36,911 bases of DNA from a virus. The DNA lies in the IMG/VR virus record IMGVR_UViG_3300036832_000697, positions 1 through 36,911 of that record; one strand, 5' to 3'. Of this stretch, positions 1-36,911 are shown in pieces; the first letter of the stretch is position 1; each line of letters opens with the position of its first letter. A program made the translations under genes and the position numbers. The notes beneath the pieces were generated by a model. It was given only the letters and a program-made list of their open reading frames with translations. It had not been told where the DNA came from and did no database searches.

Positions 1-23
1 GTTTCCCCGGGTCCCCCGATCGA

Positions 24-383
24 TCATTCGACGTCCCCCCCGGTCTGCCGTCGAGGTCGTTCGCGTCGTGTCTTCGCCCGATGACAGCGTCCGCATAACG
101 ACTGGAGGTTCGACGCGTCGAACCGTAAGGGATCGTCGGGTCCGTCGAACGGGCGGACATGGTCGACGTCCCGCATAGGGCGGACGATCCCGCGCCGGGA
201 ACACTCGAGACAGAGCGGGAACGCCGCCGCGTGACGATTCCGGAGGCGCGTCCAACGGGCGCCATACCCTCGAGCGTCCGCGGACGGGCGGCGCCCGACC
301 CGGACACCTTCACAGGTCGGACAGGGACCTCGACCGTTGACGACGTGTCCGCGCGGACAGAGTCGAGGCGGCGCGGTTGGCAT
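24..383 (-). CDS. HNH endonuclease
   Basis: This 119-residue protein is a probable HNH nuclease. Its core is seen as a D-V-D-H beta hairpin (about residue 72), then N (S-N-L-Q-S-L) and C-x2-C-H near residues 97-101. Two further CxxC-type pairs (C-P-R-G-H and C-P-T-C at the N-terminus, C-L-E-C in the middle) suggest structural zinc. HNH proteins of this size sit beside the terminase genes of many cos phages and are needed with TerL for DNA end cleavage (family knowledge). If the window is circular, the next gene downstream on this strand is TerS. The ATG at 383 has a GGAGG about 12 nt upstream. Confidence 0.9.
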   Translation of the reverse strand: MPTAPPRLCPRGHVVNGRGPCPTCEGVRVGRRPSADARGYGARWTRLRNRHAAAFPLCLECSRRGIVRPMRDVDHVRPFDGPDDPLRFDASNLQSLCGRCHRAKTRRERPRRQTGGDVE

Positions 384-393
384 GATGACGCGT

Positions 394-627
394 TTACCTC
401 CCGATCTCCTGGTCGCGCTTGACCTCAGACCCGTCCGCGTACCCGCGAAGATAGTTCGTCGTCCCGTCCTCGTCGTCGCGCCGCGTCGAGTACGTCAGCA
501 ACTCGAGCCGAACGACGAGACCGACCAGCAGGACGACGAGCGCGGCGCGCGATCCCATGATGACGCCGACCAGGAGGGCGGTTGTCAACAATCCGCGAAC
601 GACGTATCCGACCTCCCGCGGCGTCAT
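394..627 (-). CDS. Small membrane protein
   Basis: This 77-residue protein is not recognised by family. Residues about 10-45 are strongly hydrophobic (V-V-R-G-L-L-T-T-A-L-L-V-G-V-I-M, then A-A-L-V-V-L-L-V-G-L-V-V). That is enough for two short transmembrane helices or one long one, followed by a charged tail. The ATG at 627 overlaps the stop of the preceding gene as ATGA, so it is probably translationally coupled. Together with other small membrane proteins in this stretch it could belong to a lysis or envelope-modifying set, but no function is shown. Confidence 0.75.
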   Translation of the reverse strand: MTPREVGYVVRGLLTTALLVGVIMGSRAALVVLLVGLVVRLELLTYSTRRDDEDGTTNYLRGYADGSEVKRDQEIGR

Positions 628-863
628 TTGGGACGGCGGCGGGACTTCGATCGGCGGGCGGGCGGCGCGACGACCGGCGATTCCTCGACCGCGGGCGATG
701 TCGGTTTCTCGACAATGGTCGCGCCGGGAAACCCGCCGTCCAGGGCGCGGAGCATGAACTCGAGGCGCGTGATCTCGCCGCGGAGACGCTCGAGTTCCGA
801 GGCGACGCCGATTCGCGCGTACGGGCGGAGGTCCGGTAACGTGATTTCGCGGACTCGCATCAT
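624..863 (-). CDS. Small coiled-coil hypothetical protein
   Basis: This 79-residue protein of unknown function begins with two Met codons. I chose 863 because an AAGGAA ribosome site lies about 10 nt upstream, and the alternative ATG at 902 would overlap the preceding gene by 23 nt. Residues about 20-40 (S-E-L-E-R-L-R-G-E-I-T-R-L-E-F-M-L) form an amphipathic, probably coiled-coil helix. The tail is proline-, serine- and arginine-rich. It resembles small scaffolding or regulator-type phage accessory proteins only in general form. Confidence 0.7.
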   Translation of the reverse strand: MMRVREITLPDLRPYARIGVASELERLRGEITRLEFMLRALDGGFPGATIVEKPTSPAVEESPVVAPPARRSKSRRRPK

Positions 864-879
864 GGACGGTTCCTTTCCG

Positions 880-969
880 TCACGAACAACACCAGACGGC
901 ATACAGAAACACGCATCCGCAAAGGACGATGACGAGGATCAAGATCCATTCTTCGGTTTCCTCCGTCAT
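880..969 (-). CDS. 29-residue single-span membrane peptide
   Basis: A very short ORF begins M-T-E-E-T-E-E-W and continues as an unbroken hydrophobic stretch (I-L-I-L-V-I-V-L-C-G-C-V-F-L-Y-A-V-W) ending in C-C-S. An acidic N-terminus plus one transmembrane helix suggests an inserted peptide. Its ATG overlaps the stop of the J-domain gene as ATGA, as at most gene junctions on this strand, which supports it as a real gene despite its size. Function is unknown. A small lysis regulator (antiholin or spanin-like) is possible but unproven. Confidence 0.65.
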   Translation of the reverse strand: MTEETEEWILILVIVLCGCVFLYAVWCCS

Positions 970-1607
970 CGGACGGTCAACTCCCGGCGCGCGTATTCCT
1001 TCGCCTCCGACAGTCGCGCCATTTGATCGTGACTCCCGCCGCGATCCGGATGCGCGTCGCGGGCGGCGAGGCGGAACGCGTTTTCGACATCGTTCCAGGT
1101 CACAGGTTGATGGACCTCGAACCCGAACGCCGCGCGCCAATCTTTCGCCGTGTTATCCGGGAGCGCGGCGTATCCGGCGAACGCGCGCTCGAGCGATCCG
1201 ACGCCGTACCGATCGACCGCCCGGATCGCCTCGATATGACCGGCGATCGCCGCGAGGTTGTCCGCCGCGGAGGTCCACTTGTCGCACGCGAGGACGCGCG
1301 GTTGTCCGCCCAGACGGAAATACACCGCGACGCCCGGGTCGTCGACACGTTTCGGCGCGTCCGCGTACGGGAGTCCGTCGAGACGGAGGCGGAGATTACT
1401 CGAGACGACGACGTCGCGCGCGCCCAGTCGCCGGAGTTCGTCGAGGAGACGCGCGAGTCCGTCGCCGACCGTGAGTCGCTCTTTCATGGGATACGCGCCC
1501 GGTTCCGGCGCGCGCCGTTTGTTGAATCGCGCGAATCGACGCGACGCCGCGGGCGTTCGTTGCCAACCGGCGGGCCAGGACAACGGGAACCGTTGTTGTT
1601 CGGACAT
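966..1607 (-). CDS. Phage J-domain-like protein
   Basis: This 213-residue protein ends in a DnaJ-like segment: W-N-D-V-E-N-A-F-R, then A-H-P-D-R-G-G-S with the diagnostic HPD triad at residues 186-188, then a helix ending A-K-E-Y-A-R-R-E-L. J-domains stimulate the ATPase of Hsp70 (DnaK). In a phage this could recruit host chaperone for replication or assembly (inference). The N-terminal part (residues 1-70) has the pattern R-F-P-L-S-W-P-A-G-W and a following V-V-V-S-S-N segment that I know from other uncultured-phage proteins of unknown function. The ATG at 1607 is preferred because longer forms run antisense-like through neighbouring genes. Confidence 0.85.
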   Translation of the reverse strand: MSEQQRFPLSWPAGWQRTPAASRRFARFNKRRAPEPGAYPMKERLTVGDGLARLLDELRRLGARDVVVSSNLRLRLDGLPYADAPKRVDDPGVAVYFRLGGQPRVLACDKWTSAADNLAAIAGHIEAIRAVDRYGVGSLERAFAGYAALPDNTAKDWRAAFGFEVHQPVTWNDVENAFRLAARDAHPDRGGSHDQMARLSEAKEYARRELTVR

Positions 1608-1615
1608 GGCGGGCG

Positions 1616-1849
1616 TTACCAGTTCTGTTCGATGCATTCCGGACAAATGACGTACGCGCGAACAATCGTCGGCGCGGGAACCGCCGTCGACACGGTTTTC
1701 CCGCATTCCATACAGCGAATCCGCTCGAGCGGTTGTTCCTCCTGCGCGACCGACAGTCCATCCGCGAATCCGGTCACGTACGCAGCCGCGGCGAGGCGTG
1801 ACGGATCGTCGACATGGCGCGCGATGACGTCGTCCAACATGATCGGCAT
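1616..1849 (-). CDS. Zinc-ribbon hypothetical protein
   Basis: This 77-residue protein has a C-terminal zinc ribbon, C-M-E-C about 20 residues before C-P-E-C. The N-terminal half is helical (I-A-R-H-V, L-A-A-A-A-Y-V-T-G-F-A-D-G-L). The start codon at 1849 shares bases with the previous stop (TAATG). It probably binds a metal and perhaps nucleic acid or another protein. No named family is recognised. Confidence 0.75.
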   Translation of the reverse strand: MPIMLDDVIARHVDDPSRLAAAAYVTGFADGLSVAQEEQPLERIRCMECGKTVSTAVPAPTIVRAYVICPECIEQNW

Positions 1850-2157
1850 TAGCGTTGCCTCCTCGAGCGGCGGCGGCGTCCGTCCTGGTCGTCGCGCCCG
1901 CGTTGTTGTTCGTTGCGGCGTCCGCCAGTCTCTCGACGCGGCGCGACCCGTTGTTCCGCGGGTTCCATCGGTTGTTCCGTTCCGCCGACGATCGCGCCGT
2001 CCTCGTCGACGCGGTAACGCATAAACCAGCGTCCGCGCCGCTCGAGCGTCTCGAGGACTGCTTGTGTCGGACGGTCGCGCGTACTGTCACGATGACGCCG
2101 CGGTCCGGCGCGGAGGACCGCGGTCGCGATCGCGCGGGCGAGTTCGAGCGTTGTCAC
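1849..2157 (-). CDS. Hypothetical protein with basic tail
   Basis: This 102-residue ORF uses a GTG start that overlaps the preceding stop as GTGA. The first half looks folded (T-L-E-L-A-R-A-I-A-T-A-V, then V-L-E-T-L-E-R-R-G-R-W-F-M-R-Y-R-V). The last 35 residues are low-complexity and very rich in Arg and Gln, as expected of a disordered nucleic-acid-binding tail. The family is not recognised. Confidence 0.65.
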   Translation of the reverse strand: MTTLELARAIATAVLRAGPRRHRDSTRDRPTQAVLETLERRGRWFMRYRVDEDGAIVGGTEQPMEPAEQRVAPRRETGGRRNEQQRGRDDQDGRRRRSRRQR

Positions 2158-2618
2158 GATCGGATCTCCTTGCGACTATTGACGACGTTCCAGAAAAAAA
2201 ATCCGCGCCGCCCAACTGCCAAATGCCAAACGGCCAGCGATTCGCAGTAGACCCAAACGCCGAACGGCAGTCCCGCCGCCGCGCCGACGAATACTGGAGT
2301 TCGCCGTCCCGCGCCGCCGACGAAAACCGGAATCGGCGTTGTATGCCTTGCGGTTTTCGGACGCAACGCGCGACGAGGCGAAATCGGACGGACCCAACGA
2401 TACGGATCAACGTAGACGCCCAGTCCGTCGTACGGGACGCCGCTCCGAACTTGTCGCAACGTATCGAGACGATCCTCGACGACGAATGATTCGAGTTCGT
2501 CGCGCGTCGGGATGTAATCCGCGCCCATTGTCGGACCGTTATTCAGAAACACTTGAAATTGTCGACGCTTGCGGGCGATCTCCGCAATGCGGGAACGCCG
2601 CGCCTCGAGTGTCGTCAT
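2154..2618 (-). CDS. Hypothetical protein with C-terminal membrane segment
   Basis: This 154-residue ORF is coupled to the gene before it by an ATGA overlap. Residues 1-85 are soluble-looking (helical start, then D-Y-I-P-T-R-D-E-L-E and Y-D-G-L-G-V-Y-V-D-P-Y-R-W). The last third is hydrophobic and aromatic and contains a short internal repeat (P-V-F-V-G-G-A / P-V-F-V-G-A-A) and a possible membrane helix. A run of eight A/T pairs near 2193-2200 lies in the C-terminal codons. A single-base sequencing error there would change the end of the protein, so the C-terminus is less certain than the start. Confidence 0.6.
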   Translation of the reverse strand: MTTLEARRSRIAEIARKRRQFQVFLNNGPTMGADYIPTRDELESFVVEDRLDTLRQVRSGVPYDGLGVYVDPYRWVRPISPRRALRPKTARHTTPIPVFVGGAGRRTPVFVGAAAGLPFGVWVYCESLAVWHLAVGRRGFFFWNVVNSRKEIRS

Positions 2619-2980
2619 TTTTTCCGCTTGCGGTTCCGGACCGCCGCCGCGGGATCGATTCCGCGTTCGCGTTTCGTCTCGACGCCGCGGCGGGCGGCGC
2701 GTCGACGGACGCGGCGAATGAGTTGATCGTTGTGGCGGAAGATCGCCGCGGTGACTTCCGGCGGGATCACGTACCGCCGACCGCCGTCCGCGGCGTTGAA
2801 CTGGACGAACACGGTAACGCGGGCGTCGTCGGCGCGGTACGTTTCGATAACCCAGGTTTCCGCGTTCCCGTAGAAATCGCGCGCGTGTACGGTCGAATCC
2901 GCGCCAAGCGACGCCGGATTATCCTGGACCGCGCGCAACGTCCTCGAGAATACGTCGGTCGGAATCGGTCCGTCGCTCAT
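2615..2980 (-). CDS. Hypothetical protein with basic C-terminus
   Basis: This 121-residue protein is of unknown function. A compact alpha/beta part (residues 25-75: W-V-I-E-T-Y-R, R-V-T-V-F-V-Q-F, R-R-Y-V-I-P-P-E-V-T-A-A-I) is followed by a strongly basic tail ending R-N-R-K-R-K-K. The ATG overlaps the stop of the upstream membrane protein (ATGA). The R-Y-V-I-P-P-E-V motif recurs in uncultured-phage proteins I have seen, always without an assigned function. Confidence 0.75.
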   Translation of the reverse strand: MSDGPIPTDVFSRTLRAVQDNPASLGADSTVHARDFYGNAETWVIETYRADDARVTVFVQFNAADGGRRYVIPPEVTAAIFRHNDQLIRRVRRRAARRGVETKRERGIDPAAAVRNRKRKK

Positions 2981-3117
2981 GGAAGCATCCACGCGAGGAC
3001 GACGAGGGCGAGCGCGGCGCGCGTCAGTTTCTCCGCGGTCGTCGTCGACAGGTACGCCGCGACCGCGAAGAGAGCGAACGCGAGGACGACGACGATCATT
3101 CGATACGATGGAGCCAT
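2977..3117 (-). CDS. Two-helix membrane protein, holin candidate
   Basis: This 46-residue ORF sits in the gap between the TIM-barrel-like gene and the 121-residue gene. It has a strong GGGAGGG ribosome site 7 nt before its ATG, and its stop forms an ATGA overlap with the next gene. The product has two hydrophobic helices: residues 7-23 (M-I-V-V-V-L-A-F-A-L-F-A-V-A-A-Y-L) and 32-45 (T-R-A-A-L-A-L-V-V-L-A-W-M-L). They are separated by a short polar turn, with both ends charged. Small proteins of this form next to a cell-wall hydrolase are often holins. The location beside a possible hydrolase supports that role, but sequence alone cannot prove it. Confidence 0.7.
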   Translation of the reverse strand: MAPSYRMIVVVLAFALFAVAAYLSTTTAEKLTRAALALVVLAWMLP

Positions 3118-3132
3118 GATCTTTCCCTCCCG

Positions 3133-4173
3133 TTAAACCGGATTTCCCTCGAGGTCGCGGAGACCCTCGCCGGATCCCCAGACCTTCGCGTCCGTGTGTT
3201 TGACGTCGTCGAACGTGCAACAACCGAGGTACCCGTCGAGATTCGCGTCGTCCTCTGTCGGCGTCGGATTGTCAAACATGCGGTACGCCATGCGCTCGAA
3301 CGCGCGGAGTTTCCAGCGGTTCCCGTATTCGCCGAACTGCCACAACGTATCGACGATCCGCGCCTGCCATTCGTCCGCGAGCCAATTCGGATCGCCCTGG
3401 TAGTCGATCCCGTCGACGTCGTCGCCGAGATGATTCCAGAATCCGAATCGTCCTTCCGGATCGCCGTCCGCGAACCAGGACGTTACATGCGGCGAGAAAT
3501 GGACCCAACACGAACAACCGGACGCATGAGCGCGTTTCCCGACTGCCTTGCAAATGTCCTCCGTCGTTTTCCCCGGGACGTTGAAGAGATCCATTTCCCA
3601 TGCGGGAATGAACTCGTCGACGACGCCCGCGGATGTCAACGCGTCCATGATCGGGAACGCGTAATCCTGGTATTGCTGGACGCCCATATCATGCGGTTGG
3701 AAGTACTTCGACGCGAGGAACGTCGCGACATAGAGTCCCGTCGATTTCAGTCGTCCGTGATTGTCGACGACCTCCGCGAGCGAATGACCGGATCCCGGCG
3801 GCGAGTTCGGTCCGTTGTCGACGGGTCCCATTTCGTCGGGCGGCGACAAAAACACGTGCGTGTACCCGTTGCGGAAGTTCTGGTCGATCCATTTCTCCTG
3901 GAACTCGCGCGGATACCGATCGAAAAACCAGGAGAGGAATCGTTCCATCGCGACCGGATTACTCGACCCGCCGGGAATGAACGGGAGACCCGCGAGCGTA
4001 ATCCCCCAACAATCGGCGCGGAGGTAGTCCCGCGATTTCGGCGGCGTCCAGGGTAACGTCGAGTAGACCTTGATTCCGGTCGGGAGCGGCGGGAGCGGCG
4101 CGCGTTTCTCCGGCGCGGGTCTCGAGGTCGTCGACGACCCGCCCGACATCATGAGGCGGCGGATCGTGTCCAT
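3133..4173 (-). CDS. Possible TIM-barrel glycoside-hydrolase-like protein
   Basis: This 346-residue protein starts with a disordered Pro/Ser-rich leader (residues 1-33), followed by a globular domain rich in Trp, Phe and acidic residues. Segments of the type G-Y-T-H-V-F-L-S, W-E-M-D-L-F, C-W-V-H-F-S-P-H and G-I-D-Y-Q-G-D-P look like successive strand ends of a glycosidase-type TIM barrel, with E (W-E-M-D) or D residues as possible catalytic acids. No named GH family is recognised. It lies between the propeller-like protein (TAATG overlap upstream) and a holin candidate. A role as cell-wall or capsule hydrolase is plausible, and a virion-associated depolymerase is the alternative. No other endolysin is visible in the window. 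Confidence 0.65.
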   Translation of the reverse strand: MDTIRRLMMSGGSSTTSRPAPEKRAPLPPLPTGIKVYSTLPWTPPKSRDYLRADCWGITLAGLPFIPGGSSNPVAMERFLSWFFDRYPREFQEKWIDQNFRNGYTHVFLSPPDEMGPVDNGPNSPPGSGHSLAEVVDNHGRLKSTGLYVATFLASKYFQPHDMGVQQYQDYAFPIMDALTSAGVVDEFIPAWEMDLFNVPGKTTEDICKAVGKRAHASGCSCWVHFSPHVTSWFADGDPEGRFGFWNHLGDDVDGIDYQGDPNWLADEWQARIVDTLWQFGEYGNRWKLRAFERMAYRMFDNPTPTEDDANLDGYLGCCTFDDVKHTDAKVWGSGEGLRDLEGNPV

Positions 4174-5384
4174 TATTTCGCCTCGACGCAAAACCGGATG
4201 TACGCGTTCGGGACGTTGTTCCAGAACCGATCGGCGACGAGGGTCTGTCCGACGCGTTGAAAACTTTCGAACGCGCCGCCGGGATTCTCCCGCCATTCGT
4301 CTTTCCCTTGATCGGTGACGCAATAGATCGGCGTTTTCTGGACGTTCGCGTCCGCGCTCGAGGCGCGCGCGACGGATCGGTAACTCTCCGTCCCGTCCGC
4401 GTTTTTGATGATGTCGAACTTTTCGACCTCGAGCGCGGGATTCGTTTTCTCGAACTTCGTTTCGATGTACAGCATTGCAGGGACCTCCGGTTGTTGTGGC
4501 GGTTGTTCGGGTTCCGGCGGTTCGACGTCCGGCGGTTCGACCGGCGGATCAATCGGCGGCGGTTCGATCGGCGGTTCGATCGGCGGTTCGACGGGCGGCG
4601 CCTCGAGGCGGACGCGCGGTTCCGTGCGATCGACGAGGAATCGGACGACGTCGGACGGTCCCTCGCCCTGTGTGACGGACCATGTAACCAGGAGTTCGCC
4701 GTCGACGTTGCGAACGTGATGATTGAAAAACGTCGGCGTCGTTCCGAGGATGTATCCGTCGTCCGCGCCGTCGACTTGCGCGATAAATCCGACGCGATCG
4801 GACCAGTAGACGATCCAGCGTTCGTCCTCGAGGTCCGCGACCAGGACGTTTTGCGCGTCCGGACAGGCGGGAACCGGAACGGGAATCCCGTACGCGCCGT
4901 GTTTCCAGATCGCGACGCCCGCGCGGATCGTCTGTTCGGATCCCGCGTAGATCCCGGCGACCTCATGCGCGAGACCGTCCGAGTCCACGATCGCGAGTCC
5001 GTATCCGTACCCGCGATCCGGGATGTACGCGATCGTCCCGTCCGGCGAGACGCTCAGACGTCCGGCGACGCCCGCCGCCGGGAGATGTCCGAGCGATCCA
5101 AAACAGCCGTACCCCGCCAACCATGCGATGTAGCGTCCGCCGCCCGCGGCGAACTCATTCGCGCCGCGGTTCTCCGGAAGGATCGTCGGCGCCGCGTCGC
5201 CGGGATGCCAGATCGCAAGAACCGCCTCGAGCGGCGGCGGCGCGGGAATCGAAACGAGGACCGTATTGTCGTCCAGCCACGCGCCGCCGCCGAACGTCTG
5301 GAACGGAAACGGGACGCCGTTCAGCGACCCTTGAACTCCGGCGACTCCGGCGAGGACGTCTCCGCGTCCGTTGAGGATCGGCAT
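4173..5384 (-). CDS. Propeller-like protein with proline-rich linker
   Basis: This 403-residue protein has three parts. Residues 1-270 contain repeated beta segments (V-L-V-S-I-P, R-Y-I-A-W-L-A-G, R-L-S-V-S-P-D-G-T-I-A-Y-I-P-D, R-W-I-V-Y-W-S-D, G-E-L-L-V-T-W-S-V) that read like beta-propeller blades. Residues about 272-312 are a Pro-rich linker of P-P-[I/V]-[E/D] units, encoded by near-exact 12-nt tandem repeats (about 4510-4600). A separate small C-terminal domain of about 90 residues follows, containing two cysteines. There is a good GGGGGA ribosome site before ATG 5384. The architecture suggests an extracellular or virion surface protein with two binding domains (inference). The TAATG overlap links it to the hydrolase-like gene. 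Confidence 0.65.
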   Translation of the reverse strand: MPILNGRGDVLAGVAGVQGSLNGVPFPFQTFGGGAWLDDNTVLVSIPAPPPLEAVLAIWHPGDAAPTILPENRGANEFAAGGGRYIAWLAGYGCFGSLGHLPAAGVAGRLSVSPDGTIAYIPDRGYGYGLAIVDSDGLAHEVAGIYAGSEQTIRAGVAIWKHGAYGIPVPVPACPDAQNVLVADLEDERWIVYWSDRVGFIAQVDGADDGYILGTTPTFFNHHVRNVDGELLVTWSVTQGEGPSDVVRFLVDRTEPRVRLEAPPVEPPIEPPIEPPPIDPPVEPPDVEPPEPEQPPQQPEVPAMLYIETKFEKTNPALEVEKFDIIKNADGTESYRSVARASSADANVQKTPIYCVTDQGKDEWRENPGGAFESFQRVGQTLVADRFWNNVPNAYIRFCVEAK

Positions 5385-5385
5385 G

Positions 5386-5853
5386 TTATTCCCCCGTATC
5401 CGGCGAATCCGCGAACTCGACCGAACTGTCGGGATCGTCCTGGACGTCGTCGCCGCCGGTCTCCTCCTGGTCGTCCGCGGCGGCGGCGCGCGGCGCCGCG
5501 TCGTCCTCGTCGTGTTTCCGGACTTTGACGCGGACGTCGTCCTCGCCCGGTGTAACCGTGATCTCGACTCCGTTGTGGCGATAGATCGTTTTCCCGTATT
5601 TCTTCATAAGTTTGCGCGTGTGATCTTTCAACGCGTGTTCGCGTTGCGTCAGTTCCATCCGGGTGTCGCGGATCGCCGCGTAGTCCTCCGCGACCTCCTC
5701 GAGCGGTTGGATCGCGTGATCCTCGAGTCCCGGGAGCGACGCGTTACGAAGACGTTGCGGTCCGCCGTGTTGAATCTTCGGCGTTCGGTCCCGGACGGGT
5801 TTCGGTTTCCGATCCGGCGCGCGGCGGGCGGGTCGACGGGTTTTCTTCGCCAT
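5386..5853 (-). CDS. Hypothetical protein, Mu Gam/host-nuclease-inhibitor-like form
   Basis: This 155-residue protein has a basic N-terminal tail (residues 2-30), a central helical and beta part (A-A-I-R-D-T-R-M-E-L-T-Q-R-E-H-A-L-K-D-H, then K-Y-G-K-T-I-Y-R-H-N-G-V-E-I-T-V-T-P-G) and a very acidic tail of D/E/A. The central helix plus beta hairpin pattern resembles small phage proteins that accompany recombination genes, but I cannot assign a family. The ATG at 5853 has an AGGA about 11 nt upstream. The first 110 nt overlap the RusA ORF in another frame. Confidence 0.7.
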   Translation of the reverse strand: MAKKTRRPARRAPDRKPKPVRDRTPKIQHGGPQRLRNASLPGLEDHAIQPLEEVAEDYAAIRDTRMELTQREHALKDHTRKLMKKYGKTIYRHNGVEITVTPGEDDVRVKVRKHDEDDAAPRAAAADDQEETGGDDVQDDPDSSVEFADSPDTGE

Positions 5854-6379
5854 GTTCGACAGTCCTTTCGAAGAGGGACACATCCGCGAGGAGGTCCGGT
5901 TGTTCCAGGTCCTCGACGCGCGCCGCGGTCTCGACCGTGATCCGCGCGGAGGGCGCCGTCCCCGTGTCCGCGTAACACTTGCGCGCATGGAGATCGACGA
6001 CTTGTTTGTCGTCGTCGAAGAGGACGCCCGTCAGTCCGTCGAGGATCGCGCGGACCAGTTTGTCGAGGTCCGGTTTCGTCATGTGATGCCGGATCGCGCG
6101 CTTTAGTGACACGGGACGCGGCAATCGAATTGTGATGGTCACAACAACCGGGCCGACGAAAAACCCGTCGCGCGCCGCGCGTTGCGCTTGGACCGCGACC
6201 AGTCGTTCCCAGAGTTTTCCGCCCGGATTGTCGGTTGTGATGACCGCGCGAGGCGCGACGCCGCGACGGACCGCCTCGTTCGCCCATGTCCGCGGAACGA
6301 ACGCGCGCGCGCTCCCCTTCGGTTGCGCGATCCCGCGAACGACGAACGTCACGCGCCGGAGGAGTTTCGCCGCGATCAT
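5744..6379 (-). CDS. rusA: RusA-like Holliday junction resolvase
   Basis: RusA cleaves four-way DNA junctions as a homodimer using a cluster of aspartates. The signature is clear: residues 15-27 (R-G-I-A-Q-P-K-G-S-A-R-A-F), then K-P-D-L-D-K-L-V-R-A-I-L-D-G-L-T-G-V-L-F-D-D-D-K-Q-V, with D104, D106, D114 and D122-124 as likely metal ligands. The start at 6379 overlaps the stop of the replication gene as ATGA. RusA proteins are usually 120-150 residues, whereas this ORF is 211. The last 36 codons run out of frame over the start of the next gene and are Arg/Thr-rich, so the true functional end is probably near residue 155-175. Resolvase activity fits debranching of replication or packaging intermediates. 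Confidence 0.88.
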   Translation of the reverse strand: MIAAKLLRRVTFVVRGIAQPKGSARAFVPRTWANEAVRRGVAPRAVITTDNPGGKLWERLVAVQAQRAARDGFFVGPVVVTITIRLPRPVSLKRAIRHHMTKPDLDKLVRAILDGLTGVLFDDDKQVVDLHARKCYADTGTAPSARITVETAARVEDLEQPDLLADVSLFERTVEHGEENPSTRPPRAGSETETRPGPNAEDSTRRTATSS

Positions 6380-7095
6380 GCAACCCGCCTCCGTAATCGC
6401 GTGAGCGCGACGTCCGTCTGGTCGGCGAGGAACTCCAGGGCGCGAGGCGTCCCGTACTCGAGACCGGCGCGCGCCGCGACGACCTTCACGCGTTCCAGGA
6501 CGTCGGGGAACTCGCGTTCGCCCTCGAGGACCGCCGCGCGGGTCTCGCGCCAAATGACCGCCTTGAGGACCCGAAGGTTTTCCACAGGTTGTGCAAATCC
6601 CGCGCGCTTCGCGCGGTGAACTTGTACGTACTTCCGGATCGGATCGGGATCGCGCGCGCGCGAGCGCGTCGGAATCCGCGCGGACGTCCGTTCGGACGCG
6701 GCGGGCGTGTCCGCGCGGACTCCGACTGGGACATCGGACCGATCGCGGTCGCGCTCGAGACGCTTCCGTTCCTTATCCTTCTGTCGTTTAGCTTTAATCT
6801 CAGCCGCGGACGGTTGGTAATCGAAATAGTCGTGAAATTGGAACCCGCCGTCGACCTGTTTCAGTAGGTCCGCGCGACACATTACTGTCAAAACCTCGAT
6901 CGGTTTCTTGTCAAAAAGCGTCCACTTTTCAGCCGTTTTTCGATCGAAAAACCCGTCCGTCGCGTTCCGGTTGCAGTAGCAGATCCCGACCGTCCAAAGC
7001 GCGACGACGCGCCCGCGTCCGTGTATGCCGAGATGTCGTCCAGCCTCGACGACCTTCGGATGTTCCGGGAACTTTTCGTCGACGCGTACCCACAT
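6376..7095 (-). CDS. Phage replication-initiator / replisome-organizer-type protein
   Basis: This 239-residue protein opens with M-W-V-R-V-D-E-K-F-P-E-H-P-K-V, the usual N-terminus of phage replisome organizers with a winged-helix DNA-binding domain (here about residues 1-100). A basic linker of Lys/Arg-rich sequence (about 100-140) leads to a helical C-terminal part (residues 155-239). Such proteins bind the origin and load helicase (family knowledge). No helicase gene is visible nearby, so host DnaB would be required. It lies between the recombination nuclease and RusA. Confidence 0.75.
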   Translation of the reverse strand: MWVRVDEKFPEHPKVVEAGRHLGIHGRGRVVALWTVGICYCNRNATDGFFDRKTAEKWTLFDKKPIEVLTVMCRADLLKQVDGGFQFHDYFDYQPSAAEIKAKRQKDKERKRLERDRDRSDVPVGVRADTPAASERTSARIPTRSRARDPDPIRKYVQVHRAKRAGFAQPVENLRVLKAVIWRETRAAVLEGEREFPDVLERVKVVAARAGLEYGTPRALEFLADQTDVALTRLRRRVA

Positions 7096-7101
7096 GGACC
7101 G

Positions 7102-7242
7102 TTACCCGTTCGCGTTAGGTTTTCCGCGTTCCTCGACGAGTTCCCGCAGATCGTCGACGAGGTCCGTCAGCTTCGACAGGAGCGTCGCCAGTTCCTCGAG
7201 CGCGTCCTGTCCCGGTTTGATCCATTCCTCCGGAATCGGCAT
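7102..7242 (-). CDS. 46-residue leucine-zipper-like protein, overlapping gene
   Basis: This short ORF has a GGAGAG ribosome site and an ATG at 7242. The product reads as one amphipathic helix with Leu/Val heptads (A-L-E-E-L-A-T-L-L-S-K-L-T-D-L-V-D-D-L-R-E-L-V-E-E), typical of a small coiled-coil dimer. It lies almost wholly inside the 3' end of the nuclease ORF in another frame (overlap 7115-7242). Its protein-like composition against the Arg/Gly-rich tail of the nuclease frame argues that this frame is the one under protein-level selection. Function is unknown. Confidence 0.7.
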   Translation of the reverse strand: MPIPEEWIKPGQDALEELATLLSKLTDLVDDLRELVEERGKPNANG

Positions 7243-8245
7243 GTTTCTCTCCGTGATTGATGATCTGTAGCGTGAATCGCCCGCGCGGATTCGTCGTCGT
7301 GTACTGCGCCTTGAGGTCCGGCGGGAGGTCGACGCGCGATTGTTTTCCCCAGAACCCGCGGAGTTCGAAATGTCCGATCGCCGCATGGGAGAGACCGCGG
7401 AGGCGCGTTTTGATTTCGTCGTCGAGGTCCGCGAACTCTTTCCCGATTTTCTGGATCGCGGCGTGACGCTCGAGCGCCGCCTCGAGCGCGGGATCCAGGA
7501 GGATCTCGATCGTTTTGTTCGCCGCGAGCGGCGGATTACAGACCGACCCGAAGTACGGACAGCGGAGACATTCGTCCGGGTCGTTCTCGAGGTAGTCCGG
7601 GAGCGTTCCCGCCTCGACATGATCGACCGCGCGGGCGGCGCGCGCGAGAAACTCCTCCATCCGATCGAGATGTCGCTCGAGTTCGACCTCGAGGAGTTTC
7701 GGGATCCCGGCGGTCTGGTCGAGACAGAGGAACCCGAACTCGACGCCCGCGCCGTACAGGTACGCGAGCATTTGATACCCGCCCGCTTGCGTCCAGGGCG
7801 AGGCGAACACGTCCTCGAACCGTTCGATCCGGTCGACCGTCCACGCCGCCCAGGACTTGATCTCGAGCGGCGCCTGGACGCCGTCGACCTCGACGCGGGC
7901 GTCGACTTTGCCCGCGATGACCGTCCGCCCTTTCCGATCGTTGACCGCGAATCGTTGTTGTTGTCCGACGAGGCGGAACGGCGGCGTCGCGTTCCGCCCG
8001 ATCGCCGCGAGGTCCGCGAGGAGGTCGCGCTCGCGATCGTCGCCGCGGCGGAATCGCGCGAGGGCGTCCGCCGGGAACCGCGGTTGTTGTTCCGGGATCG
8101 TCATATCGAAAACCATCCGCCGGAGACACTCCCGCCAGGAGGACGCGTAGACGTACGGATGCGGCGCGGGGACGACCGTCCGCGTCTCGAGGAACGCGCG
8201 CCAGGCGTCGTCGATCCGGGTCACGATCGCGGCGGCGGCGGTCAT
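7115..8245 (-). CDS. Cas4/RecB-type PD-(D/E)XK nuclease with Fe-S cysteines
   Basis: This 376-residue protein shows the Cas4-like pattern: C40 near the N-terminus, a catalytic core with D115 (G-K-V-D-A-R-V), E128-I-K130 (L-E-I-K-S-W) and the Q-x3-Y motif at Q153-Y157, then C226-x2-C229-x6-C236. The lone early Cys plus three late Cys is how these enzymes hold a 4Fe-4S cluster (family knowledge). It probably acts as a DNA exonuclease in phage recombination together with the annealing-type protein upstream. The start at 8245 is coupled by ATGA. No stop occurs before 7115, so the last 42 residues overlap the 46-residue gene and look non-native. Confidence 0.87.
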   Translation of the reverse strand: MTAAAAIVTRIDDAWRAFLETRTVVPAPHPYVYASSWRECLRRMVFDMTIPEQQPRFPADALARFRRGDDRERDLLADLAAIGRNATPPFRLVGQQQRFAVNDRKGRTVIAGKVDARVEVDGVQAPLEIKSWAAWTVDRIERFEDVFASPWTQAGGYQMLAYLYGAGVEFGFLCLDQTAGIPKLLEVELERHLDRMEEFLARAARAVDHVEAGTLPDYLENDPDECLRCPYFGSVCNPPLAANKTIEILLDPALEAALERHAAIQKIGKEFADLDDEIKTRLRGLSHAAIGHFELRGFWGKQSRVDLPPDLKAQYTTTNPRGRFTLQIINHGEKHADSGGMDQTGTGRARGTGDAPVEADGPRRRSAGTRRGTRKT

Positions 8246-8760
8246 CGTCCGATCGCCTCGAGCGGAAAGATCGACATGTCCTCGAGATCCTCGCGCGGGA
8301 CGAAATAGCTCGCGCCGTACCCGCGCGGATTCTCGAGATACGCCGGGACCTTTGCGTTGCGCGCGAGAATCCAGCCGACGATTTCGTATTTGAGGCGTTG
8401 CCCGCAGACCAGGACGTACACGTGTTCGTCGTTCGCGTCGCGGCGGATGATCAATTTCTTCGACGGAGAATCGACGACCCGGACTTGTGTCGCCGGAGGG
8501 AAATCCACGCGCCCAACGACGCCGATTGTTGGATTCCAATAGACGCCGAAATGTTTTGCGAGGACCAGTTCGCCGACCGCGCCTTCGACGTCGATTCCCC
8601 ACCGTTGCGCCTCGTCACAGGACGCCGCGCCGTTCCGATCCTGTCGGTTGTCATGAATCGCGGTGAGATGTCGACGGACGCCGCATGAGACCGCCTCCCA
8701 TGCTTCGGAGTTCGAGAGTGTGACCACGATCGCGTCTCGCGTGAGGAGCGGCGCCGCCAT
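8242..8760 (-). CDS. Possible PD-(D/E)XK-fold hypothetical protein
   Basis: This 172-residue protein is of a type seen in phage recombination modules. Visible motifs are G-A-V-G-E-L-V-L-A-K-H-F-G (a helix carrying E, residue about 58), R-V-V-D-S, K-L-I-I-R, then V-Y-V-L-V and Y-E-I-V-G-W. The order E, D, then a strand with Lys is compatible with a degenerate nuclease fold, but I do not see a convincing full catalytic set. A TTG at 8766 is possible, but ATG 8760 has a GAGG in range and lies just after the previous stop. Confidence 0.6.
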   Translation of the reverse strand: MAAPLLTRDAIVVTLSNSEAWEAVSCGVRRHLTAIHDNRQDRNGAASCDEAQRWGIDVEGAVGELVLAKHFGVYWNPTIGVVGRVDFPPATQVRVVDSPSKKLIIRRDANDEHVYVLVCGQRLKYEIVGWILARNAKVPAYLENPRGYGASYFVPREDLEDMSIFPLEAIGR

Positions 8761-8762
8761 GA

Positions 8763-9734
8763 TCAACCGTCCTCGCCCGGTTCCCGGTCGCGCGGGCGCC
8801 GTGTCGACGCCGCGGGCGCGGATTTCTCGCCGCGGAACACCTCGTCGACGGGCGGCGGCGTGCCTTTATCGGCGGGCGGCGCCGCGGACGCGGGCGCGGG
8901 CGGGCGTTTCTGGACCTCCGCGATCCAGTCGTTGAAATCGACGGTATACGCGTCCTTGCCGTGTGATTTCCAGTTCGGACACGAATAGAAGTTCCCGCGC
9001 GATCCCTTTTTGAGCGACATCGCGGTTTTACAGAGACGACAGACGGGCGCGTCGACGTTTGCGTCGACCGCGGTCACGCCGCCCAGTCGCGCGTCGCGCG
9101 TCCCGTACCCGCGACCCAGACGACACGCCTCGATCTTTTTTCGCGTGCCCGCCCAGACGTCGCGGAGTTCGTCGACGGGAACGGATTTCAGTCCCGCGAG
9201 TTCGCGCGTAATGGATCCGTTGAGATTCGCGCGCGCCGCTTTCCGGACCGCGAGTTCGAGTTCGACGCCCACTTTCCCGCGACAGAAATCCTCCGTCGAA
9301 CTCCGTCCGCCCTCGACGTCCTCGACGACTTGACCCGTCAGTTTGCAGCGTCCGGATCCATGCATGAGGTAATGGAAGACCGCCGGGTCGTTCGTTCCCA
9401 CGCGTTCCGGGCGCGAGGGTTTGAAGATTTCGATTCCGTAGAGATCGCGGACGCGTTGACAGCCGACGTCCTGAAGGAACGCGGTCTCCTGTCCGCCGTG
9501 TTCGGGCGGCGACTTGAAGAGGAGCCAATCCTCCGGCGATGTCGCGGAAATCGCCGCGCGGCGTACGGTTTTGAGAATCGTCGCCCGGGCGTCGATGATG
9601 TCGAGCGCCTCGCCCTTATATGCGGCCAGTTCGTTGAGGTCGACCGGGACGCCCGGTCGACGGAGGTCGAGCGCGGAGGATTCCGCGGGCGCGTCGTCGA
9701 GATCGTTCGCGTCGTTGAGATCGTGTTGTGTCAT
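8763..9734 (-). CDS. Candidate recombination (annealing-type) protein with C-terminal zinc ribbon
   Basis: This 323-residue protein has a main domain (residues 30-225) with conserved-looking stretches. These are A-R-A-N-L-N-G-S-I-T-R-E-L-A-G-L-K-S-V-P-V-D-E-L and G-R-G-Y-G-T-R-D, which resemble phage proteins that accompany exonucleases. Next comes a C4 zinc ribbon (C-R-L-C ... F-Y-S-C-P-N-W), like the small DNA-binding zinc domains of topoisomerases, and finally a disordered acidic/Pro tail. The position directly before the Cas4-like nuclease suggests a single-strand annealing or strand-exchange partner. That assignment is inference from context. The start overlaps the previous stop (ATGA). 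Confidence 0.55.
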   Translation of the reverse strand: MTQHDLNDANDLDDAPAESSALDLRRPGVPVDLNELAAYKGEALDIIDARATILKTVRRAAISATSPEDWLLFKSPPEHGGQETAFLQDVGCQRVRDLYGIEIFKPSRPERVGTNDPAVFHYLMHGSGRCKLTGQVVEDVEGGRSSTEDFCRGKVGVELELAVRKAARANLNGSITRELAGLKSVPVDELRDVWAGTRKKIEACRLGRGYGTRDARLGGVTAVDANVDAPVCRLCKTAMSLKKGSRGNFYSCPNWKSHGKDAYTVDFNDWIAEVQKRPPAPASAAPPADKGTPPPVDEVFRGEKSAPAASTRRPRDREPGEDG

Positions 9735-10105
9735 TTGTTGACCTTTCCTGGAATCCAGCGACGACGGGCGTTCCAGCGTCGCGCGGGCGGCGGGTCGGAG
9801 GCGCGGTCCTGGTCGGTTCCGAAGATCGCGTCGTTACACGCGGTACAGACCAGTTCGCCGGATCCCGCGCGCGTGACGAATGGGAGGTCGCAGTCCGCGC
9901 AATGCGGACTGACCGCGTCGCCTGGACCGTCGACGACGATCCCGCCGCGTTGATCCGGAAAGACCCAGTCGCCGGACTCGAGGCGGACGCGCCAGTACCA
10001 GCGACCCGACTGTTTCGATTGACAGTGGAATAGTTTGCCCCGCGGACCGTCCGCGGTTCCCATACGGACGGGGAGACGGTGTCGATACCCGTCAGGCGAT
10101 TTCAT
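9731..10105 (-). CDS. Zinc-ribbon hypothetical protein
   Basis: This 124-residue protein contains a beta-rich N-terminal half (K-L-F-H-C-Q-S, R-W-Y-W-R-V-R-L-E, D-W-V-F-P) and a zinc ribbon formed by C-A-D-C and C-T-A-C in the second half. The C-terminus is basic. It is linked by ATGA overlaps to both neighbours, at the head of the replication/recombination operon, so a role in DNA metabolism is likely. No family is recognised. Confidence 0.7.
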   Translation of the reverse strand: MKSPDGYRHRLPVRMGTADGPRGKLFHCQSKQSGRWYWRVRLESGDWVFPDQRGGIVVDGPGDAVSPHCADCDLPFVTRAGSGELVCTACNDAIFGTDQDRASDPPPARRWNARRRWIPGKVNK

Positions 10106-10365
10106 GCGATCGCCTCGAGGACGAGACGCGGGCGCGATCGGACCTGTGTTTTTTTCCAGGTCAGGACGACGCGTTCGTCGAATCCCTCGAGCGCGATTGC
10201 GCGATCGGCGAGAGTTTCGTCGCGCGTAATGAGTGTTACGCGCGGCGCGTCGTCGTCGTAATTCGGTCCGGCAATGATCTCGAGGTACGGAGTCTCCTGG
10301 AACCGACGCGGCGGAACGACGTACCGCGTCGAGATGATGACGAATGAACGAATCGGTAAGGACAT
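10102..10365 (-). CDS. Hypothetical early protein
   Basis: This 87-residue protein is predicted to be mainly beta (F-V-I-I-S-T-R-Y-V-V, Y-L-E-I-I-A-G, R-V-T-L-I-T-R, R-V-V-L-T-W-K-K). A strong GGGAGGG precedes the ATG at 10365. It is the second gene after the Cro-like regulator, in the place where phages often encode small DNA-binding or host-takeover proteins. No specific family is recognised. Confidence 0.65.
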   Translation of the reverse strand: MSLPIRSFVIISTRYVVPPRRFQETPYLEIIAGPNYDDDAPRVTLITRDETLADRAIALEGFDERVVLTWKKTQVRSRPRLVLEAIA

Positions 10366-10393
10366 TTTTCCCTCCCGAATGAAATCGCGTCAG

Positions 10394-10693
10394 TCACACG
10401 GACGATCGTCGGCGGCGCGTCCGTCGCGGCGGGCGCGCGATCCGCATGGCGCGAGAGTTGCGACGCGCGGTCCCTTGGATCCGAACGGGATCCGGAATGG
10501 CCGCGAGCGCGAAGAGTTCCGCCGGGTCGAGATTGAGCGCGTCCGCGATCGCGGCGACAGAGGGGAATCGCAACGACGTCAACGCGCGATCGCCGTGTTC
10601 GATGCGAGAGAGGAGAGTGTTATCGACGCCTGAGCGTTTCGCTAACTCAAGTTGCGAGAGGCGCGCGATCTTGCGGGCAATGCGGAGACTCAT
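10394..10693 (-). CDS. Cro-like XRE-family regulator
   Basis: This 99-residue protein has an HTH_XRE domain at residues 3-65 (R-K-I-A-R-L-S-Q-L-E-L-A-K-R-S-G-V-D-N-T-L-L-S-R-I-E-H-G-D-R-A-L, with the S-V-A-A-I-A-D-A-L helix) and a long Arg-rich tail. It is the first gene of the leftward lytic operon and diverges from the larger repressor. The minus promoter (GATAAT with TTGACA) ends only about 20 nt before the ATG and no ribosome site is seen, so the mRNA has a very short leader. By position it plays the Cro role. This is inferred, not shown. Confidence 0.82.
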   Translation of the reverse strand: MSLRIARKIARLSQLELAKRSGVDNTLLSRIEHGDRALTSLRFPSVAAIADALNLDPAELFALAAIPDPVRIQGTARRNSRAMRIARPPRRTRRRRSSV

Positions 10694-10713
10694 ACTTAAT
10701 AACCGCGTCGCCG

Positions 10714-10756
10714 ATTATCCGCCCGTCTTGACAAATGTCAAGCGTCTATGTGATAG
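10714..10756. promoter_or_regulatory. Divergent promoters sharing one operator palindrome
   Basis: The palindrome at 10727-10742 has arms CTTGACA and TGTCAAG around two bases. Each arm supplies a perfect TTGACA -35 box, one per strand. On the minus strand the -35 (10736-10741) is followed after 16 bp by GATAAT (10714-10719), which matches 5 of 6 in the sigma70 -10 consensus. On the plus strand the -35 (10728-10733) is followed after 17 bp by the weaker TGATAG (10751-10756). A repressor bound at the palindrome would cover both -35 boxes. Confidence 0.75.
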
Positions 10757-10789
10757 ATCCGTCCCGTCGTTTTCGTTTTAGTTGTTGGA

Positions 10790-11329
10790 ATGCCTGTCGA
10801 GGAGGCGTTTACGTCAACTGACCCACGTCCCGATTTCTTCGACCTCGTCCAAGCCGGACGACGTGTCCTCGCGTACCGGCTGACCCATCAAGTCAGCCGG
10901 AACAACAAACTCCAACCAATGACCCAAGCCGAGTTTGCGCGGCGCGCGGGCGTGTCGGTCGGTTGCCTCGCCATGATGGAGACGGGAACGCGGACGCCGC
11001 GATGGACCAGTCTCCAGAAAATCGCCGCCGCCGCGGAGTTGACGGTCGATCAACTCCTCGCCCCATTAGACGAACCCGCGCCCGCGAAACCGTCCGACCT
11101 CGTCCGCGGAATCGCGGATCTCCTCGAGGCGGCGGATCCGGCATTCCAGCAAGAGATCAAACGTCAAGTCTTGTCGCATCTACTGTCAAGTACGACAGAG
11201 GGCGCGCGTCGCGTGATCGAACAATTGCACCTTGCGCCAGAACGTCGAGAGGAGGTCCAGTCGCGCGCGTCGTCGTCGACTGGAATGTTTCGGGAGACGC
11301 CCAGTCTCAAAAACGGGAGCGGGAAATAA
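10790..11329 (+). CDS. CI-like XRE-family repressor
   Basis: This 179-residue protein has an HTH_XRE domain at about residues 22-83 (M-T-Q-A-E-F-A-R-R-A-G-V-S-V-G-C-L-A-M-M-E-T-G-T-R-T-P, then L-Q-K-I-A-A-A-A-E-L-T-V-D-Q-L-L). A helical second part (residues 100-150) could dimerise. There is no S24 peptidase dyad visible, so induction would not be by classical RecA-stimulated self-cleavage. It is the first gene of the rightward operon that ends with integrase, which fits the lysogenic repressor. The ribosome site is poor. Confidence 0.82.
   Translation: MPVEEAFTSTDPRPDFFDLVQAGRRVLAYRLTHQVSRNNKLQPMTQAEFARRAGVSVGCLAMMETGTRTPRWTSLQKIAAAAELTVDQLLAPLDEPAPAKPSDLVRGIADLLEAADPAFQQEIKRQVLSHLLSSTTEGARRVIEQLHLAPERREEVQSRASSSTGMFRETPSLKNGSGK
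10876..10900. promoter_or_regulatory. Intragenic 9-bp inverted repeat in the repressor gene
   Basis: The arms CCGGCTGAC and GTCAGCCGG are perfect complements separated by 7 bases, about 90 bp inside the repressor gene. The spacing suits either a dimeric protein-binding site or an mRNA hairpin. It could be a second operator. It does not match the palindrome at 10727-10742 closely. Confidence 0.45.
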
Positions 11330-11445
11330 GACGCGCGGCGGCATGCTGCGAGCGTCGCTTGTGTTGTTTCCGACGTTGCTCCATTGGATAGTCGCGTCGT
11401 GACGAACTGGAGGCGTCCGTCGCTCAACCGGGGAGGAGGCGACAG

Positions 11446-11934
11446 TTGCCACGGAAAGATCGCTCGATCCTTAAATACGCGACGACCTCGAAACAACGGT
11501 CCGCGGTCGTCGATCGCGCGCGGCGCCTGTACATCGAGAACAAAGCGACGCACGAATGTACGGAATGGATGTCGAATGGACGTTGTGAGGTTTGCGATCG
11601 GTTGACGTACCGGGTCGGCGATCTCGTTCGCGTCGGGAAATCCTGTAATCAAAATCCCGCGGGCGCGCGCGCGATCGTCGTCGAGATTTACGATCGGGAC
11701 TGGGAACGGGACGCGCCGGAGGGATCGTATCGACGTCGCGGCGTGTTCCTCTTGTTCCCGGACGGATTCGCGGATGGATTTTCAGCAGAGGACCTCGAGT
11801 TGTTCGACGTCCGCCCGAATGATCCGCCGACCGTTCCCGCGCTCCAGGATTACAAGTTTCGATCGATCTCTCACTTGACCCGGGATTACCGGCGAGGTCT
11901 GTTCGCGAACGCGTTCGACCGCGGCGAGGAATGA
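11446..11934 (+). CDS. Hypothetical lysogenic-operon protein
   Basis: This 162-residue protein uses a TTG start with a strong GGGAGGAGG site 6-7 nt upstream. It has a cysteine-containing part (C-T-E-W, C-E-V-C) and a beta-rich middle (L-V-R-V-G-K-S-C, A-I-V-V-E-I-Y-D-R-D-W, G-V-F-L-L-F-P-D-G-F) with the feel of a small SH3-like or KOW-type barrel. Several Trp, Asp and Arg residues form a charged surface. The family is not recognised. Confidence 0.65.
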   Translation: MPRKDRSILKYATTSKQRSAVVDRARRLYIENKATHECTEWMSNGRCEVCDRLTYRVGDLVRVGKSCNQNPAGARAIVVEIYDRDWERDAPEGSYRRRGVFLLFPDGFADGFSAEDLELFDVRPNDPPTVPALQDYKFRSISHLTRDYRRGLFANAFDRGEE

Positions 11935-12018
11935 TATGACGATTAGTAATATAGTAACGTGGTTTGAATGCGACGGAGTGACTCCAAGGGACAGCCTCGC
12001 GTGCAAGGATTTTCGCGC

Positions 12019-12171
12019 GTGGCAAAGATCAAGATCGACGCGTGGCAATGCGAACGCTGTCGGCACATTTGGGTGTCGCGCGCAATGACGGTGACGCCCG
12101 CGGTCTGCCCGAAATGCAAAAGCCCGTATTGGAATCGACCACGTCGCGAGCCGAAACGCTATCCGCGATAA
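12019..12171 (+). CDS. Small zinc-ribbon protein
   Basis: This 50-residue protein begins at GTG 12019 (A-K-I-K-I-D-A-W-Q-C), with an AAGGA site about 8 nt upstream. A longer ATG start at 11968 adds 17 residues that do not resemble related proteins. The fold is a rubredoxin-like knuckle pair: C-E-R-C, then C-P-K-C, ending in a basic tail. Proteins with this K-I-K-I-D-A-W pattern are common in metagenomic phages and have no assigned function. They probably bind nucleic acid. Confidence 0.75.
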   Translation: MAKIKIDAWQCERCRHIWVSRAMTVTPAVCPKCKSPYWNRPRREPKRYPR

Positions 12172-12182
12172 ACGCGCCGGTA

Positions 12183-12416
12183 ATGGGATACCTGTTCGTC
12201 TATTCCGCCTGTATCGCCTGTCGCCGGGATTTCTTCTATAACCCGGAGCGCGTGCCGAGTATCCGCGTCGACGCCGCGGGACGTCCGTCGCCGACCGGGT
12301 CGCGCGAACCCGTCTGTCCGTCCTGTATGGACCTCTGGAACGCGCGCCGTCGCGCGGCGGGCCTGGACCCGTACCCGATTCTCCCGGGCGCGTACGACCC
12401 GGAGGAGGTCGCTTGA
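12183..12416 (+). CDS. Zinc-binding hypothetical protein
   Basis: This 77-residue protein has a pair of CxxC knuckles (C-I-A-C near residue 10 and C-P-S-C near 45) and conserved-looking segments Y-S-A-C-I-A-C-R-R-D-F-F-Y-N-P and L-P-G-A-Y-D-P-E-E. I recognise this as a recurring small phage protein of unknown function. It overlaps the next gene (TTGA). Confidence 0.78.
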   Translation: MGYLFVYSACIACRRDFFYNPERVPSIRVDAAGRPSPTGSREPVCPSCMDLWNARRRAAGLDPYPILPGAYDPEEVA

Positions 12417-12874
12417 CGACCGTCGCGGAGTTGTTCGAGTCGTATCGGAAACACGTGATCCCGCCCGCGGCGTCCGATGTCCAGGTCAACGAATCGCGTC
12501 GGGCGTTTTTCGCGGGCGTACACGTGACCCTCCGTGTCCTCCTCGACCATGTCGGCGGCGCGGACGTCCCAGAGGCGGACGGGATCGCGTTGCTCGAATC
12601 GTTCGAGGCGGAATGTCGCGCGTTCGGGGAGGCGGGCGGGCGCGTCACGCCCTCGCCGCCGGACATCCATTACACGGTCGCGGATCCGCTCGAGATGGAA
12701 AAGACGCTCAAGGACATCGGAGGGCGGATCGCGGACGGACTTCCGGCGGGATGGGGATTCCTCTTGATGCTATTCGAGTACGGCGCGGGCGGGTCCCTGT
12801 TCTACCTGTCGAGCGCGGACCGCGCCGACATGCTGACCGCGATCGCGGAGTTCATGAAACGGCAAACGCAATGA
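12413..12874 (+). CDS. Hypothetical helical protein
   Basis: This 153-residue protein starts with TTG, overlaps the previous stop and has a GGAGGAGG ribosome site. It is mostly helical (V-A-E-L-F-E-S-Y-R-K-H-V, S-R-R-A-F-F-A-G-V-H-V-T-L-R-V-L-L). A second half holds P-A-G-W-G-F-L-L-M-L-F-E-Y-G-A-G-G-S-L-F-Y-L-S-S-A-D-R. The G-A-G-G-S-L-F-Y-L-S motif recurs in phage accessory proteins. No function is known. Confidence 0.7.
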   Translation: MTTVAELFESYRKHVIPPAASDVQVNESRRAFFAGVHVTLRVLLDHVGGADVPEADGIALLESFEAECRAFGEAGGRVTPSPPDIHYTVADPLEMEKTLKDIGGRIADGLPAGWGFLLMLFEYGAGGSLFYLSSADRADMLTAIAEFMKRQTQ

Positions 12875-13200
12875 CACGCAAACGTCCACGCGATCCCCAA
12901 CACGCCGAAATGGAGAGTCTCGTCCGCGCCGCGCTTCGGAACTATCACGCGATGAAAGATTCGTTTATGGTCCTCGTCCTGTTTTCAGAGAACTACGAAA
13001 AAGACCCGGTCGCGTTGATGCAATTCGCGCTCGCGATTCTCCTCGATAAGCCGCTCTATCTAACGGTCCCGAAGGGTCGATTGATCCCGGCGAACGTCCG
13101 CGCGGTTGCCGCCGGGATCGAAGTCTACGAACCCGGCAACATGGACGACTTCGAACGCGCGTCGAAATCCCTCATCCAACGCGCGACGGAAGGACATTGA
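12871..13200 (+). CDS. Rossmann/TIR-like small protein
   Basis: This 109-residue protein opens with helix and strand elements: F-M-V-L-V-L-F-S-E-N-Y-E-K-D-P-V-A-L-M-Q-F-A-L-A-I-L-L-D-K-P-L-Y-L-T-V-P-K-G. Then come A-N-V-R-A-V-A-A-G-I-E-V-Y-E-P-G-N and a final helix. A strand ending in a polar patch, a helix with L-A-I-L-L-D-K-P and a following strand resemble TIR or nucleoside 2-deoxyribosyltransferase-like sheets. It is too short for a complete enzyme of those families, and the catalytic Glu is not certain. The ATGA overlap joins it to the gene before. Confidence 0.6.
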   Translation: MTRKRPRDPQHAEMESLVRAALRNYHAMKDSFMVLVLFSENYEKDPVALMQFALAILLDKPLYLTVPKGRLIPANVRAVAAGIEVYEPGNMDDFERASKSLIQRATEGH

Positions 13201-13202
13201 AA

Positions 13203-13418
13203 ATGATCGGTCCCGGCAAGTACGACGCGATCTGTACCGAGGTCCGCGAGCAAACGCGGGCGGCGGGCGTCCTCCTCATCGTGATCGACGGGAACGTCGG
13301 GAGCGGGTTCTCCTGTCAAGCGGATCTGATAACGACCGCGCGACTCCCGGACCTCCTCGAGCGCGTCGCCGCCGACATCCGCCGCGATGGGATCGACGCC
13401 GCGGGACGGGTGTCGTAA
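13203..13418 (+). CDS. Hypothetical protein
   Basis: This 71-residue protein starts at ATG 13203, with AAGGA 8 nt upstream. An overlapping TTG at 13197 would add two residues. The sequence has V-L-L-I-V-I-D-G-N-V-G-S-G-F-S-C-Q-A and a helical C-terminal part (L-P-D-L-L-E-R-V-A-A-D-I). It shares a TAATG overlap with the next gene. I do not recognise the family. Confidence 0.65.
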   Translation: MIGPGKYDAICTEVREQTRAAGVLLIVIDGNVGSGFSCQADLITTARLPDLLERVAADIRRDGIDAAGRVS

Positions 13419-13624
13419 TGGCGAATCTCTATCTCGTCTGGTCGATCGAACATGACGCGTGGTGGAGACCTGGATGGATGGGTTACACGATCGCGCTTGC
13501 GGAGGCGGGACGCTATTCGCGCGAGGAGGGCGAAAAAATCCTCGCGCGCGCGAACTTCGTCCGGGTCAACGAGTGTCTGATTCCGGTTGCGTATGTGTCG
13601 AACGTCGAGGAGGGCGCGCGATGA
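13418..13624 (+). CDS. Hypothetical protein with Trp-rich N-terminus
   Basis: This 68-residue protein begins M-A-N-L-Y-L-V-W-S and continues D-A-W-W-R-P-G-W-M-G-Y-T, then a Glu/Lys-rich helix and a final strand-like part (C-L-I-P-V-A-Y-V-S). Similar W-W-R-P-G-x-G-Y-T pieces occur in small unnamed phage proteins. The start overlaps the preceding stop (TAATG). Confidence 0.7.
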   Translation: MANLYLVWSIEHDAWWRPGWMGYTIALAEAGRYSREEGEKILARANFVRVNECLIPVAYVSNVEEGAR

Positions 13625-13851
13625 ACGATGACGAGTTTAATCAATTGACGGACGACGATCGCTCCGCGCTCAGAGGGATCGCGGACGAACAGGATCCGCA
13701 CGGATTCGTCGACAAGGTTCATTCCTATTACGCCAATACGGATCGGGCGAATCGCACGCCGCGCGCCTTGTTATATCTGCATCTTGGAATGAGCGCGGGC
13801 CATATCCTACGCCTACTCGAGCGCCCGCGCCCTATTCTCGAGGCGCGGTAA
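13621..13851 (+). CDS. Hypothetical protein
   Basis: This 76-residue protein has an acidic N-terminus (N-D-D-E-F-N-Q-L-T-D-D-D) and a helical rest (A-L-R-G-I-A-D-E-Q, A-L-L-Y-L-H-L-G-M-S-A-G-H-I-L-R-L-L). The ATGA start overlap and TAATG end overlap place it in a tightly packed operon. The family is not recognised. Confidence 0.65.
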   Translation: MNDDEFNQLTDDDRSALRGIADEQDPHGFVDKVHSYYANTDRANRTPRALLYLHLGMSAGHILRLLERPRPILEAR

Positions 13852-14162
13852 TGGCGACGCGGATCAACACGGACGGAACGCGCCTCGAGGTCGTCCCCGC
13901 CGCCGGACGCGTCTTCAGTCTCGAGGAACTCCAGGGCGTCGTCGCCGGATATATCGAGGCGTTTTACCTCCGCGACGGACGCGTGATGTTTTTGAACGAG
14001 GACGGGAAACGTCTCGCATTGCCGGTCAACGTCGACGCGACGACGATCGCGTACGAGAACGACCTCCCGTTAGACGACTACATTGTCGGCGACGTCATCG
14101 TTACGACGCGCCTCGAGGCGGGCGGCGGCGACGAAGACAACGTCGAGGAAATCGCCCGATGA
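13851..14162 (+). CDS. DUF3846-type protein
   Basis: This 103-residue protein matches the pattern of DUF3846: L-E-V-V-P-A, S-L-E-E-L-Q-G-V-V-A-G-Y-I-E, M-F-L-N-E-D-G-K-R-L-A-L-P-V-N, then I-V-G-D-V-I-V. Members occur in phages and plasmids, and their function is not settled. The start and stop overlap both neighbours. Confidence 0.8.
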   Translation: MATRINTDGTRLEVVPAAGRVFSLEELQGVVAGYIEAFYLRDGRVMFLNEDGKRLALPVNVDATTIAYENDLPLDDYIVGDVIVTTRLEAGGGDEDNVEEIAR

Positions 14163-14623
14163 GACGGGACTATTACATTCTGGACGAGTCCGGAGAACCC
14201 GTCGAGGTCGACGACGTCCTGGTCTGGGCGCCGTGGTTCGAGACGTCGCACGATACCCGCGTCGTCCTCCAGACCCGCGTCGACCGCCGCGGACGCGTCG
14301 AGGAACGACCGCTCACGCGAGGACGCGGCGGCGTCCAGGTGTCGACGATCTTCCTCGCCCTGGATCATGCGTTCGACGACGGACCGCCGGTCCTCTGGGA
14401 AACGATGGTTTTCGGCGGACCGCTACACGGAGAGATGATGCGATACCGATCGAAACTCGCCGCGTTGACGGGTCACGAACGGATGATCGCGCGCGTCCAA
14501 GCGATCCGCCGCCTCCCGCGGCGCGTGAAACGCGCGATCTCAAAACGAAACGCCGGTCGGTCCCTTACGTTCCGCGAGCGGCGACAGGTCGCGCGATTCG
14601 AGCGGCGGTCCGATGTCGACTGA
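14159..14623 (+). CDS. Hypothetical phage protein
   Basis: This 154-residue protein has a recurring phage pattern: Y-Y-I-L-D, V-W-A-P-W-F-E, then V-S-T-I-F-L-A-L-D-H-A-F and P-V-L-W-E-T-M-V-F-G-G, followed by a basic C-terminal extension. I have seen this pattern in many phage and prophage proteins of unknown function. The first 110 residues carry the conserved part. It overlaps the next gene by 11 nt. Confidence 0.75.
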   Translation: MRRDYYILDESGEPVEVDDVLVWAPWFETSHDTRVVLQTRVDRRGRVEERPLTRGRGGVQVSTIFLALDHAFDDGPPVLWETMVFGGPLHGEMMRYRSKLAALTGHERMIARVQAIRRLPRRVKRAISKRNAGRSLTFRERRQVARFERRSDVD

Positions 14624-14996
14624 CGCGCGTCCGCGTTGCGTATTCTGCGGGGACGTCGCCCTCGACGGTCATCTAACCTGCGGGCGCCTCGCCTGTAACG
14701 AATCCGGCGCGCGACAGCGACGCGACGAGGCGTTCCGCGGGACGCGAACGGACGCGGGCCACTATTACGCGAGCGACGACGCGGGACGACTCCGCGAGGT
14801 CCCTGCCGGAACGCCGGACGTGATCATCTGTCGGCGCCTCGAGGACTTTCCCGGCGGCGTCGTGCCCGCGGGCGGCGGCGTCGTCCTGTGCACGCGATGT
14901 CAACGTCCGATCGTTCATAACCCGGCGACGTTCCCGGCGGTCCCGCGGATCTGTATGCAATGCGGCGGAATCGAACCCTTACCCTTTTCGGCCTAA
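14613..14996 (+). CDS. Double zinc-ribbon protein
   Basis: This 127-residue protein contains two cysteine clusters: C-V-F-C, C-G-R-L-A-C-N near the start and C-T-R-C, C-M-Q-C in the last third. The middle is soluble (A-G-H-Y-Y-A-S-D-D-A-G-R-L-R-E-V). Two metal sites suggest a nucleic-acid or protein adaptor. It ends just before a 131-nt non-coding gap with a possible promoter. Confidence 0.7.
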   Translation: MSTDARPRCVFCGDVALDGHLTCGRLACNESGARQRRDEAFRGTRTDAGHYYASDDAGRLREVPAGTPDVIICRRLEDFPGGVVPAGGGVVLCTRCQRPIVHNPATFPAVPRICMQCGGIEPLPFSA

Positions 14997-15047
14997 AACG
15001 CGTTGTGCACGTCCCGTAACTCGTTGCGGCGGCGGGAGTTTCAGACC

Positions 15048-15076
15048 TTGCAATACTCATATATGTTTGAGACAAT
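15048..15076 (+). promoter_or_regulatory. Possible promoter for the integrase gene group
   Basis: The 131-nt gap before 15128 is unusually AT-rich for this genome. TTGCAA (15048-15053), a 17-bp spacer and GACAAT (15071-15076) each match 4 of 6 in the sigma70 boxes. The spacer includes the palindrome CATATATG. This would give the integrase group its own transcript. Confidence 0.35.
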
Positions 15077-15127
15077 TACAGGGTCGCGGGGACAGAGAGT
15101 CCTCGCCGATTTCCCGAAGGACCAGCA

Positions 15128-15730
15128 TTGAAACGAAAGACCTACCATCGATCGCGCGAGTTCCCTGTCCGTCCGGAGGACGCGAAACAGTACCTCCTCG
15201 CCCTCATCCCGCCGCAATTGTGGGCGGACGTGAACGCGAAAGCGAAACGCGAACGCGTCGCCGTCCGCGCCGTCCTCCTCCGTCTCGCCTCGCTATGGGT
15301 TTCCGGCGCGGTCGAGGCGCCCGCGCTCGAGGCGCCCGTCGCGCCCGCGGTCGAGGCGCCCGCGGCGCCGATTCCGCGGTACGTCGTCCGCGAGCGGAGG
15401 AGCGGGATCGGAAATCGGACCGCGGCGCCGTATCAGGTCGTTGACCTCCTCGAGAATCGCGTCGTCGACGAGTACCGATCGAAACGCGCCGCGACCATGC
15501 ACGCGCGCGCGCTCGAGGCGCGTTGCCCGCGCCCCGTCTTCGCAATCGAAAAGGAATGGGACGAGAACGAACGCGTCATCGAACGCAACAATCGCGAGCA
15601 CGTCTCGCGCGGCGGACGTTGGCAATGGATCGTCCTGGTCGACGGGACGCCGGACTCCGCTCACGATCGGAAGTATCACGCGACGGAACGGATCGAGTAC
15701 CTCAAAACGCGGATTCGGAAATCCGCCTAA
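15128..15730 (+). CDS. Hypothetical protein with ribbon-helix-helix-like start
   Basis: This 200-residue protein begins at TTG 15128, with an AAGGA upstream. Residues 25-60 (A-L-I-P-P-Q-L-W-A-D-V-N-A-K-A-K-R-E-R-V-A-V-R-A-V-L-L-R-L) resemble an RHH/CopG DNA-binding segment. A Pro-Ala linker follows, made of repeated E-A-P-A pieces, then a C-terminal alpha/beta domain with R-W-Q-W-I-V-L-V-D-G. It could be a transcription regulator of the integration genes. That is inference. Confidence 0.6.
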   Translation: MKRKTYHRSREFPVRPEDAKQYLLALIPPQLWADVNAKAKRERVAVRAVLLRLASLWVSGAVEAPALEAPVAPAVEAPAAPIPRYVVRERRSGIGNRTAAPYQVVDLLENRVVDEYRSKRAATMHARALEARCPRPVFAIEKEWDENERVIERNNREHVSRGGRWQWIVLVDGTPDSAHDRKYHATERIEYLKTRIRKSA

Positions 15731-15747
15731 TCGAAAGGATGGAACGC

Positions 15748-16068
15748 ATGTCAACGAAGTACGAACCTCTGACGCCCGACGCCCTCCGGACCTTCGCCCG
15801 GGTCGGCGCCCTCACACAAGCGAAACTCATTGTTGCGGAGTTCCCCGATATTCTCGCCGACCTGAATCGATTCGCGACCGCCTCGAACGGCGCGAGCGCG
15901 GACGGCGCCTCGAGTCCGACCAGGACGCCGCGACCTGTTATCTCAAGTCATACATCCCAAGTAACACCACGTCGCCGCCGCCGGATGTCCGCCGCCGAAC
16001 GTCGCGCGGTCGGCGTTCGGATGCGCGCGTACTGGAAAACCCGTCGCGCGGCGAAAGGACGGGCGTAA
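15748..16068 (+). CDS. Hypothetical protein with basic helix
   Basis: This 106-residue protein starts at ATG 15748, with AAGGA about 9 nt upstream. The N-terminal half is helical (A-L-R-T-F-A-R-V-G-A-L-T-Q-A-K-L-I-V-A-E-F). The C-terminus M-S-A-A-E-R-R-A-V-G-V-R-M-R-A-Y-W-K-T-R-R-A-A-K is a highly basic helix of a type seen in small DNA-binding phage proteins. It ends 2 nt before the integrase ATG, so the two are probably co-translated. Confidence 0.65.
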   Translation: MSTKYEPLTPDALRTFARVGALTQAKLIVAEFPDILADLNRFATASNGASADGASSPTRTPRPVISSHTSQVTPRRRRRMSAAERRAVGVRMRAYWKTRRAAKGRA

Positions 16069-16070
16069 TC

Positions 16071-17432
16071 ATGGCGCGCGAAAGTACGACCGGATTCGTC
16101 CGGAAAATCTGTGATTGCGTGAAATGGAAGGAATGTAAACATCGGTTCTACGTCTGGACGGGACGAGACCCGGACCGCGGATACTTGCGGAAACCGATCG
16201 GCGATGTCGTCGGGCGGGAACCGAAAGATTTCGCGGACGCCAAGATCGAAGCGAAACGCGCGTACGTCGCATGGAAGGACGGGAAAGACCCGCGCGATCT
16301 ACTCCCGGAGGATGCGCCGACCCTCCGGGACTTGCTGACCGCGTACGCCGAGCGGGTCGACGGAGCGGCGATCCTGGAGTCGCGACGGAAACTCATTTGT
16401 CGGACGGTCGTCAACGGTCGCGCGTTCGGCGATTACCGCGGCGCGGAGGTCACACTCGCGATGATCGAGGCGTTCCAAAAGACGCGCCCCGTCGTCGCGG
16501 GGAATCGCGACCTCGCGTTACTTCGCGCGACGTACAACTGGGCGATTCCGCGCGGTCTCGTCCCGTCGACGCCGTTCAAGGTGTCGAACGCGGTCGCGGT
16601 GAAACTCCAACGCGAGGAGAAACGGAGTCGCCGCCTGTATCCCGGCGAATACGACCGCCTCCAGTCGCACGCGTCCCAGTACCAGAAGGACGTCAACGAC
16701 GCCGCCCTCGAGACCGCCTGTCGACAGGGCGAACTCCTGTCCCTCCAATGGTCGCAAGTTCGCGACGACATTTTCCTCCCGGCGGGAAAGACGAAAGCGA
16801 AAAAGGATCGCCGGATCCCGATCTCCTCGACGTTGCGCGCGATCCTCGAGCGGCGCCGCCTCGACCCGGCGGGCGAACCGCTCCCGGAGACCGCGTTCGT
16901 CTTCGGGGACGAGATCGGGCGTCCGCTGACCTGGAACAAAAAGGGATGGGTGAGTCTCGTCCTCCGCGCGAACGACCTCCGTCCGGAACACGTCGTCCGG
17001 GTCGTGAACGGGCGGAAACGCTGGCTCGCGACGTTGACGCCCGCAACGCGCGAGGCGTATCGAAAGATCGGTCTCCACTTTCACGATCTCCGGCGCGAGG
17101 GCGCGTCCCGCTGGATGGACGCGGGCGTCCCTCTGGGCGTCATCCAACGCTGGCTAGGTCACTCCAACGTCGCCCAGACGTCGACGTACCTCGCCGGGAC
17201 GAGCGGCGGCGATGAGGAAGCGATGCGCGCGTTCGAGGCGGCGGTCGCGCGGAAACGGCAGTCCCCGCGCGGCGGGCGGGAGAATAGAGAAAGATCGACG
17301 ACTCGAGGGGCGAGTTTCTTTCCCCATATTTCCCCATTGGCCGGATCGGGGGGGTCCAAAGGGGTTCGACAGGCGTTTAGACTCGTCAAAAACCCCAATA
17401 AATCCCGCAACGTCCCCAAAACGGCAAGCTAA
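16071..17432 (+). CDS. int: Tyrosine-family integrase
   Basis: This 453-residue protein catalyses site-specific recombination between attP and a host attB. The active-site set is visible: R218 (T-A-C-R-Q-G-E), Lys in K240-K245, H338-x2-R341 (H-D-L-R), H364 (W-L-G-H) and the nucleophile Y373 (S-T-Y-L-A-G). The N-terminus has a small cysteine cluster (C14, C16, C22) and a SAM-like core-binding domain (about 85-165). The ATG at 16071 is chosen because the long upstream extension lies in another gene's frame. The gene stops 6 nt before the attP core, and the last 70 residues are a low-complexity extension. Confidence 0.95.
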   Translation: MARESTTGFVRKICDCVKWKECKHRFYVWTGRDPDRGYLRKPIGDVVGREPKDFADAKIEAKRAYVAWKDGKDPRDLLPEDAPTLRDLLTAYAERVDGAAILESRRKLICRTVVNGRAFGDYRGAEVTLAMIEAFQKTRPVVAGNRDLALLRATYNWAIPRGLVPSTPFKVSNAVAVKLQREEKRSRRLYPGEYDRLQSHASQYQKDVNDAALETACRQGELLSLQWSQVRDDIFLPAGKTKAKKDRRIPISSTLRAILERRRLDPAGEPLPETAFVFGDEIGRPLTWNKKGWVSLVLRANDLRPEHVVRVVNGRKRWLATLTPATREAYRKIGLHFHDLRREGASRWMDAGVPLGVIQRWLGHSNVAQTSTYLAGTSGGDEEAMRAFEAAVARKRQSPRGGRENRERSTTRGASFFPHISPLAGSGGSKGVRQAFRLVKNPNKSRNVPKTAS

Positions 17433-17438
17433 CCAGCC

Positions 17439-17482
17439 GACTTTTAATCACAGGGGCGTCAGTTCAATCCTGACCCGGGTCA
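17439..17482 (+). other. attP: attP core: 3' half of tRNA-Lys (UUU)
   Basis: The segment reads as the 3' part of a tRNA gene, with every spacing correct. It has anticodon loop CTTTTAA (anticodon TTT), 3' anticodon stem TCACA, a five-base variable loop GGGGC, then T-arm GTCAG-TTCAATC-CTGAC (perfect 5-bp stem, A58 present). The acceptor strand CCGGGTC and discriminator A complete it. No 5' half is present and no CCA follows. It is directly downstream of the integrase, as expected for a tRNA-targeting attP. Confidence 0.9.
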
Positions 17483-17491
17483 GTCAATAAA

Positions 17492-17527
17492 AACGGGCCG
17501 ATTCTCACTTTCGAGGGTCGGCCCGTT
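17492..17527. terminator. Bidirectional intrinsic terminator
   Basis: A 10-bp perfect stem (AACGGGCCGA at 17492-17501 and TCGGCCCGTT at 17518-17527) has a 16-nt loop. On the minus strand the stem is followed by TTTTTATT-type sequence, and on the plus strand by a T-rich stretch. It ends the integrase transcript and also the leftward structural transcript. After integration it would lie just behind the restored host tRNA. Confidence 0.85.
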
Positions 17528-17815
17528 CGTCGTTTCTTTCTCTATTCTTTCCTCATTTCCCGATCCGCGCGCGAGGACTGTCGGGAATCGTCGTTGACTA
17601 TCGGTCCCGGTCGGGAGCATTCTCGAGACGTCCGGGAGTCGGTCCCCCGGGCGGCGCGCGGCGACGAACCCGGAGTCCGTCGCCGCTTCCCAGAGGCGCC
17701 GCCAGAACGACCAGGGTCCCCCCAGAACGACGCGGGGACATCGTCCGCACCACGGCGCCGCCCGCGCCGCGCGGTCCCGCGGAACCCGATGTCCCTGTGT
17801 TCGAACGGAGGTCCC

Positions 17816-18061
17816 ATGCCGATCGAGACGCCCGTCCCGCCCGCGCCGCCTGTCGCGGAGTCCTCGCCCTGGATGACGGCGCGCGACGCCGCCGCCTACA
17901 TCCGGAAAAACAAAAAGTTCGTCCTTCGCGAGATCCGTCTGGGACGCCTCCGTGCCGCGCGGGTCGGCGGACGCGGCGAGATCCTCACGCGCCGCGATTG
18001 GATCGACGAGTGGGTTCTGAGTCGCGCTCAACCGCTCGAGGTTGTTCGGCGTCGCCGGTAG
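17816..18061 (+). CDS. Excisionase-like helix-turn-helix protein
   Basis: This 81-residue protein has a disordered N-terminus and then an HTH_17-type domain at residues about 20-65 (W-M-T-A-R-D-A-A-A-Y-I-R-K-N-K-K-F-V-L-R-E-I, then R-L-R-A-A-R-V-G-G-R-G-E-I-L-T-R-R-D-W-I-D). Members include phage excisionases and small regulators. The ATG is 5 nt after GGAGG. It lies on the far side of attP from integrase, and its last 77 nt overlap the convergent membrane-protein gene. Confidence 0.78.
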   Translation: MPIETPVPPAPPVAESSPWMTARDAAAYIRKNKKFVLREIRLGRLRAARVGGRGEILTRRDWIDEWVLSRAQPLEVVRRRR

Positions 18062-18206
18062 GGTCCGCGTCCGCCGCGGTCCGGTACTGGTCGATCTCCC
18101 GCGTCATCCGGCGGCGGCGTTGATCGTCGACGAGCGCGGACCAAATAACCGCGACGCCGATCGCGGCGACGAGGAGCGCGACGCATGTCCAGAAGGTCCC
18201 GGACAT
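17985..18206 (-). CDS. Small membrane protein, end of late operon
   Basis: This 73-residue protein has one N-terminal transmembrane helix (W-T-C-V-A-L-L-V-A-A-I-G-V-A-V-I-W) and a polar, charged rest. The start overlaps the stop of the previous gene (TAATG), which supports coupling to the structural operon. It is antisense to the end of the excisionase-like gene. It could be a lysis-related inner-membrane protein (holin or Rz-like), but this is not shown. Confidence 0.65.
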   Translation of the reverse strand: MSGTFWTCVALLVAAIGVAVIWSALVDDQRRRRMTREIDQYRTAADADPTGDAEQPRAVERDSEPTRRSNRGA

Positions 18207-18610
18207 TATGGTTTTGGGAGGGCGGGCGTCCCGGGCGTCCCGTTCGCGAGGAACGGGTCGAGCGCGACGAGGTCGTCGGCGCGGAGCGGATCGCCGCCGA
18301 GATCCTCGAGCGCGATCGGCGTCCAGTTGATTTCGACCGGCGCGTCGAGAACGTCGGTCAACGCGGCGGCGAACGTCGCGAACTCCGCCGCGCGAACTTG
18401 AAACGTCCCGCTCCCGGGCGGGATCTCCTCGCCGTATTGCTTGACGAGTTTGTTATGGACCTCGCGATAGACTTTGAGTTCCCGCCGGACGAGGGCGAGG
18501 AGTTTCGCGGCGGTATAGGCGACCTTTGGCGGGAGTCCGCGCGCCCCGAAGCGTTCGAGCGCTTTCGTCTCGTCCGCGGCGACGAGTTGCCCGACCGTAC
18601 ACGTAATCAT
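18206..18610 (-). CDS. DUF1617-like phage protein
   Basis: This 134-residue protein has the DUF1617 pattern: T-V-G-Q-L-V-A-A at the start, L-P-P-K-V-A-Y-T-A-A-K-L-L-A-L-V-R-R-E-L-K, V-H-N-K-L-V-K-Q-Y-G-E and, after a linker, L-E-D-L-G. Members occur near phage tail genes. The role is unknown, and a virion or tail-associated one is possible. It is coupled to both neighbours (ATGA, TAATG). Confidence 0.75.
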   Translation of the reverse strand: MITCTVGQLVAADETKALERFGARGLPPKVAYTAAKLLALVRRELKVYREVHNKLVKQYGEEIPPGSGTFQVRAAEFATFAAALTDVLDAPVEINWTPIALEDLGGDPLRADDLVALDPFLANGTPGTPALPKP

Positions 18611-18948
18611 GGCGCCGCGACGCCCGCCAGGACGTCCCAGTCGGTCGCGATCTGCGATTCGATATCCGCGTCCGCCGCCGCGGTGACGACGGTCCCGGAC
18701 TCGAAATCGTACGACGTCTCGAACGCGCGCAAGTTCGGACGTTCGACCAGCCAGGGAGACGCCGTCTGCGCGCCGAACGTCAAGTTCGTGATCACGTTTC
18801 GCGCGTACGTGAGGCGGTTCGCATGGTTCGGCGTCGCCGGATCTTCGTTGAGAACTTGCCACGCGACCGTCGCGAGCGCGGCGCGGACGCGTCCTTGGAA
18901 CGTCGCATCCGCCGCGAGGCGTTGTTGTGTAAATGAATCGTTCGCCAT
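18607..18948 (-). CDS. Hypothetical tail-region protein
   Basis: This 113-residue, mostly helical protein (R-V-R-A-A-L-A-T-V-A-W-Q-V-L-N-E-D-P, then F-E-T-S-Y-D-F-E-S-G-T-V-V-T-A-A) is similar to unnamed proteins next to DUF1617 genes in other phages. Its start shares bases with the stop of the fibre gene. It could be a small tail-tip component. Confidence 0.7.
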   Translation of the reverse strand: MANDSFTQQRLAADATFQGRVRAALATVAWQVLNEDPATPNHANRLTYARNVITNLTFGAQTASPWLVERPNLRAFETSYDFESGTVVTAAADADIESQIATDWDVLAGVAAP

Positions 18949-21900
18949 TACTGGATCCTCCGATCCTCGAGCGCGCGGACGCGCGCCTCGAGTTCCTGAA
19001 ACGCCCGGATCAACGGGCCGAGAAACGCGGAGTAATTGAGACTGTCGGCGACGCCGCGCGCGTCGTAATGGACTCCGGCGAACTCCGGCGCGAGCGCGGC
19101 GACGTCCTGCGCGATCAATCCGTGTCCGCGCGCGCCGCCCGCGATCCACTCGAAATCGACCGGACGCAAGCCGAGGACGAACGCGGTCCCGTAGATCGTC
19201 GGCGCGATCGCCGTCTTGAGGCGCCCGTCCGACGATTGATTAACGCTCTGACAGTAGACCTGTCGCCATTGGAACGACGGATGTCCGCAGTCTTTCGCGA
19301 GGGTAATCTCCGGGAATAACTGTCCGCCGTCCCAAAACATACGGAGACCGGCCGCGCTCCACATTAACCGCCCGGTACTGTCTGAGGTGTAATACGTATT
19401 AATGTCGTTCACGAACGTGAGTCCGGTTCCGCTCGCGCCGTGGTTCGTGACGAAGTACGTGCCCGCATTAATGTAACTGTTCGTCGCGACGACGCTCGCG
19501 ACAACGGTTCCATCGGTCAGGATGTACATGGTCCGACTCGTCCCACCGACATTGCCTACCCAAAATCGAATATTGCCCGTGCCGCCCGCGCCGAACGCCG
19601 TCATGTTCACCGAATCGCTCCCGCTCCCGACCGTGATCAACCCCGAATAATTCAGCGTGAGCAATCCGTACGTCGATGAGATGTTCCCCCCGCTGATCTG
19701 GAAATTGCCGAACGTGCCCGCGCTCGCGTTGATCGTGCCGGTAAAGGTCCCGTTGCCGTTGATCGTGAGGGTCGTCCCGTCCCACGTGAGCCCCGCGACG
19801 CCCGACGCGTTGAAGAGACCGAACGCGCCATTCGACTGGATGTACGCGCGCCAGCCGACCGACGTATCGTAAAACCCCATGATGTTCGAGCCGAGATAGA
19901 GTCCCGACCCGTTGATCGCGGAGACGGGAACGGTCGGCGCGACCCATTTCGCCGGACCGCCCGCGCCCGAACTCGATCCCGCGTACGCGCCGGTCACATT
20001 CGAGAGATCCGTTTTCGCCGCGTTCCCGCCGGTCACTGTGATCGCGCCTGAGACCTGGAGCGTCGACCCGTCCCACGCGATCCCGCTCCCGCCCGGTTGT
20101 CCGATCCGGAACTTGTAGGCGCCCGCGTCTTTCCCGAACCAGAGTCCCGTTATGCCGTCCGTGTAACTCGAGGGACGCGGACTCCCCATCGCGAGGTACG
20201 GCGCCGTGTGATCGAGTTTGACGGTATTCGTCGTCCCGTCCCAGAGGAGGAGATCGATTCCGTGTAACTCAAACGTCGTGTTACTCGCCCGGAAAAATCG
20301 TCCGTTCGACGCCGCATAGGTCCCGGCCAGGAGTCCGTACTCGTTACTGACACTCGTTACGCCGACGAGATTTCCGAATCGGACGCGGAGGGTTTGATTC
20401 GCGACGACGGGCGACGTTACCCACGTGACGATCTGGGCGTACGGTCCGTTTGCGTCGTACGCGCCGTCCGCGCCTTGAACCTCGTAATACCCGCTCCCGC
20501 TCACGCCGAAATCAATCGCGAGTCCCTTCGCCGGAACCGTCGCGCCGGGAGCGGTCGTCCCGCCGGTCGCGCTCGCGCCACGCGTCCAGGTCCAGGACTG
20601 GGTATTGCCCGGGAGTCCCATCGCGGGCGCGGAGACTTGACCGTATGCGGCGTCCACGGTCAGCGTCCCGCCGGTTCGACTGAGAATCCGCAACATAACC
20701 CAGTCGCCCGCGGCGAAGACTTGCATTCCAGAGGCGCCCGCGAGGTCCTCGACCGTGATCGTCACGGCGGCGCCGTATCCCGGCATAACGACATCGGCGA
20801 CGAGGACCGCGACCGACTTCGCAATCAACTCGCCGCCCGCGAGGGCGCGTTCGACGTCCGTCGCAAAAACTTTGACGTGTAACTCCGTCGCGGCGATCGA
20901 CCGGAAATCCGCGGCGCCCGCGTTCGTGATGCGCCATCCCGTCGTCGCGCTTACGTACCCGCCGCTATAGATCGCGCCCGTCGTTACAAGGTCGGATGTT
21001 CCTGTCGGAACGCGGAGAATAAGATTCGCGCCGGACGGGTTTATGAGCGCGAAATCGTATGTCGATCCGGTCGCGGCGATCGCCGTCAATCCAAAAGAGG
21101 GATCCTTGTAGAACGAACCCTGTCCCGGAAAACTCCCGTTCGCGGTGAAGTGCAACGACCCGCCGATCGTCGTATTCCCGGCGACCGCGAGCGTACTGCC
21201 CAACGTCGCGGCGCCTGTGACGTTGATCGTGTTGTGGAGGGTCGCGGCGCCCGTCACGTCGAGCGTCCCGCCGACCGTCGCGCCGCCTGTAACCGCGAGG
21301 GTCGTCCCGATCGTCGCGCCGCCGGTCGTCGTGACCGAACTGAGCGACGTCGCGCCCGCGACGCCCAACGTCCCGCCGACCGTGACATTCCCGGCGAACG
21401 CATTGGACGCCGCGTTTTTCAGGACGACGTTACTCGAGAGGCGCGCGTCCGCGATCGTCCCGGTCAACGCCGCCGCCGGAAGGTTGGTCAGTCCCGCGCC
21501 CGATCCGGTGTACGTGTTCGCGATGACGTCGCCCGCGATCCCGATCGTCGACCCGCTTTCCGTGATCAGCGAATCGCCGATCGTCGTCCCGGACGTCCAT
21601 TTCGCGAGGCGTCCGGTTGTCCCGGGTCCGATGTCCGCCGATCCGCCGCCGCCGCCGCCGCCGCCGCCCGCGATGATCGTCGAGGCGCCGCTCGAGGCGG
21701 GACTCGTCTTCGACCATTGCTTGTAGAGTTCGCGCCAACGGTCCGACGCATGGAGGGAGAGCGACTCGACCGCCGTCACGTCGCGGAAGACGTGGACGCC
21801 GTCCTCACAGGAGGTATTGACCTGTGTAATGAGGAACGTCGTATTAACGTCGCGCGTCGCGACGTTGATCGTTAACACTTGCCCTGGTCGTACGCCGAGC

Positions 21901-23273
21901 GCGCGCGTCTTGAACGTCACGATCCGCGGTTCGATAAACTTCGCCGCGAGATAGGACGACGCGAGTTGATTCGCGACGTCGAGACTCGTTACGTCCGGCG
22001 ACTCGACGAGCGCTTCCCACGGATCCGACGCCGCGGACGGGTCCGCCGCGGTCGCGACGTTCGTCAACGACTCGTCGGCGCCTAACGCGAGCGTCGACAG
22101 CGGGACGTTACCCTCGCCGAACCAATGCGCGTTGACGGCGGTCGTCGAGATCCCGATCGAGTTCCCCGCGGCGCCCGCGGTCAACGCGATTGCTTTCAGG
22201 CCACCCGGCGCGAGGAGGTACGCCGTAACTTGACTGTTCGCGGACCCGCCGCCGCTCCCGGTTGTGATCGCGACGATCAAATTGTTGAGACTGTCGGTAT
22301 TCGTCGGACCGATCGCGACGTCGTTCGCCGCCGCGGGCGCCGCCCGGAACGTGTACGTCGTACTGCCGACGACGACCTGTTCGCCGTCCGCGAAATTGGC
22401 GGTCGTTCCGAGGAACGCATAGGCGGAATGCGCGACGTCGGAGAATCGGAGAATGACGCGATTCGCGTACTGGTCGCGGGTCGGGTATACCTGGATGTCG
22501 CCGATCGCGACGCCGTTTCCGTCGACGACGTCGACCGGACAACGATCGGTCCCGGGCGGATACATGCGGAGGAACGCGTACTCGTCGATTTCCCAGACCC
22601 AGTCCCCCGCGGCGACGCCCAGTTGATTGAGCACGTCGCGGACGAGGACGTACGTCAGCGTCACTTGCGGCATGGGCGGACCGTCGAGTTGCGACGGATG
22701 GAGTCCGATCCCCGGAACCGCGTTCGCGAGCGTCGTCAATTGGGACTTGAGCGTCCCCGCCGGGAGGGTCGTATTGAGGTACCGCCGTTCCGTCCGCGCG
22801 GAGTAATCGCCCGCCTCGATCTTGTTGACGAACGGCGGGCGTCCCGTCCCGCCGACTCCCGCGATCGTCGGTTTCGTCACGCTTCCGCCGAAGATCCGCC
22901 GCATAACGGACCCGCCGGTTCCCGCGACCGCGTTGTTGTACGGGATCGAGAACGTCGTCGCCGATAGGACCGTGATTCGATAGAGTCCGGTCGGGATCTG
23001 CGAGTTCCCGCCGATCGTGACGAGTTGCCCGGATACGCCGCCATGCGGTTCGTCGGTTGTGAGGACGGAGGGATTCGCCGCGGACGCGGAGACGAGTCCG
23101 ATCAATTCCGAGGGCCACACGTCATCGTCGATCGCGGCGCGGTACGACCCATCCAGGGACGGGACCTCGAGTTCGCATGTCCAGCGACCGTTCGCGACCG
23201 CCTCGACACGCCAGCCGCGCGCCGTGATCCGGCGATTCGCGCCGGAGATTGCGAATTGATACTCCGCGCTCAT
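18948..23273 (-). CDS. Tail hub-fibre fusion with S74 chaperone domain
   Basis: This 1441-residue protein has an N-terminal part (about 1-530) that looks like a siphophage tail-hub protein (V-L-V-R-D-V-L-N-Q-L-G-V-A, Q-Y-A-N-R-V-I-L-R-F). A nine-glycine hinge follows, then a long fibre with 14-16-residue repeats of the type A-A-T-L-x-S-T-L-A-V-x-G (about 630-730), further beta-rich trimer modules, and a C-terminal intramolecular chaperone of peptidase S74. The S74 site is S-S-D-G-R-L-K with S1348, so autocleavage would release a 94-residue piece. The product should recognise the host surface. Fusion of hub and fibre in one chain is large and unusual. Confidence 0.85.
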   Translation of the reverse strand: MSAEYQFAISGANRRITARGWRVEAVANGRWTCELEVPSLDGSYRAAIDDDVWPSELIGLVSASAANPSVLTTDEPHGGVSGQLVTIGGNSQIPTGLYRITVLSATTFSIPYNNAVAGTGGSVMRRIFGGSVTKPTIAGVGGTGRPPFVNKIEAGDYSARTERRYLNTTLPAGTLKSQLTTLANAVPGIGLHPSQLDGPPMPQVTLTYVLVRDVLNQLGVAAGDWVWEIDEYAFLRMYPPGTDRCPVDVVDGNGVAIGDIQVYPTRDQYANRVILRFSDVAHSAYAFLGTTANFADGEQVVVGSTTYTFRAAPAAANDVAIGPTNTDSLNNLIVAITTGSGGGSANSQVTAYLLAPGGLKAIALTAGAAGNSIGISTTAVNAHWFGEGNVPLSTLALGADESLTNVATAADPSAASDPWEALVESPDVTSLDVANQLASSYLAAKFIEPRIVTFKTRALGVRPGQVLTINVATRDVNTTFLITQVNTSCEDGVHVFRDVTAVESLSLHASDRWRELYKQWSKTSPASSGASTIIAGGGGGGGGGSADIGPGTTGRLAKWTSGTTIGDSLITESGSTIGIAGDVIANTYTGSGAGLTNLPAAALTGTIADARLSSNVVLKNAASNAFAGNVTVGGTLGVAGATSLSSVTTTGGATIGTTLAVTGGATVGGTLDVTGAATLHNTINVTGAATLGSTLAVAGNTTIGGSLHFTANGSFPGQGSFYKDPSFGLTAIAATGSTYDFALINPSGANLILRVPTGTSDLVTTGAIYSGGYVSATTGWRITNAGAADFRSIAATELHVKVFATDVERALAGGELIAKSVAVLVADVVMPGYGAAVTITVEDLAGASGMQVFAAGDWVMLRILSRTGGTLTVDAAYGQVSAPAMGLPGNTQSWTWTRGASATGGTTAPGATVPAKGLAIDFGVSGSGYYEVQGADGAYDANGPYAQIVTWVTSPVVANQTLRVRFGNLVGVTSVSNEYGLLAGTYAASNGRFFRASNTTFELHGIDLLLWDGTTNTVKLDHTAPYLAMGSPRPSSYTDGITGLWFGKDAGAYKFRIGQPGGSGIAWDGSTLQVSGAITVTGGNAAKTDLSNVTGAYAGSSSGAGGPAKWVAPTVPVSAINGSGLYLGSNIMGFYDTSVGWRAYIQSNGAFGLFNASGVAGLTWDGTTLTINGNGTFTGTINASAGTFGNFQISGGNISSTYGLLTLNYSGLITVGSGSDSVNMTAFGAGGTGNIRFWVGNVGGTSRTMYILTDGTVVASVVATNSYINAGTYFVTNHGASGTGLTFVNDINTYYTSDSTGRLMWSAAGLRMFWDGGQLFPEITLAKDCGHPSFQWRQVYCQSVNQSSDGRLKTAIAPTIYGTAFVLGLRPVDFEWIAGGARGHGLIAQDVAALAPEFAGVHYDARGVADSLNYSAFLGPLIRAFQELEARVRALEDRRIQ
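21643..21669. repeat. CCG trinucleotide tract encoding poly-Gly hinge
   Basis: Nine tandem CCG units give nine glycines between the hub and fibre parts. Changes in copy number would keep the frame and alter hinge length. Confidence 0.8.
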
Positions 23274-23276
23274 ACG

Positions 23277-26200
23277 TTATCCGCGGTTGAGACCCTTACT
23301 CGTTACGACGGCGGGAATATTCGGAACGACGACCTTCGCGAGTTCGCGCCCGTCCGCCGTCAGGGAGGCGTTGACGTTGACCGTGACGTTCCCTCCCGGC
23401 GGCGCGGTCAAGACGGACGAACTCTGACCCGGCGACAGCGACGGTCCGCCGCTCCCGCCGTAGTCCGCCGGGAGACCGGAGCCGTCATAGACGGGTTTTA
23501 CTTTTGGCGAGACGACCTTGTTCCCGATCGTCTCGAGGGAACTCGAGAGACTGTTACTCCCGCTCCCGGTCAACGCGCCGACGAGATCGTTGATTGCGGA
23601 AACGAGATCCTGGACTTGATCGCCTAACGGTTCCTCCCAATTGATCCCGCTATCGTCGGTGAGTTTGTTTCCGAGATCGTCCGTCAGTTTCCCCGCGCCG
23701 ATCATTTGATCGATCATCGGTTGCATGGACTTCGGGATCGTGTCGCCGAACTTGTACGCCGCGGTTACGACGTCCTGGACCTTTCCCGACATCGCGGTCA
23801 TAACCGCGTTCACGTCCTCGCCGTCGCTTGTGAGGAGTTTCCAGTCGCTCGAGAGTTGCGTCGCTTGTTTCTCGATATTGAGTTGATTGACCTTCGGTCC
23901 GAGCGCGTCGAGTTGGAGACCGTACCGTCCCGCCGCCGCGGTAATGTCGTCGAAGGTTCCGCCGTCGAGTTTCGTATCCAGTCCGAGGAGTTTCCGCGCG
24001 TTGTCGTCGGTCAGTTTCCCCATTTGGATCAACTGGTCGAGAACAGGTTGCATCCCGGGCGGGATCCGGACGCCCGCGTCGAGGGCGGCGGATAACCAGT
24101 CGTTGACGTCGCCGCTCATGGCGGTAACGACGTCCGACGTCGCATGTCCCGCGGAGACCAGATCCCCGAACGAGTTATAGAGCGCGGTCGCGGCGTCGTT
24201 CGATTTCTGCAACGGGTCGGCGAGGTTGTATTTCGTCTCGTCCGCGGACAACGCGGCGAGCGCGTCCTGGACTTTTTTGATCGCGGCGGCGGCGCCCGCG
24301 GCGTCGTTTTTCCCGACGCCTTGCGTCAGACCGATCCAGAGTTGTTGACCCGCCGGTCCGAGCTTGTCGAGTTGCTTCTGGAGGGCGTCGAACCCGCCCA
24401 TAGTGGCGGCGAACGATGTAACCGCGTCGCGTCCCGCGGATCCGAAAAACTTATCCCAGAGTTTTTTGCCGACCGCGAGTCCGAGCGACGCCGCCGCCTC
24501 TCCCAACGGTCCCGCCATACTGCCGAGCGCTTTCGCGAGGGCGCCGCCGCCGACCTTCTGTCCGAGGGACTCGAGCGGACCTTTTAGGAGATCCGTTCCG
24601 AGGTTTTTTCCGAGGGACGTAACGCCGCCCTCGAGCGCTTTCCCGATGCTCCCGCCGGTCGCAAACGCGTTGAGCGCGGCGGACCCAATGTCGGCGAATC
24701 CCTGTGTAACATCGATAACGAGTTGTGACGTCTCCGCGAGTTCCGCGTTGATCATCCGATCCCAGGACGCCTGGAGTTCGCGCGCGGTGAAATCCCCAGA
24801 CTCGCGCATCTGGTCATACTGTTTTTTCGCCTCGTCCGCCTGATATTGGAGATCGTCGACGGTAAAGACGCCGAGCGCGCGCATCCGTTCCTGAATCGTG
24901 TCCGCGGTCTCGTTCGCGACGTCGCGTTGATGGTTATAAAACTTATTGATCTCCGCGGTCGCGCGCGCATACGCGGCGGCGTCCTGGACGACCTCCGGTC
25001 CGAGCGCGTTGATCCGCGCCTGTCGTTGTTTCTCGATTCCGTCGAGCGCGATCTGGGTACTACTTTTCGCGAGTTCCGCGTTTTTCTCCTCGAACTCGTT
25101 CCCGACTTCGATCGCGGTAACGAGCATTTTTGCGTACCCTTCCGCGATCGCTAACTGACTGGTCTGGAACTCCTTCGTCATTTTCGCGGTCAGTTTCCGC
25201 GTATCCTCGAGCCACTTCGGTTCGAGTTTCGCGATCGCGTCGCGGAACTCCTCCGCCTGGAATGAGTCCGCCGCTTGTTTCAGAATCCCGGAGAGAACCG
25301 CGCCGTCTTTCTCGAGTTTGACCGCCTCCGCGCCGAGATTATGGAACGCCTCGCCGGTCGCCTGTCCCGCGGCGGCGACCTCCGTCCACGCGTCGACGAG
25401 GTTCACAACTTTTTCGGAGAGGTCCGCGCCGGAGAGTTGATCCTGGAGTTTCGCGATCGCCTCGCGATGTTTGTCGACCGCCGCCGCCGCCGCCTTATGC
25501 GCCTCGAGGTAATTTTTGACCGCGCTTTCTCCGACGCCGCCCAGGAGGACGGAGATTTCTTTCGCGCTCTTGCCGTACTTGTCGAGTTCGACCGCCGCCG
25601 ATCGTTGTTCCGCCGTGAGCGGCGTCAACGCCTCCGCGCGGAGCGCTTTCAACGTGTTCGCGAGTTCGACCGCGCGGTCCGTCGCGCCCTTTTCCGCCGG
25701 GAGGTTGCTATCGAGCGCGTGTGTATTCGCGTCGACCGCCTCGTTAACCGTTTGTAAGGCGAGTCCGAACGTCGTTCCCGTATGGAGCGCGACCTCGAGA
25801 CCCGTAATCGCCGTCGACCATTTGTTTTTCCATTCGAGGGATTTCCCGATACTGACGACCGTTTCTGCGGTGAACGCTTTCATGCGCGTAATGAGATGAT
25901 CGAGTCCAACCTCGAACTCATGCGCGGATTCGATCGTCTCTTTCGAAATGATCGCGTCCTGCGGGACCTGTCCCATCTTCGTACGGAGATCGCCGAGGAG
26001 CGGGATCAGTTGTTTCGCGAGGCGCGCGCCGAAGAGATCCGCGGCGTTCGCGCCCTTCAACATGGGATCAGAGACTTTCCCCGCGGCGTCCGCGACCTCG
26101 AGAAACGCCTCCTGCGGTCCCGCCTCGATCAATTTGTTGACGTTGAGTCCGAGGGCCTGGACCGCCGCGACCGCGCTTTTGTCGCCGCTCGCGAGTTTCT

Positions 26201-26807
26201 GAGAGAGGGTCTCGACGCCGCGCGCCATTTGATCGGTCCCAACGCCGAACTCCTGTCCGACGTAGGCGAGACGCTGGAGTCCGTCCGTCGAGATGCCAGT
26301 CGCGCGCGACAGGTCCTCGAGGGCGGCGGCGTCCGCGATCGCCTCCTTCGCGAACGCGAACGATTTCGCGAAGAGTTCGACGACCGCCTGAGCGGAGACG
26401 AAACTCGCCGCCATTTCCGCGATCCCGGATCCGATCTCGCCGAAATACCCGGCGACGCCGCTTGTCTCCGTTTGGACCGCCTTCAATGCCGCCTGTGTTG
26501 AGAGGAGGGAGTCCGGCGCGACCTTACCGAGCGCGGTATATGCGGCGATTCCTTTCTCGACCGTCGCGTTGAGTCGGTCTTGTTGCGCCGCGGTGAGGGT
26601 CGTTACGCCGCCCAGTCGTTGGACCGCTTCCGCGGCGAGGGTCGCTTGTTGGATGACGCGTCCGCCGGAGTAACTCTCCGCTAATCGGTTGAGGGACTTT
26701 TCGACATTCTCCGACGACCGCTCGAGACCGTCGAGGGACACGTCCGCTTTCTGAACGGCGGTATAGAAACTCGTAAAATCGGCGACGAGTTTCCCGCTAA
26801 CCGGCAT
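23277..26807 (-). CDS. Tail tape measure protein
   Basis: This 1176-residue protein is the longest head/tail chain apart from the fibre, and it follows the tail chaperones as expected. The N-terminal third is helical and heptad-rich, and hydrophobic segments occur around residues 130-160 and 770-790. The sequence also has a pair of internal repeats (A-M-S-G-D-V ... M-Q-P-V-L-D-Q-L-I-Q-M-G-K-L-T-D-D near residue 897 and a similar copy near 1006). The tape measure sets tail length. By the usual proportionality this predicts a long tail, on the order of 170-180 nm. A GGAGGAG precedes the ATG. Confidence 0.92.
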   Translation of the reverse strand: MPVSGKLVADFTSFYTAVQKADVSLDGLERSSENVEKSLNRLAESYSGGRVIQQATLAAEAVQRLGGVTTLTAAQQDRLNATVEKGIAAYTALGKVAPDSLLSTQAALKAVQTETSGVAGYFGEIGSGIAEMAASFVSAQAVVELFAKSFAFAKEAIADAAALEDLSRATGISTDGLQRLAYVGQEFGVGTDQMARGVETLSQKLASGDKSAVAAVQALGLNVNKLIEAGPQEAFLEVADAAGKVSDPMLKGANAADLFGARLAKQLIPLLGDLRTKMGQVPQDAIISKETIESAHEFEVGLDHLITRMKAFTAETVVSIGKSLEWKNKWSTAITGLEVALHTGTTFGLALQTVNEAVDANTHALDSNLPAEKGATDRAVELANTLKALRAEALTPLTAEQRSAAVELDKYGKSAKEISVLLGGVGESAVKNYLEAHKAAAAAVDKHREAIAKLQDQLSGADLSEKVVNLVDAWTEVAAAGQATGEAFHNLGAEAVKLEKDGAVLSGILKQAADSFQAEEFRDAIAKLEPKWLEDTRKLTAKMTKEFQTSQLAIAEGYAKMLVTAIEVGNEFEEKNAELAKSSTQIALDGIEKQRQARINALGPEVVQDAAAYARATAEINKFYNHQRDVANETADTIQERMRALGVFTVDDLQYQADEAKKQYDQMRESGDFTARELQASWDRMINAELAETSQLVIDVTQGFADIGSAALNAFATGGSIGKALEGGVTSLGKNLGTDLLKGPLESLGQKVGGGALAKALGSMAGPLGEAAASLGLAVGKKLWDKFFGSAGRDAVTSFAATMGGFDALQKQLDKLGPAGQQLWIGLTQGVGKNDAAGAAAAIKKVQDALAALSADETKYNLADPLQKSNDAATALYNSFGDLVSAGHATSDVVTAMSGDVNDWLSAALDAGVRIPPGMQPVLDQLIQMGKLTDDNARKLLGLDTKLDGGTFDDITAAAGRYGLQLDALGPKVNQLNIEKQATQLSSDWKLLTSDGEDVNAVMTAMSGKVQDVVTAAYKFGDTIPKSMQPMIDQMIGAGKLTDDLGNKLTDDSGINWEEPLGDQVQDLVSAINDLVGALTGSGSNSLSSSLETIGNKVVSPKVKPVYDGSGLPADYGGSGGPSLSPGQSSSVLTAPPGGNVTVNVNASLTADGRELAKVVVPNIPAVVTSKGLNRG

Positions 26808-26810
26808 ACC

Positions 26811-26900
26811 TTACTCCTCCGGCATTTTCGCGAGTTCCTCGACGAGCACGTCGTACACGTCCGCCGGTAACTCGAGTAACTGGTCGTACGACCAGTGCAT
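26811..26900 (-). CDS. Distal part of tail chaperone (29 codons)
   Basis: This is a free-standing ATG ORF (M-H-W-S-Y-D-Q-L-L-E-L-P-A-D-V-Y-D-V-L-V-E-E-L) that overlaps the gene before as TAATG and ends 3 nt before the tape-measure start. In related phages this W-S-Y / L-P pattern is the T part of the chaperone. It could also be made by reinitiation, but the frameshift product is more likely. Confidence 0.6.
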   Translation of the reverse strand: MHWSYDQLLELPADVYDVLVEELAKMPEE

Positions 26901-27310
26901 TACGCGGCAGATTGCGAGGTCGGAGACGACGCGGTCTCGCCATCCGTCGTCCTTTTTTTTTCCGCCTCGATTTCCTCCGCGGCGATATGTCCCTCGATCG
27001 CTTCCTTGATTTCCGTAAAATCGTCGGGTCCCAGATTGTCGACAACCGCCGCGAGGTCGTCGACCGAGAGACCCGCGATCGCGACCTTCTGTCCGCCGTC
27101 GTCGAGGAACGACCAGTCCAGGAGGTACGCGGTGACGAGGGCGAGTCCCGTCTGGAGCGTATCGACGCGGAGCGGCGCGACGCCCGCGTGGTACATCCGC
27201 GAAAACATCGCGCGCCGTTCGCCGTTCGTCAGGCGTTTGCGGATCGTAATCGTGTCGCCGTGAGAAATCGGGATGGTCACAACTTCCGGACGAACGAATC
27301 GGGAATGCAT
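26811..27310 (-). CDS. Tail assembly chaperone G-T fusion by -1 frameshift
   Basis: Reading past the slippery nine-A run (26953-26961) in the -1 frame stays open: K-D-D-G-W-R-D-R-V-V-S-D-L-A-I-C-R-V, then M-H-W-S-Y to the stop at 26811. The fusion would be 119 codons of the upstream gene plus 47 new ones (166 residues). This is the gpG/gpGT arrangement found in many long-tailed phages, where the two products help assemble the tail around the tape measure. The heptamer here is A-AAA-AAA followed by AGG. Confidence 0.82.
26900..27310 (-). CDS. Tail assembly chaperone (G-like)
   Basis: This 136-residue protein begins with beta structure (V-T-I-P-I-S-H-G-D-T-I-T-I-R-K-R-L) and turns helical. Its end (E-A-E-K-K-R) contains the slippery A run. 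It binds the tape measure during tail assembly (family knowledge). The position between the tail-tube genes and the tape measure fits. Confidence 0.82.
   Translation of the reverse strand: MHSRFVRPEVVTIPISHGDTITIRKRLTNGERRAMFSRMYHAGVAPLRVDTLQTGLALVTAYLLDWSFLDDGGQKVAIAGLSVDDLAAVVDNLGPDDFTEIKEAIEGHIAAEEIEAEKKRTTDGETASSPTSQSAA
26953..26961 (-). promoter_or_regulatory. Slippery A9 site for -1 frameshift
   Basis: A run of nine A on the minus strand lies at codons GAA AAA AAA AGG. Tandem slippage by one base enters the open -1 frame that ends in the distal chaperone part. No strong downstream pseudoknot was worked out. Confidence 0.75.
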
Positions 27311-27312
27311 AG

Positions 27313-27600
27313 TTACTCCGGCGGTCCTAACCGCGCATGTAAGGTTCCGTCGCCGCGGAGTTGGATCTCGAGGACGGGCCAGTACCAGAACCCGCCCGGA
27401 CGCGCCGCGGCGAATCGCAAGGGACGCTGTAAAACAACGAAATGATCGGTCCGCTCAACCATCGCGGAGAGGCGCCAGGATCCGTCGCCGCCTGTGTGTT
27501 GGCTTTCGCGGTTGACCGCCCAGGTACGGAGGACGACCGCAACGCGGTGATGCCACATTAGGGTCGCGCCCCGTCCGCGGAGGACGAGGTTCCGGATCAC
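27313..27600 (-). CDS. Hypothetical tail-region protein
   Basis: This 95-residue protein uses a GTG start (alternative ATG at 27558). It is beta-rich with many Trp and Arg (W-H-H-R-V-A-V-V-L-R-T-W-A, F-W-Y-W-P-V-L-E-I-Q-L). It lies between tail tube and chaperone, where phages may carry an additional tail or minor structural protein. No family is assigned. Confidence 0.65.
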   Translation of the reverse strand: MIRNLVLRGRGATLMWHHRVAVVLRTWAVNRESQHTGGDGSWRLSAMVERTDHFVVLQRPLRFAAARPGGFWYWPVLEIQLRGDGTLHARLGPPE

Positions 27601-27615
27601 GCGCGCCGTCCGCGA

Positions 27616-28035
27616 CTAGGGTCCGACGTTGAACGTCCAGGGTCCCGCGGCGGAGAAATCGCCGGAGATCGCGGGAGCGCCGTCGACGCTGCAATCGATC
27701 GAGGCGTCCATGTACGACAGCCCTTCCCAGTAGAACGCCGACTCGTTTTTGTTCGGGACGAGTTTCAGGATCCCCGGTGTTTCGGAATCGGCGGCGTTGA
27801 AGAGAATCGGACTCGCGGCGGGATCCGAGTTCCAGAACCCGGAGATCGTCCCCTTCACGTCCTTGAGACCCGGAACATAGACCTTGTTCCCGTCTCCAAA
27901 ACACGTGACTTCCTGCATGGCGGTTTTGAAATCCGCTTTCCACTTGTTCAGGGAGATGATCGAGACCGGCGTCCCCGGCATAACTCCAGTCGGATCGAAC
28001 ATGACGTCCCCGTACCGCCCGGTTTTGATTGACAT
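27616..28035 (-). CDS. Major tail tube protein
   Basis: This 139-residue protein has a pattern of short beta strands (G-D-V-M-F-D-P, V-S-I-I-S-L-N-K-W-K-A-D-F-K, D-V-K-G-T-I-S-G-F-W, P-W-T-F-N-V), as in small tail tube proteins. The order of tail completion, tube, chaperones and tape measure supports it. A TAG stop is followed by the next gene in 16 nt. Confidence 0.8.
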   Translation of the reverse strand: MSIKTGRYGDVMFDPTGVMPGTPVSIISLNKWKADFKTAMQEVTCFGDGNKVYVPGLKDVKGTISGFWNSDPAASPILFNAADSETPGILKLVPNKNESAFYWEGLSYMDASIDCSVDGAPAISGDFSAAGPWTFNVGP

Positions 28036-28050
28036 GATGTAACCCTCCGA

Positions 28051-28548
28051 TTACCCCTGTGTGAGTTCCCTATGGGTTCGTGTCCCTGTGTGTGTGTGTC
28101 GCGCGAGACGAACGGACGCCGGAATAACCGCGAACTGGACTCGATACATTCCGCCGCGGTGAAACCAGCGGGTCGATCGATTCTCGCCGTCGGGTTCCGT
28201 GATCCGTTTCGGTTCCGTCCGATACGTCGTAATCCATTCGTACCCGTCCGCCTCGAACGGGACGTCCTCGAGGAGATCGTCGATTCGCGCGGCGGCGGCG
28301 CGGATGTCGTCCATAGCCGGTAACGCGCTCGAGAGCGCGACCGCCTTCACCAGATACAACGCGCTTTCGATCGCGCGCCGCCCGAACTCCGCGACGTCGA
28401 TCGCCTCGAATAACGAGACGATGACGTACCGCGTCGCGCCCTGCGGCGCGAGGTCGTAATAGACGCCGTTCGGCATGAGGGCGAGGAGCGTCGCGTCCGC
28501 GGCGAGGGTCGCGATTAGTCCGTTCGTGATCTGCGAGGTATCCGGCAT
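28051..28548 (-). CDS. Tail completion / terminator protein (DUF3168-like)
   Basis: This 165-residue protein has L-I-A-T-L-A-A-D-A-T-L-L-A-L-M and G-A-T-R-Y-V-I-V-S-L, which fit the N-terminus of phage tail-terminator proteins. A Thr/His-rich end follows. The product caps the tail tube and joins it to the head. It is directly upstream of the tube gene. Confidence 0.7.
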   Translation of the reverse strand: MPDTSQITNGLIATLAADATLLALMPNGVYYDLAPQGATRYVIVSLFEAIDVAEFGRRAIESALYLVKAVALSSALPAMDDIRAAAARIDDLLEDVPFEADGYEWITTYRTEPKRITEPDGENRSTRWFHRGGMYRVQFAVIPASVRLARHTHTGTRTHRELTQG

Positions 28549-28980
28549 TTATCCGCCGTCCCCGGACGCGACCAGTCCGTTCCGCTCGAGGAGTCCCCGG
28601 AGGTCGGGCCACATGGCGCGACGTTCGCGTTCCATCGCGGGAACGAAGACGCGTCCCGGCGAGGACTTCGGGACGGCGCCGCGCGGCCAGCCCGCCGCGG
28701 TATGTCTCGAGGCGGTCCCGAACTCATACCAGCCCGCGTACTTCACTTTGTTGCGAACGATGACGCCCGCGAAAAACTGTCCGCTCCCTTCAATCGTCGA
28801 GACCGCGACGCCGCGTTTCAGTTTCCCGCTCTTTTCGGGATACCCGGCAATGATCGACGCGACGGCGCGGGCGCCGTGACCCTCGATAATCGTTCGCCCT
28901 TCGCCGGTCAACTCAGACGGAAGATTGCGGAGCGCGTCCCGTAACTCCTGGAGTCCGTCCCACGTAAACGTCGCGCTCAT
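28549..28980 (-). CDS. HK97 gp10-like head-tail protein
   Basis: This 143-residue protein matches the HK97 gp10 type: W-D-G-L-Q-E-L-R-D-A-L-R-N-L-P, P-E-K-S-G-K-L-K-R-G-V-A and Y-A-G-W-Y-E-F-G-T-A-S-R-H, with a proline-containing end (P-A-M-E-R-E). Proteins of this family complete the neck or tail top. It has an ATGA overlap with the gene upstream. Confidence 0.85.
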   Translation of the reverse strand: MSATFTWDGLQELRDALRNLPSELTGEGRTIIEGHGARAVASIIAGYPEKSGKLKRGVAVSTIEGSGQFFAGVIVRNKVKYAGWYEFGTASRHTAAGWPRGAVPKSSPGRVFVPAMERERRAMWPDLRGLLERNGLVASGDGG

Positions 28981-29336
28981 GAGACGACCTCGCTACAGCG
29001 ACAGACGAGTTCAAAGTTTCGCCGTCCGGGACTCTCGACGGAGACGACATGGAACACGGCGCCGCGCGGGTCGACGAGGCGCGACGCGGTCGTGACGTCC
29101 GCGCGGTATGCGCCACTAACGATGAGACTCGCTTGTGTGAGGATCGTTCCCTCACTCTTCGCGATCTCCTGGTCCGCCGCGACGACGGGTTCGATCCCGA
29201 CGTACCACGGAATCGGCGAGGCGATCCACGGCGCCGTGAGATCGACGTCGCCGCCGGTCGCGGACGGCGGCGGCGGATTCGTCACGCGTACGACGTGATA
29301 CGCGCGACGCCCGGTCGGGAGTGTCGTCGTTCCCAT
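28977..29336 (-). CDS. Head closure / head-tail adaptor-like protein
   Basis: This 119-residue, beta-rich protein (A-Y-H-V-V-R-V-T-N, W-Y-V-G-I-E-P-V-V, T-Q-A-S-L-I-V-S-G-A-Y) is between the connector and the gp10-like gene, where head-closure proteins lie. The Arg-rich C-terminus may contact the connector. The assignment rests mainly on order. Confidence 0.6.
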   Translation of the reverse strand: MGTTTLPTGRRAYHVVRVTNPPPPSATGGDVDLTAPWIASPIPWYVGIEPVVAADQEIAKSEGTILTQASLIVSGAYRADVTTASRLVDPRGAVFHVVSVESPGRRNFELVCRCSEVVS

Positions 29337-29339
29337 GTC

Positions 29340-29741
29340 TTACGGTCCCGTCGTTCCCGTCGTCGTCGGCGGCGGCGCGGGCGCCGCGAGGGAGGGATTC
29401 CGATACCGCCGGAGGAGATTCGTAATCGTCGGACTAAGTTGTCCCTCGAGCGCGACCTCGCCCTGGTGATAATCGGGTCCTTCGTGTCGCTTGTCGTCGC
29501 CGCGGAATCCCCAGAGTTCGCCCAGTTCGAGGAGGATCGCCGCCTGGAGGTTGGGATCGGGCGGGAGCGGCGGATCGACCGCGACTCCGGGCGTGTACTC
29601 GCAATAGTTGAAAATGATCGCCTCCGCCATGTCCAACTTGAGCGACAGATCCCGGACGCGCGGATCGGTTGTGTCGGTGACATCCGCGATCGGTAGCAGC
29701 AAATGATCCGCCGCTTGTTGGACCGTGACGAGCGTCGCCAT
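29340..29741 (-). CDS. Head-tail connector (gp6-like)
   Basis: This 133-residue, helix-rich protein (V-Q-Q-A-A-D-H-L, D-L-S-L-K-L-D-M-A-E-A-I-I-F-N-Y-C, A-A-I-L-L-E-L-G-E-L-W-G-F-R) fits phage connector proteins of the HK97 gp6 / SPP1 gp15 type. These sit under the portal. The C-terminus is a Pro/Thr tail. Confidence 0.8.
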   Translation of the reverse strand: MATLVTVQQAADHLLLPIADVTDTTDPRVRDLSLKLDMAEAIIFNYCEYTPGVAVDPPLPPDPNLQAAILLELGELWGFRGDDKRHEGPDYHQGEVALEGQLSPTITNLLRRYRNPSLAAPAPPPTTTGTTGP

Positions 29742-30425
29742 TTACGACGCCCTCAGCGCGTCGATCGTCTGTTCCCAGTCGCGCCCGCGCGGACCTGGAG
29801 GACCCGCCGGTCCGTCGCGTCCGTCGCGCCCGTCGCGCCCGCGCTTGACGATCAACGCCCAGACCGTCGACCGTTCGGTCGGCGACTCGAGCGTCGCCGC
29901 GCGACAATGCCAGAGGGCGCCGTACCACGTGACGACGTCGCCGACCTGATACGCGGTCCCCTCGCGATAGACGCCGACCCATTTCAGGAACGGCAGTTCG
30001 AACGGGAACGCTTTCACGCGATCGCCGCTCCCGACCCGGACCGTAAACGTCCGGTCCTCGAGGTCGACCGCGAGGTCGTCGAATCCCGCGCCGTCCCGTC
30101 CGTCCTGTCCGTCGCGTCCCGCGGGTCCCGGCGGGCCTGGAACGGGCGGACGCGTCTCGAGCGCGGCGACGCGTTCGCGGACGGTCGCGACCGTCTCGAC
30201 GACGGGCGTCAATCCGTCGACGCGCGCCTCGAGACCCGCCAGCCGCTCGAGCGACGCCTCGAGGCGCGTCCGATACGCCTCGAGCGCGACCTCGACCGCG
30301 GCGCGGGCGGTCTCCGCGGTCGTCGCGCGGATCTCCGCCGCCTCGAGGCGCGCGCGGTAGGGCGCGATCGCGCGGTCGACCGTCGAGACCAGGAGGTCCG
30401 CGAGGGCGTCGAGGTCAAGCGACAT
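29742..30425 (-). CDS. Collagen-like protein with a possible carbohydrate-binding module
   Basis: This 227-residue protein has a coiled-coil/helical start (about 1-95), a collagen-type Gly-x-y stretch (G-P-P-G-P-A-G-R-D-G-Q-D-G-R-D-G), then a Trp-rich compact domain (residues 125-195). That domain has G-T-A-Y-Q-V-G-D-V-V-T-W-Y-G-A-L-W-H-C, like CBM5/12-type modules, and a second collagen-type stretch ends the protein. It probably trimerises on the virion and binds sugar. The position just after portal is unusual for a decoration or fibre protein. Confidence 0.75.
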   Translation of the reverse strand: MSLDLDALADLLVSTVDRAIAPYRARLEAAEIRATTAETARAAVEVALEAYRTRLEASLERLAGLEARVDGLTPVVETVATVRERVAALETRPPVPGPPGPAGRDGQDGRDGAGFDDLAVDLEDRTFTVRVGSGDRVKAFPFELPFLKWVGVYREGTAYQVGDVVTWYGALWHCRAATLESPTERSTVWALIVKRGRDGRDGRDGPAGPPGPRGRDWEQTIDALRAS

Positions 30426-31869
30426 ACCGTTCCCGTACGCGCCGGTCGACGCGACGCCGCAACTCCGCGATGTCGAGGTCGGGAGTCGCGGCGCGCGTCG
30501 GCGGCGGCGTAACTGTCGACGCGGCGGCGGGCGCCGGCGTGACGGGCGGCGCGGGTTTCGCGAACGGATCCGCCGCGTCGCGTTTCGCGAGCGCGTCGAG
30601 GGAGAAATACTGTTGTTGGACCATTGGCGAGTCGCCGCCGGTCGAGGGACCCATCCCGTAATACTTCCGACGCGCCTCGTTCGGCGACAGCGTTCCGGCG
30701 GACTTCGCCGCGGCGTCCGATCGCGTCTTCGTATCCATCCAGATCAGGTCGTCGATATCGAACTCCGTCCCGTACTGTTGTCCGTTGATCGTCTCGTCGA
30801 TTCCCAGACCTTCGTCGAGCGACCGCTCGAGGTTCGTAATCAACGACTGGAGACATTGCGCGTAATACGCTTGGAGGAGCGGTTCCGCGTTCGCGTACGG
30901 CGGCGGCGGACCCGCGCCGATCATGTAGGGCGGGACGTGATAGCAGGAACAGACCGCGTCCGCGGTCCATTTCAACTGGTCGATCAACTCCGCGTCGACC
31001 GCGTTCATGGTCAGTTGTTGATACTTGAGACCGTCGCTCATGACCGCGACGGAACCCGCGTTTTCTCCCGAAAAGTTCGTTTTAAAATCGTCCGCCAACC
31101 GTTGCGCCTGTGTTTTCGAGATCGCTCCCGGCGCGGTCAACACGCCGCCCGGTTGCGCGCCGTTCGCGAAAAACTGTGTTGAGTTCCCTTGCATCTTGAG
31201 ACCCTGGACCGCGGCGAGTCCACAGGCGTAAATCGGCGACACGCCGATCAAGGGATGGAAGAGACAGATCATCGTGTCGTGAATGATTTCCGACGCGGGC
31301 ACGATGACGCGATCGACGTTCAACAATTGCGAGAGCGGGTCGCGATCGAGTTCGTAATAGACGGACCCGTCCGGCGCGACCAGGACGCGGACGCGTTGTG
31401 GATGGAGGATGTACAACCCGACGACGACGCCGCGGTTGTCGCGTTCCTTCAACACGAACGTATTTCCCCAGACCAACTTTGAGGAAATCCATTGTTCGAC
31501 AAACTTCGCGACCGTCTGGTAGCGATTCGGTTTCCGGAGGACGGGCGAGAACGACGGCGACGACGTCTCCTCCCAGATCCCGTCCTTGTCCTGGACGACG
31601 AGACGGAGCGTCAATTTCGCGATGTCGCCCGCGATCAACGACACGCACGCGAAGACCGCGAAGTACGACAGAACCGTGTCGGGACGGAGGACGACGTTTT
31701 GTTGCCACGCGCCCGTAAACGATTCGCGGATGACGGGCCACCAAAACCCGGACCAGCCGAGCGATCCGCCGGTCCCGCCGGTCCGCCCGACCGGGATCAA
31801 GTTCGGCGGCGCGTTGTCCTGGTATTTCTCCGACGCGCGTCGCCGGATGTCGAATCCGAGAATGTTCAT
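30415..31869 (-). CDS. Portal protein
   Basis: This 484-residue protein is typical of HK97-type portals: W-W-P-V-I-R, S-Y-F-A-V-F-A-C-V-S-L-I-A-G-D-I-A-K-L, G-N-T-F-V-L-K, then L-H-P-Q-R-V and, late, C-S-C-Y-H-V-P-P-Y-M-I-G. It forms the dodecameric ring for DNA packaging. The ATG at 31869 is coupled by ATGA to the small gene before. The C-terminal 60 residues are Pro/Ala-rich. Confidence 0.93.
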   Translation of the reverse strand: MNILGFDIRRRASEKYQDNAPPNLIPVGRTGGTGGSLGWSGFWWPVIRESFTGAWQQNVVLRPDTVLSYFAVFACVSLIAGDIAKLTLRLVVQDKDGIWEETSSPSFSPVLRKPNRYQTVAKFVEQWISSKLVWGNTFVLKERDNRGVVVGLYILHPQRVRVLVAPDGSVYYELDRDPLSQLLNVDRVIVPASEIIHDTMICLFHPLIGVSPIYACGLAAVQGLKMQGNSTQFFANGAQPGGVLTAPGAISKTQAQRLADDFKTNFSGENAGSVAVMSDGLKYQQLTMNAVDAELIDQLKWTADAVCSCYHVPPYMIGAGPPPPYANAEPLLQAYYAQCLQSLITNLERSLDEGLGIDETINGQQYGTEFDIDDLIWMDTKTRSDAAAKSAGTLSPNEARRKYYGMGPSTGGDSPMVQQQYFSLDALAKRDAADPFAKPAPPVTPAPAAASTVTPPPTRAATPDLDIAELRRRVDRRVRERYVA

Positions 31870-32105
31870 TTCTCGCGATGATGCGACCGTTTCGCGTGTT
31901 CGTGATTGAGCGGCGGCGGATGCGCGGGCGTCGCGGGCGTCGACGTTGACGGCGCCGCGGCGGGATCGTCCTCGCGAACGACCCATTTCGCGAGGAGGAC
32001 GGTCTCGAGGATCCCGGGATCCTCGACCTCATAACACGCGCCGACCTCGCGTTCGACGCCGTCGTACGTGTGTACCGCGACGGTCCGGACTTTGACTGGA
32101 TCCAT
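31866..32105 (-). CDS. Small hypothetical head-region protein
   Basis: This 79-residue protein has a folded N-terminal half (V-R-T-V-A-V-H-T-Y-D-G-V-E-R-E-V-G-A-C-Y, then I-L-E-T-V-L-L-A-K-W-V-V) and a Pro/Ala/His-rich tail. It lies between capsid and portal. It could be a head decoration or a scaffold-type accessory protein. Confidence 0.6.
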   Translation of the reverse strand: MDPVKVRTVAVHTYDGVEREVGACYEVEDPGILETVLLAKWVVREDDPAAAPSTSTPATPAHPPPLNHEHAKRSHHREK

Positions 32106-32174
32106 GAGGGATGTTCCTTCGACGAGGACACGGTCGTCCGGCGCGTGACTGCCGGACGACCAGGACGCGACGCG

Positions 32175-34082
32175 TTACGCCGCGACGTACGTTTGTTGCG
32201 TGTACTGGACCGTCCCTTGTCGGGCGACTTTCCAGGTGATGATCCGATCCGCGCGGAGTCCGACGAGGTTGTTTTGCCACAACGACGTCATGACGACCGT
32301 TGCGTCCGCCGGATTCATGGGCGCGTTATCCATTTGGACGGACGCCTCGCGCGAGACGTCGATTTCGACGCCGCCCTCGTCCGCCATGAGGATTCCGTCG
32401 CCTTTGACGAGGACGACGTTCTGTCCAAGCGACTGCGACGTCAGGACGTCGTATCCCATCGCGCGCCCGCCGGAGGCGCCCAGTCCCGGGAACAACTGTT
32501 GTCCGAGCGGGTTCAACGCGGACGCGAGCGCGAGCGCGTTCGTCTCCGACATGAGGAGGACGGCGCCGCCGGTCGAGATATTGAGCGCGGTCATAGCGGC
32601 GGCGAGGGCCTGGATATCCGTTCGCGCATTCGCGGGCGTCGGACCGACCGACGGGATCTTCGCGACCGTGTTCGTCACGCTCCCGGGCGAGACGTTCGCG
32701 ACCGCCGCGACGGTCGGATCGGTGAACTGGATATCGAGGAACGTCGCGATCCCGCGGATCATGTCCTGCCGGATGATTTCCTCCGCGGAGGGCGTCGAGA
32801 TCCGCGCGAGTTCCTCCGTGATCACGATGATCCCCGAACACTTCGCGATCGCGAGGGTCAGAGTTCCGAACGTGAGTTTTCCGACTGGCTTCGGGGCGCC
32901 CTGTCCGACCCATCCGTACGTTCCGCCGCCGGTTTGCGCCGGAACGGAAATGTTGAACGGAACGGGACGCATGCCGGGAACGCGATCGAGAATCGTCGCC
33001 GCGCGGAGGAGCGGGAGGAACTCGTCGACCAAGGGTTTGAGCGGCGCCAATGGTCCCGCCCAGGTCGCGTCCGTCGTCGTGCCGGGAGCGACCGCCGCTT
33101 TGAGGGCGAGTTCGACCTCCGGCGTCGAGTCGCGCCATTGCTTCGACCATTCGACCGCCTGCATTTTGTTTCCCTGACAGGCGGCGAGCGCTTGACAGTA
33201 GCGAATAAATGCGGTCGCGGGTTTCAGTTGCCGCGTGACCGTGACGATCGGCGACGCGCCGCGTTCGGCGATCGCGCGGTCCGCGGTCCCGGTGACAGCG
33301 GTCGCGCGCGCGAGGTTCGACGATTCGAGCGCGCGGAGGCGGACGAGATGCGCGTCGATCGATCGGACGTCCGCCGCGACGTTGTCGTACTCCTCCGCCT
33401 GCGGTCCGTCGAGGGTCGTTCCGCCCTCCGCGGCGGCGTTCATGATCTCTGTCTGTCGCGCGGATTTCGACGCGCGCGTCGCTTCGAACGCGGCGATCTG
33501 TTCGGGAATGGTTTTCGTTTGCTGCATGATGGACGCGCCTCGCATGGCGCGGACGACTGGGAAATGGCCCGCGGTCAGGGGCGGCGTTGACGTGTGAAGG
33601 ACGACCCGCTCGAGATCCAGCGACTTGATCGTGTCGATCGTCGCGCTTGCATTCGCGGGAATGCTGACGAGCGATAGCTCGAGGACCTCACTTTTGATAA
33701 AGCGGAACGACTGCGTTTCCGTTATCCATGCTTCCTCGATCGCGCGGAATCCGATCGAGACGCCCGCGAGGAGTCCGTTCACGATGGACTGCCACGCCTC
33801 TTCGACCCGATCGCGCAACGTCCCCGCCTCGTCGATCGTCGGGAGCGTCGCCTCGAACGCGAGTCCGTCTTTCGTCGGCGGGAAAAACCGGACCTGTCCA
33901 ACGGGTTTCGTTGTGTTGTGGTACAGGAGCAGCGGGACGGGATTCGTGTACGAGATACCGAGCGGTTCGACGATGTCCCCCATACGATCCGGTTCGGGCG
34001 TCGACGCCGTTCCCGTAATCGTCCGTTGTTCGGCGTTCGCCGACTTGACGCGGAGGAGACTGTACGCGCGCTTGAGGACCAT
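32175..34082 (-). CDS. Fused prohead protease and major capsid protein
   Basis: One 635-residue ORF holds both proteins. Residues 1-165 are an HK97-type prohead protease with H55 (L-L-L-Y-H-N), S109 (A-G-V-S-I-G-F) and E132/E135 as likely catalytic residues. Residues about 190-300 are a helical scaffold (delta-type) part, and 300-635 the HK97-fold coat protein (N-I-S-V-P-A-Q-T, I-I-V-I-T-E-E-L-A-R, G-G-V-E-I-D-V). Self-cleavage should separate them. An internal ATG at 33527 could also give the capsid alone. The fusion is known in some phages but not the commonest form. Confidence 0.9.
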   Translation of the reverse strand: MVLKRAYSLLRVKSANAEQRTITGTASTPEPDRMGDIVEPLGISYTNPVPLLLYHNTTKPVGQVRFFPPTKDGLAFEATLPTIDEAGTLRDRVEEAWQSIVNGLLAGVSIGFRAIEEAWITETQSFRFIKSEVLELSLVSIPANASATIDTIKSLDLERVVLHTSTPPLTAGHFPVVRAMRGASIMQQTKTIPEQIAAFEATRASKSARQTEIMNAAAEGGTTLDGPQAEEYDNVAADVRSIDAHLVRLRALESSNLARATAVTGTADRAIAERGASPIVTVTRQLKPATAFIRYCQALAACQGNKMQAVEWSKQWRDSTPEVELALKAAVAPGTTTDATWAGPLAPLKPLVDEFLPLLRAATILDRVPGMRPVPFNISVPAQTGGGTYGWVGQGAPKPVGKLTFGTLTLAIAKCSGIIVITEELARISTPSAEEIIRQDMIRGIATFLDIQFTDPTVAAVANVSPGSVTNTVAKIPSVGPTPANARTDIQALAAAMTALNISTGGAVLLMSETNALALASALNPLGQQLFPGLGASGGRAMGYDVLTSQSLGQNVVLVKGDGILMADEGGVEIDVSREASVQMDNAPMNPADATVVMTSLWQNNLVGLRADRIITWKVARQGTVQYTQQTYVAA

Positions 34083-34217
34083 CCGATGTTCCGCGAGTAT
34101 GCGGACGGGGTCGGAATATCGTGCGTACGTATTGGACGAATCGCGGACTATCGGGAACGATCGACGACTGTCGAGGGTTTCACGTGGAACGAATTCCTCG
34201 TCGCGGATCCAAACGGA

Positions 34218-34424
34218 TCACTCGTCACGGATCCCGATGACCGGAAACGGGCGGCGGTCCTCGACGCGTTCGTCGATCAATTCGCGGATGATGCCGGAGA
34301 CGCCCGTCCCTTGCGCGGCGGCGACGCGCCGCAACGTGAGGCGTTGCGCGGGCGTGACCCGAACGACGAGACGTTCGGTCGCGGCGGTCGGATAGAACGG
34401 CGGGCGTCCAGGTTTGTCAGACAT
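34218..34424 (-). CDS. Arc/CopG-like ribbon-helix-helix protein
   Basis: This 68-residue protein has the RHH pattern: E-R-L-V-V-R-V-T-P-A-Q-R-L-T-L-R-R-V-A-A-A-Q-G, then V-S-G-I-I-R-E-L-I-D-E-R. The ATG at 34424 is preferred because the longer version starts inside the terminase. RHH proteins bind DNA as dimers and usually repress nearby promoters. It sits between TerL and capsid, where it could control late expression (inference). Confidence 0.72.
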   Translation of the reverse strand: MSDKPGRPPFYPTAATERLVVRVTPAQRLTLRRVAAAQGTGVSGIIRELIDERVEDRRPFPVIGIRDE

Positions 34425-36222
34425 CGGACGACGCGTCGGAACTCCTCGAGGATACGCCTCGAGGATTGAAAAAGTACATTTCATAATCCGGCACGCGCGG
34501 ACGCGGGATCGCGAGGGCGCGTTGTCCCAGGAGAACCGCGACCGCGCCGTCGATCCGTTTCGCGGGATTCCGCGGTTTCACTGGACGGATCCGTCCCGCG
34601 TCGTCCGTTTTGACGCCGATGTTTTCCCAGTTCCAGCGGAGGACGCGGTGTCCATCGTGCGTAATCCGATGACCCTTGATCAACGCTTCGACGATCTGCG
34701 CGGGTTCCGAAATCATCTTGTAATTCTGGAGGACCTCGACGACCTGGAGACCGGCGAGGTCGCGGAGTTTCGTCGCGAGGTCGGTCGCGAACGCCGGGTC
34801 GTATCCGATCGTTCCCTCTTTCAGTTTCGGATACTTCGGAACAATCCGCGTCGTGATGTCTTCATAGATCCGCGCGTAGTCGATAACCGTTCCCTCCGTC
34901 GCGGTAACGAGTCCCGCGTCCCTCCAAACGCCGTACGGTACACCGTCCTGTCGCTCATGGAGGCGGAGCGTATCCTCCGGAATCCAGAAGTACGGACGGA
35001 GAAATAGTTCGTAATTGAGCGCGACGCGGACCGTCGTCGCGACGCCCGTCTCGTCGTCCTTGATCGCGACGTCGATCGCGGTCGCGTCGGAGAGATACCG
35101 GCGAAAGACGACGACGAACGCGGCGAGGTCCCATTTCTGGGCGAGGTCGAGTCCCGCGCAACACTCGAGCGTCTCGAGCGTCGCGTCCTCGAGCGGTCCC
35201 TCGCACGCGTCCCACCACTCGAGGAGGATCCAGGCGGTCGCTTGATTCGTCCAGCGGTTCAAGTGATACCGCTCGAAATCGTTGCGCTTGCGCGGTTCCG
35301 CGGACGCCTCGCGCGCCTCCTCCGCGATGTCGTCGTGTCGAATCGTGATCCCATGTCCCGGATTGACGCGTTTCCAGATCGCCGGGTCGTCCCAATGTTC
35401 GCCCTTCGCCGCTTCGAAAATAACCGGGAGCGTCGTCTCGAGGTCCGCCGCGTTCCCGGACAGGACGCGTTTCGCGAGGTCGTATTCCTCGTAACAGATC
35501 CCCTCGTCGTCGTCGCCTGCATGGGTAATGATGACGAGGAGCGGTTGATCGCGTTTGCTCATGGACTTTCGCAACGCTTCGAAGAGGTCCCGGTTTTTCT
35601 GGGCGTGGAGTTCGTCGAAGATCACGCCATGCGGTCGCAGTCCATGCGCGGTCGACGCGTCGGACGACAGGACCGTATAGCGCGAGTACAGTCCGGGCCA
35701 CGTGATCGCGTTTTTGACGATCTCGCATCCCTCGAGGAGAGCGGGCGAGTTCTCGATCATGACCTTCGCGTTATCGTGAACGGTCCGCGCTTGATTGCGA
35801 TCCGCGGCGACTGCGTACACTTCCGCCGCCGGTTCCCCGTCGTACCGCGCGAGGTAGATCCCCAGTCCCGCGCCGAGCGGCGATTTTCCGTACCCCTTCG
35901 GACAGAACGCGAAGATTTTCCGGATGCGTCGGAGACCGTCCGCCGTCCGCCGCCAGCCGAACGCGGGTCGCACGATCAACAACGCTTGATCCGGACGGAG
36001 GACGAACGGTTGTCCGGCAAACGATCCGATGTGATGTTCCAGGAACAACGGGAAAAACGACTCCGCGCGGTCCGCCTTGATCGGGTCGAAGTAGTACCGC
36101 CCGCCGTGCGTTTCCCACCGTCGCCGGAGCGTCGACCAGGAGGCGTTGAAGGGAATCGTTACTCCCGGCCAACGGTCAGACGGCGCGGGTCCGCGTCCCC
36201 ACCACGGGATCGGGTGTTTCAT
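34417..36222 (-). CDS. terL: Terminase large subunit
   Basis: This 601-residue protein packages DNA using ATP and cuts it. Motifs seen are Walker A C-P-K-G-Y-G-K-S (residues 107-114), Walker B V-I-F-D-E (200-204), coupling motif I-T-H-A-G (232-236) and nuclease acids D359 (A-G-L-D-L), a D-P-A-F-A-T-D segment and a late Asp (K-R-I-D-G-A). The start at ATG 36222 shares ATGA with the TerS stop. Longer starts are Arg-rich and out of style. Confidence 0.94.
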   Translation of the reverse strand: MKHPIPWWGRGPAPSDRWPGVTIPFNASWSTLRRRWETHGGRYYFDPIKADRAESFFPLFLEHHIGSFAGQPFVLRPDQALLIVRPAFGWRRTADGLRRIRKIFAFCPKGYGKSPLGAGLGIYLARYDGEPAAEVYAVAADRNQARTVHDNAKVMIENSPALLEGCEIVKNAITWPGLYSRYTVLSSDASTAHGLRPHGVIFDELHAQKNRDLFEALRKSMSKRDQPLLVIITHAGDDDEGICYEEYDLAKRVLSGNAADLETTLPVIFEAAKGEHWDDPAIWKRVNPGHGITIRHDDIAEEAREASAEPRKRNDFERYHLNRWTNQATAWILLEWWDACEGPLEDATLETLECCAGLDLAQKWDLAAFVVVFRRYLSDATAIDVAIKDDETGVATTVRVALNYELFLRPYFWIPEDTLRLHERQDGVPYGVWRDAGLVTATEGTVIDYARIYEDITTRIVPKYPKLKEGTIGYDPAFATDLATKLRDLAGLQVVEVLQNYKMISEPAQIVEALIKGHRITHDGHRVLRWNWENIGVKTDDAGRIRPVKPRNPAKRIDGAVAVLLGQRALAIPRPRVPDYEMYFFNPRGVSSRSSDASSDV

Positions 36223-36704
36223 CCGCGGGACGTCTGGAAAAACCGCGCGCGTCGCTTGTCGACTGCGGACTGGACGCTCCCGGGTCCCTTCGTTTGGACC
36301 TTCGCGCGTGACGTCGGACTGAATCCTAATTTTTCGTCGACTTGCGACAGGAGGAGGAGCGTCCGATTCGCCATAACGCGAATCGGGTTCGGAATCCGGT
36401 ATTGATGACGACCGGCGGCGATGACATGCGGACCCTTCGCCGCCTCCGCCAGTTGCGACCGCCATGTCGCCCAGAGTTCGCAATGCGCGATCGCGAGCGT
36501 TCGGTCCGCCGCGGTCACTTGGCCGATCCGAATCGCCGGGACGATCGCGCGCATCCATTCCGCGCGCGCGGCGCCCTCGAGTTCTGTCGGACAGTCGTCC
36601 TCGAGCGCGTCCGGGCGCGGTTCCTCCCGGTTGAGCGGACGTCGACCCGGATTCCCGCGGAGAACCCGGAGAACGGTCGGCGTCGGTTTACGTCCGCGCG
36701 CCAT
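36219..36704 (-). CDS. terS: Terminase small subunit (P27-like)
   Basis: This 161-residue protein starts M-A-R-G-R-K-P-T-P-T, as in P27-type TerS proteins, with a helical body (R-A-E-W-M-R-A-I-V-P, L-A-I-A-H-C-E-L-W) and a basic tail. It recognises the packaging site and recruits TerL. The HNH gene lies upstream across the window ends. Confidence 0.85.
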   Translation of the reverse strand: MARGRKPTPTVLRVLRGNPGRRPLNREEPRPDALEDDCPTELEGAARAEWMRAIVPAIRIGQVTAADRTLAIAHCELWATWRSQLAEAAKGPHVIAAGRHQYRIPNPIRVMANRTLLLLSQVDEKLGFSPTSRAKVQTKGPGSVQSAVDKRRARFFQTSRG

Positions 36705-36911
36705 TGCGATCCCTGTGTGACATCGGTCTATCCTGGTCGCGTCCTGGTCTCTTCGGTCAACTGACCCGCCCGGGTCCTAGGAACGACGACCGGCGGACCC
36801 GGTCGGAACCCTGCGACAACCGCCGCGCGTTCGTCCTGGAGGCGCCTGGAACGTCCGCGCCGGGTCCTACGCTTGACGTCATGTCGAATTGCGCGAGCGC
36901 GCGTTCCTGCC
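36705..36911. other. Non-coding region upstream of terminase, cos/packaging candidate
   Basis: There is no gene in the right-end 207 nt (about 230 nt with bases 1-23). The motif CGGGTCC occurs at 36771-36777 and 36861-36867, and again at 8-14, with an inverted copy at 36795-36801. A palindrome GGTCA-AC-TGACC is at 36755-36766, and a 7-bp stem CGACCGG/CCGGTCG is at 36787-36805. These could be TerS sites, a cos region or an operator. I saw no good promoter. Confidence 0.5.

Follow-up and report, generated by a model that had tools for sequence, protein, structure and literature searches.

A putative phage attP core made of the 3' half of a tRNA-Lys(UUU) gene, with a probable acidobacterial host

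Introduction

Phage attachment sites built on half a tRNA gene have been described in mycobacteriophages. In Omega and other Cluster J phages int lies upstream of a 44-bp core, which is a tRNA 3' half with its left end in the anticodon loop and is flanked on each side by paired direct arm sites of roughly 10 bp (PMC3706429). The attP of mycobacteriophage Boilgate at tRNA-Lys-TTT has a 43-bp core in tRNA-Lys(UUU) that carries five mismatches to the host, with a functional fold still possible (PMC10865867). Such sites also resemble the "site A" islands in tRNA genes recorded by Islander, which have an anticodon-centred crossover (2083 of 3919) and a 3' tDNA fragment (3760 of 3919) (PMC4383910).

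Here we describe an attP of this known kind, an anticodon-site tDNA attP, in a poorly studied bacterial group. It lies in a linear metagenomic record of 36,911 nucleotides, all of which was analysed and which we call the window. The site shares the gene order, core and paired arm sites of Omega and is the same in kind as the Islander site A. However, the Omega core lies about 100 bp past int and in tRNA-Leu, whereas in the window 6 nt separate the stop codon of int from the tRNA half, the left arm sites are inside int and the likely host belongs to Acidobacteriota. Boilgate likewise belongs to another phylum, and the mismatches that we count for the window are to the nearest gene found, not to the host's own.

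Results

The features of the locus are given in order along the window.

16071 to 17432, plus strand: tyrosine integrase gene (int), 453 aa (PF00589, E 9e-16; phrog_1, E 4e-44 for the containing ORF)
17284 to 17292, minus strand: possible extra arm-type site, inverted, TTTCTCTAT (motif match)
17319 to 17327, plus strand: candidate arm-type site P1, TTTCCCCAT, within the int reading frame (repeat, motif and geometry)
17329 to 17337, plus strand: candidate arm-type site P2, TTTCCCCAT, 10 nt from P1, within the int reading frame
17439 to 17482, plus strand: putative attP core, 3' half of tRNA-Lys(UUU), G30 to A73, no CCA (letters read directly; same limits duplicated in G350)
17492 to 17527, plus strand: 15-bp hairpin, terminator-like, with a weak T run (MFE -30.5 kcal/mol for 17475-17560, z -6.05)
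17537 to 17545, plus strand: candidate arm-type site P'1, TTTCTCTAT (repeat, motif and geometry)
17548 to 17556, plus strand: candidate arm-type site P'2, TTTCCTCAT, 11 nt from P'1
17816 to 18061, plus strand: small HTH protein, 81 aa, excisionase-like (phrog_66 excisionase, E 2.6e-6)

The 44 bases at 17439-17482, GACTTTTAATCACAGGGGCGTCAGTTCAATCCTGACCCGGGTCA, parse as GA, the anticodon loop CTTTTAA (anticodon UUU), TCACA, the variable loop GGGGC, the T arm, CCGGGTC and the discriminator base A73 at 17482. The T arm, GTCAG-TTCAATC-CTGAC, forms five of five pairs and all tRNA spacings are exact. The discriminator is followed by GTC and not by CCA. The 5' half is absent, as the GCCGA just before the block pairs with TCACA at 2 of 5 positions. 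Consistent with this, neither ARAGORN nor Rfam reported a whole tRNA at 17439-17482, and Rfam with lax thresholds returned chance matches only. When the window was simulated 200 times under a first-order Markov model, a tRNA half with fixed spacing and anticodon TTT did not appear once; with any anticodon the pattern appeared 0.245 times per simulation. None of the shuffles matched the 33-nt stretch 17449-17481 at up to 3 mismatches. This confirms the reading of the initial annotation that the block is the complete 3' half of tRNA-Lys(UUU) without CCA, far beyond chance. It is a tRNA 3' fragment that begins in the anticodon arm. The sole ARAGORN call in the window, a tRNA-Leu(GAG) at 34303-34398, looks spurious, and Rfam sees no tRNA there.

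The catalytic domain of the adjoining integrase scored 58.6 bits to PF00589 (family cut-off 27.1), and the tyrosine recombinase catalytic residues R218, H338-R341, H364 and Y373 are invariant in five sequences, the window and four relatives. The excisionase-like gene at 17816-18061 lies downstream of the attP core. Its protein matches TIGR01764 at E 4.6e-5, under the curated cut-off, and HTH_17 also under cut-off; we regard it as a candidate recombination directionality factor. In a lysogen the hairpin at 17492-17527 would lie directly 3' of the restored tRNA.

As in a lambda/L5-type attP, repeated putative arm sites flank the core, here in a 2+2 geometry. A 12-nt direct repeat makes up two tandem pairs, one per side, and a perfect 14-nt inverted repeat joins 17281-17294 to 17535-17548. 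TTTCYYYAT occurs seven times in 36.9 kb, and 17284-17556 contains five of these matches; the expectation for the whole window is 0.44. This count is descriptive, as the repeats themselves supplied the motif. At the upstream pair the int frame reads TTCTTTCCCCATATTTCCCCATTG, which encodes FFPHISPL. By inspection, the peptide LAT at the matching part of several relatives' integrases would be TTGCAACG in frame.

An exact 38-mer of the tRNA block was absent from a collection of 84,980 species, the block was not found at up to 3 mismatches in 396 Acidobacteriota genomes, a 33-mer had no match among viral contigs, and a plasmid search gave no match. A degenerate tRNA-Lys pattern run over the 84,980 species matched two genomes only, both Acidobacteria MAGs (loci L004 and L005), one of them labelled gp6. 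From this label and its equivalence to subdivision 6 we take the class of L005 to be Vicinamibacteria, a name that we checked in the taxonomy. The tRNA-Lys gene of both MAGs is GACCCGGTAGCTCAGTGGTAGAGCATGTGACTTTTAATCACAGGGCCGTGGGTTCGATCCCCACCCGGGTCA; the next three bases are CGA in L004 and CCA in L005. The phage half is identical to its 3' half at 36 of 42 positions; the best of 200 simulated windows reached 28 of 42. All six differences are confined to the variable loop and T arm and include two compensatory T-stem pairs, so pairing is kept; the positions paired with the acidobacterial 5' half are all unchanged. A chimera of the acidobacterial 5' half and the phage 3' half was called tRNA-Lys by ARAGORN; chimeras with the 5' half of E. 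coli or of B. subtilis gave no tRNA-Lys call. These matches, the conserved pairing and the tRNA-Lys call for the chimera suggest that either an unseen host has the exact gene or the T arm of the phage copy has drifted and remains foldable. Boilgate is a published precedent for a drifted but foldable phage core (PMC10865867).

In the class of L005, 55 of 193 genomes searched had an integrase that matched that of the window at E≤1e-10. The best showed 45% identity over residues 8-413 (E 2.9e-75). The best match in 50,697 phage records was at about E 1e-11. An even sample of the phylum Acidobacteriota gave four genomes at E≤1e-35, all of them also found in the class. The best class integrases are adjoined by tRNA 3' halves, with the restored gene roughly 8-14 kb off. 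In each of five integrated relatives the restored tRNA gene marks one boundary, and its 3' end is duplicated next to int at the opposite boundary; the genes and duplication lengths are Pro(GGG) 45, Arg(CCU) 45, Arg(ACG) 49, Pro(UGG) 50 and Lys(UUU) 46 nt.

In G350 (locus L121) lies a sixth, decayed element of about 2 kb, ending in an integrase C-terminal remnant with 39% identity over 71 aa to the integrase of the window. It is bounded by an entire tRNA-Lys(UUU) gene and by a repeat of exactly the final 44 nt of that gene (G30 to A73). The limits of this duplication are those that the initial annotation had named for the block. The element resembles our locus in having the integrase C-terminus beside the partial copy and in its four arm sites; in contrast, its arm motif is TTGCAACGG where the window has TTTCYYYAT, and CCA is supplied by the element side.

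In viral contigs a single integrase protein as query gave no match, while an alignment of relatives as query did find relatives. The four closest of these integrases have 46-55% identity and tRNA 3' halves 24-43 nt past the stop codon, all with CCA.

More distant integrases of about 27-38% identity (L176, L177, L178 and L180-L184) have a tRNA 5' half, mostly of tRNA-Arg, in place of a 3' half just downstream of int; these halves end in the anticodon arm and several have a TATA-like box before them. In Islander, 5' tDNA fragments are rare, at 159 of 3919 (PMC4383910). The IMG/VR contig behind L046 is circular, and its overlapping ends (L110 and L111) differ in the tRNA-Arg core, with TCGGAT in one and CCGGGG in the other, which would fit a population that has more than one core variant. 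At L123 (G491:C75) a second integrase ORF on the opposite strand (2888-4252) faces the first directly past the partial copy of tRNA-Pro, which may reflect a tandem integration. G410 was considered as a prophage with two att copies and rejected because its ends overlap, which makes it a circular contig.

We then compared attP geometry, counting arm-site positions from the T-loop G53, in a fixed-geometry test designed after the repeats had been seen in the window and a flank word search. One pair of repeats at about -141 to -153 (spacing 10 or 11 nt) and another at +37 to +92 (spacing 11 nt) were found in 10 of 11 attP sites: those of the window, of six genome elements and of three among the four viral relatives. 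For each of these ten the arm geometry was found in 0 of 60 shuffles. The exception, L174, had no paired arm sites in this test. A generic search for recurrent words in the window flanks gave mostly GC-rich words, barely above shuffles, so that of the two approaches the fixed-geometry test told us more. The arm-site sequence varies: the window has TTTCCCCAT, the genomes have TTGCAACGG or variants of it, and the viral contigs have GTGACGCGT, CAGTGACAA and GTGACATAT. We consider it an even call whether this integrase family keeps attP geometry nearly fixed, with the end of int near the core, one arm-site pair around -145 at a spacing of about 10 nt and a downstream pair spaced by 11 nt, while the arm sequence is replaced wholesale (TTTCCCCAT, TTGCAACGG, TTGTGCAAC, GTGACGCGT, CAGTGACAA, GTGACATAT), partly inside the int frame.

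The initial annotation had proposed that, if the identity block runs to the discriminator base, the host gene does not encode CCA and that this is a clue to host taxonomy. Among host-side copies of the matching tRNA-Lys type, two of three are without CCA (L004 and the G350 host side) and L005 has it, which leaves a host gene without CCA plausible. The taxonomic clue was not borne out: 23 of 24 ARAGORN tRNA genes in loci of the L005 class encode CCA, so its absence is no guide to the host, and may be peculiar to the tRNA-Lys gene concerned or to the phage's copy of it. In G350 (L121, G350:C50) the restored tRNA-Lys is followed by CCA, which comes from the element side, and the displaced copy by TTT, from the host side; thus integration seemingly gave the host gene an encoded CCA.

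Relatives of the capsid protein are numerous in IMG/VR, and 80 were kept. Of 32 records checked among them, six have an integrase, five of these with a tRNA 3' half (Pro, Thr, Gly, Gly and Arg). The tRNA-Thr core of one, G415, is identical over 46 of 46 nt to a tRNA-Thr gene in a class genome. A capsid search of Acidobacteriota genomes gave nothing at E≤1e-40, and the L005-class genomes searched held no close relatives, only weak hits, the best at 37% over part of the protein. In the window, 32175-34082 encodes a single 635-aa protein that matches families of head maturation proteases as well as of major head proteins, and would be a fused protease-capsid like those of PAJU2-like phages.

Discussion

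Since the last 44 bases of a tRNA-Lys gene adjoin an integrase gene, the phage most likely inserts in that gene and repairs it. We hold it very probable that a lambda-type attP has its core at 17439-17482, recombines with a host tRNA-Lys(UUU) gene and rebuilds it; the host is most likely acidobacterial, with Vicinamibacteria the most likely class. The integrase N-terminal domains would sit on the two arm-site pairs (17319/17329 and 17537/17548) and the catalytic domain on the core, with the crossover probably in the anticodon stem-loop. The phage 3' half would then take the place of the host's, giving a tRNA made of the host 5' half, 17439-17482 and phage DNA from 17483, and the displaced host 3' half would come to lie beside int at the other prophage end. 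That the phage probably integrates in a tRNA-Lys gene and restores it, as the initial annotation proposed, is well supported by the adjoining int, the paired arm sites, the excisionase-like gene and the related elements, and further by the matching duplication in the tRNA-Lys(UUU) of G350 and the tRNA-Lys call for the chimera.

The host may instead belong to another phylum, with the same attP mechanism and with an integrase and tRNA whose likeness is convergent or transferred. This would affect the host call only and we think it unlikely. The missing close capsid relatives in the acidobacterial genomes searched are consistent with it, as is an integrase comparison confined to Acidobacteriota and phage records. 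However, the degenerate tRNA-Lys pattern picked out only two Acidobacteria in the whole collection, the integrase and attP architecture match acidobacterial elements, and the tRNA-Thr core of a capsid relative matches a class genome gene in full. The host is thus most likely an acidobacterium of the class Vicinamibacteria, and from this link we assume that the phage came from soil.

Failure to find an identical host gene in the 84,980 species or the 396 Acidobacteriota genomes would also fit a block that is the dead remnant of an old site, in a phage that integrates elsewhere or nowhere. We do not count the missing identical gene as refuting the site, and a relic is very improbable given that int is complete, the paired arm sites lie at the family's positions and the T-arm changes are compensatory. 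Also very improbable is tRNA-dependent lysogeny, by which some phages use the tRNA-Lys(UUU) site (PMC10865867) and in which the host tRNA-Lys would be cut via a short shared core of about 10 bp and not rebuilt, the phage supplying its own tRNA, since the half here is complete at 44 nt, its modelled product is recognised as a tRNA and ARAGORN found no tRNA-Lys gene in the window, a record that may be incomplete.

The putative attP gives a concrete host hypothesis for the phage (Acidobacteriota, class Vicinamibacteria) and an integration site usable for finding lysogens. It also carries a caution, as CCA missing at one attP says nothing of the host's tRNA genes. If attP geometry is indeed kept while arm sequences are replaced, the family would lend itself, as a natural series, to reading the recognition code by which the integrase arm-binding domain works, and would reflect rapid co-evolution of a protein with sites within its own gene. 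The assembled attP set, with one geometry and at least six arm motifs paired with sequenced integrases, would make the arm-binding specificity of tyrosine integrases testable.
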